Of a DNA stretch of 64,000 bases, positions 1 to 64,000 are shown one piece after another (position 1 is the first letter of the stretch; each line of letters begins with the position of its first letter). Made by a program: the position numbers and the translations under genes. The notes below the pieces were generated by a model. That model was not told the DNA's origin, searched no databases, and saw only the letters and a program-made list of their open reading frames with translations. The DNA comes from Trileptium ribeirensis (Eukaryota; Nematoda; Enoplea; Enoplida; Thoracostomopsidae), in the NCBI GenBank assembly GCA_030248225.1, contig JASANE010016307.1, positions 1-64,000 of the forward strand. The letters run 5' to 3'.

Positions 1-338
1 TATGTTGTATCTTATAAACGGTGATACTACTCAATTCATTATTCTATTTGTAGAGAAACTAAAATTTAATCTCAAACCACATGATTTAACGACGATATTA
101 TTAACGAAACACAATGAACGGCTGCATCAATTTGGCTTAAATTTTTTTACAGTTCATTGCGATAATACATTATTGCATTAATGTCAATTTTACTCTAGAC
201 GTAAGTACATTCCATCGTTTTTATGTTAGTTGATTTATTTTTAGCAATTTGTATCGAAACACAACACAATACAGTGATGCTTCTTAAAATCTTCAGATGT
301 CTTGAATAATGCAGTGACTGTTTGATACAGTTAAGCTT

Positions 339-600
339 TTGGTTCAACGATATGGAATTATTATTTTTATTACTCATGATTTATTAATAGACATAATTAT
401 ATTTATTATATATAATATATATTTTAAATATATATTATCATATATTATAATATTTATAATAATAAAATATATATTAATATTTAAAATATATATAATGTTT
501 AATATATATAAATATATTAAATATTTTACATATTAAATATATCTATTATATAATATATATGATATATATTTGATAATTATATATTTTTATTATTTATCTA
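339..600. repeat. AT-only low-complexity tract
   Basis: Almost pure A/T sequence built from imperfect TATA and ATTT motifs, with only scattered G or C. The short open frames across it are composition artefacts, rich in I, Y, F and K. No gene or element is visible. Confidence 0.85.
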
Positions 601-3600
601 TTAATCGTGCAATTTATTGCTATTAGAGCCATTATTAGCTTTATAGTTTTTAGCAATTGGTGTTTTGTTATAGTAGTTTTTTTTCAAAACGCTACACAAG
701 TATTTTGTAGGAAATCGATTTAATTTATCAGTAAGAAATTAAACCCTACCATTCAATGTGAACTGACTCGATGGCACTAAATAGGCGAAATATGATAGTA
801 CGAATAGTAAATATCGACGACACATAATAATATCATGTCATCTCTTTAGTAATAACCAACATTTCCCAAACGTCATGGCTAAATCATAGTTTCAACTATC
901 ATACAACGAACGATAGTATTAATAAACAATCCATAAATAGCAACATAATATATAATAAACATAGCCTAAATCAAATATAAAAGAAATTATGATAACCCGT
1001 TATAACTCACACTAAGCCAAAGCTAATAACTAACTACTAAGAAATTAGAAAATAGCAAGACAAAGAAGAAAAAATAGTATCATATTATAAAATTTGTCTA
1101 AATGACAACTTTTGTCTAAACATTTGTCTTTAGAACATAATTTTCTTATTATTATTAATTAATCTTTAGAACATATAATTAGAACAGCAATTAGATCGTG
1201 TTTGTAAATAAATTTTATATAAAAACAAATACATAAGCTTTGTGGGGGTTTGAGTTTAGAGGTTCAAAACCCTGGGTCGTGTATAACTCGGAAGATCGAA
1301 AACCTGGGGGATCTGGATTTGGTGGTCCACAACATAAGTTGGGTGGGTCATGCTTTCAACCTCCTTAGTAGGCGGAAATCCTTTGGGATAAGGGATTAAA
1401 CGACCACGGCGTACCACGGGCGATAGTAAGGAAAAGGTGAAGAATGTCACACTCTTCAGAAGAGCCGACTATCATCGCTTTTGGTTTAAATATACATAGA
1501 TTGCCGCATGAATAATTAATGAAAATATAATCTTAGATGCTGGGGCTTAACATGTTACTGATATTCGTTAAGAAATATCAATTGACAGGCCAGTTTTCGA
1601 CGCCATGTCGGTCTCTATTTACGAATTTGAGACAGATTCAGTATGTTAGAATCACTAATAAGACTTACGTACTCTTGGAATCTTTAACTACAGCGGAAAC
1701 TTTAGAATTATGCAAGTGTTCTGCAAGCTCAATTATTACAATTTTGAGGGCATGGTTTCACAACATATATTAATTTATTTATGGATTTTAGTGAAAGGTA
1801 TAAGGTACTAGAAGTATTAGATAAATTTAAAGTAACGTGAACATAAATTTAACACCAACTCTGGTGTAAACGATATGTGTTTCACCGGAAAAACTGAAAT
1901 TCGCTAAAAATTTAAACTAAATATGCAACAAAACTGAAATACCGAGTCCACTAGAAAAAATATCAAAAATGACACATTTGGTATGTATTAAATTTGGTAT
2001 ACACATTAAAAATGTCATATTCAAAGTATTAATGTACCTTATGATATCACAATATGGAGATTTCATTTTACCAGCAATTTTGTAGAAGTGATACCGAAAA
2101 TCGTGAATCGAACAGTTAACAAATTTCAATTTTATGATGATTCCTCAGTTCTCGTTCACGAACGAAAGTTCGTGCGGTATGATCACGTGCACGTAGAGCC
2201 TAAGTAGCATTGCACAAAAAGTCACTTCAGTAAAACTGATTAATTCATTCCACACATACTCTTTTTGCAAATAAAAGGAAGTTTACGTAACGTAAGATTG
2301 CCAAACTGATGACTGAACAGTAGAAATAAGACGAGGTATAGATAGGTTTTATAAATTCTTATCTACCCCGAAAGCATGGCAATCCGATTGGACCATAAGT
2401 TGCTGAATTTTGAAAAAAGCTACATCGTGGATTATTTGCACTAGCTACGAGATCTTAATAAATGGTACAAAGCCCAACTTTTTACGGTAGTTGGGAAGAA
2501 AGGAATTAGCTAGGTACTAGTATTTATTTTATATGTCCTATCGACTTTAGAGCGAAACTGCATTACAACCCAATGGTCCCGGTGTAGCACCTAGTAACCA
2601 ATCATGAAGCTGAACTTTTTAGATGCTGGGGTACCATTGAGTTCTATGTATGATAACGATATGATAGGTTGTCTCGCATAATAATTGTGAATACTTTTGC
2701 ACAACAATCTTGAAATACTCCAGTATTCGTTATCGGAAGAGAATATTTTTATCATAGACCCTTATAGGTCACAACGTCTGATCGGGCACAATACCGTTCT
2801 GGCAATGGATTGGGTTTCCATCGAACCGAACTAGCTGGTACAGCGTTCCAGAAATTGGAGCTATAACACGATGTTCATGTACAGTTTTTGTATGTAGTCA
2901 ATAAATTATCAACGTATATATAGCATGAAATGTTGTTCAATGAGTACGCTATTCAAGTCTTAATACTGTTTGAACGTAATTAGTTGAGACTTACGACATT
3001 CTTTGATCATCAGAGCGGTAAAAACAGCCTGGCTAGACTAGTTTATCTCCTTTATTTAATACAACTCATCGATTAGTATTGTCACGCTTCCGTAAACAAT
3101 ATTGCTGTTTGCTGCATGACGACGATAAAGACCTTCCTGGCATCTTCGATAAAAAGACAATTTTTTTAAAAATTCACAATATCTGATTATAATAATAGCG
3201 TGTTCACGTCATTGCGTCCCATCTGCCATGACCAGATCCGAACCGATCCGAATTCCACTCTAGTGGAATATAAAGTATTAACAACATTGCGTACAATTTG
3301 ATTTGGGCTGTTGCGACCCGAACCTATCCTTATTCAATCCGAATAACGCTTGTGCAATTTTGTAGTATCCGAAAAGATCAATGCTTTATGAAATATAAAA
3401 AAATCATATAAGCAAAGTACACGGCAGGAACAGAAATTGGCTGTATTGGATACGGTCGAATCGGAACGAATCGGACATTACGCGGTATGAACACGGCTTT
3501 TTATATAATGAGCTACCTCCAAACAATAAAGAATATTAGCATACCGTAATGCGAATGTGAAAGTGAAATAGTTCTATATTTAAGCTGAACAACGCAATCT

Positions 3601-3635
3601 CAATATTACTGATTTCTAAATTCAGAGCACCTAGT
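601..3635. other. Unassigned AT-rich stretch
   Basis: No gene, RNA or element boundary is supported here. A richer patch at 1,240-1,450 has a 64-codon proline-rich minus-strand frame. It may be a remnant of a mobile element, but I do not recognise it. Short inverted words such as the one near 2,150-2,175 are too small to call. Confidence 0.5.
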
Positions 3636-3639
3636 TTGA

Positions 3640-3809
3640 AAGCATTTTTAACCAATAATGTCAACCAATGCTACCGTAACGCGTACAAGGCATACTACGA
3701 AGCACGAGCTACGAGCTTCTTGCATAATTCTCGATTACACGCGCGTTGTTATTTGCTCACTTTGCGAGGTTCCTTAAGAAACCCAGCAACAGTTTGTTGT
3801 AATACGGCG
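3640..3809 (+). mobile_element. SINE-like repeat family C, copy 1 (5' part)
   Basis: This stretch aligns by eye with 55,340-55,450. Shared landmarks are a cgcgcgttgtta-type word, then gaggttccttaa about 30 bases later. The copy is interrupted at 3,810 by a MITE and resumes at 4,302. Related copies lie at about 34,470-34,570 and 47,760-47,990, both inverted. The family carries tRNA-like Pol III boxes in its 3' half, so a tRNA-derived SINE is the best interpretation. Confidence 0.55.
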
Positions 3810-4301
3810 TTCACGTTATAATGTCACCGCTGCTTGGAACTTTTGTCCCCCTGTCGTCGCGATGCTACCGTATAGACAGTCAGAGTCACACCCATGCCGT
3901 AAATCAATTTCGGAGGGTGTACGACAGACTCCTAGCTGCTACGTTTTTTGTGTACAGTGTCGTACATACCCTTAGATGCCAATTTACCGCGAATCACAGC
4001 AACGGACAACGACAGTAGCTACTGCGGCGTATAGACGGTGTGCTGTGTAGTTTTTGTAAAATTTCGATATTTGTATCTGGACCATATGCATGATGAGGAG
4101 TTTAAGCCGCACACCATCAATAACGTTATATACAAAACGTGGTGTCCTTGACATTGCCGAAGAGTGGAAATGCCCCTAGCTAACTACTCTTTAAAAATTA
4201 TAAAAAAACATGGTGGTGTCTAAGACATTCTGTTGTCGACAGTGTGCTTAACACTATGTGGTGTACATAGCTTCCAAACGTTGGGGACATTATAACGTGA
4301 C
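3810..4301. mobile_element. MITE with ~15-bp TIRs nested in family C
   Basis: The left end reads TCACGTTATAATGTC (from 3,811) and the right end GACATTATAACGTGA (to 4,300), a perfect inverted pair. CGGCG flanks both sides (3,805-3,809 and 4,302-4,306), consistent with a 5-bp target duplication. The 492-bp body has no coding capacity, so this is a non-autonomous DNA transposon. Removing it rejoins the two halves of the family C copy, which independently supports the boundaries. Superfamily is not assigned. Confidence 0.7.
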
Positions 4302-4440
4302 CGGCGCATAAATGCTCAATAGGTTGCATACGCCGCTTACATTCAAATGATTATGGGGTTGAATTCATAGCGCCGATTTCAGTTTATCAAACATTGCCCG
4401 ATATGCAATATAATTACAGCATTAAAGTGTTGAGCCCGTT
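4302..4440 (+). mobile_element. SINE-like repeat family C, copy 1 (3' part)
   Basis: This is the continuation of copy 1 after the MITE. It contains a decayed B-box-like word (ggggttgaattca) and then cagtttatcaaacattgcccg. That matches the better preserved copy near 55,520-55,550, where the same order is GGTTCGATCCC followed by gagtttgttaaacattgcacg. Confidence 0.55.
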
Positions 4441-4527
4441 AATTTATTTACATAAATATTTCTTAAATATAAATAATGAACTTCATTTGAAAATAAATTT
4501 TTTTGCTGTTTTAATAAAATTGTCTTA

Positions 4528-4702
4528 AATTGTACGTCTAGCAAAAGCAAATTCTGCAATTCTAATAAATATAAATCGAACCATAAATAAACGACGTTGG
4601 CTTAATATAGATTAAATTGTACTTCTAGCAAAAGCCAAATTCTGCAATTCTAATAAATATAAATCGAACCATAAATAAACGACGTTGGCTTAATATAGAT
4701 TA
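4528..4702 (+). repeat. Tandem duplication, 87-bp unit x2
   Basis: Two nearly identical copies start at 4,528 and 4,615. They differ by a base substitution (gtacgt/gtactt) and one inserted C. The unit holds AATAAATATAAATC and a GACGTTGG word, and has no open frame of note. The low divergence suggests a recent duplication. Confidence 0.85.
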
Positions 4703-6280
4703 AAGTAAATTTCCTCCGTGACATTGAACTATAATAAATTTTACCCAGTGTTCATCCAGTTTAAAATTTGAAAATTTTTGAAAATACTCATATGTTACAG
4801 CTTAAAACCTGTTTAGCAAACTCAAAGCCTAAACCCTCTCTTCTATTATCTAAAATGTCGTCACGTCTGCCTACACAAAAAAGGCACAATTATGTGTATT
4901 TCTGTTTTTCGTTTAGCTTCACAAATAACTGAGTTTAAGAAACCGGTTTTATAGTTGAAAACTTCCGTGAAATATCGAGAAAATAACGTAACGAAATTTT
5001 GTAAATAAACCTATGTCATATACAATATTATATATTGCATTTAAAATATTTTAAATTATTAACACATATATATCAAATATCATATATATATATAGATATA
5101 CTAAATGCACATTTACAGAAAATAATACAGTTGTTAAAGTATACTTTAAAAAACATTAGCATTTCCATAGATATATAGCAAAGACTATATAATAACCTGT
5201 AATCTATATAATGGAATAATATATAATTAACTAATAATATATAATTAAGTAAAAATATATATTAAGTGTGAACGAACCATTAATATAAAAAGAACAAGCA
5301 GGCAGATTAAGACAAAAAAGTTATGAGTAGGATTCCAGCCAAGGTTAAAGACTAAGTTGGGTTCTAAGGCGATATCAGTCAAGCAGCACAAAAACTGGTA
5401 ACATGGACCCACAGATGTTTCGGTGTTAATTATGTAAATCTAGAAAAATAACTTAGAACCGAAGACACAGTAGATTCCTGGGCAAAATATTAATGCGACG
5501 AATATTAGACTAATATCCGACTCGCATCTCGTTGAACATATTAGAAAAAATATATTATTTCCACGGAACAACATGGCTTTCTCGCAAATCGATCCACATA
5601 CACGCAACTACTTGAATGCTACGCAGACTGTATGTCTCGTATGTAAGTAACTATGCCGTATGTAAGTCTCGTATGTACCATAGGAACTGAATAAAATTTG
5701 ATTGATTGATTGAATATTAGACTTACTACAATTCTAAACTACAACTCACTAAGTTGCTGAACGCTACAGCCTGAAAGATATTTCACATTTAATAATTTCG
5801 TTACTTGAACACAAAATCAGGCTCGGAATTCTACAATATTATAAGTTTTATATTATTGAGTAGGTTGTGTGTATAGAAAAACAACAGCTCACTATGATCC
5901 CCCTGACCACCGATGAAAACACAGAATTAGTAGCTTAATATAGTATCGATCTAAAGTTGTTGATCATCAAAATTTAATAATACGTTTATAGCCAGACGAG
6001 AGGTTAAATTTGATTTTAGCATGCAAAATGTTCATAAATTCATAAATTCATAAATCCTGCTCTAAGAGCCTGTTTGTTGGTGCACGACATGATTTATCAC
6101 CAAGAATTCATTAATGAAGGGCAGGGCGACAGGGTTATGGCCAAACTTGCCTCAAATTTCACAAAAACACGGTCAAAATATAACTCATAAATTTTGTACA
6201 ATACAAAAACAAAGAATGCCATTACTCTCTATTCTAATTTTCTGTCATAATACAGTATTGATGGCAAGTAACTGTCAAAC
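4703..6280. other. Unassigned AT-rich stretch
   Basis: No gene or element was recognised. There is AT-rich low complexity around 5,020-5,260 and a short ATTG run at about 5,700. Confidence 0.5.
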
Positions 6281-6284
6281 ATCA

Positions 6285-6988
6285 GTCCACAGATATGGCC
6301 TTTTAGGGCTGACTGAGTCAAATATTAATGCACAGCGATATGGTGTACTGATGATTTTAGGGCTGAAACTGAGTTAAACGTCAATGCACTGCAATATGGT
6401 GTACTGATGATTTTAGGGCTGAAACTGAGTTAAACGTCAATGCACTGCAATATGGTGTACTGATGATTTTAGGGCTGAAACTGAGTTAAACGTCAATGCA
6501 CTGCAATATGGTGTACTGATGATTTTAGGGCTGAAACTGAGTTAAACGCATTCTGCAATATGTGTACTGGATGATTTTGTAGAATCTAGTTAAACGTCAA
6601 TTCACTGCAATATGGTGTACTGATGATTTTAGGGCTGAACTGAGTTAAACGTCTATGCACTGCAATATGGTGTACTCTGCTCACCCCCCCCCCCCCCCCC
6701 CGCCGCAAACAACCCCAACAAAAGCAACAGAAACCACACCAGATGGGATGATTTTAGGGCTGAAACTGAGTTAAACGTCAATGCACTGCAATATGGTGTA
6801 CTGCTGATTTTAGGGCTGAAACTGAGTTACACGTCAATGCACTGCAATATGGTGTACTGATGATTTTAGGGCTGAAACTGAGTTAAACGTCAATACACTG
6901 CAATATGGTGTACTGATGATTTTAGGGCTGAAACTGAGTTAAACGTCACTCCACTACGATATGGCTACTGATAATTTTAGGGTTGAAA
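6285..6988 (+). repeat. 56-bp satellite array, ~11 units
   Basis: The monomer contains gatgattttagggctgaaa, then ctgagttaaacgtcaatg, then cactgcaatatggtgtact. Central units are almost identical, while the first and last are diverged, as expected from unequal exchange. The array is broken once (6,676-6,747) by unrelated sequence with a C18 run. CTGATGA...GAAAC occurs in each unit, but the hammerhead stems do not form (see rejected). Confidence 0.9.
6676..6747. other. Foreign poly-C / A+C block inside the satellite
   Basis: A run of 18 C (6,684-6,701) is followed by about 45 bases made almost only of A and C. It interrupts an otherwise regular 56-bp array. It has no TIR, TSD or similarity to neighbours. 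Similar A+C blocks occur near 22,660 and 39,300. A sequencing or assembly artefact is the simplest reading. Confidence 0.6.
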
Positions 6989-7319
6989 CAGAATCACAAT
7001 TCTTTATTGTTTTATAACGAATAGTTCACCCCAGCAATTGAATTACCCTCTGCTACTTCTCCGTTAAATTTGAAGTGTTTGACAGAGGTGTGTTTTCTTA
7101 CATAACCAAAATTGCTAAATGTGAGTTGGCTATAGCTAGAAGCCCATGAGAGTCACCTTGTTAAGGATTTATCAGACTACGTGCGCAGTATCAAGATTTA
7201 GCTTATCACAACAACAATTTGATATATCAAAAACTGTTTATCCTGTTAATAAATTACTTAGCGATACTTAATATTTTTCATCAGTACAACTGCTTATATT
7301 GTATCGACCAAATTTTTTC
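6989..7319. other. Unassigned spacer between satellites
   Basis: No gene or repeat was recognised between the 56-bp and 90-bp arrays. Confidence 0.5.
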
Positions 7320-7863
7320 AGCGATACAGCGCCTTTTTTAAACCCAACGGATCCCAAACGGTTGCGTTAAGTAAAGCTCAATACCGTTCACCTTTTATAT
7401 AATAAAAATTAGAGATACAGCGCCTTTTTAAACCCAACGGGTCTCCAACGGTAGCGTTCAGTAAATCTCAATTCCGGGCACGTTTTATAGCCTATAAATT
7501 AGCGATACATCGCCTTTTTTAAACCCAACGGGTCTCCAACGGTAGCGTTCAGTAAATCTCAATTCCGTTCACCTTTTATAGCCTAAAAATTAGCGATACA
7601 GCGCCTTTTTTAAACCCAACGGGTTTCCCACGGTAGCGTGTAGTAAAACTCAATTCCGTTCACGTTTTATAGCCTAAAAATTAGTGATACAGTGCCTTTT
7701 TAAACCCAACGGGTCCCCAACGGTAGCGTTTCGTAAAACTCAATTCCGGTCACCTTTTATAGCCTAAAAATTAGCGATACAGCGCCTTTTTTAAACCCAA
7801 CGGGTTCCCAACGGTAGCGTTTAGTAAAACTCAATTCCGTTCACCTTTTATAGCCTAAAAATT
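7320..7863 (+). repeat. 90-bp satellite array, 6 units
   Basis: Units start at about 7,320, 7,411, 7,501, 7,592, 7,683 and 7,773. Each carries gatacagcgccttttttaaa, then cccaacgggt, an acggtagcgtt word, and ttcaccttttatagcctaaa. Units differ by scattered substitutions. The array is non-coding. Confidence 0.9.
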
Positions 7864-8442
7864 TTTGTTGTTGTTTGTAGAACTAAAGCGAAAAAATAGA
7901 AGTAAGTGAAACAGCTGAAAATAACATTTTCAGCAAAACATCATGAATTATAATATACTACTGTAAATATTCTATGAAATACGAACACGTTTGAATTTAT
8001 AGTACATAGGTAAGTTTAGTTAGTTTAGGATTATTTTTCGTTGAGCGATCAAAATATATAGTAATACCAATCGATAAGCGTATAGAATTATCACAGAGTG
8101 TGCCAGCTGTTTGTGGTAGTGGCGGTATTTTTTTTGGTAAATACATCGGTATCAAATGCTTTAAAATTTACCAATATATACAATTATATGAATAATAGTA
8201 ATGCGCTATAAATATATACATTCAATTTTCACAAAACTGGAATCTGTATATATTTTTACTACTTCAAATGTAAAATGTTGTGATATATATTGTTCAATAT
8301 TATCAGTTTACAGACTAAAAAACGTTATCACAAAACTTTTTTTGGATAAAGGTAATTTTTTATGGGTAAATATCAACTTGAATGAATATACATCTAATCT
8401 TATTTATGCAATTAATACTATTACATTAAATTCTATGCTAGT
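7864..8442. other. Unassigned AT-rich stretch
   Basis: There is a 96-codon plus-strand open frame at 8,201-8,491 with no recognisable domain. Its composition follows the AT bias and its end lies inside a tandem repeat, so I do not call it a gene. Confidence 0.45.
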
Positions 8443-8892
8443 AATTAAACTACAAATAGGTTTAAACAAAATAGGGCCCTGCTCTAGTTAGGTGGGAGCA
8501 GGGAAATTCAGGCAGGGGAACCACCATCGTTTCAGCTATGCCTCCATATCCTTGTAACTCTCAAGCATCTTGTACCTCCAAAACCGATCGCTTCGCGAAT
8601 AGGGTCGCCCCCGGTAGAAGTCAGACAAATTAAAAGCGCATATGTTCTTTTTTAAGTTTTCTATGGTAGCAATTAAACTAATAATAGGTTTAAACAAAAT
8701 CGGGCCCTGCTCTAGTTTGGTGGGAGGAGGGAAATTCAGGCAAGGGAACCACCATCGTTTCAGCTATTCCGCCATATCCTTGTAACCCTCAAGCATCTTA
8801 TACCCCCAAAACCGATCGCTTCGCGAATAGGGTCGCCCCTGGTAGAAGTCAGACAAATTAAAAGCGCATATGTTCTTTTTTAAGTTTTCTTT
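8443..8892 (+). repeat. Tandem duplication, 228-bp unit x2
   Basis: Copies start at 8,443 and 8,671 and share gggccctgctctagtt, gaaccaccatcgtttcagct and ccgatcgcttcgcgaatagg. The GC content is higher than the flanks. No RNA or protein family was recognised. Confidence 0.85.
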
Positions 8893-11800
8893 AGCTATAT
8901 TGCACAAAATGTTTGACCATAGTTGGCATATAAAATTTTTGGACAATGTTTCATACAATTGTGTTCGTAGGAAATATCATTAATTTTTTCTCAATACTTC
9001 ACATACAGCAGCGCGTGGGCGAATACCCAACTACCGTAAAAATGTCTAGTTTTGATAAATAGAACATGGATAAACAAGAAGAAATCTATAACAAAATAGG
9101 CAAAATATATCTCCGGTACGTAATGTCTGGCAAAGGAGCTAATGTCTATTAAATAGGAGCTTGCAAAATATATTTATTGAGCGTATGAAGCAAAGATATT
9201 TCCGTAAACTGGGAACAAAATTTTTACAATTTTGAGCCAAATTAGCTGTTTGTAAAGGCCTCTGGCTTAGAATCAAATATACGACCAGTGGAAGACATAG
9301 CTAGGAGAGATGAAATAGGGAGAATGAAATATATGACCAGTGGAAATTAACATATATTTGTTACATATATACTTTACCATCGCCCTTCTCTGTCGCTCTT
9401 CTCACAGATTTCTATGCAAAAACTAATTCTTTCGAGTATTAATTCAATTCTGGTAGTAAGTAAGAACAATTTTAAAAATTATCCACAAAATTGTAATATT
9501 TAGGTTACAAAAATGTATGATTTGCAATTCCATAATTTTTTAACGCAAACTTGAATGATTTCAGCATATTACAGAGCAAATTTATGAGTATGTCGCACAA
9601 TAAATGCACGGCAGATCATAACAAAAAAGGGTTTGCAGTAAAGATTTTGCAATGCGGGTACGTAGATATAATTTGTGCGAAAGACCGCAGATTTATAGTG
9701 TAACGTATTAACCATAAATTGTACTACTATTCATACAATAATTGTATGAAAATTCAAACAAGTATGTATCAAATAATGTACTATGTCAATATATATTAAA
9801 TTTTTTTATTTATATTTCATATAAATTTTGGCATAACAAATTGTACGTTATGTAGCATGTCATACACTAAATATATGTATGTGAAAGGTATCTTGTCTAT
9901 TTTGCATTTAAACATGGCCGCACAATGTATTTATGTTAGATTGTGTATTCATGTTTAAAACAGAATATATATATAAGATATAAAATTGCAATCATATTTC
10001 TCGCTGAATTCTATCAAACATAAAAAATTGAGAAGCACAATGTTGTATAGCTGCTCTTGGCGTACTCGCTCCTCCGTCAACCACCCGCTTTCCCCAAGAC
10101 CGCGTAACCCTAAGCCGATGGACCTTCGACACCAATGCTGCAAATACTTCCATATAAAACTGTTTAGAGTGTAAATGATAAACAAATTGGTAATATCCTC
10201 CGCAGAATATAATAGACAGTAAGGCTAAGTTTTGAACGTTCAGAAATTATGCTGAACCACAAACTTAGACATTTATCATAATCGTTAGCGCTTGACACAA
10301 CCTCCTCACATGTGTAATTTTTGGCTTTGGATTTTGTCTGACTGTGCATGGTACACGTATAATTTACACACTAAACATAATACAATATCTACATTAGCGG
10401 TCTACAAACCGACCATACGCTGAGCTTTTGAAGTCAAACGTAACGCTGCAGAGCTCGTGCAGTCTCTGCTTAAATAGTGTCATTTTCAAAAGGTTAAATT
10501 TGATTTTATGGGATCGTTAGAAAAGTGCTTGGTCAGCACTTTTGGGACGATTTCACCCCCAAATTTTAAGGCGAAAAGAAAACTTTCTTATCGGTCCGAT
10601 TTTATATAAATAAATTTCGGACCAATTTTATATGCAATCGCTATATAATAAAAGTGATTTATTGCCATCCTAATATAAAACTTTTATAAATTACTACCGA
10701 ACTTTCTGGAAGCTTTGTGTTAGACCGACTAAACCATTACTTTAAAAAAACAAATTGTACGTTAAGGAAAAAGTTTACATTCGGTGGCACCGGCAAGATT
10801 AAACTTCCAAGCTAATAGTAGCACTGATACGAAACTCCGAAAACTTGGTATCAAAGCTACATTTTATATAAACTTCTCCAAATTTAATGCAAACTCTATG
10901 CGGCCCGGCTTTATACCCAGCGTTGTTTACTCAAGCATGTGCGGAACGAGCAATACGAAGCGAAATTCAGCTTAATATAAATTTTATACAACAGTACTTA
11001 TTTCTCAGCAGCTAAGTCTTCGGTTAGCGTCCTTACCGCTCAATATAAAGCTTATAAGAACTGATAAGGAATTTTTGGAAGCTTCTTCGTAAAGTCCCAA
11101 GTTTCGTATAAACTTCATATAAAGTTTATATAGATTTTAAATTCAAGTTATTTAGTTAACTGCTTGTTAAGCGCGCTTCAATACCACTGCCAACTAATGG
11201 GTCTAACTTTATAAAGTTAGTATTAAGCTAGCGATAAAGTTTCATCGCCTCGTTTATTCAAAAAGTGCCAGCTCAACGGCCTGCAAAGAAGCAACGACAC
11301 AACTACCTGTAGAATACCGAAAGCTAAATTTGTATCACATTTAATATTATTTTAATTGTTGACTTAGTGTGAACGCCAAGTTAATATCGAAAGCTGGGCT
11401 GCTACTATCTATAAACGATTATGCTTACTTATTGAGGAATCGACGTCCGTAGAAAGAAGACGCGGCTAGAGTAAACAACGCAAGGGCAAAGGAGTAAAAA
11501 GAGGGTTTCATTCCTCCGGTGAAGTTCAAAGTGCCAAATGCGGTTCGGATTCAGACTCAGTGCGTCCGTCCGAGCAATTCGATATGTAACAGGTCCGTTT
11601 TGGACAAATAAAGGGGAAGGTGGGCTCCCGGGCGAGCCCATCACAAATTTCGCAAAGAATTATTGTTTTAAACGGCTACCGCGAGTTTGGGTCACGTTTT
11701 GTGGGGTGAGAAGCACATTTTTGTGCCTGGCGTTACAAGAGGAATCCAATGAAGGGGTCACTCGCATGTAGGAGAATAATTTCTACGATTTTCACGGGGA

Positions 11801-12071
11801 GGGGTATCGAAAAGCGGGCACATCGAGTCTATTTCGGGCTCAAATAAAAGCCAATGTTTCAGCGATTCTAATGATATCGTTTCCATATTTTCGAGTTAAT
11901 TACTAATTGAATTTTAAATCAAATGTGGCTTATATATTGCTCGATTTACATAGTTATTTCACGATAAATCCATGGATCCTGGACGGAGTTTCAGTCCATC
12001 CGATCCGGTCTCATTAGAAAGACCTTAAAATTTTCTACAAAAATGTTATGTGCCTAATTCTTAACGGTTCC
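8893..12071. other. Unassigned stretch with a GC-rich island
   Basis: No gene was identified. At about 11,430-11,830 composition shifts to GC-rich, with overlapping open frames on both strands (11,429-11,644 minus, 11,538-11,771 plus). It might be an LTR or element fragment, but no primer site, terminal repeat or domain is visible. Confidence 0.45.
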
Positions 12072-13575
12072 GGACTAACTTAGCCAGCCAAAATGAACGC
12101 TGGTAGCTGATACTTTATTTATCGCTACATTTTACCAGTGACTTCTCAATATTGAACACTGGTAACGTAATATTTTACTTTTCTTAATATTTTCAGGAAA
12201 TTTGCTCGTTTGCTGTTCGCTATTGCGAACAGCTATCCTTTTGTGGTCCTCAGTCGAGAGGACGGTCGTGACGGGTATCCGTCACGGCCACTTTTTTTCT
12301 ATTAAAATCGGGATGAGTTTCGCAGGTCTACCGCGCGGGGTAGGGCTATTCCTATATATAAATACAGCGCGACCGGCGGGGAGTCGTACCGTTCTACTCA
12401 CTCGCAGGTCGGGTATGGCAAGGGCTCGCCATACTCGCATTCTTTAAGTATGACGGAGCTGGTTTATATGCGTTCAAATTACTAACTTTTCCCTAAAAAT
12501 CAGCCCAAACAAAATGAGTTACTCGCAACTATTCGTACCTCCGAACTTAGAAAACACAAGGGTACAACGGGGTATAACCATAATCAGCGAGATATCGGCA
12601 AAATATACGGTAAAATGACATCCAAATATGGGCCTTTAGGGCCATAATCAACACAAAAGAACTGTATGAATATGGTAAACAATTATAGATAAACGGTTAC
12701 AATCATACGTCTACATTCGAGTGGAGGGTACATTTCGAATATACGACGGTAATCAGGCTGCCAAATCGTATATATACATCCACCTACAAATACATATGAG
12801 CGCAAACAACGATTGCAATGGTACACAGATATATATATAGCATTCGATATGATCATGATTATATATACAAATCAAATACATAATAGAGGACCTTTATGGC
12901 CAACTGACATGATATGGCACAACAATGGCGAGGGTAATGGTAGTATATATACATATATATTCAAGTACGCCAATAGAGGCCTTTATGGCCTACAACAATA
13001 TGCTTATAGCAATTATAATATGATACAAGTTACCTATATCAATGGGTGCCTTTAGGGCATTACAATCTATATATATGGTTCTGATACTCTCACGATTATC
13101 TAATCCTGAAATCTTAATAATAATATATACCATTCTGAGCACAAAAACTGTCGGCGGTGCAGGCCGAAACATGACGAAAATACCTGGTTTGTAGCGAGGT
13201 TAATGGGCGCAACAATTCCTGATTTGCGACCCTTATATATGGTCTATCCATAAGGTGACAACAGATTAGCTGTTAGTTCGTATATATGGGGGGTAACGGA
13301 TTACACCTCTTCACTTGGGCGAAAAGTTCATAAGTCGGTGTCTATCCTATATACATGAGTATATTTATGCGGGGCTTTAATTGCGTATCCTTTTGGGTCA
13401 TCCTCCGTCGGGTATTCTAAGTCGGGAGACATTCGTAACTAAATTCAAAAATGTTGGCCATTACACTGTGGCCAGGATTATTGGGCGTTCTATTAAATGT
13501 CGGCCATTAGGCTGTGGCAAGGATTAATCTACCTCGTAACGATCCAGTATGGACCTGTTGCAAAGGCATATTTAT
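12072..13575 (+). repeat. Left arm of a ~1.5-kb inverted repeat pair
   Basis: Read inward from TAACTTAGCCAGC, this arm matches the reverse complement of 21,795-23,350. It does so through the aatgaacgctggtagctga word, the caaatttgc/gaacagc segment, the ggcagcctgattaccgt segment, and inner units containing ggccatta...tgtggccaggatta. It includes a TATATAAATA box at about 12,354 upstream of a GC-rich segment, so the outer arm could hold a Pol II promoter. The right arm lacks that box. It is either the terminal repeats of one 11.3-kb element or two opposed copies of one family. Confidence 0.75.
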
Positions 13576-14651
13576 ATAATAAAACTGCTGGGATCCCAGT
13601 TCTGAGTTCGCCCCGGTTTCAGCACAAGTGAGAAACGTATACAAAGGGGAATTACGGCTAAAGATTTTGTTTCAAATTTTCCATATTATGATTATGGCAG
13701 CAGTTTGATGCATTGAGAAATCATTGTCAAATCGAACCTTATGTGACATCGTGTGAACAGTAGACCGTTTTTTTCAAGCATTTATAATGAGTTTTTTTCA
13801 AAATAGGTTGGGTGTTTGTGTCTTTAGTTGTTTGACGAAATATGTATACCTGAATAACAACAACCATATATCCAGTAAATCGTGGCTCAGTAAACGGGTG
13901 AACTTGGCTAGTCTGCTATCAATGCGTTTCGAATACACCCAGTGTGACGCAGCTTTGCATAGATACATAGTGGAAAGCATTTAGCTGCGATGGTATATCG
14001 TGAAAACGTTTAGACACACAATCATGATACGTATATTAAGAAATAAGTTGTCGAAAACATTTTAGCTGCGTTAGCCTCTTGTAATACCTTTAATAAGTTT
14101 TTCATCTTAATTTTGTAGAAATATGTTCGTCGTTATTGCGACGCCTGGTTGTTGCTTATCGCAGTTGTTTGAGTTCAGTTCGAATTGCTCAATTTATAGA
14201 GAACGTGAATCTTGAGTTTACGCACAGATGTTGAATGGAATGTATTGTCGTGTCTTTTATGTTAAGACATGGTGATTCATAAAACTAGTTTCAATTTCCG
14301 GCTAATTTCAGTTTCAGTTATTTCATGGTGTATTTCTGTATTTCTAGCTTCTCTATTAGCTGATAATTTTGCCATGGGGCATGAGCGGTTCTCACTGTTT
14401 CTGAATTGGCAGCACCGGATTTTGGCGGGACCATAAGTGTACGGAGCGGTTTGAACACGGAGCGCTTCAGGCTTCGGAATCTGCGGAATATAATTTTCAA
14501 AATTTATGTTCATTACGAAAAACGCTAAAATTGTTAACAAATGGCCTCATAAAGGTACAGGGATTAAAAGCAATCTGCCAACCATGTTCACTTGAATTAC
14601 ATTTTTAACTTCGGTAAAGGACTTTTGTTAAATTTCTATGTCAACTAGAGG
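13576..14651. other. Unassigned interior of the inverted-repeat region
   Basis: Short open frames on both strands (for example 14,277-14,540 minus, 87 codons) have no recognisable domain. Confidence 0.45.
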
Positions 14652-14910
14652 GAGCACCCAAAAATGCCAAGGTTGCACACTAACCCTTTGGAGAGATTTG
14701 TATTTCCTATCCGAATAAAGCCTCAGTGTACACTTTAAGTGCGAAGACACGTGGTACTAATGGTTGCCCAGCCATCATTTTTTCCTAGAGCACCCAAAAA
14801 TGCCATGGTTGCTCACTCACCCTTTGTATTTCCTATCTGAATAAAGTTTCATATTACACTTATAAGTGAGAAGATCCGTGGTACTATATATAATTTTTGT
14901 CCAGCCATCT
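14652..14910 (+). repeat. Tandem duplication, ~136-bp unit x2
   Basis: Copies begin at 14,652 and 14,788 with gagcacccaaaaatgcc and share tttgtatttcctatc plus a cgtggtact word. The second copy runs directly into the hAT-like MITE target site. Confidence 0.75.
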
Positions 14911-14923
14911 CACATGGTATTCT

Positions 14924-15109
14924 GGCTAGTCCAAACCTCGGAAATTATAGCCTGAGGGCTCCCGACTCATCTGCCGGGGGGGCTAATTTTTTGCCGTATT
15001 TTGTCGCGTTTAGACGTTAGTTTTTCTCAGCAGGGGGCTTTGAGCCGGGAGTACCTCCATTTTATCGGGGGGCAGCCGAAAATGCCGGCCCCCCACTTTG
15101 GACCAGCCA
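14924..15109. mobile_element. hAT-type MITE, 186 bp with 8-bp TSD
   Basis: The ends GGCTAGTCCAAA and TTTGGACCAGCC(A) are inverted with one mismatch. GGTATTCT occurs directly on both sides (14,916-14,923 and 15,110-15,117). An 8-bp target duplication is the hAT superfamily signature. The interior is GC-rich with several G runs and no coding capacity, so it is non-autonomous. Confidence 0.75.
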
Positions 15110-16423
15110 GGTATTCTGATAGCGCCGACACATGATAGGGTTCATGTCGAAACATATCATTGTGAGTTGTGAGATTCTTTGATTAATCATTGATGTTTGT
15201 CTCAAGGATATAATAATGTTGTTAATTAGTCAGCTGTGGTTCACTGGAAAGATATATTTGGTTCGTAGGTGTCAATAGCGGGTAGTGCGGGTAACACCCT
15301 AGTCTTCGTACTACCACCCCCAAGCCAGATGCACTCACTGAACGCTTCACAAAAAATTTTAGCAAATATGGGTAGAATTAACAAACAATATAGGAAATTA
15401 GGAAAAATTTATCGCAAATTGGCAAAATTCGGGGAAATTTTAGTAGAATTGAGAAAATTTTTGAGTTCTTAAAAATCTCAGAAATTGACACCCTCCACCT
15501 GCGATCATCTACCTCCTCCCAAACCCACGGGCCTTCGACACCTATGATTTACTCAGAAAATCAAATGGTAATAGAACAGTTTATTTGATTCTTCGTAAGT
15601 TTACGATATATAATGTCCATTTTGGGTCTGACATTTACGTTTTTTACCATTCTAGTTGCAATGGCGTTTGGTGTATTCGCTTGTTTGTCGTTCAGCATCT
15701 ATTGCATTGTCGCCGGAGCGCTATTGATGTACGTAAGCTAAGCATTTAATTGCTAATCTATAGATCTCTACATACCCAGCTTAACCCTAAAACCTACAAA
15801 CCCATTCTAGCCTTATATGTACAAATAAGTAAGTTCCGAAATTGAGTTTTTGGCCTCATGCAGCACCATGCAGGGATAACGACATGACTTAGATAGAAGT
15901 AAAATGGTGAGCTGACGCTGTTCGCCTGGGCTCTTCATTCGCTGAAAAATTTGCCAGGACGTGAACCAGCTCCCCCCTTGTTGCGAACAATTTTGCCAGG
16001 GGGCATTTTGCCAAGAAAAACGACTAAAACCGTGTCAAAAAGAAGACTAAAACGCTTTCGATGGACGGAAAATCGATTATGGAACAAAATTTGGGAATTT
16101 TTGAGTTCAGGACAGAATTTTAGTGCAAATTTTGACCAAATTTTTGCATGAGTAAACTTAACCTGCGTCGCCTAACATCCTATTTTGAAATTAGCGATTG
16201 GCAGTAGCTTGTTCGGTGTACAAGCAATCGGTAAAATCCTCTGAGAACAGAAATAATGGCTTTTCGTCAACGGTTCCAAAACGTTAACGAACAATAAATT
16301 GCCCGTTTATTGATTACTTCAAAAATGTTACCGAACATCTTACTGGCCATTTGGAGTTTAAAGTTCTCAATTTGTGATTTTGTTAGTGAACGTAAACGCG
16401 CTACTTTTGAGTTTCATGATTTG
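15110..16423. other. Unassigned stretch
   Basis: It contains repeated aaattt/gaattt-rich words (15,360-15,470 and 16,080-16,150) and short open frames without recognisable domains. Confidence 0.45.
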
Positions 16424-17297
16424 GTTCGCGAACAAGATATTGCAATACATATATATATATATATTCGTTATAATAATAAGTTATATAATATAAGTTCGTA
16501 TAATAATAACACGTTCGCTCACTCCATATGCATTATAACAAAAGTGCAAATTTTGGCAATGGTTATTTTGACTGAACTGTGAAACCAGTATATAGGCACG
16601 GAACGTTCATATATGATGTTCGCGAACATCTTCAGTTTAATATCTATGCTGAAAAAACAATTATTAAATCAATAAACGTACGAATATGATGTTCGCGAAC
16701 GTCTTGGGTTTCATGCGTAAACATTTTTCTTTGCAATACTCTTGATATTTTCGAGATTTTACTCGTGATTAATTTAATTGAAGTATGGGATCAGTGTTTG
16801 CTACCCCGTGTTATATCACCACATCAATGTTCGCGAACAGGTTTTTATGTGTAAAGGCAAACGCACCTATTTATCGAGCAAAAAAATTTGTGACTTTCGC
16901 GAACACCTTTAACTATGAAATTTTAATATTAAAGCGTTGACTTGTAATTTTCACTGAAATACTCTTGCACGTCGATGGTCGAACGATGTCATGTCAAAAC
17001 ATACGGATTTAACTATATACTGTATTCGGCTCCAGGATTTCCAGTTAAAATTTCATTAAGATTTTTCGCATTATTATATTAACATATTTTAGTTATGGAC
17101 ACATGTTCGCGAACAATAAACGCATAGTTAATGTTCTTTTTAGTATTAACGTAGTGTTAGGATATATATGTGTGTTCGTGAACAGCTTTATCTCAACAGT
17201 ATTTTATGTTCGCGAACAATTTTTTTGCATAAGAAAGCTCGGTCTGTTGGCACACAAAATTCATATAATTGTATACATTATAGAACTGTTCGCAAAC
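16424..17297. promoter_or_regulatory. Cluster of nine TGTTCGCGAACA-type palindromes
   Basis: Perfect GTTCGCGAAC starts at 16,424, 16,618, 16,691, 16,829, 17,105 and 17,208. One-mismatch versions start at 16,895, 17,174 and 17,288. Five of the perfect sites extend to TGTTCGCGAAC on the left. Spacings are irregular (34-210 bp) and sequences between sites are not alike, so this is not an ordinary tandem repeat. A CpG-rich palindrome this dense in AT-rich DNA looks like a multi-site binding array for a dimeric protein; the binder is unknown. Confidence 0.5.
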
Positions 17298-17939
17298 CAA
17301 TCAGACCGGTAAGAATAACAAGAATTGTGTTTGCATAACGAAAGTTTTAAAATTCAAGTAACGTAATTTTGCGTTTCGGAAGGCAGTTATGCTGAAAGCC
17401 ATTATTTATTCCACATTCAAAGCAGTTATTTATGCCATTTGGGTTGTTTTACCCAGTGGTAACAAAAAATTTTGTCAAGGGGCGGTTAACCGTGGATAGC
17501 CCAAAATTTTTCCAGGGGGATCGAATCGGGGGCACCCGGTTTTACCATTGGTTACCATACTTGAACAAGCCTGGGTCGCCAATTTGGAGAGTCCAGTATG
17601 CCATCCGCGTTTCTCCCTCCTATCTAATACTCCTCATATCAGAAAATATTGGGCACAAGCCGCGTGGCTGTGCAAAAAATTTAAACAAACGATATATGCC
17701 TCGCTGAGTGTACAACTTTTCACTCTAATTCCCCGAAAACGTTTTGGAGTTATATAAATAGCTAACTTAAACTAAACTCGTCAAGCCCGATTTCGAATTA
17801 TTAAGGAAAAATATTTATTACTGGCAAAGGTAAAGCTGAGGTACGTATCTAATGATTTTTAAAATCACTTTTTGTTAATTATAATAATGTTTCATTTGAC
17901 AATCTTCCTCGGCATCAGTGTACTTTTTCTAAAATTCAT

Positions 17940-18225
17940 ATATCTCAACATCAAAGTGTATAATGCAATCAGTGAACTTGCAGCTAAGAATAGTACTGGT
18001 GAAGATAATGTTCCCCAATTTTTTGTTACTACACTTGCTGATGCTGTTGTGTTACCGTTATATTTTAATTTGTAATCGAGCAATTGACACATTTCAGGTA
18101 CCCGAAGGTTTTAAAATTGGCGAGATTGTTCCAATTCATAAAAAACAAAGTAAAGACAATCATAAAAACTACCTATAGACCCGTAACTTTGGTTTCTACC
18201 TTTAGCAAATCTCTTGAACCAGATG
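17940..18225 (+). pseudogene. LINE reverse transcriptase fragment
   Basis: Three successive frames give the N-terminal RT signature of CR1/Jockey/L2-type LINEs. First comes an NSTGEDNVP motif, then PEGFKIGEIVPIHKK, then RPVTLVSTFSKSLE. In intact elements these motifs precede the catalytic palm. At least two frameshifts separate them and no YxDD block follows. It is a dead fragment on the plus strand. Confidence 0.7.
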
Positions 18226-18398
18226 GATAATTACCTCCAGACCAAATAGCACATATGCAAGAACCATTTTGCTTTTAGGTCTCTCATTTCGACAACATTG
18301 CAGTATTGATTAGGGATGTACCTAACACTAAAATTCACCGAATACGGAATATTCGGTTTCCAATATTCGTCTGAATTTGAATACCGAATAATTTATAT

Positions 18399-19476
18399 CA
18401 GGGAATAACAGGAACCGAAATTTACCGGAACTGTCTATTTAAGCCGGAACCTGGCCTTCGAAACTTGTATATAGTAAAACAAATGGAGGACGAAATGAAG
18501 GCACTGTGAATTTAAATTGTATTTTAAAAAATTTTACATTAAACTTTATTGCGATGACATTATTGCCTCTGTGGAACTTAGAAGAGGCTGAGGAAGCTAA
18601 CATATTTATCAATAAAGATGTCGGATTTTGGACTCCCAGCGGAGAAATGCCTCCAACTGAACAGGCTTGCGTAAACTGCGTCAAACTGAACATTCTTGTA
18701 TTGAATCGAGCTTAGACTATGCAATTTTGCTGTCTCTAATCGCCTCTCTATACAAGATATACTTTCGTTTTATATGTTATTACGTAGGAAACTTGAAATT
18801 ATTGGTTTTTGTGGTTCCAACAGAAAATAAAATGGTATGTAATTTTCTGATCGTTGGTCCGAGACGTTCACACTAGTATTGGGCAAACAGTGCCCATCAG
18901 TTAGATGAAGACAATTTTCTGATCATTATGCTATAAATGAGACAAACAGTTATACTGTTCGCACAGTTTGAATACATACAATTCATTCCCAAGAACGCAG
19001 TTTCTGGATGTTTTCCAGATAATGTTACTTTACTCCAATGTAAACTGATTACAAAGTTTACAACCGCACTGCCTGGTGCTTAACGCAATTTTTATTAGCC
19101 AAGCTTACAGCTAAGTACTTCAATAATCCATACGTTATTATTATGTATATCAAGTCGGATCGGTTCAATTCTAATATATACATATAGATTTCTCAATGGA
19201 TAAGCTGCTACAAGCATCGACCTGTCGGGTGAAAATAGAAAATGATTACTGAAATTGAATCCTACTTACGTTTCACAGTGTAATTTACTGAGTTATTCTT
19301 TTCTTTTGTTTGGTTGTGTCAGCACTTGATCATTGTGTAATAACGCACAATTGGACCACAGATGAAGCAAAAATGTGGACAATTTTAAACTGGAATTATG
19401 GTTCCGGTATGGTTTTTGTCTTTTGCCGGAACACGTTTTTCGCCCGAACCGGAGCCGCAATATCGGTTACTCCCTG
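18399..19476. mobile_element. hAT-like non-autonomous element, ~1.08 kb
   Basis: The left end CAGGGAATAAC and the reverse complement of the right end, CAGGGAGTAAC, form a short TIR starting with the CAGGG often seen in hAT ends. The 8-bp flanks (atttatat / atatatat) match at 7 of 8 positions. Both subterminal regions are rich in CCGGAAC/GGTTCCG words. Interior frames (18,439-18,693 minus, 18,506-18,715 plus) show no transposase. The call is tentative because the TIR is short. Confidence 0.45.
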
Positions 19477-19854
19477 ATATATATTAGTGAACTCGGGAAA
19501 TAGTATATAGCAACGGACGAATAAACGTAAAAATACGCATTTATTCTATCTACGCTTTTCCACCGTGTTAGGTTCAAAATATTTAATAAACGAATCAACG
19601 AAAAATTGTGAGCGTGTGGTTGTGCTGAATGAACGTTATTTTTTCGCGAGGTTTAATGCAGTGCGTTTTCTTATTGCTATGTTTTTTGTGGCATTGTTGT
19701 TTAGAATAGAGTCTATTCCCCCTCCCGCGTCGCTCACGTAATTTAAGAACAAGCTTGTCGCTGGTAGCATATTAATATTGCAGGCACAGCGACTGAGTCT
19801 TTGCCAACAGTTGAGAGAAGAATTTACAACAAAGCAACTTATGTATGTGTAATA

Positions 19855-20106
19855 GTCCACGTGACGCTTTTGCACTGCGCACTTCCAAAACGCAATGCCC
19901 GTACGACGCCGGCAATCGTAACTTCGAGGACAGAGTTAATGGGTTCATTTTTCTTTTTTGGGTTGATCAAAGAAGCTACGGAGCTTAACAAGCCGCAGGA
20001 GCCTTTCACAGGAAGTGTTCTGATCCTTCTGGACGGATTGGACACGTAGTCTAAGTGGTACTGTCTTTGAGGTCCCTAGAGAAGTTGGCTTCGTCACTTC
20101 TTCACA
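19855..20106 (-). repeat. Interspersed repeat family B, copy 1
   Basis: The minus strand matches 25,432-25,715 and 61,505-61,797. Shared landmarks in order are agggacctc, a cgtccgg/gatcagaacac segment, gctcctgcggcttg, and the gtcgtatgggcatt-like word. It is GC-richer than its surroundings and non-coding, and is perhaps an LTR or SINE. No TSD could be fixed. Confidence 0.65.
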
Positions 20107-20425
20107 GGCCAAAGAGACCATACCGCTATTTCCGACCATGGTTCCACCTGGAATTGTTAATTTACGTGTTTTACTTTCGAGAACGATTAATTTATTTAGC
20201 CAGTGGCCTCCACTAGGGTCCAACAAATCCCTAGAAGTTTAACATTGGATAGCGTGTTTGGTCAAAGGGCCAAAGAGACCATACCGCTATTTCCTACCAT
20301 CGTTCCACCTGGAATTGTTAATTTACGTGTTTAACTTTCGAGAACAATTAATTTAGTTAGCCAGCGGCCCCCGCTAGGGTCCAACACATCCTTAGAAGTT
20401 TAACATTGGATCGCGTGTTTGGTCA
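20107..20425 (+). repeat. Tandem duplication, 161-bp unit x2
   Basis: Copies start at 20,107 and 20,268 with ggccaaagagaccataccgc. Both contain gttccacctggaattgttaa and end in a tagaagtttaacattgga segment. The unit is joined directly to repeat B copy 1, and its first 20 bases also start the B copy at 25,430 on the other strand. It may therefore be a multimerised end of that family. Confidence 0.8.
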
Positions 20426-21794
20426 ACCAGCGAAAGTCTGTGAGGAAATTTTATGTCGCACTCATTCACACTCTCATCCTCAACAATGAATCGGCGAGGT
20501 ACGCTAAGGTTTACACCTTCTGCACGGCAAGCTTGAACGCGGGGCGACGATTTCAAACCTCTTCAATACGTATCGCTACATTGGGCATCGAAACACAATA
20601 ACATCACGGGTCTTGATTAAAATGGAATTTATTGACAACCCGAAATCGCATACAAACACATCATAAGGGATAACACGAGTGATACAACTGTAACGATGAC
20701 CGAATGGTTGCGGAGGTTATGCTGTGATCATGAACAGAATCTGAGTGCCCGTCTGACCAGGCGGTCCAGAGTCTATTCACGCAGATGCTATACCTAGATG
20801 TGTTTAAGCTTAAGAACCCGAAGCAACTACTGCGCCGTGTATTCAAAACGCAAGTAGCTACGTAGCCTGCAAACAATTCAACTAATAGCAAACTACACCC
20901 AAGTAACTTTAATGCAAACTGTAAACCCACAGTGACAAGATATAAAACTGGAATAATAAAAGACTACAAGTTCGCATATATATATTCAGCTCTGTGACAT
21001 TTTAAAACAATCATCGTGTGCAGCAACTTCCAATTATTCTAGAAACCCACGATGTTGACATTTCGTAAACTTCCAGTTTCTTTCGCTACAGTTTCTTTCG
21101 CTAGTTCTTCAGATAGCACCTAAGAACTTAAAGTTGCAACATTGTGAAGTCAAAACAACCACGATATACCGAATCTAAAAACCTACATAATTCAGTAACC
21201 CCTATAGCAATGTAAACGATCATTATTATAATATGACAATAATAACAGTAAATAATATTTAATATTACATAATAAATAATAATAATAATTCCCTTTTTTA
21301 CTATTTGTAGTGCGGCCGACTGGTCTAGGCGGTACAGCTGTACTGACCACTATTTTGCTATACAACAATATAACAATCTGTCCTCTCGTTATACGGAAGC
21401 ACGGGTATTCCAGAATTGTTAGGTCTGGGAATTTGTTTTATCATGTATATCGGAGTCATCGCCTTATTTATATAAAACGCTCGCAGCTGCATAAATCACG
21501 GCGTGAATTTACTAACATCACATAAAAGTTTCTTAGACGAGAGGTGCGCTTACCGTACTCGACACGGTTGAGGGAAAACGGAATAGCAAAGCGAATTTCA
21601 GTTATCATCGCAGTAACTGCTTGCGGAACGCCGGCCAAATCGGTTCAGGTGTTAAACGGCGGCTAAGGAAATGCACGGTTGGGCGAGGGACTAAGCGTAC
21701 ACTATGGGGATACGAAAGGAAAACGAATCTGTTTCGGCTTATCCTAATCTACGGCGTATAATAATCAGTCACTGTGATGCACGACATGAATTGA
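20426..21794. other. Unassigned interior of the inverted-repeat region
   Basis: No gene was recognised. Near 21,312 the sequence resembles a tRNA-Leu-type A box (gcggccgactggtctaggc), but no credible B box follows, so it is not called. There are AT-rich repeats at 21,225-21,300. Confidence 0.45.
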
Positions 21795-23350
21795 TACGGC
21801 AAAAACAATGTATATGTAACAGATCCGTACTGGATCGTTACGAGGTAGATCAATCCTGGCCACACCCTAATGGCCAACATTTACGAATATCGTTACGTGA
21901 TAGATTAATCATGGCCACAGTGTAATGGCCAACATTTAGTCAAATACCCCATTAATCCTGGCCACAGGTGTAATGGCCAACATTTTTTAATTTAGCTACG
22001 GATGTCTCCCCAACTTACAATACCTAATGGAAAAGACCCAACCGGGCACGAAACCAACCATTGCATCGGAATACGTACGTGTATAGAATTAGAACCAACT
22101 AATAATCTTTCCGCCCAAGCGAATACATAAGCCGATTTCCCCCGCATATAGGAACCGACTATAGGGACTTCTTGTCACCCTATTTATAGACAATATATGC
22201 GTGCCGCAAGTCATGAATCGTTACGCTCGTTAACCTCGCTAAGAATAAGGATTTTCGTCATATTTCGGCCTGCATCGCCGACAGTTTTGTGATCAAAATG
22301 GGTATCGTTATTAACCTTTCAGGGATGGATAATCGTCGAGGTGTCGTTACCGTATATACATGTTGATTGTAGCGCCATAAAGGTGCCTATTGGTATATGT
22401 AACCTGTATATTATTATCGCTGTTGTAACCGTAATGTTGTAGGCCATAAAGGCTTTATTGGAGTACTTGAATTATGGATATATATTAACATTACCATCGC
22501 TTTGTTGAACCATTTTGATTGCCATAAAGGCATGTATTATGCATTAGATTCGTGAAATGCTGATCATACCGTGTATCTGTGTACCATTGGAATTATTGTT
22601 GGTGCTTATGTGCATTTTTAGATGGATGTGTACGACTTGGCAGCCTGATTACCGTTGTATACCCAAACACAACACACAAAAACACACCAAAACACACAAA
22701 CAACCAAACACCCCCCCAACACCACCACACCAACCAAAACCCACCCAAACCAAAAAACACAAACATTTGAATCGTACTTGTTAACCGTTATATATACCAT
22801 ATTCATACCTCTTTCTTGTTGTTTAAGGCCACAAAAGCGCCTATCTTTTGTTATGATTTTATACCTTTTTACGATTATCGTACTTTGTTGTACCCTTGTG
22901 ATTTGCAGGTTGGAGTTACACGTAGTCGTGAATAACTTGTTTTGGATAGGATGATTTTTAGGGAAAAGTTAGTAATTGTTACGCTTATAAACCAGCTCTT
23001 TAACTGGTAGAAAACGCGAGTATGGCGAGCTTTTGCAATACCCGGTTCGTGGATACAGAAGACGGTACGACTCCCCTCCTAGCCCGCGTGGTAGAATCGC
23101 AAGGTTACTTCGATTTTTGATAGAAAAGAGTGGCCCTGACGGATAGTTGTCACTACCGTCCTCACGAATGAGGACCACAAAAAATATGGCTGTTCGCCCT
23201 ATAGCGAACAGCAAATGAGCAAATTTACTGAAAATATTAGTAGGAAAAGTGAAATATCACTTTACCAGTGTTCAATATCGATAAGTACACTGGTAAACTG
23301 CGGTAACTAAAATTTTATCAGCTACCAGCGTTCATTTTCGCTGGCTAAGT
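21795..23350 (-). repeat. Right arm of the ~1.5-kb inverted repeat pair
   Basis: This is the reverse complement of 12,072-13,575. It ends at GGCTAAGTTAG next to the transposase pseudogene. Its inner end has three ggccaacattta / ctggccaca units, against two in the left arm. A 105-base A+C-only block (about 22,660-22,765) replaces some 25 ordinary bases present in the left arm. Confidence 0.75.
22660..22765. other. A+C-only block in the right arm
   Basis: About 105 bases contain essentially only A and C (acccaaacacaacacac style). The matching place in the left arm near 12,740 has ordinary mixed sequence of about 25 bases, while flanks on both sides align (cctgattaccgt on one side, gtaaccg/taaccg on the other). 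It is a replacement or artefact, not an ancestral part of the repeat. Confidence 0.65.
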
Positions 23351-25085
23351 TAGCTCATAAAAGTAAAAGAAAAATTCATAAAAATTTGGACTTAAAAGTA
23401 GCGACTCCGGCCCATAACTCCGGAACCGTCGAGAAATCGTAAATTTGGTACTTTTCGTTACGGAATTTAGATTTTGTGGCGGCGACAGGCACTTCGACGT
23501 TACAGATTTGAGCTTCGAAGAACCATTTGCTGAACCCTTAATTCTCTCTGCCTTTCGTTTACGCCTTGTTTCTTCAGCAGCTAGTTTTGCATTTAGTAAC
23601 GCCTCAGCAGCTACGAATTGTTTGTCGTCTGTGACAATCTCCGCATGAGGGTTAACCTTCATTCGCCGCCTCTGTCCCGGTTGACCAGACGTTGGAGTTG
23701 TGTTTACTATGGAACGAAGAATAGCCGCTTGAAAAGAGTCGTCCCTGGCCGATCTTGCCTTCTCGAGTTTCTTGGCGCTATTCGGGACAAATTCTCTCTC
23801 AGGTATCCAGTAATATGATCCCTTAGATCCACATGGCGCATTACTTGAAGAACATCCTCGTTCAGACGTAGATGTGGTGGGAATTTGAGACCCGGTTTCC
23901 GTATTGTCACATTCACAGGCGTCGGAACCTTTCTGCAAATCTTGGTCGTAACCTTTGATTCTATCTTCGTCGAGATCTGGTTTCACTTCGGCTATCCAAT
24001 AATCGTAATCGTCCAAAATGGCTTTATCGAAACGATACTCGGGATATTTCTTCGAATTTAACGGGTATATTCCAGATTTCTCAAACCCACTCTTAATATT
24101 TGTGGCACAGATAGCTTTTGACCAGATCTCGGTAAGTATTGCGGCGAACTCCGCACGACACAATCTACCTTGATTTGTTTTTAATCGGGCTTTTTCCCCA
24201 GTTGTCCTTTAGCAAGAGTAAGTGGCTGAGTAAGATCTGTCGTGTGCGGGGGAAGCTTCAATAACGTGATTTTATTTCACTTGCAAATTTAATAGTGGCA
24301 TAAGAAACGTGTGACATATGACCATCGAAGATCAACAACCTTGGCTTCAGGTTATCATCCGTGTATGTGACCGTTTTTCAGCAGACATTTGGAACCATTT
24401 AAAGAAAGTGTCTGTGTCCATCCAGCCATTAGAATTAGCGTAGACCCATGGTTTTACGGCATCTTAGGTATAACAGGTTTTCAGGTAGTCTAAACATACT
24501 TTCCCTGGTGAACAATTAATGGCGGCAAGGCAATATCAGCTGCTGAAGCTACTGCAAGTACGGTAACGCATTCACGCCCTGTCCCGGCTACGATATGGAG
24601 TGTTTTTGACCCTTACACGACACCACTTTGCACGACGATGGATCATCTGGTAGAGAAGATTCATCGCAGTTCCAAATAAGATTTGGTTTATCGTGCAGCT
24701 GTAACCGATCCCACGTCCGTTTAAGGAGACCAAAAAAGAGTAAATAATGAACGGGCTTTTCGTGGCATTATAACGTGGAACGGAGAGCTTAGTTGCTTGT
24801 TTAACCGATAAATTGTTGCGTTTAAGAAATGAGTATAGCCAGTCTTTCCCCGGTCGCCCGTTATTGCCAAAGAATTTTCTAGCCACTTCTCAATGTTCGT
24901 CATTGAATGAAACATAATTAGCCACAATGTTCCGTATGTCACGCGTCGTAGGAGCGAATCCACATTCTGCCATTTCGATGATTGCGTCCGCTAGCTGGTT
25001 CCCTTGTTCTACCGCGAAAACTGTTTTTCTTCCAGCCTTAGAGGGATCTAATACGCGGTTTTCATTTACTCTGGCGTACCAATGG
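23345..25085 (-). pseudogene. Broken pogo/Tigger-type DDE transposase
   Basis: Reading 5' to 3' on the minus strand, a helix-turn-helix N-terminal region has NRVLDPSKAGRKTVFAVEQG and GFAPTTRDIRNIV. There is an in-frame stop near 24,908, then GRPGKDWLYSFLKRNNLS (Tc5/CENP-B-type DNA-binding arm). The first catalytic Asp motif LIWNCDESSLP lies in a shifted frame, followed by VASAADIALPPLIVHQGK, GWMDTDTFFKWFQ and the second catalytic motif IFDGHMSH. The family-typical C-terminus follows (EIWSKAICATNIKSGFEKSGIYPLN). Several frameshifts and stops make it inactive. The last 272-codon open segment (23,345-24,163) runs into non-coding DNA next to the right inverted-repeat arm. Confidence 0.85.
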
Positions 25086-25430
25086 CTTTTTATTGTTGTT
25101 TGATTATTATAGAACAGCTATATTAACTAGTATTACTAACAGTCATTATGACCTAAAACCTGTTTAAGAAAAAATAGTTATAGACGGCAGTGAGGTAATT
25201 GACAGCCCATTGGTCGTTAATTACCCCACCCCCATACGGACAATAGCGGGGTAATTGACTACCCGACCAGCACAACCGTAGCATTGAGTAATTATCAAAT
25301 ACGTAACAGTGTGAAAAATAGATGGTCCTATGACAACAAAAATACAGCACATTATAAAAAGAATTTATCAGCAAAATTTTAATACATCATTAATTCGCTG
25401 TAGTGGTTAAACGATGAAAGGGAATAGTGC
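25086..25430. other. Unassigned spacer
   Basis: It contains small inverted words around ggtaattgac at 25,190-25,265. No gene was recognised. Confidence 0.5.
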
Positions 25431-25431
25431 C

Positions 25432-25715
25432 ATGGTCTCTTTGGCCTAAGAGCAGGTGACGGAGCCAACTTCCCTAGGGACCTCAAAGGTAGTACCGCTT
25501 AGGCTACGTGCGCAACCCGTCCGGCAGGATCAGAACACATCCTGTGGAGTGCTCCTGCGGCTTGCTAAGCTCCGTAATTTCATGGGACTGACCCGAATCA
25601 AACAGGAAAAGTAGAAATTTGAACCCATTAGGTCCGCCCTCGAGGTTGCGATAGCCGGGGTCGTATGGGCATTACGTTTGTGGAAGTGAGTAATGCAGCA
25701 TGATGACTACATATA
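25432..25715 (+). repeat. Interspersed repeat family B, copy 2
   Basis: This plus-strand copy is of the same family as 61,505-61,797, with the shared order agggacctcaaa, gtgcgcaacccgtccggc, cctgcggcttgctaagct, gcgatagccggggtcgtatg. That last segment is nearly identical in both. It lies 350 bp beyond the transposase pseudogene. Confidence 0.7.
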
Positions 25716-25830
25716 TATTATACAATAGGATACAGCGAATCAATAAATATAACTGAACCAATTGCATGGATACATAGTAGTCAAGAAGGTGCATACATAC
25801 AGATATATTATAGAGGTCTAAAAGTACGAC

Positions 25831-26208
25831 TCAAGCTCGGTACGCAGTTGTTTTGGCAGGAATTATTTTACTCGATTTCCCTGACGACAAGTGAGCGAGG
25901 CGTTTCGACACTGTATCTTTCCTGATGTTGCTCCTCCAGCTGCTTTCGTTGCGCCGTCTTTTGCGCGACGTGCGACCAACAGGAAAACCTTCGCAACCGT
26001 CACTCTCTGAGTTACTAAGCGAGTGGTTCATAACACGACTGAACTTTCGCGATGTAGTTGGTGCTGCAGACGCTTGAGCCGTGGCGCGCGCCATGTCGAC
26101 GCGAATAGCATTTTCTTCTACAGTATCGATAACTTCCGCCGTTGCTACTTCCAGAAAATTTGCACCTGGTTGCGTAGTGTTTTCCATAATAGTTATCGCA
26201 TCATACAA
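25831..26208 (-). CDS. Arthropod-type ORF with RKRRRNESSW motif, function unknown
   Basis: A 125-codon open frame; the first ATG is at 26,187, giving 118 residues. The N-terminal part is Ala/Thr-rich and the C-terminal third is basic. From memory, the block RKRRRNESSWRSNIRK followed by SGKSSKIIPAKT resembles the first exon of a widespread family of arthropod hypothetical proteins (R-x-RN-x3-W-x2-N-x-RK, then GK-x4-PAK). In that family a cysteine-rich segment normally follows, but it is absent here before the stop at 25,831. This could be one exon of a split gene or a decayed mobile-element ORF. The basic cluster would serve as a nuclear localisation signal. Confidence 0.45.
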   Translation of the reverse strand: MYDAITIMENTTQPGANFLEVATAEVIDTVEENAIRVDMARATAQASAAPTTSRKFSRVMNHSLSNSESDGCEGFPVGRTSRKRRRNESSWRSNIRKDTVSKRLAHLSSGKSSKIIPAKTTAYRA

Positions 26209-26378
26209 TCTATTGCGCCGCAGTACGTGTACACGTGTTCAATGGCGTCTGCATATGCTTTCGACGTCTTTTCTGTTATATATGTTCAGAAATTTACCCA
26301 AACTGTTATTATTAAATGGTAAGAATATTGTATTTGCAGGCAAATGTGAATACTGGTCTCTGATCCACCACACATGGT

Positions 26379-26686
26379 TGGCCTGTCCACAGTGGGGGGT
26401 GGGGGTACCGCCCACTTTCCGAATCCACCATGTTCGTGAGATTTCTCCCCATGTCCGTCCCCCCACGCGGCCGAAACCCCCATGTTCAACTAATTCCAAA
26501 AAATTTTTATGTCTAAAAATTTATGTTTTTGTCTGCAAACTGGTTTTTAAACATTAATTACCACTATTTATAATGCTAAAATATCGTTTTAGCTTGAAAA
26601 TACATTCACGGGAGTTAAGATGCATGAAAATAACATGGGTGCCCCCCCGAAGTTTACCCACTTTTCGGAGGGCTGTGGACAGGCCA
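26379..26686 (+). mobile_element. MITE family F, copy 1 (14-bp TIRs)
   Basis: The ends TGGCCTGTCCACAG and CTGTGGACAGGCCA are a perfect 14-bp inverted pair. The interior has ccaccatgttc/cccccatg-rich ends around an AT-rich core containing aaacattaattaccactatt. The same core appears inverted at 30,286-30,613. It is non-coding. No target duplication was evident, so the superfamily is open, though the end resembles that of the hAT-like MITE at 14,924. Confidence 0.75.
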
Positions 26687-26928
26687 GCATAGTATTATCT
26701 TGGCTTGTAAACAGGTGCTAGTATCGTTCTACTATAACACAAGGTCCCCACCGGGCCCAAACTCAGTCTTCGACGTTAACTGAGTATTTTATATATTGCT
26801 ACTACTTTTGGGCATAATGTATTTAATCGTTCGTAGTCTAATATCTAATAAGCAGATCCTAAAAATAAGCCGCACAATAGCAGTAACATCTACGTTATAA
26901 TATTTGCATGAGTTAACACACTGACGCA

Positions 26929-27330
26929 CAATCCAACACCGGACGGGGGTGCAGAGAGCCGGCAGACTCTGCAATTGGACGACTGAATGCTAGTATTATA
27001 CCTATCACGCAATCTTACAATGGGGCGGGATGCAGAAAGCCAGCAGACTCTGCAATTGGACAGCTAAATGCTAGTATTATATTCGTTATCGCGCAATCTT
27101 GCAATGGGCCGGCGTGTAGAAAACCGGCATACTCTGAAATTGGACGGCTAAATGCTAGTATTATATCCGTTATCCCGCAATCGTACAATGGGTCGTGGTG
27201 CAGAGAGCCGGTAGACTCTGCAATTGGACGGCTAAATGCTAGTATAATATCCGTTATCACACAATCCTACAATGGGTCGGGGTGCAGAGAGCAGAGAGAC
27301 TCTGTAAGACTAGCTAAATGTTTGTATCAC
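26929..27330 (+). repeat. 84-bp minisatellite, ~5 units
   Basis: Units start at 26,929, 27,010, 27,094, 27,178 and 27,262. The last three intervals are exactly 84 bp and the first is 81. Each has gcagagagccgg-like, actctgcaattgga and gctaaatgctagtattatat segments. The period is a multiple of three, so a minus-strand frame stays open through three units; it is not a gene. Confidence 0.9.
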
Positions 27331-28430
27331 ATTCTGATCTTTACCGTGATCTGGCTAAAGTGAAAAAATGCTGCTGTATATAACTATGAAAATGCCTAAG
27401 TGACATAGTTCGCAGCAGTTGATCATGCGAAATACGTCTTAGCGCCATCGAAGTCGGCTAGACGGATTTTGTATGCTAGGGTACTTTAATTTTTGGCGCT
27501 TAGGCACGATTACCAATCAGTTTCCATCATGCAGAGGGGTTTTCTACGACCAAAATATCGCTAAAACAGCGCGGTTTGCCACGATTAGGCCAGAACTATA
27601 TACCTCAATTTCTGAAAAAATATCGCTTAGACGAATTTTGCACGGATTCTTGTATATGTCATATGGTCAATTTTCAGCCCATGGTGAATAGGTATATCTA
27701 TGAAACGTGCTGTAGGCTCGTAGGCTCAACAGTCAATGTTTTAGAAGGACTATTGATTGAAATAGATATGTTATCTGTTCCATAAGACATCTAAGATAGA
27801 CATTCGGTTCTGCAGCAGCATGACTTAGTATAGCTTTTTTAAATAATAATTTTGATGTTTGCCAAAACTTGATTATAAAGGTAGGGGCTGTGGTTAGTTA
27901 TCTCACCACGATACAATGTGATTTCATGTCATGATAAATCCGTACCAGGTCCAAAAAGAAAATCTAAATTGGGTTTTGTCAGTATTGAATAGAACAAAAC
28001 CATTAAGTAATGTGCAGCTAAACAAAACTCGTTTATTTATTGTTTTTGGTATTAACCATTTTTTAGTTCTTGGTTACAGACTTTTCGGATTTCTACTGGT
28101 CGCGTTCGAGGCACCTTGCTTTTGCCTTTGGCTTGATTTTATTGATCGAATATCGAATTTTTCCGACACTACACCGCATTGGCAAAAAGCTGCTCTCTAT
28201 GTAACGTGAGAGTATTTTTTATTTTTCACTAATCTCGAGATACTTCATTAATTTTGCGACGATTTTATTATTGACGTAATGCATTCGAATTGATTATTGA
28301 CATAACGTATTGTAATATCGTGTTTAACATTAAATACTGATTTGTATGCGTCGCCGAAATATCACGCGGCGTTGCCTGAGTTTCTAGTCATGAGTTGAAG
28401 ACTTTATGCTATGTATAATTCAACTTGCCG
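27331..28430. other. Unassigned stretch
   Basis: Open frames at 27,473-27,691 and 27,931-28,209 (plus) have no recognisable domain and AT-driven composition. Confidence 0.45.
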
Positions 28431-28439
28431 TGAAAAAAG

Positions 28440-29718
28440 GGGCTCAGCACACTAATGACACGTAGAGGAATAATTGGAAAGACATGGGGAATTAAACCTA
28501 AGATTTTATGGTATATTTATAATACCATCGTACGTCCATCCGTTTGTTACGGTGCTGTAGTCTGGTGGCCTAAAGTCCAACTTAAAACATATGCAAGAAA
28601 GCTTGCGAAAGTATCCAGATTAGCCTGTGTCATGATAACCGGTGCCTTGAAATCGACATCGACGTTAGGAATGGAAGTTTTATTAAATGTTTTGCCACTA
28701 GATCTAGCGGTCATAGAAGAAGGTATAAAAGAGTTGCATAGGATTCAATGTATATGTCCGCATACACTTGATGTAATTCAAGGGTATCATGCTGATACAG
28801 AAGAAATTAGGAATGAATTGCCTGTACTTAACTTTCCTTGCGACTATATGTCATCGCAAATAGCGGATGAGTGTACTTGGCACACAGTTGTTCCAAATCG
28901 TGATGGTTGGCTAGATGAGACTAGGCGACTTAGAGAGGAGTCTAATAACACTATAATATATTACACAGATGGATCTCTTGCGAAACTCCAGGGGAAAACT
29001 TCCACTGGAGCAGGATTCTAAATGGGAACAAGAAACCATGTATACTCACTGGGTGCATAAGTGTTTTCCAAGCAGAAGTATATGCGATAAAAGCCTGTGC
29101 AGACAATATCATAGAAAATAAAACGCGCAATATGAATATAAGGATCTTTTCAGACAGCCGCGCTGCTCTCAAAGCACTTGAGGCCTGGTTAAATCCAAAT
29201 TAGTCTCAAAGTGCAGGGTGGATTTAAGATTGTCCAAACTGAATGAGGTATCACTTATATGGGTACCAGATCATGGTAACATTGAAGGAAATGAAACAGC
29301 TGATCAGCTAGCCCGAAGAGGTTCATCAAAGCTACCTGTAGGACCAGAACCTATCCTTCCAATCTCAAGGAAGGAAGTTGCAACAAGGATAAAATTTTGG
29401 CTACATAGAAAGTTTGTTACTAGATGGATGCAGGAAACGACGTGTAAACAGACAAAGAGTATCAATAGTACGCCGAATAAGAAATATAGTAATTATTTGT
29501 TTGGATTAACGAAAGACAGAATAAGACAGTCGTTCAGGGAATAACGGGGCATAGCTGGCTAAACTTCCACCTACCTAAGTTAAAAGTTACAGGAAATAAA
29601 CATTGCTCTCTTTGCGGCATCGACGAGACATCAGAACGCTTTCTGTGTGCTTGTCCTAGGTTTGCAGAGAGTCGGAGAGAAATTATAGGGAATACAGTAA
29701 TTAATATAGAAGCTTGAT
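28440..29718 (+). pseudogene. 3' part of an RNase H-bearing LINE (Jockey/I/LOA group)
   Basis: The open frame at 28,455-29,021 starts with the post-RT thumb signature (GKTWGIKPKILWYIYNTIVR, then SVCYGAVVWWPKV) and reaches YYTDGS, the first RNase H Asp. The frame then shifts. AEVYAIKACADN (catalytic Glu) and FSDSRAAL (Asp) follow at 29,070-29,180. The frame at 29,218-29,544 has WVPDHGNIEGNETADQLA (His and last Asp). After another shift comes the C-terminal Cys/His-type tail CSLCGIDETSERFLCACPRF. The endonuclease and most of RT are missing, so it is 5'-truncated, as LINE insertions usually are. Clade rests on domain order only. Confidence 0.85.
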
Positions 29719-30285
29719 AGATTACAAGAAATTATGTAAGTTTATTCTCAGTACTGGTAGGCTTGCTGTTGAAAACCATGATTAAAACGGAATACAACCG
29801 TCTTACGTAATCCAAGACAAGGTAATACTTTGCACATTTACAGTTTTTAAATCCCAGATTCTGACGTCATTCACAGTTTAACGGGCTGATGCAATGGACA
29901 TGTCATTCATGTTCCCGCATGTTTTTCTAGCCCAGTATAGTTAAATCTAGTCTAATATAATCTAAAAATAATTCAACTTCGGAAAAAGATTTTTGCATGC
30001 GGTTTTTGTTAGATTGTATTTTGAAAATTCTATGTATAAATTTCGACAGTTTGCATCTTTGGTCATTCAAGGAACAAGTACAATTTATGTGGTTATGCAT
30101 GTGCTGAAAATGATCGTAACGATTCTGTTAAGGTATTTTGCTATTGTCTTTGTGATGTTGGAAATGTATGCTTAGGAAGTTTAAATAACTTTGAATTTTG
30201 AAATAATTATTTTTTATTATTCGCTCTCATTATTATTAGCCTTACTCTCTCTGGTTCCCCACACGGTGTGTGCGATTTATTAATC
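29719..30285. other. Unassigned stretch
   Basis: This may contain the LINE 3' UTR. No clear poly(A) tail or target duplication was located. Confidence 0.4.
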
Positions 30286-30613
30286 TGGCCCCTTTCACAG
30301 CCCTCCGAAGAGTTGGAGGAACTACAGGGGCCCTCGTGTTCATTCTCGGGAGACTTTCTAGATTGGGGGAGTTAACTTTGCTTAAAAATACTAAATATTT
30401 TCATGTAGTTTCACTGCCGTGAATGCATTTTTAAGCTATAAAAACGATGTTTGAGCGTAAGAAATAGTGGTAATTAATGTTTAAAAACATTTTGCAAACA
30501 AAAACATTAATTTTGAGACAACAAAATTTTTGGATTTAGGTGTACTTTGGGGGTTTTGGCTGAGTGGGGGGTTAGATGGGGCTCTCCCCATCCACTTTAC
30601 TGTGACTAGGCCA
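30286..30613 (-). mobile_element. MITE family F, copy 2 (inverted)
   Basis: The ends TGGCCCCTTTCACAG and CTGTGACTAGGCCA are diverged versions of the copy 1 TIRs. The AT-rich core (ccgtgaatgcatttttaagc, then aaatagtggtaattaatg) is the reverse complement of that at 26,540-26,610. It is more diverged at its ends than copy 1. Confidence 0.65.
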
Positions 30614-32194
30614 GTTAGTTTTTCACCAGGAGAATAATGATAGGAACAAGATTCATGTTAAAGCATAAACATAAATTTGTGTTAAGTTTTGTTATCTTAG
30701 GACAATCCATGATTTACAGCTTCTCTCAGAAATTTTGGACGATGACCCTTGTAGTCAGGAAAGTCTGGTGAGTCCACCTTATTGGTACAATGGCATTTCT
30801 CTGATGTGTGACCGACAACGGCAGTCTAATTCAATATCGTTTGCTTCACTGCCTTGTAAATTAAGGTTGTTGAGGTTGAAAATTTCTAGCAGAGCAGATA
30901 AATAGAACCTAAAATTTATTCTTGGTATTTGTCGCTAGATTTTGTTTTTATTTAGCTAATGAAGAAGAGAAATCGTTGCTCTTTCGGTAAGATTTTTATA
31001 TGGGGATTTATGTGCATTAAAATAATGAGGCCTTGAAAATAAAAAGTTTTAATACACCGTGCACGTACACTACGTAAATCATAAGCAGTTGTGCTTCTAG
31101 TTTAGTTTAACAATAATCCAGGATTTTTGGCTGTTTTGATCCATTATGTTCGAACTAGTGACTGTTGAGCAATTGAATAGCATTTTTGGATTTGTAGTTC
31201 TTTTTCAGGTTTGGCTTTGTACCGATAGCTTTGTGTCAGGGGCCAAGTGTGCTCACTGGCGGTCTTATTATTGTGCTCAATGGTTTGATATATGGTACAA
31301 TGGCACTGGGTAAAAAGTTAGTGTACCGAAATTTTATTTACATCACTGATGGACATCATTTTATTGTTTTCTAGCCATTATAAAACTAGAATATAGTAAT
31401 AGCTTTTTCTAATAGTCTTCTTCGAAGAAATGATTTCCCCACATTGATGATGTATATACATGTTCGGTGTTAAATTTCGCTCTGTTCAAGAATAATTATG
31501 ATAAAATCTTATAGGAATGGTGTATTATTGTGCCGTATTTTCGTCCCAGTCGAAATCCAGTAGTGCTGTTGTTGACACAGTACTTTGTATTCGTGTGATA
31601 TCCGTCTGTACTATTTGTTTTCTCAGAATATCCTACCTATGTTTGGACATAGTCTATTAGATTATCTATTATTTGTTGCGATTCACTGGACCAACCATTT
31701 TACCACATTTTAGTCGGTACCACAGTTACTCCTTAGCTTAGCTGGTAATTTATCGAGACTATCAAGCGGAGACGCCAAAGAATATACAAAGAATAAAGTA
31801 ATACTTGTGCGAACAATCAGATCTTTGAGCGCTGGTATACGAGGCTGTAGAAACGTCAAGGTCTAGCCACTAATTGTCATTATATTATGTCTTTTAGGAT
31901 ATATATCTCAGTTAGGCTCGAACGATTCAATTATTGCATTTTTAGAGCCGATCTGGCAACAATGAAGCTACGAGCAAGCGGGAACAATAGTTCTGATACG
32001 ATGAAAAGTGACCTGGTCGATGCGAATAGAAATCCTGTTCAAAGCGTTCCGTGAATGCGGTTCTGTTTTTGTTGTTAGGCTTCGGTTTTGCCTTATTAAG
32101 CGGAGCAAAGCGTTTTTATTTTCGTCAGAGATGGAAAATTTGGCACCGCTTGTCCGTTCGTTGGTTCGTTGAACTCCTCAATGACTACTGGGCC
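30614..32194. other. Unassigned AT-rich stretch
   Basis: No gene was recognised. Near 32,140-32,200, tccgttcgttggttcgttgaa and ggccgatctaaattt look like the subterminal region of some repeat, but its ends were not found. Confidence 0.45.
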
Positions 32195-32395
32195 GATCTA
32201 AATTTGTTTGTTTGAAAGGCCTAATATCGGACAGGTGCAATACATATAGATTTCTAGTTTCTAGTTATATTTCTGTCAAAATTTGCTTAATCTAATCTAA
32301 ATTTTTTTTGTTTGAAAGGCCTAATATCGGACAGGTGCAATACATATAGATTTCTAGTTTCTAGTTATATTTTTGTCAAAATTTGCTTTAGATAA
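32195..32395 (+). repeat. Tandem duplication, 100-bp unit x2
   Basis: Two nearly identical copies share gaaaggcctaatatcggaca and ggtgcaatacatatagattt, with a 100-bp offset (gaaaggc at 32,214 and 32,314). Very little divergence implies a recent event. Confidence 0.9.
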
Positions 32396-33590
32396 ATAGT
32401 AATTACCTAATTAGTTAACCGTGTTAACACATTTTTAGCATTTTCAAACAAAAATTGCATATTTTTCAGTAAATTAGTGTAAAGCTATTATTTTGGTGCA
32501 TTATACTACATCTCGTTATGGTGATTGTGAATCTGGTGTTTATTTACTATTCGAGGAAGTTACAAACATGCTAATTAATTAGTTATTTAGCTAATTTACT
32601 AATTAATATTGTTAATTAGATAATTTTTTGAAAATTTTCAAAGTACTCAAAAATTAAAAATAATTTGCAGCGGAGGTTTTGTATGTCGCTGATCACGAAT
32701 ATGACATTTTTGATGCTCTAACACCTGGCCGTATATGCTAATTAGTTGATTAATTAAATTTCATGCAAATATTAAAATCACTTCAAATTTTCTAATTTGT
32801 TGCGCTTGGGGGTTTTCGATGTCACTGATTATGATTTTATCATGGGATCTAATTAATTAGCTAATTAGTTGATGTCACTAAGTAGCTAATTTTTTAGCTA
32901 GCGAGCTTTTTGTACATTTTATTTGACATCAATTGCCTAAAACGTGATACTTATTATAAATTTATTAAATAGTTAGTTGAAACACATGTACACACAAATA
33001 AGATACTAAATACTTTGCCTGTTTCTCCGCTGACTTTTTGTAATTTATTACGTTTACTAGTATATTATACTATTTATTCTATATTATACTGCGTGAATTT
33101 ATGACCTTACATTACCGCGTATGCACCATCATGTTGGATTAACATATTTTTATTACAAAAATGTGTATTATGGCGTTTCCAGTAAGGGCGTTAGGGGGGA
33201 AATTCATGAAAATTTTTTGTTTGTTTCTGTCACTCATTTTGACATATTGTCACGTCAAAGTAGAAAAATAGGTATTTCTGGCAAATGGTCGACGATCCAT
33301 CTTCGGGTGGATGGATTTCGATGAATTGTATTATACGATACAAAAAGTGATTAGGATTTGTCCTTTAGTTAAACGCAAACTGCTCTCTATCCATCTGGGT
33401 AAAATGACAAAAGGGGTTTTAAGGATACTTTACGAAATTTGGCAACACGAGTATCGGTCTTTGGCAGCCCATTTCTCGCGTACAGAGATTTCGCAATGAA
33501 AAAGGACACATAATCAGCTCATCGAGGTCCACGACTTTTTGGTGGACTACTCCCTGGGCCGCGGTGGGCTCGAATATGGCTCGTCTACCC
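32396..33590. other. AT-rich stretch with TTAGCTAATTAG-type words
   Basis: Many overlapping variants of the palindromic words TTAATTAA, TAGCTA and CTAATTAG lie between 32,400 and 32,960. No gene was recognised. Confidence 0.5.
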
Positions 33591-34380
33591 TTTGCCAGAA
33601 ATATTGATTTTTCAAATTTCGGAATAGAATTGTGTGTTTTTTGCATATCAATGAGTGTCTATTAGGTTATGAAGTACGCTGAATACGATGGTTGTGCTAA
33701 CTAATTGTTCACCTTGACTATATTATACCTTTACTTGAGGTTTCAGGGTCGATAAACCCGACCTCCAAAATGTAGTGTGATTTCATTTCTTTGGTTATGC
33801 ATTGGGTGCAGGGCATAAAAATAGTCTATAATAGGTTTCTCTGAACGCTGAATACAATGATTTGGTTATCTAGACTAGTCTGTCTTAAGTTATTTGGTTA
33901 CGTATTGCGTACAGGGCATCAAGAATAGTTGCTATAGGTCTTTCGGCACGCTAAATTTAGAATCCATGAGTATCTCACGTCTTTTCAGATGTTTTCAATC
34001 GTTTTAGGGTCATTGAACTTGATTGCCGATGGAATATAGCCTGTCTTCAGTTGTTTAATTACGTGTTGCGTGCAGGCCATCAGGATTTGTCAGTATCGAT
34101 CTTTCGGTACACTCGATACGATGGTTTGGTTATTTATAGACCGGCACAAATACTGCCAGAAACAGCGATTTTTTTAAATTTCGCGGTGGTATTGCTTGTT
34201 TTTACTTTTTAGTAGTGCCTACTAAATTATCAAGCGCGCTGCATACGATGCATTTACTATCTATAGTCCAACTTGGCTATATTATACATTTTAATTGAGT
34301 TTCAAGTGTCGACGAGCCCGATTTCCAAATTGTAGTACGTTTTCATTTATCTGATTTTGTATTGCGTGCGATTCACAAAA
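33591..34380 (+). repeat. Diverged direct repeats (~560-bp offset)
   Basis: 33,591-33,815 and 34,150-34,372 share tgccagaaa, a ctatattatac block, a gtcga(t/c)...cccga block and a ttgcgtgc/ttgggtgc end. Between them lie extra partial units with gctgaatac(g/a)atg and cgtgttgcgtgcaggccatc words. It is an old higher-order tandem array, heavily diverged and non-coding. Confidence 0.6.
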
Positions 34381-34469
34381 TTACCACTTCATAAAACCGC
34401 GCTCGCACCGTTTCACCATCGATTGTGACTTACTGGTACACATATTTTTGGGCAAGGCTTGTGTGTGTA

Positions 34470-34570
34470 ATACTTAAAGTTATTTCGAAAGGTTCTCGTT
34501 CAGTTGAGACGTTCACAAAGCGAGCGAACAACAACGCACGTACAAACGCACACAACAGGACAAACTCAGT
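34470..34570 (-). mobile_element. SINE-like repeat family C, copy 2 (partial)
   Basis: On the minus strand it reads gtacgtgcgttgttgttcgc then tcgctttgtgaac. This matches the cgtgcgttgttaatcgcttg segment of copy 4 at 55,395-55,415. The tRNA-like half is missing or unrecognisable. Confidence 0.45.
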
Positions 34571-36090
34571 TATCCCCGTTACTAACGTGTGACTATGCGG
34601 AATAGCGCTAAATCGCACTCCTTTCACTTTCCCGACTTTGACCCCGGGATCTTTGTTAGAGAAAAAGTGTCTAGTGTTAACATTGAAATAACTAAAATGA
34701 GTTATGATAATGAATATAAACAATATAGAGCTGCTCGTTTTGGACCTGAAAACTTGCCTTCCATGTGGGGGGAGACCAGCTACTCCGACCTCGGTGTAAA
34801 TATATTTCATTTGGAAAAATTAACCTGAGCGGAAGTGAAATGCATTGTATGCAGTTTGCGATATGAGTCTGAGCCTTAACCCAAGCTAACGTCCTTATAC
34901 TAACCCTAACTTTGTGGGCTGTCAACACCGAATCCCCTTCCCCCTCCCCGCACTGGACCGTTCATTTTTTAACTATTTAACGTCCGACCCATAAAAGTCT
35001 TTGGTTTGAGAACTAGTGTACAAGATGTCGCTCTTTGTCAATATAATGTATTAGGATTTTTTATTTAAGCACATGGTGTGCGCCCCTTAATTTTTCTGTG
35101 ATATATTTTATATATTTGCATTTTCGTGCTGTACATTGTTTAGCGTTTGATTGCCCACTACAGGTTACAAAATATTTTAGGATAACGTTATCAGTAATCA
35201 GGCAATTTGGCGTCTGTCTGCGGTGGTAGGAAATGCTTCAGAACTAGTGTAATCTCTTGGGAGGGTAATTTTGATGAGGTTGGTAATAATTGTTAATGGT
35301 ATTCGTACGAGCTTTTACATTTATCTTTCGAACGAGTTCTTACATTAATCTTTTGCACGAGTTTTTACTTTTATCTTTGGCACGTTTACTTGCAATAACA
35401 ATAAACGTCTGTAAGGGGTTTTTATCAAACCGGCATGTAATTTCCCCCTCATTTAACTATAATTTATACGAACTTATTGTGCTCTTTTAGCATTGACTCA
35501 AATAAAGAATTTTGCTAATCATGCGCGTTTCACAGAACAATGCGCCCTGAGATGAGAAAAATTGTTGCTGACATTTATCTGAGACACTGTTTGTTACATT
35601 ATATAGGATAGAATTTGCAGAACTCTAGTTCCGAATGTATTTGGAAAAAACTTAGATGCTTTGTTGCGCATATCGAATTATGAACCAGAACGCTCGAGAT
35701 ATGTGATCTTATGGGATATAATGCTTAATTAATTACTACTGCGGCGTTATAAAAAATCTCTTAAGAACGTCAGGAATTGTTCACTCATCTTTTAATTAAA
35801 TGTCGAACAATAAGTGCTGAAGATGAAATTCCAACTACCACTGTGTAAACAAAAATAATATGTGTTTTCCAAAAGGTTGCAGCGCAGTGCAAATTTCGTA
35901 AGATCGGCTTTGCTGTTTACCAGCTGTAAAGAGTCATAGCAGTCAGCGTGGTACATTTGATTCCTTAAATGAACAGGTTGTATATTTTTAACAGTGCAAA
36001 TCACCATTACGTACACAATTGCAGTAGTAAAAACGAAACATTCATTGACGGAATGTAACTAATATGAAATTGGTCAGCAAGTATCTTTCA
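34571..36090. other. Unassigned stretch
   Basis: A 27-bp triplicated unit (cgagttcttacattaatctt type) lies at 35,306-35,390. The 126-codon minus frame at 34,430-34,810 overlaps repeat C and has no domain, so it is not called as a gene. Confidence 0.5.
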
Positions 36091-36094
36091 CCGT

Positions 36095-36800
36095 GGAATT
36101 TTGGGTGTGTGGGGTGGGGGGCAAGCTACAATAAGACATATGGGGGCAAGCTAAGATAATACATCTGGGGTGCAGGCTAAAATAAAACAGCTGGGGTGGA
36201 GGGTAAGATAACATAAAACACGGCTGGAGCATAGGTGTCCGTGCAGGGTACGGGGATTACCTCTTAAGTGTGTGACCCCCCTTATGAAGCCATATTTGCT
36301 TTCTCACCCACCGCGCGTTTTTGAAAAAATTTTTTTGAGTAAATTAACAAAAATTTGGTAGATCTGCGTTATCTTCTGGGGTGGAGAGCGAAATAACTGC
36401 CCCATCATCAAACCTGGAAATCCTGGAAAATAATTGTTCATTACTAAATGCTGCTTTTCGTGAACCTGGATTGACCGCGGCGTTCCGAAAAGTGAGGTAG
36501 CAAGTTTTGAAGGTAGTTAGACTTATATTCATTTTCGCGTAAGATTTCACGTTAGGGAACAAAATTTTATGCTATATAAATTTGAAAGTTACCTGACAAT
36601 ATTTTCAGGCTATAAAACAGCTTTTTAGCATTACAAATAATAATAAATATTTAAAAAAATATTTTGTATACAGACATAGGGACATTTAGGGAAATCTTAG
36701 AGTTAGCTGAACATTGAGGGTTTTGGTCAATTGTGGGAAGATCATGAGGGATTTAGAAGCTGTGTGTCCCTCACCTCCTCCCATAATGGACAGGTCAGTC
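36095..36800. repeat. G-rich degenerate repeat and probable MITE family F remnant
   Basis: At 36,105-36,235 a ~35-bp unit (tggggtg...aggctaaaataa) recurs about four times. At 36,600-36,795 an AT-rich core is followed by gagggttttggtcaattgtg and ends in ataatggacaggtcag. It resembles family F core and end sequence, but the left end was not found. Confidence 0.4.
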
Positions 36801-37204
36801 TTCTAATAATTAAATATTAGTGCAAGTCTGAAATCTAGAAACAGCTCCAAGGCTTCCTTCGTTTGAAGCATTGTGTCCTTGATTATATCCAAGCTAAAAT
36901 ATTAACTAACTTGTTAACCCATGTGATCCTACGGTAGTATTTACGTTTAATTTTAAAAAGAAAACTTGTATTTTGGTCAGATTGGGCAAATTCAACCTAA
37001 TGTATGTAGTGTCTCTCGGTTTTTGCGAATAAGTTGTCCGGTGTATAATTTGTATGCGTTGTACACAATTTGATGAAAAAAGAATTGATTCTTACTGCAA
37101 CCGCAGCGAATAAACTAATGCAGATCGACGTTGGTACTACCACTTGTTGTAAATTCGCTAAATGGATGGATTTAAGTTTCGCTTAATGGGCCATAGAAAA
37201 GCTA

Positions 37205-37782
37205 TGTCAATGATACAGCAATGGGTTCTTTTCCATTATCCCCCGCCCCCAGGCCACATATACCCAAAAATGGTCAGATTCCGAAAATTTTGGTATTATT
37301 GTGATCCTCGAGACCTCCCCCGAGGCCAAAAAATTGAATTTTTAAAATTTTCGATTTTTTTGGGTCCCAAGGGTCCCCCTTCGCCATTCGACGCGGATTG
37401 ACGAGCTGAGTGTAATGCCAGTGGCCGAATCCTAAGTTATGGCCAAAAATATCGAAGGCTGAGAGGCTCAGCAATTAAACAGGTTTTGGCCATAACTTAG
37501 GATGCTTTTATCGGATTCCGTTAGAAATAACCATTACACTCAGCTTGTCAATCCACGTAAAATGGTGGATAAAAATCCTATTTTTAAGAACTAAATTTTT
37601 GGGTTCCCGAGGGGGGATCTTTGGGACCCAAAAAACTAAAATTTTAAAGATTCAATTTTTTGGTCTAAATGATCAGGGAGGTCTCGAGGATCACAAAAAT
37701 ACCAAAATTTCCAGAATCTGAACATTTTTGGGCAAATGAGGACCGGGAGTGATAATGGAAAAGAACCCAGAAATGTCATTTT
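37205..37782. mobile_element. Foldback element (~240-290-bp inverted arms)
   Basis: The outer words gggttcttttccattatc / gataatggaaaagaaccc, the middle words cctcgagacctccc / aggtctcgagg, and the inner words cctaagttatggccaaaa (37,431-37,448) / ttttggccataacttagg (37,484-37,501) are inverted. They are separated by a 35-base centre. The arms have a few indels. The whole could form one long hairpin in DNA or RNA. It is non-coding, and a foldback/MITE origin is inferred. Confidence 0.75.
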
Positions 37783-39200
37783 ATTTGGTTCCCAAACCAT
37801 ATCATTGATCTTACCTAGGATTTTTGTCGTGATGTATCAAACCTAGAAAGTGATCTCACCAATTCCTCGGGGATCTTGTATAGCTTGATTTCTGGCGTGG
37901 GCAGCTGCCTCTCTGCCCTGTTCCCGAGTCCTTAGCAAGTATTTACATAATAAAACAATACTAAGTGCGCTTTCAGGCCATATAACTGTTCCAATTAGTG
38001 GCAAAGAAAATCCACAGAACGTCAAGTTCACTCTAGGTATAATATTATGGTCTGCCAAGAACATGAAATGTATAGTTGATAATTTATTTATCAATGTTAT
38101 AGTGTGCGTTAAATGAGTTAAAACTTTTCTAGCTGTGTCATTAAACAGTATGTAGTACATCGTTAATAAAGTATTGTTTTATGTAATTCATTTTGATTGT
38201 AACCTGCAATGATGGTAGTACATATCGGATGAAATTCGTATTCAACATATCCACGAGTAAAGGTATAATTCAAGATTGAGACCTTTGTTAGCTGCAAGCT
38301 AATGTTGCGGTCGTTTTATGTGGAGCAGCAGGTTTTAATGCAAAAACTGTCATTTCTTGAATTAGCATAACAGCGGATGAGAATGTATATTTTCATTATG
38401 TGGGTATTTTTCTGGTTGACATGTAAATATGACGTGATTAGTTTTTATGTAATGCTGCATAGATGTAATAATGCAGCTTAATGTAATGCTGTTTAGATCG
38501 CTACACAAGACAACATTACCATACTTTCATTTTGAAACCAATTCTAGCATTTTAAGTGTAAAACTTAATGTTTTTTTGTGAATTTATATTTAATTTTTAT
38601 GCTGTATATAAATCTACAATGTGCATATTAAATACTATAAAATAATGTGCCAATGTACGCATATTATAAACTTATACCAATACCGACTTATATTATACAC
38701 GTTTTTGCTCACATGGTTGTTATACTTCATTGCAGAGAAATTTCTTTTTTCAGGTTTGTTATTTTGTAATTAATTTTTCGTTTCTTTCGCAATCGTTTCT
38801 TTTTCTCTAGTGTCTCGTATGCGGTTTATATGTGTACGAAAGTATATAAACCTGTTGTAAACTTGTGTATTGTCCTCGTTTGAATGCAATGGATAATAAC
38901 ACCTTAACAGCTTAGAAACCACGCAGGTCGTCGTGAAAGTCCGCAAATATATAAATATAAAAAAAAAATTATTTAGCTAAGGAATTTACACAAAATATAC
39001 AAATATATTTTATGTATAAATATTCTAAAAAATCCATATATTTCTAAAAAAATTTCCTTACTTCTTTGTAGTTTACTAATTTCTTTTTTCAGTGTAACTC
39101 TTCCTAGTGTCTGTAGCCCTCCTTCATTTGTAATTCCCAAAAAACCACCAACATACACTCACCATAAAAAAGCGACACACCAAATTTCAAACCATATTAC
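37783..39200. other. Unassigned AT-rich stretch
   Basis: A minus frame at 37,843-38,160 (105 codons) has no recognised domain. Nothing else is supported. Confidence 0.45.
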
Positions 39201-39372
39201 CCCGCCAAACAGCCCACCTGCCGGAGGAGCTACGCGCTACTAATCGAGGCCAATTTCACGCGCTGCTCACACTAACCCTTTTTCGTTTCTAACTATTTTT
39301 TCCAAAAAAAAAAAAAGCACAAACAAAAAACAAACACACAAACAACAAAACACAAAACCCCAAAAAAACCAT
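39160..39372. other. A+C-biased block with A13 run
   Basis: From about 39,300 a run of A is followed by some 60 bases made almost only of A and C (acaaacaaaaaacaaacac style), preceded by mixed C/A-rich sequence. It shows the same odd composition as 6,701-6,741 and 22,660-22,765. Confidence 0.5.
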
Positions 39373-42300
39373 TCGCAATCGTTTCTTTTTCACGTATTCA
39401 ATGCATGTTAACTCTAAAGCGGTTTTGCAGTACGTTTCGCGGTGCTCCCTGCATTTGTGGGCCCACAATTCGTATGAAATGCAGGAGGTGGTAAAATGCA
39501 GCAGGACATTTTGTTCATGCCTTGAAATCCAGGTGACAGAGTAACTGTCTTTCATCAATAGTAGGGTACAGCCTGAAACGCACTGTGACATCTTTTAGGG
39601 TTAACATGCATGTTCCGGAGAGTGTCGTACTTTTCAGGAAATATCTTCAGCTCTTGTTATCGCTTTATATCACCTTGCTCAATATATTGATATAAATCAA
39701 TGCACTTCACTTAATATTTTACTACTTATCGCTTTACTTTTTCTTGGTTATTATGTTTGGGTTTATAATGTTTGCTAAAAATTTATGTATTATAAATGCA
39801 TTTCTGACTGCGTTCTATTATGTCAGATTTTTGATATATATACTTTGTTATTTGTTTTTAAGCTACTGGCTGCTTTGGATTAGAATTTGTTTGGTCAGGC
39901 AAGGCTTCATAATATTTGGCTTGGCTATCCGTTAGTCATTAATTAATGAATTGAATCGTCTATGTTGGATGGGCAACATACTCTCACTTGCAAACATAAG
40001 GTTTAGAAGAGTTATGTAAAACACTGTCAGATAACCCAGTCATAAATCCAATTTGTCCAGTCGGGTTGATATTTTTCAGTCCGACGTGGTTTCTAATCCA
40101 AGCCTGTTCAAAAAAAATTAGTGGTTTTTTTATAAATTGGTAAAACTTAAGATTACTTTGGCTCGTAATGTTATGTTTAGTCAAAAGATTTGATCAAATG
40201 TCATGAATAGGCGCCCATAACATAGGACGCATTGTAGCGATGAAATAGTTGCGAAATCACTTGATATGTTTATGTTTTGGTGGTATGGTTTACGATAGCT
40301 TCTTGACGGTGGGTTCACGTATAGCATGAAATATGTTTTCTAAATGTATGGTTGAACGTCCATACACGTGCTTGCAGCATTCTACCCAAAACTCATTATA
40401 CGCTCGGGCACTTGTTCCCACAGTTAGGATCGTCACACTTTGTATCGTTGCTATCGTCTGTAACTGTTTTCAGAACCTTAAAACCATGAATACTGAAGCG
40501 TCTTGGTAGTCGCGTTCGCAGCTGCCGGAGAAGTTGAAGTTTAATAAAATCTGCGAAAACTATGGAAACGAATGCTTAGGCCCGTGTTCGTACCAAAACT
40601 ATCACGCATGAATAAACTTAAGGTGCGCCCATACCAGCCCCTTCTGTCAGTAGAGATTGGTGATCGCTTGTTCTGCGTACCGGTCATACGTCAACATAAA
40701 AGAGAACACATATTTGGTGTTTGGGGCAACATCCAAAACGTCACGAAACAAAAAATTGTGCTATTAACGATTACTTTTAAAACATTAAATAACTGGTTCG
40801 TGACATTTGATCCTAAAATTTTTTATTTTATTGAACGAAAATTATCCCCTTTAGTGTTTAAAAGCTGCATATCGCCTGTAATGTTCGCGAACTATAATTA
40901 TTAAAACGAAATGTGTTAGCGTAACTAAAAAAGCGGACTGCGAGTTGCCACGTTGTGCGATGTGAAACTAATTCGTGGCCAACAAGCCAATAGGTGCATT
41001 GTGTTAGTGATCAGAAATTACCCTGTTTTGCAATCAGGCACTCAGCTTTATCGAACGGAAATTTTTGAATTTATAAATTGGCTATTGCAATGACTGATTT
41101 GTTCTCGTAACAGCGTTTTGTACATAATTCAGTAAGAGGATGGTAGGGGCTCAGCTTACGTTTACTCATGCATCAATAAATGATAAATTTAAGTAAAATT
41201 AGATACTTTATACTATATTTCAGATTTGCATTTGTCATTTTGCTAATGTCACTAATATATGCTACGCGAAGTGCCTAAGTGTGTTACTCAGCCGTTTACG
41301 ACCGCATCAGCATTGTTTTTGGTAAATGTAGATTTTCCAGCCCAGAGACCTATGCCTCAGTATTTAAGATCATTGGGTTTACCTTAGGTAATACCACATA
41401 TTAATTCGGCAGCAAGTAGGTTTGTTCGCTCTAATTTCTGTATTAAAACACTGACACATTCATATTCCAAGTTGTAGGCAAGGTTAACCGTTACCTAGAA
41501 ATCAAGAGCCTATTGCGACAGATGTTACTGAAACACACCGTAAACATGTCAAATTTGAAATCAGTAGCTTTAATTTTTTTCAGCAAAAGATAGATCATCG
41601 TTTTTCTTGGCTACTCTATTAATGTGTATTTTTATAACCTCGACGACTAAGCACATGAATGAATGGGAGGATATCCCATTTTTTACCATTGCGATTATAT
41701 AACCATCGGCACATATTGTAAAAAACGTTTCTATGTTATGTTTTCTTTTTCGCCGGAAAGATATAATCAACTCCCAGTTTTAAATCAAACTGAAGTCGGA
41801 CTTTATTGTTTAGCCCTATAATATTGAAGCCGTATTAGTGGCTTGATTAAATTTTTTTACATTACAGGTGACCTCATCTGTTGCAACTGCACACCTAATA
41901 TCTTACTGATAACCCTTTAGCATCTGAATAATAGTGGACAAATAGCCTATTTTGAGTTATCCCGGTTGTTGCTAATAGCTTCAACATGATCGTCCGTAGT
42001 TGGTTAAAATTTTAAGAGTCAGACAGTCTATAATCTGCATACCATATTATCGTTATATCCCTAACATCGTCCAACCTACGGAAGATAGCCCATGCCCATA
42101 AATAAGCATGACCTTGTACCAAGGTTCGTGCAAATTTCGCCCTACAGCCCGTTATAGGTGTGCTGTTAGAATGGACACGGTTACTTAGGAGACGTTTTGT
42201 TCTGCGTATATACTCAATGTTCCAGATGGCAACAATATGTATATTTCATAGTAAAACAGCTGTTATTTCGGAGAGGTAAGTATATATCAAATGTTTGAAT

Positions 42301-43557
42301 TTTAAAATAGTTAACTGTATTGACTGTGCATTACATAAGGTACAGTATAGGTCTGAAACGCTTATGTTATTTCTTAAATATAAAGCTTTGAACGAGGAAT
42401 ATTTAGCGATGTTTGCCAAAAAAGATAGTTCAGGCGTCTGCTACGTTTTCCTAAAGAATGTGGTGATTTCTTTGGTACTGCTGGATATTGTCAATGCTGC
42501 TGATACGTATATAAATAAAATGCTATTTATTTTTATTGAGCGAATTATCTGAGTGGTTTGTTGCGAATTCATCTTGAATAATGTGTATGTCTATTGTCTT
42601 CAAGGAATATATTCTGAACGTCGTGTTTATAGTGTGGTGGTGCTAAGCTTCCACACTATATTCACGATATATTACTTTTCAATGAGGAATGTACGTTGAT
42701 GAAGTAGGCGCTTAGTAAAAATTTAGACCGTCTTCGTAAAAACGATACTTAATTTTATTATTTGTTGATGGTAGCTCAAGTATATATGTTCGGAGTGATA
42801 TTAACTCTTTAATGCATTTTAGTTGACGTTTTGCAATACTATAGTGCATAAACTCAATCCGTTGCGTAATCTGCGCTCGACTGCGTGTTGTGGGGAGCTT
42901 TAAGGTTCGAGCAGCATACTAAAGACCTAAGTTTAGGCTTAGTGTATTGACAGCAGCATGGCCTATATTTTATTTACGCCCTTCAGCGTATTTTGGCAAG
43001 TATATCTGTGATATTTAGTCTTCACAGACGACTGTAAACTGCAACAAAAACAGTTGATGATTATATTTTATAGCACGATCGAAAACCATTACTGCTTCTT
43101 AATTGTTCAGTGGTAGGAAGAAATTTATATACAATCAGGGATCATGCGACGTCCGCCCAAGCGTATCACATTTACCCAATTTTTCATTAGATGAATATTC
43201 CATTTAGTTGAAAAATGTTATTGAATTTCGCTTCAAATTTACGTTGCAAAGAACGTCTGTGTTTAAATAGATTTTAATACGACAAAATCAGGGAAGTAAA
43301 TAGTGAAAATTGAGCAAATTTATAGATATATACTATACAACATGCAATGACTCTGCCTTTAAAGAGCTAGTTCATGTTTTAATTCTGGGGAAATTTTATC
43401 AGCTCTGAAGGATCAGTAAAATACGGAATGAAAAACTTTTTAAGCACAAAGTTATTTTCTACGGCACCTGTGGCTAATCTTATGCTATATATATAAGAAT
43501 ATAAAATAGAACAAACGGTAAGCCCATACTTACTAAAAGTTTCTATATATGAAGCGG
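39373..43557. other. Long unassigned AT-rich stretch
   Basis: The longest open frame (40,572-40,904 plus, 110 codons) shows no recognisable domain. One GTTCGCGAAC word lies near 40,883. Apart from the hairpin at 42,621 nothing is supported. Confidence 0.5.
42621..42666. other. Stable hairpin sequence
   Basis: TATAGTGTGG (42,628-42,637) pairs perfectly with CCACACTATA (42,651-42,660). Outside a small internal loop TCGTG pairs with CACGA. The loop is 13 bases. It could be a precursor-like RNA hairpin or a cruciform; no mature RNA can be claimed. Confidence 0.45.
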
Positions 43558-43925
43558 TCGATTGTACCGTAAATTATATGAAATGAACATATAAAAGTTG
43601 TGATTATAACTTAAAAATAGGTAATTTGTTTATGAAACACACGATTACACCATATTATATAAAATTAGCATATAAACAGCGGGATTATAGATTAAAAATA
43701 GCTAATTTGCATATAAAACACTCGTTTACAACATAAATTATGAACCGAGCACATAAGTAACGGGATTATACATTTAAACATACGTTTGCATATAAAACGC
43801 GCAGTTACAACATAAAATTACATGAAAAGCGTATAACAGAGAGATTATCGATTAAAATAGTTAACTTGCATATTAAACGATCAATCGTAACATAAATTAT
43901 AAGAAATGATCATATAAAAAGCCGG
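43558..43925 (+). repeat. ~83-bp degenerate tandem array
   Basis: About 4.5 diverged units contain gggattatagattaaaaata, gcatataaaacac and acaacataaatta words. The array runs straight into the palindromic array that starts at about 43,925. Confidence 0.65.
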
Positions 43926-44245
43926 ATTGCAGAATAATGCGTACATCGACTGGAAAATTTATGTTACACACGATGCGTCGGCCGTACCTTGTTACAAACG
44001 ATCGATCGTCCGTATGTCAGGTTATAGACGACAAGGCCTCTATAAATTTGGTTACAGACGATTCGTCGTCCGTAACAAATATTACAAACGAGGAAGTGTT
44101 TGTAATATTTGCTATGGACGATCGGTTGTTTATAACATTTGTTATACACGCCCAATCGTCCGTAACCGAAATTACAAGCGACGAGGTGTTTGTAATATTT
44201 GTTATAAACGATCGGTCGTTTGTAACATTTTCAATCGAGCATTAT
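43926..44245. repeat. Palindromic ~30-bp monomer array, copy 1
   Basis: About ten units alternate around CGATCGATCG- or CGATCGGTCG-type cores flanked by gttataaa / tttgtaac arms, so each unit is itself near-palindromic and neighbours are mutually inverted. The period is close to 30 bp, which keeps frames open on both strands (43,927-44,298 and 43,937-44,266). The predicted peptides are low-complexity. The same monomer forms the array at 52,290-52,738. Confidence 0.8.
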
Positions 44246-45307
44246 CCTGTAAGTCTCCGCAAATAAATTCAACATTAAAATGCAAAAGAAATATTTGAAC
44301 CATTCTTGATCATACTGGAACTCTAACTTAGACATGAGTTGTAATGTTACCTTGCAAATCTTAAAATATTAGTTCAAAATGATGTTTCAACGAGCTAATC
44401 CTAGAACACAAAGGTGTTCAGATGCTCTGAAGGGTGCAGTAAACTCAATTTGAAATCTCGGAATAAACCTTTGAGCATGGAATAGCCATGCGTCCACGTT
44501 TTAGAGTTGTGTATATGTAGTTTGGTATTAATAAACACCGATGATTTGAAACAGCAAATGAGCACAACAGCGTAAAATACGTATCGTATCCTCGAGAAAC
44601 CTTTATGACTAATCTTATAATTATTTTTATGGTCACATGTTTAAATTCCCGTTAGCCAATATTAAAAATATTAGTAATTTGCAAAGTTTTTGAGCAGTTC
44701 TTTTACAAGATCCAAAATTCAAGACGAAATTAAAAGTAAAAACAGAAATTAATCTTTTGCGCTTATCTCCGGCCGCAGATTTGTAAATTTTATAACACAA
44801 CTGTCTATTGCTACGTTACTATTAATCAATTTTGGTGCAATAATTATTCCTGACACAAAAAGTTAATAAATACCCCGCCTGAATTGTGGGTTTTGTCCTG
44901 GAGATAAAGCCAACATGCATGAACAATTTTTGAATTATGTAAAGTTTTTCCCCTGGGGTGATCGTATAAAGTTTTGTTCCTAAAAGCCTAAGCTTAGGAT
45001 GGGATCAAATTTATAGATCTAAATTTTTGTCCTGTGATACTCATGTCAAGCTTCCGCCAACTGTTAGAGAGGAAAACTTGACATCATCCCAGAGGCGCAG
45101 CACGTGGGGGCCGCAGTTTCCGATAATCGGGTTAGCCGGTGCCCCTATTCACCTGCCCCTCACATTGTAGTGCCGTACGGCACCCTATATGATGGTATTT
45201 TCTTGTTATATACATATGTTGCCCAACACTGACTGTGTTCTAGACTGTACTATGATGGGTTTCGTTTTTTCGATGTTTTGAGCGTGGGCACCGTAAGCAT
45301 TCTTCTT
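44246..45307. other. Unassigned stretch
   Basis: No gene or repeat boundary was recognised. Confidence 0.45.
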
Positions 45308-46486
45308 CAAAGTAGTAACTCTATCGAGATTGCAGAGCATAATGAAAGATCGTTACACCTACGCCTTTGGCGTGCACAGCCAATCAACTCTCAATACCAT
45401 ACGTCGATATACTATATATGGATACCACACCATACCGCACAAGTTAGCGCAAAACGAACGCCGGCAATGAGTTTCCCCTGTCCGAAAATACCCACGTGAA
45501 ACTTTTTGGGCGCCCTGTTGTAGAACAAATCTTCGAATTTGGGTCGAGGAACCACGAGGGTGCCATATCTCAAACTCCATAATTCCTGAACCGGAGCCTT
45601 ACTCGAAAAACAAAAAAGATGTTGCTTCTGCGTTTTTAGACAAGATGCAATTACCAAATGGCTATATTTTGATAATTGTTCAATAAGAGGTTGCACTGAT
45701 GAACGTTGGGACTTTACGCGAAAATAATAGCAAGCACTTATAGATTTGTTAAATTTTTGAACTTTAGTCTCAAAATACATCATAGCGTTAAGACCTATAC
45801 GGTCATCATAACGAGCTCTATTTTTTAATTACTGCAACATTAAAGATCCATGTATTTTCGCCGCGGGACACGTTTTTGTTGCTTTTTACGACATTTCTTA
45901 TTTTTGTATAGTTTTATATTTTGTCATTCATCAAGCCTCATCTTTAAATTTGGCCCTTTTCGGTTAGCTTCTCACAGCCCGAACTTACTCAATTTCATGG
46001 TGGCAGGGAATCTACCAATGCCCCAAATCTTGAACCTTCCTTGTCTTTCCGAGCTAGTTCGGTATAAACAGAGCAGCTTTGAATTCGTTCAGCGCGCGGA
46101 TGTCGTGCATAACCCTAGGATTTGTAACAATGGCCACATGAGATATTCTTACGCCGAGTTGTGCTACAACCGAGATATTTATTTAGCTTCGAACTAGAAT
46201 GTGTCACTAGCATTAGCACATCCAATAAAGCTATGAGTCACCAAAAAGAACGCTTATGTTTGAGAAAAATATAGTCAACCAATTCGAAAAACAAAAAAGG
46301 GGTATCGGCATTTATCATTTTACTATGAAATAAAATCCTCCTGGGAAATATTCGCAAGTTAAGATAAACCTAATCTTACTTCCGTGAAGGGTACTGTAGT
46401 GATCACACAAATAATATTAAAAAAAAGCTAGCGAAACGTCAATTCGCTAGTTAGAATATCACCACAACCATCCAACCGTTTCAAGC

Positions 46487-46559
46487 GGGTCCATGGTGTA
46501 GTGGCTAGCACGTCTGCTGCGCACGCGGAAGGCCCGGTGTTCGATTCCCGGTGGACCCA
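46487..46559 (+). tRNA. tRNA-like gene in the 5' LTR (predicted anticodon CGC)
   Basis: This 73-nt cloverleaf has acceptor GGGTCCA/TGGACCC (7 perfect pairs), D-arm GTGT/GCAC with AGTGGCTA loop, and anticodon stem TCTGC/GCGGA with loop TGCGCAC. The T-arm has TTCGATT loop. A-box TGGTGTAGTGG and B-box TGTTCGATTCC are close to consensus, so Pol III transcription is plausible. Deviations are G instead of U at position 33 and one bulged base in the T-stem 5' strand. The D-arm and anticodon-stem region resembles tRNA-Val, and a G3:U70 alanine identity pair is absent. Probably a tRNA-derived promoter rather than a translating tRNA. Confidence 0.6.
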
Positions 46560-46609
46560 TTCTTTAGCTTGAGCGGTATTTAACAAAAATAGCTAACATA
46601 GCTTATAGT

Positions 46610-46627
46610 TGGTGAGCCCGACGTGAT
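46610..46627 (+). promoter_or_regulatory. Primer-binding site for tRNA-Trp
   Basis: TGGTGAGCCCGACGTGAT is complementary to the 3' end of eukaryotic tRNA-Trp (ATCACGTCGGGGTCA plus CCA) with one mismatch. It lies two bases after the 5' LTR. tRNA-Trp priming is known for the CsRn1/Kabuki-type Ty3/gypsy elements, so such an element probably supplies the enzymes. Confidence 0.75.
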
Positions 46628-46792
46628 CCCTGTGCAGATCAGTCTATGCGAAGAGTAATGAGCTCAAAAATGCCTGCTCCGCAGCTGGACGCGGGGGTTG
46701 TGTAGTGATCACACAAATAATATTAAAAAAAAGCTAGCGAAACGTCAATTCGCTAGTTAGAATATCACCACAACCATCCAACCGTTTCAAGC

Positions 46793-46865
46793 GGGTCCAT
46801 GGTGTAGTGGCTAGCACGTCTGCTGCGCACGCGGAAGGCCCGGTGTTCGATTCCCGGTGGACCCA
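46793..46865 (+). tRNA. tRNA-like gene in the 3' LTR (identical copy)
   Basis: Base-for-base the same as the 46,487 copy, 306 bp downstream, including the position-33 G and T-stem bulge. Both copies keep the A and B boxes. Confidence 0.6.
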
Positions 46866-47147
46866 TTCTTTAGCTTGAGCGGTATTTAACAAAAATAGCT
46901 AACATAGCTTATAGGTACTAAACTGGGGTAAAAAAACTCTCAATTTGGCCTCTGACCCCGGAACCAAACCTGAAGCCAAAAAAGCTCGGAGATGTACACG
47001 ACAAATTCGAATGAGGATGCCACTTCGAAAGAGCCCAAGATCGTTAAAATGGGTTTAGTCGTCCCCGAGTCATGGCCTATCACACACACTGACGGAATTC
47101 AAAAGCTTTCACCCTTGCAAAACACAATCTCGACTATGGTAGACTAC

Positions 47148-47759
47148 GCTCTGATTATATATAGAACAAATGCGTATTATTAAATATTGACCCCAGATAA
47201 ACAAAATCTTTCCTGTCCATCTATATGCGCACGTACACGATTTTATTCATTATTATATTACATTGATGCTGATTCTCGTTCTTATCTCCAGCGGTCAGCT
47301 CAGTAAGCGATGTTGGAACAACGAACGAGCATATTCTTAAAGCAGATAATATGGGCAAAGCACCGAAATAATAATGTGTGTAAGTGTATGTAGTTATTTA
47401 TTGTATATGTTTGTGTGGCACATAATATATGAATTGCACAGTTGTCAATGTCATTTCTCAATGCCCTGCTTCTAAACCGCACCAACAATATACATTTATA
47501 CACATTGCACACGTTCGTGGCTTCAGATTATATTATTTCATAATAATTGATACCATCTCATACGTTGGCGATTATATTTCGGTAAAATTGTAACTATATT
47601 AGTGTCCTGTTTGAATAAGTTCTAACAATGAATCTTTTGTATTAGCGGTGTTAGGTGTATTGGTGGTATTAGTAGTTTTTTATCAAGACGCAATCTATGT
47701 TTATATTAAATTAGGTTTATGTATTGAAATGCTTCGTGTCGACTAAATATTGTCTGTGA
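47148..47759. other. Unassigned AT-rich spacer
   Basis: No gene was recognised between family A copy 1 and family C copy 3. Confidence 0.45.
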
Positions 47760-47990
47760 GTAATAAAATATGCATTAACCCTTTCATACAAAAGAAATTA
47801 TCATATTATGTCGCATATAATGTTGATCAAATTTTGGCTGCAACTGTAAATAAAATTGGATCATTTGGCTGCAAGCGTCGTACACTAGCCACTTCTCAGT
47901 TGCTCTCATCCTTAAGGAAATCCGCAGAGCGAGCAAATAACAATACACGTGCAAATATACACCATACGGCAATCTCGGTTTCTATGTCGC
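47760..47990 (-). mobile_element. SINE-like repeat family C, copy 3
   Basis: On the minus strand it reads gcacgtgtattgttatttgc, then ttccttaaggatgagagcaa, then an A/B-box-like decayed segment and tgatcaacattatatgcgac. The same order occurs in copy 4 (gttccttaaagagccgggca ... gttaaacattgcacgatac). The tRNA-like boxes are degraded. Confidence 0.55.
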
Positions 47991-48149
47991 TTGTAAATGT
48001 ACACTCGTCTAAATGCATAGCGTTAATATTTGAATTAAAAAGTTTCACAACGGTAAACGCTTCATTTGCGAAGTGACGAGTTTTTCCTTAATGTTTTAAA
48101 CGATATCTAGATGTATGCAAAGAAGCTCGGTTGTGGAAAGGTTAGTTTA

Positions 48150-49240
48150 TAGAACTCTAGAACCAGAGCCTTAATCGAAAAACAAAAAGTGGCATCGGAA
48201 TTTATCATTCTACTATGAAATAAAACCAAGCACATCAAAAAAATTCGAAAGTTAAATTAAAAATAACTTTGCTTCCGTGAAGGGTACTAAACTGAAAAAA
48301 CTTTTATTTTGCTCTCTGACCCGAACCTTGGGAGAGTCATGCACCCGTACCCATGGGTCACAGAGCAAAACTAGCACCGGCAATGAGTTTCCCATACCCG
48401 AAAACCCCCAAATGAAACTTTTCAGCCGCCCAGGACGTCAGAAAAAAATTTTCGAATGTTGGATCGAGGAATCACTGGGGCACCATAACTCAGACTCCAT
48501 AACTCTAGAACCGGAGCCTTAATCGAAAAACAAAAAAGACCCATCGCATTTATCATTTTACTATGAAAAAACACCAAGCAAAGAAAAAATCGAAAGTCAA
48601 GGTAAAATAATCTTGCTTCCGTGAAGGGTACTAAAATGAGGTAAAAAACATTTTTGCTCTCTGACCCCGAACCTTGGAGGCGCCATACCACCGTACCCAC
48701 GGAACCATGGCCACAGAGCAAATCCAGCACGGTCAATGAGTTTCCCATGACGGAAAACCCCCTGGTTAAAATTATCAGCCGCCCAAGACGTCAGAACAAA
48801 TTTTTAAATTTTGGGGTCGAGGAACCATTGGGGTGCGATACCGCCGCACCTCAAACCCCATAAATCTAGAACCCGAGCCTTAATCGAAAAACAAAAGAGA
48901 CATCGGCTTTTATCATTTTACTATAAAATAAAACCAACCAGAGAAAAAAATCGAAAGTTAAGATAAAATAACTTTGCTTCTGTGAAGGGCACTAAAATGG
49001 GGTAAAAAAGCGCAAAAAACCCACATTTTGACCCTAACCCCGGAACCAGACTCTAAATCAACAAACGCTCGGAGATTTAAACAGTAAACCGACTACGCCG
49101 ATTCGAATGAGCCCAAGATCGTGGAAATCGGTTTAGCCGTTCCCGAGTTATGGCCTATCACACGCACAAATACACACAAATGGAATTGAAAAGATTTCAC
49201 CCCTGCAACACACAGTCTCCGCTCCGTTTCAGTACGTTCT
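48150..49240 (+). mobile_element. Repeat family A, copy 2 (tandem ~350-bp units)
   Basis: The gagccttaatcgaaaaacaa landmark follows aacc(a/g/c)gag at 48,162, 48,509 and 48,870, giving periods of about 347 and 361 bp. Each unit also has cttccgtgaagggta/gca and gagtttcccat segments. The copy ends like copy 1 (gagcccaagatcgtggaaat, ggcctatcacacgcac, then acacacagtctccg). It appears 5'-truncated and has no coding capacity. Confidence 0.7.
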
Positions 49241-50734
49241 GATTAATATTGATATTTGATATAAAAATATAAAATAATGTTATTTATATATAAATATAAA
49301 AAATATTTATATATATAAAATATTGTTTATTAATATGATTATGCATATTTATATTTACATCTATTGCTAACAGTTTTAATTTTTATAGGCCATCGCCATT
49401 ATCGCTAAAAAGAATGTAAAAACGATAACGGAACTAATATTTTTATAGTATTGTTTATATCCGGTGAGTACTTAAACGTTTGTAATGTAAACAAAAAGCA
49501 AAGAACATTCGAGCTGAAGGTTGCTGCCCGTTCGGACAATTGAGCTTATTTCGAGTATCGGACTTTAGAATCATAAATAACTCAAGTTTATGGTTCCAGA
49601 CGTGAAAACTATTAGTTGAACGAAATGCTTTTCTCCGAAGTGTAGCGCAGTACTTCAACTGTAAACGTGTTTGTTTTAATAGATAGTTTGTCAAGATGAG
49701 ATTAATTTGCTACTGTTTCTTTATAAGGCACTGCTCTAAGTTTTATTGAGCCTAATTCATGGGTACAAACTTTAGTGTTGGAAGATATTTCAATATGATA
49801 TTTCGGATTTCAGAAATAAATATATATATTCGTCAACAAAGAAGTTCCAAGATGCTCGCTTACAGTTGGGCTTACAATCATAGCTTTGATTGGCTAAACC
49901 ACAAACAGTAAATAGTTCAAGAGCAACAAGCAAATCATTAATTGGGTATCCTTAATCTGAGTTAACATCAGCCGCAGTTCATAGTCCGTTTTGGCTAGTG
50001 AAATGATTTCTGCTCTTTATTTTATTTCAAACGTCTCAACGTTGATGAAGTCAAGAGTACACGTCCCCAGTGAACTAGTGAAAAATATGCAAGACTATAA
50101 ATTAAGTTATAATAATGAAATTTGCAACAACTTTAGCCCAATCTAGGTGGTTTTGATACTTTATTAGCTAGCTTATATGCTGTAAAGGTAATTTCAATTG
50201 TATCCAGTACCATGAAATATGGTTACTACTTAACACTTCACTTGCATGAAAACTATACAATACGGCTTTTATATAACCTATTTCGCAAGTGAAATATCAA
50301 GAACTTATACTATTCTGCAGTTCATCATAAGTACGATTTGAAATTAATTTAGGCAGAACTATTTCGAAAGCGGCGGATTAAAAACGACCTCTCTCTGAGT
50401 AAGCAAATTGAAATACACTCGTTTTAAGCGGAAATAACTAAAAGACGATCGTATTTGACTTCACAGATCAGAACGACTTTTAATTTTATCCATGTTAGTG
50501 GGCACGCATTGCGGTAATACCCGCAATAAGAGATTTGAGTTTTAAAAAATAATTCGCCATTTTTCTTTTGTGGACGGAATCACATATTGGAAAATGTGTG
50601 CTTGCAGCTGCTCGAAACATCTGTCATATTCACTAGTAGTATTAACATCACCATAATTTCTTCTGCCGTTCTGTATGTAAGCATACGTGTTACAACAATC
50701 TTATCTTAATGAATTGTAGGTTGTATAATATAAC
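49241..50734. other. Unassigned AT-rich stretch
   Basis: Low-complexity TATAAA runs lie at 49,255-49,340. A minus frame at 49,455-49,694 has no recognisable domain. Confidence 0.45.
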
Positions 50735-52190
50735 ATAGCCTACAAGGAAATATGGCAGGATGTAAATTTGGAATTTGAGGCTTATCCGGAATACCAGAGC
50801 ATATTGAGTTAAAGACAGGGTGTAGATTTAGAATTAGAGGTTTAACCGGAATAAAAGACCAGATCGACGTAAGGACAAGGTCTAAATTTAGAACGTGATG
50901 TTTAACCGGAATACCAGAGCAGACCGTGTTAAAGACAACGTATACAGTCGGAATTTGAGGCATAACCGAAACACCAAAACTGATCGAGTTCAGGGCAAGG
51001 CGTAGATTTAGAATATGAGGTTTAACCGGGATACCAGAGCAGATCGGGTTAAGGGATTCGGAATTTGAGGTTTAGCCGGAATACCAGAGCAGGTCCAGTT
51101 AAGGATAAGGTATAGATTTAGAATTCGAGGCTTAACCGGAATACCAGAATAGATTGAGTTAAGGACAAAACGTAGATTCAGAATTTGAGGCTTAACCGAA
51201 ACACCAGAACTAATCAAGGTCAGGACAAGGTGTAGGTTTAGAATATGAGGTTTAACCGGAATAAAAGAGCAGATCGAGTTCAGGACAAGGTGTAGATTTA
51301 GAATTTGTAACTTAACAGGAATACCAGAGCAGATCGGGTTAAGGGATTCGGAATTTGAGGCTTAACCGGAACACCAGAACTAATCAAAGTCAGGACAAGG
51401 TGTAGGTTTAGAATTTGCAATTTAACTGGAATAAAAGAGCAGATCCAGTTCAGGACAAGGTGTAGATTTAGAATTTGAAATTTAAGCGGAATACCAGAGC
51501 AGATCAAGTTAAGCACAATGTGTAGATCGGGAATTTGGGGCTTAACCGGAATACCAGAACTAATCAAGGTCAGAGCAAGGTGCAGGTTTAGGATTTGAGG
51601 TATAACTGGAATACCAAAGCAGATCGAATTAAAGACATGGTGCCGATTCAGAATTTGAGGTTTAACCGGAATACCAGAGCAGATCGGGTAAAGGGATTCG
51701 GAATTTGAGGCTTAACCGCAACACCAGAACTAATCAAGGTCAGGACAAGGTGTAGCTTTAGAATTTGCAGTTTAACTGGAATACCAGAGCAGATCGAATT
51801 AAAGACAAGGTGTCGATTTAGAATTTGAAATTTAACCGGAATACCAGAACAGACCGAGTTAAGGACAAGGTGTAGATTCGGAATTTGAGACTTAAACGAA
51901 ACACGAGAACTGATCAAGTTCAGGACAAGGTGTAGATTTAGAATTTGAGGTTTAATCGGAATACCAGAGCAGATCGAGTTAACGACAAGGTGCAGATTCG
52001 GAATTTGAGGCTTAACCGAAACGAGTTAAGGACAACGTGTAGATTTGGAATTTGGGGCTTAACCGGAATGCCGGAACTGATCGAGTTCAGGACAAGGTAT
52101 AGATTTAGAATTTGAGGTTTAACCGGAATACCAGAGCAGATCGGGTTAAGGACAAGGTGTAGATTCGCAAATCAAGGCTTATACTAACCA
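50735..52190 (+). repeat. 60-bp minisatellite, ~24 units
   Basis: The unit contains gaatttgaggcttaaccgga, ataccagagcagatcgagtt, and aaggacaaggtgtagattta. Some units are shortened. Because the period is exactly 20 codons, a minus-strand frame repeats a SGIPVKPQILNLHLVLN-like peptide over long runs (51,298-51,567; 51,648-51,917). Stops break it, and no ATG-led gene context exists. Confidence 0.9.
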
Positions 52191-52289
52191 GCGGAGCGGA
52201 TCGCTGTCAATATTTTCAATAGGGCAGCATCTATCTCACTTCTTGTGATAAAGTATTTACATTTGCTGTGTGATCTTTGTTGATATATA

Positions 52290-52738
52290 TGCCAAATACG
52301 GACAAATCGTCGCTTGTAATTTTTGTTACGGACGATCGGTCGTTTATAATATTTGTTATAAACGATCGATTGTCCGAAACAAATGTTACAAACACCTCGT
52401 CGTTTATAATATTTGTTATGGACGATCGATCATTTATAACTTTTGTTATAAACAATCGATTGTCTATAAGCATATATTACAAACACCTCGTCGCTTGTAA
52501 TTTTTGTTACGGACGATCGGTCGTTTATAACATTTGTTATAAACGATCAATCGTCCGTAACAAATATTACAAACACCGCATCGCTTGTAATACTTATTAC
52601 GGACGATCGATCGTTTATAACTTTTGTTATAAACAATCGATCGTCCATAAACAAATATTACAAACACCTCGTCGCTTGTAATTTCTGTTACGGACGATCG
52701 GTCGTCTGTAACAAATGTTATAAACAACCGATCGTCCA
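52290..52738. repeat. Palindromic ~30-bp monomer array, copy 2
   Basis: About fifteen units of the same monomer as 43,926-44,245 (acggacgatcggtcg, tttataacatttgttataaa, acgatcgatcgtccgtaac, with acacctcgtcgcttgtaat spacers every two to three units). It abuts the inner end of family A copy 3 at 52,745. Neighbouring units can pair with each other. Confidence 0.82.
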
Positions 52739-52744
52739 TATGAA

Positions 52745-53676
52745 CCCGGGTGAACGTTTCCGAGAGTTTTTTGATTTGGGATCTGGTTCCGGGGTTAGGG
52801 GTCATAATCTGGGTTTTTCACCCCATTTTACTACCCTTCGCAAAAGCTCGGTTATTTTATCTTAACCTTCGAATTTTTTCTCTGGTTGAATTTATTTCAT
52901 AGGAACAAGATAAATGTCGATGCCTGTTTTTCGATTAAGGCTCCGGTTCCAGAGTTATGGGGTTTGAGGCATGGTGCCCCAATGGTTTTTCGTCCCAAAA
53001 TTCGAAAATTTTTTGTTACCGTCCTGGGCTGCTGAAAAGTTTCACTTGAGGATTTTGGGGCATGCGAAACTCATTGCCTGTGCTGGTTTTAATCTGTGAC
53101 CCATCGTTCCATGTGTACGGGCGTATGGCGCCCCCAAGGTTCGGGGTCGGAGAGCTAAATAAAGGCTTTTTACCCTATTTTAATACCCTCCACGGAAGCA
53201 AGATTATTTTTATTTTAACTTTGGTTATTTTTTTCTCTGCTTGGTTTTATTTCATAGTAAAATGACAAATGCCGATGCCTCTTTTTTGTTTTGGATTATG
53301 GCTCTGGTTCTACAATTATGGGATTTGATGTTTGGGGGTTTTCGGGCATGGGAAACTCATTGCCTGTGTTGAGTTTGATCTGCGACCCATGGTTACATGG
53401 GTACGGGGGTATGTCGCCGTCATGGTTCATCGCCCCAAAATTCCTAATTTTACTGATTACGTCCTGGGAGGCTGATAGCTTGCACTTGCGGGTTTTGGGG
53501 CACGGGAAACTTATTGCTGGTGTTAGTGTTGTCCTAACTTGTGCGGCATAGTGTGATATCCATATATAGCGTATCGACGTATGCTATCGAGAGCTGATTG
53601 GCTGTGCACGCAAAAGGCGTTGGTGTACTTATGCCTTGATAAGTCCTGCAATCTCGATAGAGTTACTAGTAACTTT
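52745..53676 (-). mobile_element. Repeat family A, copy 3 (inverted)
   Basis: Read on the minus strand it starts agtaactctatcgagattgc, as copy 1 does. It continues through tgcacagccaatcagctctc, gagtttcccatgcccgaaaa, the cttccgtggagggta landmark and gaaccggagccttaatcg. It ends at the palindromic array with a ccggaaccagatcccaaatc segment. The terminal agreement with copy 1 fixes the outer end of the family. Confidence 0.7.
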
Positions 53677-55340
53677 GTGCTGCCGACTAGTGTAGTGCCA
53701 GTTCATTACATAAATTCCATGTTTTTCTTTTTTGTTTCTCTTTTTTCAATAAAGTCCAACAAGTTTCAAGGTAGTTGGGGATTCGCCGACTTGGGCGCTT
53801 AGTATTTGAAGAGCGTGACTAATACATTTTAATAAAGTAAATTTGTATTTTGAATGCATGATTACACAATAAATAACGAATGTTCAATCAAGATGCCAGC
53901 AACAACAAAATTGTCCATTACCAGTTGAGATACCGTTATTGTAGAACGATGTCATTTGTTTGTTACGCTTGTTACAAACCAAATTTGTAAAAGTAATAAC
54001 ATTTATACGCATTTTCTGATAACAATAAACCACGTAAGCTTAATATTACAACGGTTTTGATTGTGTTTGAAGAGGATTGAAATAATATTACATTGTCCGC
54101 AAGAACATACGTTAAAATGGGAACGATTGCAAGGAAGACACGCGAATTCGCGAAGTGGCTCCAAATTTTTCAATATTTTTGAACTGAAAACACAATTTTC
54201 AGCCCACCATTTGAGCAAAAAATAAAAATTTTAACACTTGCCTCGGTATCTCACTTTCCAAATTAATGTCTTGTAAAATTTATACTCGTGCAACATGGTC
54301 GGGAATGGCTTCAAAATTGATTTTGACATATCCACATCGGTTTTTGAAATTGGTGAGATTATTGGCACAAATCCCTCCTTACCATTGGGGGCAATACCAT
54401 TTTGGGGCCCAGTAGTTTCAGTAACACGCAAGCAGTATAAATGTGAAAATATGGGAAGCGGGCATACCTGCCCTCCCCCCCGGGATTTGCGTTTGTGTGT
54501 GGGATCTGCCCTTATCGTGATGTAAAGCGCGACATTGGTTTCTCTTTTTATTGACAGTGCATACATATGTTTAGTTTAACCGCATTCCACAGATCAACTG
54601 CGATAGTTTGGAGTATTTAAAAATCCGACCGTTGAAATTTGTGTCCCATGTGATTATGGCATGCGGCAAACGTTTCCAATTTGCATGACTAGATTTAATT
54701 TCAAACGGTAATGTAATGTATAATGTAAGATGTCCTCCAAAATATATTATAAACTTTACAAGATTAAAAATACACCAACTTTGTCGATAACAGCGTTGCA
54801 TGTACCAATTCAATACAAATATTCTCTATTTTGGAACTCATCCGCATAACTTTATTTTAAGTACCGTTTGCTTTTGCAGATAGTATATATTTGACCTTTA
54901 AATTTTGATATCTGTAGGATCTGTGGTCATCGCTCAGAGAAATCGCTTCGAAGCAACTATTTAGCGATTTAGTCCGATAGTCTATTTGACATGCTTGTAA
55001 CTTAAAGCAAAAATAAGCATTATATATATATATATGTTAAACGCCTATGATGAAATTTTATGTATACTACAAAAGTGAACTTGACGGCGAAACAATAGTA
55101 AATCGGATATCTTAGGTATTTATGTAAATGAGTCGTAACACCGTCTCTCTAAAACCAATTGAAGTCTGTTAAGTTTTGTGGTTCGTATGAAAGACAATTA
55201 TATATGGAAGCCGCCGCAACACTCTGAAATAAAAGAGGCTCTTCATTTGTTCCTTGGCAGTCGCCAAAGACATCGCCAGCGGGCGATTCGTAATCATAGT
55301 GTCTTAATCCTCTCATGCCCACTAGGTCCAACTGGACCCA
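53677..55340. other. Unassigned stretch
   Basis: Open frames at 54,231-54,566 (minus, 111 codons) and 54,003-54,218 (minus) have no recognised domain. A C8 run occurs at about 54,473. Confidence 0.45.
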
Positions 55341-55560
55341 ACGCACATTGCGACTCGTTGTGTTTACTGAGCTTGTTGTATATCGTACGTTTGAACGTGC
55401 GTTGTTAATCGCTTGTATTGTGAGGTTCCTTAAAGAGCCGGGCAACTGCTCTCAGATAGCTCAGTGGTTTGCGTACTCACGTTTCACCCGTACGTTTCAG
55501 GTTCGATCCCCTGGCGCAGGCTTGAGTTTGTTAAACATTGCACGATACATAAATTAATTC
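55341..55560 (+). mobile_element. SINE-like repeat family C, copy 4 (best tRNA-like boxes)
   Basis: The best preserved copy. After gaggttccttaaagagccgg it has TAGCTCAGTGG (A box, near 55,460) and GGTTCGATCCC (B box, near 55,501), spaced as in a tRNA. It then ends ttgttaaacattgcacgata. The acceptor arm does not close (the 5' flank is not complementary to the 3' gcgcaggc), so it is a tRNA-derived SINE head rather than a tRNA gene. Confidence 0.6.
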
Positions 55561-56785
55561 GGTCATGAAAGGGTTAATGTAAAATTTAATTGTATTGTAA
55601 TGTATACATTGGTTTTAAGTTTTATAGCCCACCATTCCCAAAAGGAAAAGGCGACAAAAATGTATTTTCAAATGGTCTATCCACCATGTATGATGATACT
55701 GCTACGAAGGTTTCCTTATAAGAAAAATATGTCTATTTAAAAACGCATGTATTTTCTGATAGCTTAGTTTGCTTCAAGATTAACGTACAAGGTGTCGTAC
55801 AGCACTGGTAATGTTGACATTGTTATGAAAATAAAGGTTTCTGAATATGCGTTACGGTTTACAGTCACTAGCTGTACTTGTAACGTTTTCAAAATAATAC
55901 CCATGATTAATTATTAACAGGATCGTGTCTCACTGTTTTTTCGTCTTTTTCTGACCGAGGGTTACATTGCACTGCAAAAGTTCTTAAGGTCAGTAGAGTT
56001 GTTTTAGGTTGTCTCACTTAGGAGTACCTTCAAACCTAGTACACGGTGCTTTTAAGTTTGATGGTTAGTCGAGTTTCATTGTCGCTTTTGGCAAACACTG
56101 CACATCAGCATTCCTAGGACCACGAATATAATTGGGTCTTGTGCATCATTCGCTCATGGACTGGCAAGTGACTACGGTTAATTATATGGACTCGTGAAAT
56201 CTGGCACACCAGTTAGGAACTCCAACATATTGAAAACATTGATAAGGACACGACTAGAATAAAATCAGGGTCAAAACACAACATCTAGCACGCCCCCTCA
56301 TCCTTAAAAGTTAACTCAATTAACTCTGTTCTGAGAAAATTTTGTTGTCAGACCCGATAAGAGCAAAACTCCCAAATTTTTGCAGACCGACTTGATCGGT
56401 GACTTTTTGGATTTCTGTATATATATTTTTGCATCAAGACCCGTTAGGTCTGCCTGCCTTCCGTTTCACACATTCGTATGTATATTGATTTGAAGCACAC
56501 ATTCATATTTCTCCCTTTCTCTCTCTCTAAGTCATCATAGGTGTTTTGCTCGCACAATGACAGAGGTCTCCACTCGCTCAGATATCTCGGCCCCGCTCGT
56601 GAAATATCAAAAATCGAGCGTACGAGATCGCAGCATGCAGTGGAAACTTGCACTTCAAAAATACACACACGAGCAATAACAACAGGAAATCGAAGGGAAA
56701 AGGATGGGAGAACGAAGATGGCCAAAAACGAAAATCGGGGAAAAGATTCGGGTACGAATTTTCAGGCCCTGCTTGCGGTTCATTG
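55561..56785. other. Unassigned stretch
   Basis: Overlapping plus and minus open frames near 56,444-56,816 (91-93 codons) have no recognisable domain. Confidence 0.45.
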
Positions 56786-57138
56786 TAGATCTCGAGTCGT
56801 AAGATCTTATAGGTAGATTAAGAATCCTTAGGCCAAAAGTAAGAACCTGTAGACTTGATTATAACGGAAAATGAAATTTTTCCGCCAATTCGGAGCAGGC
56901 GCGTACTCGACACAACAGTAGGACAAATGCCCCCATGAATATTTACCTGAGATTAGGAATTACTCTACTTAGATCTCGATGCGTAAGATCTTATAGATAG
57001 ATTAGGAATCCTTTGGCTTGATTATAACGGAAAATGAAATTTTTGCGCCAATTCGGAGTAGGCACGTACTCGACACAAGAGTAGGAGAAATTCCCCCCTG
57101 GACGTTCACCATAGATTAGGAACTACTCTACTTACTGT
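56786..57138 (+). repeat. Tandem duplication, 184-bp unit x2
   Basis: Copies start at 56,786 and 56,970 and share tagatctcga, gtaagatcttatag, ttgattataacggaaaatga and the cgtactcgacacaa word. The second copy is slightly shortened. Confidence 0.85.
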
Positions 57139-57300
57139 AAAAGCTCGTTTTACCGAGAACCTAAGATTCACCAATGTTAAGGGATTGGAATATGACACAA
57201 TTTGCACCCTCCACAAAAACACAGATTTTAGACCAAATTTGGGAGCTCATACCTAGTGTCACATAAATCGGAGCGATGCCAATCCGGAGTTTTTGGATAG

Positions 57301-57786
57301 CTTGGCAACACAGCTATCGTAGCAGATGTCGAAGATCAACTCGACAACGACCTCGATCGACGAGCGGACGCGCAACGGCTGGCGGATTTGGTCTACGAGC
57401 GGATCGATTTCGATTGCTGTGAAGATCCGCACCTGATCATCGAGAACGAATTCTGAAGTGTCCTCCGTTCGATCATCTGCATCGATGTGATGCAGGTGCA
57501 GAAGCTGGTTTGGGATCGGATCTTCAAGCGAATTCAGTTCCAACAATTACAGCAAGCTGAACGAGTGCTCGAGAAGCTCCATAAACAGTACAAAGACGAA
57601 TGCGACGCATGTTATTACGAGGATCCTGGGCAACATCTTCACGCTCAAGCTGGTGGCTGCATGCATTCTCCGCGATACTGTAAGCAGGACATTAAACATG
57701 CTTGTAAAATGATAAACATTGAATACAATGAAAAGTTGTACAATATTATTCGTGAAAAATTGAGTTGTTATAACGATATGTATTAA
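57301..57786 (+). pseudogene. Convergent ORF with in-frame TGA, function unknown
   Basis: One frame is open from just after the TAG at 57,298 to the stop at 57,786, except for a TGA at 57,454-57,456. Its composition is coding-like and GC-richer than the flanks. The first part is acidic (DVEDQLDNDLDRRADAQRL, then VYERIDFDCCEDPHLI). The second part has QLQQAERVLEKLHKQYKDE, a likely helix/coiled coil, and then five to six Cys (DACYYEDPG ... GGCMHSPRYCKQDIKHACK). An AATAAA follows 16 bases after the stop. An ATG-led 99-residue version starts at 57,487. It converges on the capsid cluster, as opposed-strand genes in Polinton-like elements do, but no family was recognised. Confidence 0.5.
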
Positions 57787-57802
57787 TGTTATATTTTTTC
57801 TT

Positions 57803-57808
57803 AATAAA
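57803..57808 (+). terminator. Poly(A) signal of the plus-strand ORF
   Basis: AATAAA lies 16 bases after the stop codon at 57,786, in a T-rich context. Confidence 0.6.
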
Positions 57809-57937
57809 GTGTTAAAACTGAAACATTCTAAGCAGGTAAACTTCGATACTTGCTCAGCATGTCACAGCTACACTGATTGGAACCTCTGTTCCCTGTATAC
57901 CGCGACATAAGTTGAAATATCAAAATTACGATGTTTG

Positions 57938-58002
57938 AAAAAAGCGTTTCGGCCGGACCCAGGGCCTCATCAGACGGCTGTTGGCTACCGTTACATTTTT
58001 TC
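57938..58002 (-). ncRNA. Type III hammerhead ribozyme
   Basis: On the minus strand, stem I ACGGT/GCCGT (closed, loop AGCCAACA) is followed by the invariant core CTGATGA (57,973-57,967). Stem II is GGCC/GGCC with an 8-base loop, then GAAA (57,950-57,947). Stem III is T-G-T against A-C-G, one A/C mismatch, then five A-T pairs and a G-T. The cleavage triplet is G-U-A, so scission is predicted between 57,992 and 57,991. All conserved catalytic-core positions are present (C3-A9, G12-A14, the A15.1-U16.1 pair, H17=A). It lies just downstream of the AATAAA of the capsid cluster. Hammerheads are known in metazoan retroelements and satellites; I infer a 3'-end processing role here. Confidence 0.8.
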
Positions 58003-58004
58003 AT

Positions 58005-58010
58005 TTTATT
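58005..58010 (-). terminator. Poly(A) signal of the capsid cluster
   Basis: AATAAA on the minus strand lies 27 bases after the last stop codon (58,038) and 13 bases before the predicted hammerhead cut. Confidence 0.6.
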
Positions 58011-58037
58011 CAAAACAAACAATGATAAATTATACAA

Positions 58038-58328
58038 TCAATTGCAATTTATACATTTTACAATATCACAGTTATATTCAACAAAAATACAAGGATATAT
58101 CAATGACAGTTTATACAGTGAATGTTCAAATGATTGTCCTTTTTTAATTTCTTTCTTCACAAATTCCGCAGCTGTGAGCACCGCTGTACGTTTTCGTATT
58201 AGCGCCATCAGCGTTTCTTCTTCCTGCGAACGTCCATCTATGAAGTCACCACTAGCATCACACTGGCGATAAAATTCATCCACCTTTGACTGCCAATACG
58301 CAATCTCATCTTGAAGATAGTCATCCAT
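58038..58328 (-). CDS. Small helical acidic protein of the capsid cluster
   Basis: 96 residues from the ATG at 58,328. An upstream in-frame ATG at 58,388 would give 116, but the later start overlaps the preceding gene by only 8 bases, a compact virus-like junction. The N-terminal half is acidic and helix-prone (MDDYLQDEIAYWQSKVDEFY, then GRSQEEETLMALIRKRTAVL); the end contains CDIVKCINC. No family was recognised. It is the last minus-strand ORF before the poly(A) signal and hammerhead. Confidence 0.55.
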   Translation of the reverse strand: MDDYLQDEIAYWQSKVDEFYRQCDASGDFIDGRSQEEETLMALIRKRTAVLTAAEFVKKEIKKGQSFEHSLYKLSLIYPCIFVEYNCDIVKCINCN

Positions 58329-58800
58329 CGTAAGCTTGAAGAATCTTGATTCCAACGTATCGCTGACGAAGTACTTTATCCAAATCATACGTTGCTAGAT
58401 GCTTCATAAATCTAGCTCCCATGTAGCAACTACTAAATGTATATCCACGATAGGTACCAACAGCTCGAGCAAGTATCAATCCGTAATGGTATGATATTGA
58501 TAGGTTGTTGAATATATGTTCAAAGACGTCAAAGAGATATACCATTTTCGAGCTCCATTTAAGGCTTTGCGGTGGTTTGAGATGAACGTTGAAATGTAGT
58601 TTGGATAAAGATTTATTTATCCAAATTATGTCATAGCCTTTTGCAGGATTCCACTTTTCACTTGACCCATTTGTCCAATCATCATAGCACAGAGTTTTGT
58701 TTTCTTGCTTTGACTGGTTGTTATTTAAGCATAATAAAACAGTTTCAACAATAGTAGCTATAAATAGTGCACAACATAATAAAATTACGCGTTTATCCAT
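58321..58800 (-). CDS. Single-pass membrane protein of the capsid cluster
   Basis: 159 residues from the ATG at 58,800. The first segment, MDKRVILLCCALFIATIVET, is a hydrophobic signal-anchor. It is followed by an N-glycosylation-rich stretch (NKT, NGS, NKS) and a globular C-terminal part. The frame is continuous with the capsid frame upstream, with no stop between, so the capsid stop may have been lost or the two may be translated as a fusion. Function unknown. Confidence 0.55.
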   Translation of the reverse strand: MDKRVILLCCALFIATIVETVLLCLNNNQSKQENKTLCYDDWTNGSSEKWNPAKGYDIIWINKSLSKLHFNVHLKPPQSLKWSSKMVYLFDVFEHIFNNLSISYHYGLILARAVGTYRGYTFSSCYMGARFMKHLATYDLDKVLRQRYVGIKILQAYDG

Positions 58801-60114
58801 GGTTATTATACAATGGGATTCATTCCTTTTAAGAAATTTTATTCCAATACACTTCCCTTTTTCGTTAATATGTAGTTCAGAGGTAAACTCTCCCATTGCA
58901 AATATCACAATTGCATGTTTCAACTCCTCTACAAAATCTATTGATAGTCTTGCCTGTCCATCTGATGGGTTTGAAATATAATTACAATCACTACTGTGAT
59001 CTTTACTTAAATCGATACAAAATATTTGATATCCTGCACCGTATCTAAACCCAACTTCAGTTAGTCCCAAATTTTCATTTCTACCATTTAACGCGTATAA
59101 TGTATTGTAAAACAGTCTCATATTATTACCAGCTTTACACGGTAGGGGGACATTAAAAGGGTATCTATCATCATTCATAAATAATGTAAAGCTATTCATA
59201 TCAGGTAGATTTAACATAAACAAGTTTGATTTTGCTGCACCTGTGTACGCTTCCTGTGTTATTCCCCAAATGTATATTCTTCGAGGTAACACACCATCAA
59301 AAATTGTCCAATCTACGTTTTGTACACCTTTATTTACAGACAATGTATATAATTTGTATCTTATCGCGGGAAGTATAACTGCCCCAATTCTATTTTAAAT
59401 TTCAAGAGCTTCTATTGTTAATCGTGCTTTAGGTATATAGCGTTTGAAATCATTGATACGAATTTGAAATTTATTAGCTGGTTCATGCAGCAATATTAGA
59501 GATGGTGTACTTCGCGTAAATTTAAATTCTAACCTTGTTTTTGGTGGTAGGTATTTGGGAGATAAATATGCATCGATAATTAATGGAAAATAAAGCTCAC
59601 ACTTTTGAGACACCGCAGTCAACGCGTTTCTATAAATGGAACCTTCATTATTCTCAAGATCATCAAACATGTATGTCTGATCAGGTTTGTAAAGACATCC
59701 TGCTTAATATTGTTTTCTTTGTTCCTCACTCATATGTAACATATACAATATGTATGTCATCCAGAGGTAGTGTTTTTGGCTGTAGGTTATCGGTTCTCCT
59801 TTTATTTTCATCTCAACTGATGAAAACAGTCCATACCCGAACATATTACATGGTGCAAATTTAAGAGTTGTATCTTTAATCTCCTTACCATCACCTTTCA
59901 GTATTTGAAATTCAATATATACAAATATTTCAGATAAATCAATCAAATCAAATGCACTTTCACCAATTTTACAACGAAACGAGTCATCTGTATCAGTGCT
60001 CGGTAAAGTTGTTTCACAAGCGACTTCAATCATTTGCGTTGATATGATTGAGTCTTGAACAGGGTATTTATCACCCTGCCAATTAAGTTTTTCGACGCCG
60101 CATACGTTTGACAT
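58801..60114 (-). pseudogene. Polinton/adintovirus-like major capsid protein (F54H12.2-like)
   Basis: One frame from the ATG at 60,114 runs about 438 codons, close to the family's usual length. Recognisable blocks in order are IDLSEIFVYIEFQILKGDG, then APCNMFGYGLFSSVEMKIKG near residues 50-115. KCELYFPLIIDAYLSPKYLP follows mid-protein, then GVLPRRIYIWGITQEAYTGA and GYQIFCIDLSKD in the C-terminal third. This is the double-jelly-roll hexon-type capsid seen in Polinton/Maverick elements and adintoviruses, and in proteins annotated F54H12.2-like. Breaks are TAA at 59,704-59,706 and TAA at 59,395-59,397, both in frame, with no frameshift. The normal C-terminal stop is not seen; the frame runs into the membrane-protein ORF. 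Confidence 0.82.
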
Positions 60115-60220
60115 TTTTCTTTTTCTTTGCTGGTTTACGATGCTTTTTAAGACTTTTCTTCTTCTTAACGATTGGAATAGCTTTTAGAAGCTTTCTCGAA
60201 TTAAAACATAGAGGTAGCAT
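60083..60220 (-). CDS. 45-residue highly basic protein, core/pX-like
   Basis: An ATG at 60,220 and TAA at 60,083-60,085 enclose an intact 45-codon frame too short for usual ORF cut-offs. It starts MLPLCFNSRKLLKAIPIV; the remainder is mostly Lys/Arg, with KKKK runs and a final RRRKT. It overlaps the capsid start by 32 bases in another frame and sits between penton- and hexon-like genes. Size, charge and position suggest a DNA-condensing core protein like adenovirus pX/mu or the basic proteins of adintoviruses. That is inference; no sequence family was recognised. Confidence 0.55.
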   Translation of the reverse strand: MLPLCFNSRKLLKAIPIVKKKKSLKKHRKPAKKKKNVKRMRRRKT

Positions 60221-60263
60221 TTTTAAACTTAGATTTATTAAATTTATTCATCCTTTTTAAGAA

Positions 60264-60830
60264 CTAAACCATAACCTCAATATCATCTTTGCGTTTGGAA
60301 AAACTCAACAGTTTGAAATTCTGAATCAAGCACATCAAATCGGAAAACTTTAACATGCAAATGTTAAACTCTAGGTTCATTGTATTTTTCACATTAGATG
60401 AAATTACGTGTAGTAGTGGTTTATATCTTCCGTTTACTATTCGTTCTTTCACAAAAGAACTCATTATAAACGTGGGTTTGTTATGTTGCATGTTGACACA
60501 TTTGTTTCCAACATGTTTACCGTTTTTCAGGTGTAAAGCGATGAATCCAAATAATTGTTGTATTTCCGGAAATATCTTAATTTCTGCCTTACCTAACATG
60601 TATACACTAACACGATCACCGATGGGGTCAACTGTAAACTCAATGTCTTGACTAAATGTGTTTAGGTAAGATAACAAATTGTTGATATTGTAGTAGCCTT
60701 TATCAACAGTAAATCGTTTCCAAGATTTATTTGTGAAATATTCAACAATACCACCCTCAATATTTTTGTATTTGGTGGGAAGTTGAACATCCAGTACTTT
60801 AACTTTTGTATCGCAAAATCCTGTCGGAAA
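60264..60830 (-). pseudogene. Polinton-like minor capsid (penton-type) protein, 5'-truncated
   Basis: The frame is open from a TAG at 60,831-60,833 to the stop at 60,264, about 188 codons, without an ATG near its start. Recognisable blocks are GGIVEYFTNKSWKRFTVDKG near the N-terminus, QLFGFIALHL in the middle, then SSFVKERIVNGRYKPLLHVI and KRKDDIEV at the end. This matches the layout of Polinton single-jelly-roll penton proteins, with their LGF, P-L-L-R/H-V and terminal acidic-basic strand motifs. The N-terminus is missing or lies in another exon. It directly precedes the basic ORF and hexon-like gene. Confidence 0.6.
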
Positions 60831-60833
60831 CTA

Positions 60834-61150
60834 AACAACCGGTTCGCTCAGATTGCAAGCAACTACCACTTCCATGATTGTTGATTACATTTTATTAAAG
60901 TCTTTTAAGGATATTATATACAGTATTGCAACACAAATAGAAATCATTTATACACTTACAACCAGTTATAACTACATTCCCACTCCCAAAAATCAAACAC
61001 ACACCCTTCTTACTCATCTAACCTCGGTTTCGAATATAAGGGACGTGTCGAAAATGGGTCCTTCTGATTCGCCAGCTGCCGAATACGTCTTGATTCTGTG
61101 ATTTCCTTTTGTTGGTCCATCTTGAGTTCTTGTTCTTTATGTTTCTTTCT
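60834..61150. other. Unassigned junction between capsid cluster and gypsy element
   Basis: No element end was recognised. The Polinton-like cassette is truncated somewhere here, since no protease, ATPase, integrase or polymerase B is seen in the window. Confidence 0.45.
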
Positions 61151-61500
61151 GTTGGTTTCACTTATATAATTCTTATTTGGATCGGTTGTTGTTGCTTCCC
61201 GCTACTTCTAGCGGTTTGTATCCGTTACTTGCTCGTCCTCCTCCGATTCCAAGTTTTCGTACCAGGAGCTACTCTTGGTCGTCTCGACGTACAATACGCA
61301 TTGATCGTGCCGTTTGCGTACGATTGTATATTCGTATTCGAGGATCTTATTTCGCCATTCGTGCTAGCGCACGGTCATTTGTCCAACGGTCGCTTCTGCT
61401 TGAGGATTTGAACCAATGGCGCATGGTCCGTGACGATCGTTGTATGGTTTCCAAATAAGTATATACGGTCGGAAATGTTGAACCAACTTCCGATGAGTCT
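61150..61500 (-). pseudogene. Ty3/gypsy RNase H segment
   Basis: The minus strand gives YLFGNHTTIVTDHAPLVQIL and KQKRPLDK, the conserved TDH-x-L RNase H block. After a frameshift comes WRNKILEYEYTIVRKRHDQ, matching the usual W-x-L-x-L-x-EY-x-F-x-I segment. It is separated from the RT part by repeat B. Confidence 0.75.
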
Positions 61501-61504
61501 AAGA

Positions 61505-61797
61505 TAGGGAATAGCGGCTAAGCTCCATGACCTGCGAGCAGGTGTCGGTGCTAGCCTCCCTGGGGGACCTCAGAAATCATACCCGATACTAGACACGTGC
61601 GCAACCTTTCGGGCGGGGTCCGAACACACCCCGTGAAGCGCGCCTGCGGCCTGCTAAGCTGCGTAGCTTCTTGGCTCTGACCAAGAATAGGTTCAAAATT
61701 TAGTATTCACGGTCCACCCTTGAGGTTACGATAGCCGGGGTCGTATGGGCATGGTGTTAGGAAGTTGCGCCATGCAGCTGCGTCACCGGTTATTACA
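61505..61797 (+). repeat. Interspersed repeat family B, copy 3, inside gypsy pol
   Basis: Its aggtgtcgg...gggggacctcag, gtgcgcaacctttcgggcgg, gcctgcggcctgctaagct and cgatagccggggtcgtatgg segments match copy 2. It sits exactly between the RT and RNase H parts of the gypsy element, so it was inserted there. Family B is therefore mobile or was moved by another element. Confidence 0.7.
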
Positions 61798-63990
61798 CTA
61801 CTATTGTTCCATAGCCTGGTATGAATTGTCTATAGTATCCTGTTAAGCCAAGGAAACTCTTGAGTTACGTCACCGTCTTCAGTTTCGAGAAATTCTGTAT
61901 CTTCTCGAACTTTCCAGGGTCCGTTGATATACCTTTGCGTGATACAATGTATCCCAAGAACGGAATCTGTTCTTTGAGAAATTCGCGCTTCGACCTTTTT
62001 GCCTTGAGATTCGCTTCACGAAGACGTCGTAGTATTTGACTAATGTCGTATAAGTGGCCCCAAAAAAGATAATGAAGTCATCGAGGTAGCATAAGCATGA
62101 TTCTATTAAGCCGCCCGCTAGAATTAACTGCATCATTCTTTGGAATGTTACAGGAGTATTCGTCAACCCAAAAGGCATGACGTTGAATTCGAACAATCCT
62201 TCATGACAGGTGAACGCTGTCTTTTCTTTGTCTTGTTCGTTCATTGGTACTTGCCAATATTCTGACTTGAGGTCCCGGGATGAGAAGCACTTCGTACCAC
62301 GTAACGCATCCAACATTTTATCAATTCTTAGTAATGGCGGGCTTTGTGATTGAGTTGGGCATTCTGTAATTGGCACAGAATCTTTTTGATCTATTTTTCT
62401 TGTTGGTCAATATTATTGATGATGCTCAGGAACTGTATGATCTTCTTATCACTCCATGATCCAGCGTTTCTTGAACCTGTTTTGCTCTATTTGTTTCGGT
62501 CTACGTACGGTGGGCGTCGCAATGGGTGTGCTGATATGGTTTGGATATAATGTTCCACCTGTGTGTTAATGCCAATATCGAAGTCTGAATTTGAAAAAAC
62601 ATCTTGGTAATTGTGGAGTACGGTTACTAGATACGCTTTCCTTTCTTCGTCAGTGACCGACTTCTCTAAATCAATTTCGGCCAGATATTCGATACTGTTT
62701 ATGTGCTCGGTTTGGCGTATTATCAGTTTTAAAATTGCTTGATATTTAATCGTCGTTGCTCCTTCTTTATTCTTGTATTTCTGTATCCACCATTGATATC
62801 ATCTATGGGTTCTTTATTTGGATATCGCCGTTCCAGGATTTGATTATCGGCTGATCGATTGCTTTTTGGGAGTTTTCGTCGTCGACCACCGTTCTTATGA
62901 TTGCCTCTTCTACTTTTCGTACCAGTAATTGATCTTCAATTATTTCTATTTCGACTTTGTTAGGTTGTACACTGGTATCATGATGTTGTTCTCTTTCACT
63001 TTGGCGATGTTGTTTGGTACTGGTAATCTGTTACTGATTTTCGTCAGAGGTTCCACTATTACTGTGTCACCTTCTTTTGTTCCCTCCGGGATCTTTTCTT
63101 CGATAAATTTTGTCGACCAGGGAGGGATCACTTATTTGTATGAACACTTGCAGATTTCGATATGGTTCTCACCTTCTCTGCTGATCGATCCCATTTCGTT
63201 GAACTTCCAACTGTGAGGTATCGGTTGACCATCCATTTTGATTCTCAGTTGTTGATAATCTATCACCAGTTCAAACGCTGCCAGAAAGTCGTGTCCATAT
63301 ATCGCGATCTTTGGAAAGTTTTGGATTATGATGAATCAGACTTTCCGTACTGTCTTTTCCAAATGAACTCGTACAAAGAAATAGCCCATTGCTCTTTCTG
63401 TTAAATCTCCGTTTAATCCCACTGCACACAATGTGTTTTTGTTGAGCGGTAGATGTTTGAAATGTTTTTCATATTGTTCTTCGCTGATGATCGTTATTTG
63501 TGATCCCGTATCGACCAAAGCTCGCAGCTTCTTGTTCCCTTCGGGGTACGTATCAATGTAGTACCTTGACAGGACTGTCGGATCACTGCACGGTTCGTGT
63601 TCTTTCGCTTCATTAATTTGGTTCACTTCTACGAACGTTTCTTTCTTCTCATGGGCTGATATATCTTAGCATTCTTTGTTGCCGATTCGGTTGCAGTTGT
63701 ATTGATTGTTGTGGTATTTGCACCGGGTACATCGTCTGCTACATTAGTTGCTGCGTTCCCATTTGTGCATAGTATGGTTGTTGATAATTCGTGTCAATCT
63801 GCGTTGCATCATTGGTATCGGCATCGATCATGGTTGCGCGATTGTTTGGTGTTGTGGTTGACGTACTTGTATCGATTGATTGTTCCACCATTTCGGACGC
63901 CATTGGATTTGTGGTCTTTGTATCCTCGGTCGTCACATTTGTTGCCTAGTATTCGGTCTCGTTTGATTAGAAGTAGGTTGACTCGTTCGG
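61798..63990 (-). pseudogene. Ty3/gypsy gag-protease-RT pseudogene
   Basis: From right to left, a gag C-terminal tail lies at 63,739-63,936 (Thr/Asn-rich, ending QQPYYAQMGTQQLM). A Cys/His cluster CTRCKYHNNQYNCNRIG lies at 63,660-63,740. The aspartic protease at 63,336-63,626 has ALVDTGSQITIISEEQYEKH, with the catalytic D-T-G. A linker lies at 62,946-63,131 (PEGTKEGDTVIVEPLTK). RT at 61,879-62,376 has SRDLKSEYWQVPMNEQDKEK, FNVMPFGLTNTPVTFQRMM and the active-site YLDD. Frameshifts occur in the RT N-terminal part and after YLDD. The 5' LTR would lie beyond the window; the RNase H part continues at 61,150-61,500. Confidence 0.85.
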
Positions 63991-64000
63991 CTCGATTGAA

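What the first reader, a model, noticed from the sequence alone, without database searches (positions are those of the whole stretch)
46395..46913. TRIM retrotransposon whose LTRs each carry a tRNA-like Pol III gene
Seen: identical 213-bp LTRs, a GGTAC duplication at both junctions, a primer site complementary to tRNA-Trp with one mismatch, a G-rich tract before the 3' LTR, a 93-bp interior, and in each LTR a 73-nt cloverleaf with good A and B boxes. Known: plant Cassandra TRIMs carry 5S rRNA promoters in their LTRs. An animal TRIM carrying a tRNA-type promoter would be a parallel solution, with Pol III transcription of a retroelement that borrows Ty3/gypsy (CsRn1-like) enzymes. A Pol III transcript starting inside the LTR would not span it fully, so how full-length RNA is made is an open question.
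Basis: partly seen in the sequence, partly recalled or inferred. Interest (0 to 1): 0.88.

Follow-up and report, generated by a model that had tools for sequence, protein, structure and literature searches.

The report
Helenus-type mini-retrotransposon with tRNA-like repeats
A 519-base mobile element with a tRNA-like sequence in each of its two end repeats is real and present in many copies in this genome, but it belongs to a kind of element (Helenus) described in 2024, so it adds detail to a known theme and is not a new one.

Summary
Window 46395-46913 is a 519-bp element: identical 213-bp LTRs, 93-bp interior, tRNA-like cores at 46487-46559 and 46793-46865, GGTAC on both sides. The genome holds many copies (680 candidates, 40 scored). 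Exact 5-bp duplications flank 13 of 28 complete units; unoccupied paralogous sites lie in the same window. Only-copy and assembly-duplication readings are refuted.

It fits Helenus, TRIMs with tRNA-derived LTRs (Kojima 2024, PMC10886601), known from animals, fungi and a plant; the idea is not new.

Beyond the parts of that paper I read: (1) 5-bp duplications predominate, against 4 bp stated for animals; (2) a second family here (151-bp LTRs, mostly 4-bp duplications) has a homologous interior and primer site but unrelated U5; (3) the first family largely lacks the Pol III stop TTTT, the second has TTTT at its LTR end; (4) half-elements break at the primer-site start.

Pol III use, partner, host tRNA-Trp and species were not established. 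Tests of cloverleaf covariation, cloverleaf folding and A/B-box constraint gave no support.

The parts
46390..46394 (.). target-site duplication GGTAC, 5' copy
   Evidence: unoccupied paralogous sites carry it, or a close variant, once
46395..46607 (+). 5' LTR, 213 bp, TG...TA
   Evidence: identical to 46701-46913
46426..46452 (+). U3 hairpin (10-bp stem, 7-nt loop) in the 5' LTR
   Evidence: z-score -6.3 for 46417-46470
46487..46559 (+). tRNA-like sequence with putative internal Pol III promoter
   Evidence: ARAGORN; Rfam RF00005 42 bits
46494..46504 (+). putative A box TGGTGTAGTGG
   Evidence: sequence; motif recalled
46538..46548 (+). putative B box, first base departing from the usual motif
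   Evidence: sequence; motif recalled
46608..46700 (+). interior, 93 bp, non-coding
   Evidence: 40 scored genome matches of 171 candidates
46610..46627 (+). primer-binding site, tRNA-Trp type, 17 of 18 to a recalled tRNA-Trp
46693..46697 (+). short polypurine tract GGGGG
46701..46913 (+). 3' LTR, identical to the 5' LTR
46732..46758 (+). U3 hairpin in the 3' LTR
   Evidence: identical copy of 46426-46452
46793..46865 (+). tRNA-like sequence, 3' LTR copy
46914..46918 (.). target-site duplication GGTAC, 3' copy

Best explanation
It is a recent insertion of a non-autonomous LTR retrotransposon of the Helenus kind (a TRIM whose LTRs carry a tRNA-derived sequence). Shown: two LTRs, interior with primer site and short G tract, target duplication, many dispersed copies, tandem arrays, unoccupied paralogous sites, half-elements that break at the primer-site start, and a sister family with the same plan and a homologous interior. 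[quoted passage not shown] a tRNA-Trp primes reverse transcription; the two R regions allow strand transfer; proteins of an autonomous, probably Ty3/gypsy, element do the copying and integration. The tRNA-like part works as a promoter, not as a working tRNA.
For: Copies: 50 rows from 40 scored of 680 candidates. Target duplications: of 28 complete units (one of them a solo LTR), 5-bp exact in 13, 5-bp with one mismatch in 5, 4-bp exact in 4 (two of these share flanks), none in 6; one more 5-bp case, L031. Empty sites in the window's own repeat and in a 49-bp satellite. LTR-LTR divergence runs from 0% (window) to 14.5%. TTTT absent in 28 of 30 aligned stretches, in 68 of 76 LTRs and in 44 of 44 interiors. 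Sites that differ between lineages (second base at 20% or more): 13 of 62 in U3 outside the hairpin, 0 of 26 in the hairpin, 2 of 73 in the tRNA-like part, 2 of 48 in U5; p=0.0008 for tRNA against U3. Sister family with homologous interior. Of 13 further loci, 8 are interior-LTR halves starting at interior base 1-3.
Against: No RNA data. No partner found. Cloverleaf pairs show no covariation: 467 of 500 shuffles pair at least as well. The tRNA-like RNA is not unusually stable (z -1.4 majority form, -1.1 window copy; -0.3 second family). ARAGORN finds a tRNA in only 25 of 40 first-family loci and Rfam in 5 of 10. A and B boxes are not less mutated than the rest among copies (permutation p=0.46). 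The tRNA-versus-U3 contrast used cut-offs chosen after looking and weakens as the cut-off rises: p=0.02 at 0.25, 0.08 at 0.3; against all other LTR sites it is 0.03, 0.06, 0.22, 0.50 at 0.15, 0.2, 0.25, 0.3. TTTT absence is partly shared descent; dinucleotide shuffles of single complete copies give zero TTTT in 7-29% of cases. G-to-T changes that would make TTTT are not rarer than others (3 of 152 against 46 of 3318). Six of 28 units have no recognisable duplication.
Confidence: 0.82

Rival explanations
1. The TRIM is transcribed by Pol II from U3 (AT-rich stretch at about 46409-46425) and the tRNA-like part is a passenger, for example a SINE caught in an LTR, kept by hitch-hiking.
For: No covariation, no unusual fold of the tRNA-like part and no extra constraint on A/B boxes among copies; U3 has an AT-rich stretch of TATA type (sequence).
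Against: Both families keep a tRNA-like core while U5 is unrelated and U3 is the most variable part of the first family; TTTT is scarce downstream of the start in the first family.
Confidence: 0.15
2. An assembly duplication or segmental duplication of a single tRNA locus, not a transposon.
For: The two LTRs in the window are identical.
Against: Dispersed copies with different duplications, empty sites, interior shared by the copies.
Confidence: 0.01
3. A tRNA-derived SINE moved by a LINE; the direct repeats are tandem SINE copies.
For: tRNA-like core and small size; tandem arrays occur.
Against: 4-5-bp duplications and LTR-interior-LTR order with primer site and G tract, no A-rich tail at the 3' end of the copies shown.
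Confidence: 0.02

Closest known systems
Helenus (TRIMs with a tRNA-derived sequence in the LTRs; Kojima 2024, PMC10886601)
   Same: Two short LTRs each with a tRNA-like sequence, PBS, PPT, no coding; anticodon call (Ala-CGC) at odds with the nearest recalled isotypes (Val, then Gln and Gly); tandem arrays, which the paper reports for LTR-11_DR; length within 311-1263 bp; tRNA-Trp is among the primers the paper gives for wasp families.
   Different: Predominantly 5-bp duplications here, while the paper states 4 bp for animal Helenus; two families in one genome share an interior but not U5. Whether these families are in that paper's Table S1 or in Repbase could not be checked (supplements not open, species unnamed).
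Cassandra (plant TRIM with 5S rRNA promoter; PMC10853983, abstract start and passages seen)
   Same: Pol III-type promoter inside the LTRs of a non-coding TRIM.
   Different: 5S rRNA-derived, plants, methionine primer site.
Ajax (5S-bearing TRIM of nemerteans; PMC10886601)
   Same: Same overall plan.
   Different: 5S-derived, tRNA-Leu primer.
PbTRIM of the red harvester ant (PMC3532108, passages seen) and ta-TRIM of tapeworms (PMC4558846, passages seen)
   Same: Animal TRIMs with primer site, short element, solo LTRs; for ta-TRIM, 4-bp duplications in one genus and 5-bp in another were read as a change of mobilising partner.
   Different: The passages seen name no tRNA-like sequence in their LTRs; leucine tRNA primers.

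Membership tests
TRIM | Two short LTRs around a short non-coding interior, target duplication | tested here: met
TRIM | PBS just inside the 5' LTR and PPT before the 3' LTR | tested here: met
   PBS 46610-46627 (yardstick tRNA recalled); PPT is only GGGGG followed by TTG, weak
TRIM | Dispersed mobile family | tested here: met
Helenus | tRNA-derived sequence in each LTR | tested here: met
   (both LTRs); among 40 first-family loci ARAGORN finds at least one tRNA in 25
Helenus | Conserved A and B boxes across families | tested here: inconclusive
   Both boxes present; no extra constraint among copies; the tRNA-like part is alignable between the two families, 0 of 1000 shuffles reach the score
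Helenus | 4-bp duplications in animals (as published) | tested here: not met
   This family is mainly 5 bp; the sister family is mainly 4 bp: 11 of 21 units, against 3 with 5 bp and 7 with none. The paper's definition rests on the tRNA-like LTR, not on the duplication length.
Helenus | Pol III transcription | not testable with these tools
   no RNA or ChIP data; the paper also leaves it unproven
Helenus of animals | Dependence on a Gypsy element with matching PBS | not tested
   the PBS pattern search in the own genome did not complete (and repeats up)

The most novel reading that the evidence does not exclude
In this genome one tRNA-Trp-primed interior module circulates under at least two different tRNA-bearing LTR modules that integrate with different duplication lengths (5 versus 4 bp) and handle Pol III termination differently: one largely lacks TTTT, the other places TTTT at the last bases of the LTR. 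LTR modules would be exchangeable cassettes, with a change of integrase partner, and the half-elements would be reverse transcripts caught before the second strand transfer.
Probability: 0.35. Interest if true: 0.6.

Novelty: new member of a known kind. Interest (0 to 1): 0.4.

Why it matters
It gives independent support that tRNA-bearing TRIMs are real transposing families. Two families with a homologous interior but different LTRs in one genome make a testable system for how a Pol III-type promoter can serve an LTR retroelement: which terminator strategy is used, where the RNA ends, and what decides 4- or 5-bp duplications. It also warns that tRNA gene counts in such genomes can be inflated by LTR copies, as the Helenus paper shows for rust fungi.

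Tried and rejected
Assembly duplication and only-copy: rejected. SINE: rejected on anatomy. A working tRNA-Ala: not supported; the anticodon alone says Ala, by score the sequence is nearest to recalled tRNA-Val, with Gln and Gly close and equal to Val in identical bases, 52 each, and copies with other anticodons occur. Cloverleaf by covariation or by folding energy: no support. A/B-box constraint among copies: no support. TTTT avoidance as a rule of the whole group: rejected, because the second family carries TTTT at its LTR end (TTTT in 43 of 48 LTRs). Within the first family, C-to-T changes that would make TTTT are rarer (3 of 226 cells against 163 of 3325), A-to-T somewhat (2 of 372 against 48 of 4148), G-to-T not (3 of 152 against 46 of 3318); copies are related, so this is suggestive only. 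Phage records (one stretch) and viral contigs (exact 73-mer) gave nothing; a prokaryote scan with the exact primer site gave 6 bacterial or archaeal hits of no evident relevance. The primer site, up to 3 mismatches, has no second place in the window; in L007-L054 the two further hits tagged OTHER (L033, L047) are diverged copies of the element. Partner search, host tRNA-Trp and species identification: not achieved.

Full report
What is there. The 519-bp element at 46395-46913 has identical 213-bp LTRs, a 93-bp interior, a tRNA-Trp-type primer site two bases downstream of the 5' LTR, a short GGGGG tract before the 3' LTR, and GGTAC on both sides. ARAGORN reads a tRNA in each LTR; Rfam scores it 42 bits and lists it once. 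The label Ala comes from the anticodon CGC; by score the sequence is nearest to tRNA-Val as I recall it, with Gln and Gly close.

It is a mobile family. The window's own genome (687 Mb, 20,229 unnamed contigs) gave 50 rows from 40 scored of 680 first-look candidates. From 48 fetched stretches (L007-L054), after dropping 8 that repeat others (L019, L025, L041, L050-L054), I obtained 42 chains, of which 28 were complete, one of them a solo LTR: 5-bp duplication exact in 13, with one mismatch in 5, 4-bp in 4 (L027 and L047 share flanks), none in 6. L031, counted as truncated there, has a 5-bp one. LTR pairs differ by 0% in the window and up to 14.5% elsewhere, so insertions were spread over time and the window copy is young. 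Tandem LTR-interior arrays occur in at least six loci (L012, L024, L032, L035, L043, L048); two whole arrays (L012, L048) have a 5-bp duplication around them.

Empty sites. The window element sits in a repeat that also occurs, without the element and with GGTAC (48150-48360) or a close variant (48860-49120, 53100-53320) once, at other places of the same window. L008 sits in a 49-bp satellite whose neighbouring units are unoccupied. L029 is in the window's repeat type too.

Evidence on promoter and structure. Within this family the sites that differ between lineages fall mainly in U3 (13 of 62 sites outside the hairpin), less in the tRNA-like part (2 of 73: position 19, and position 57, which is a degenerate site of the B box as recalled), U5 (2 of 48) and the U3 hairpin (0 of 26); p=0.0008 for tRNA against U3 at a 0.2 cut-off, 0.02 and 0.08 at 0.25 and 0.3, and 0.06 against all other sites at 0.2 (cut-offs chosen after looking). 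Against a maintained cloverleaf: paired positions show no covariation, the tRNA-like RNA is not unusually stable and its best fold is not a cloverleaf, ARAGORN finds a tRNA in 25 of 40 first-family loci and Rfam in 5 of 10, and A/B boxes are mutated like the rest among copies. That would be expected if most differences arose after insertion, but it is no support. The U3 hairpin is strong in the window (z -6.3 for a 54-nt stretch); the whole majority U3 of the first family gives z -2.5 and that of the second family, which has a hairpin at the same place, z -1.7. Its role is unknown; it would lie between the polypurine tract and R in the RNA.

TTTT. The first family lacks TTTT in 28 of 30 aligned stretches (some overlap, and one of the two exceptions, L036, is truncated and was read beyond its end), in 68 of 76 LTRs and 44 of 44 interiors. 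Pol III could therefore read from the 5' LTR through the element; the first TTTT beyond it lies 12-758 bp downstream in these 30.

A second family. A tRNA-like sequence beside one copy (L049) led to 117 rows from 40 scored of 954 candidates, many of them 242-244 bp apart. Twenty fetched stretches give a family with 151-bp LTRs (TG...CA), a 90-91-bp interior, TGC anticodon in all 20 loci and the same primer site. Of 21 units (two of them single LTRs), 11 have exact 4-bp, 3 exact 5-bp and 7 no duplication. Against the first family (14 with 5 bp, 3 independent with 4 bp) Fisher p=0.0011. Interiors beyond the primer site are homologous (0 of 1000 shuffles reach the score), the tRNA-like parts align too (0 of 1000), U3 marginally (48 of 1000), U5 not (969 of 1000). 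Its LTR ends in CTTTTCA, with TTTT in 43 of 48 LTRs and in none of 29 interiors; there a full-length Pol III RNA would have to read through the first TTTT and could stop at the second.

Half-elements. Of 13 loci found by their interior, 8 (L057, L058, L059, L062-L065, L067) have interior and 3' LTR (in L058 and L062 incomplete) but no 5' LTR, with the break at interior base 1-3, where the primer site begins; one (L066) lacks the 3' LTR; one (L056) is cut by the contig end; three (L055, L060, L061) have both LTRs at least in part. Among the earlier loci L015 and L023 (minus strand) look alike, L035 the other way round. By eye no duplication directly flanks the halves; a script that looked for a 5-bp match followed by TG further upstream gave scattered candidates in 3 of 8. 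This is what captured reverse transcripts that missed the second strand transfer would look like; it is inference from position.

Known or new. A paper search found Helenus (PMC10886601; abstract, Methods, Results, Discussion, legends and tables read, Introduction and supplements not): tRNA-bearing TRIMs in animals, fungi and one plant, Pol III promoter proposed and unproven, animal families said to give 4-bp duplications and to depend on Gypsy elements, tRNA-Trp among the primers of wasp families. A search for helenus, trim and retrotransposon listed only this paper, and TRIMp3 found no other relevant paper; the library holds open-licence papers only. The present element meets the defining feature and is filed as Helenus; the 5-bp duplication departs from the stated animal pattern. 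For tapeworm TRIMs a 4/5-bp difference was read as a change of partner (PMC4558846, passages seen).

What is not settled. Species (animal, probably arthropod from the look of transposon proteins, recalled only), partner element, host tRNA-Trp, and any RNA evidence. In both families the primer site has A or G where a recalled tRNA-Trp calls for C (A 26 and G 16 in one, A 24 and G 4 in the other, three unread), which may reflect the host's own tRNA-Trp.

Noticed in passing
L049:897-967 (-), L067 5' flank, L068-L087: A second, very numerous tRNA-bearing TRIM family (151-bp LTRs, about 90-bp interior, one fetched array with seven LTRs) in the same genome.
   Followed up: yes
L057, L058, L059, L062, L063, L064, L065, L067: Interior-LTR half-elements whose 5' break falls at the start of the primer site; the sequence upstream of L059 reads like a gypsy RNase H (by eye, recalled motif, not run through a tool).
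   Followed up: partly
L036:1307-1708: Two LTRs in inverted orientation overlapping by some bases, next to an interior.
   Followed up: no
window 61879-62376 (-): Reverse transcriptase fragment (Pfam RVT_1, E 5.8e-20), gypsy-like by eye; further ORFs to about 63665 look like the same element (by eye).
   Followed up: no
window 58321-60830 (-): Several ORFs that resemble capsid-like proteins of endogenous viral or Polinton-like elements (recalled; the one ORF scanned, 58321-59343, had no Pfam match).
   Followed up: no
window 43910-44298, 50706-52025, 52274-52865: Repetitive ORFs on both strands that look like readings of minisatellites (by eye).
   Followed up: no
window 48150-49120, 52750-53285: A repeat of about 150-200 bp in several copies, one more of which, at 46300-47010, holds the element.
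   Followed up: partly
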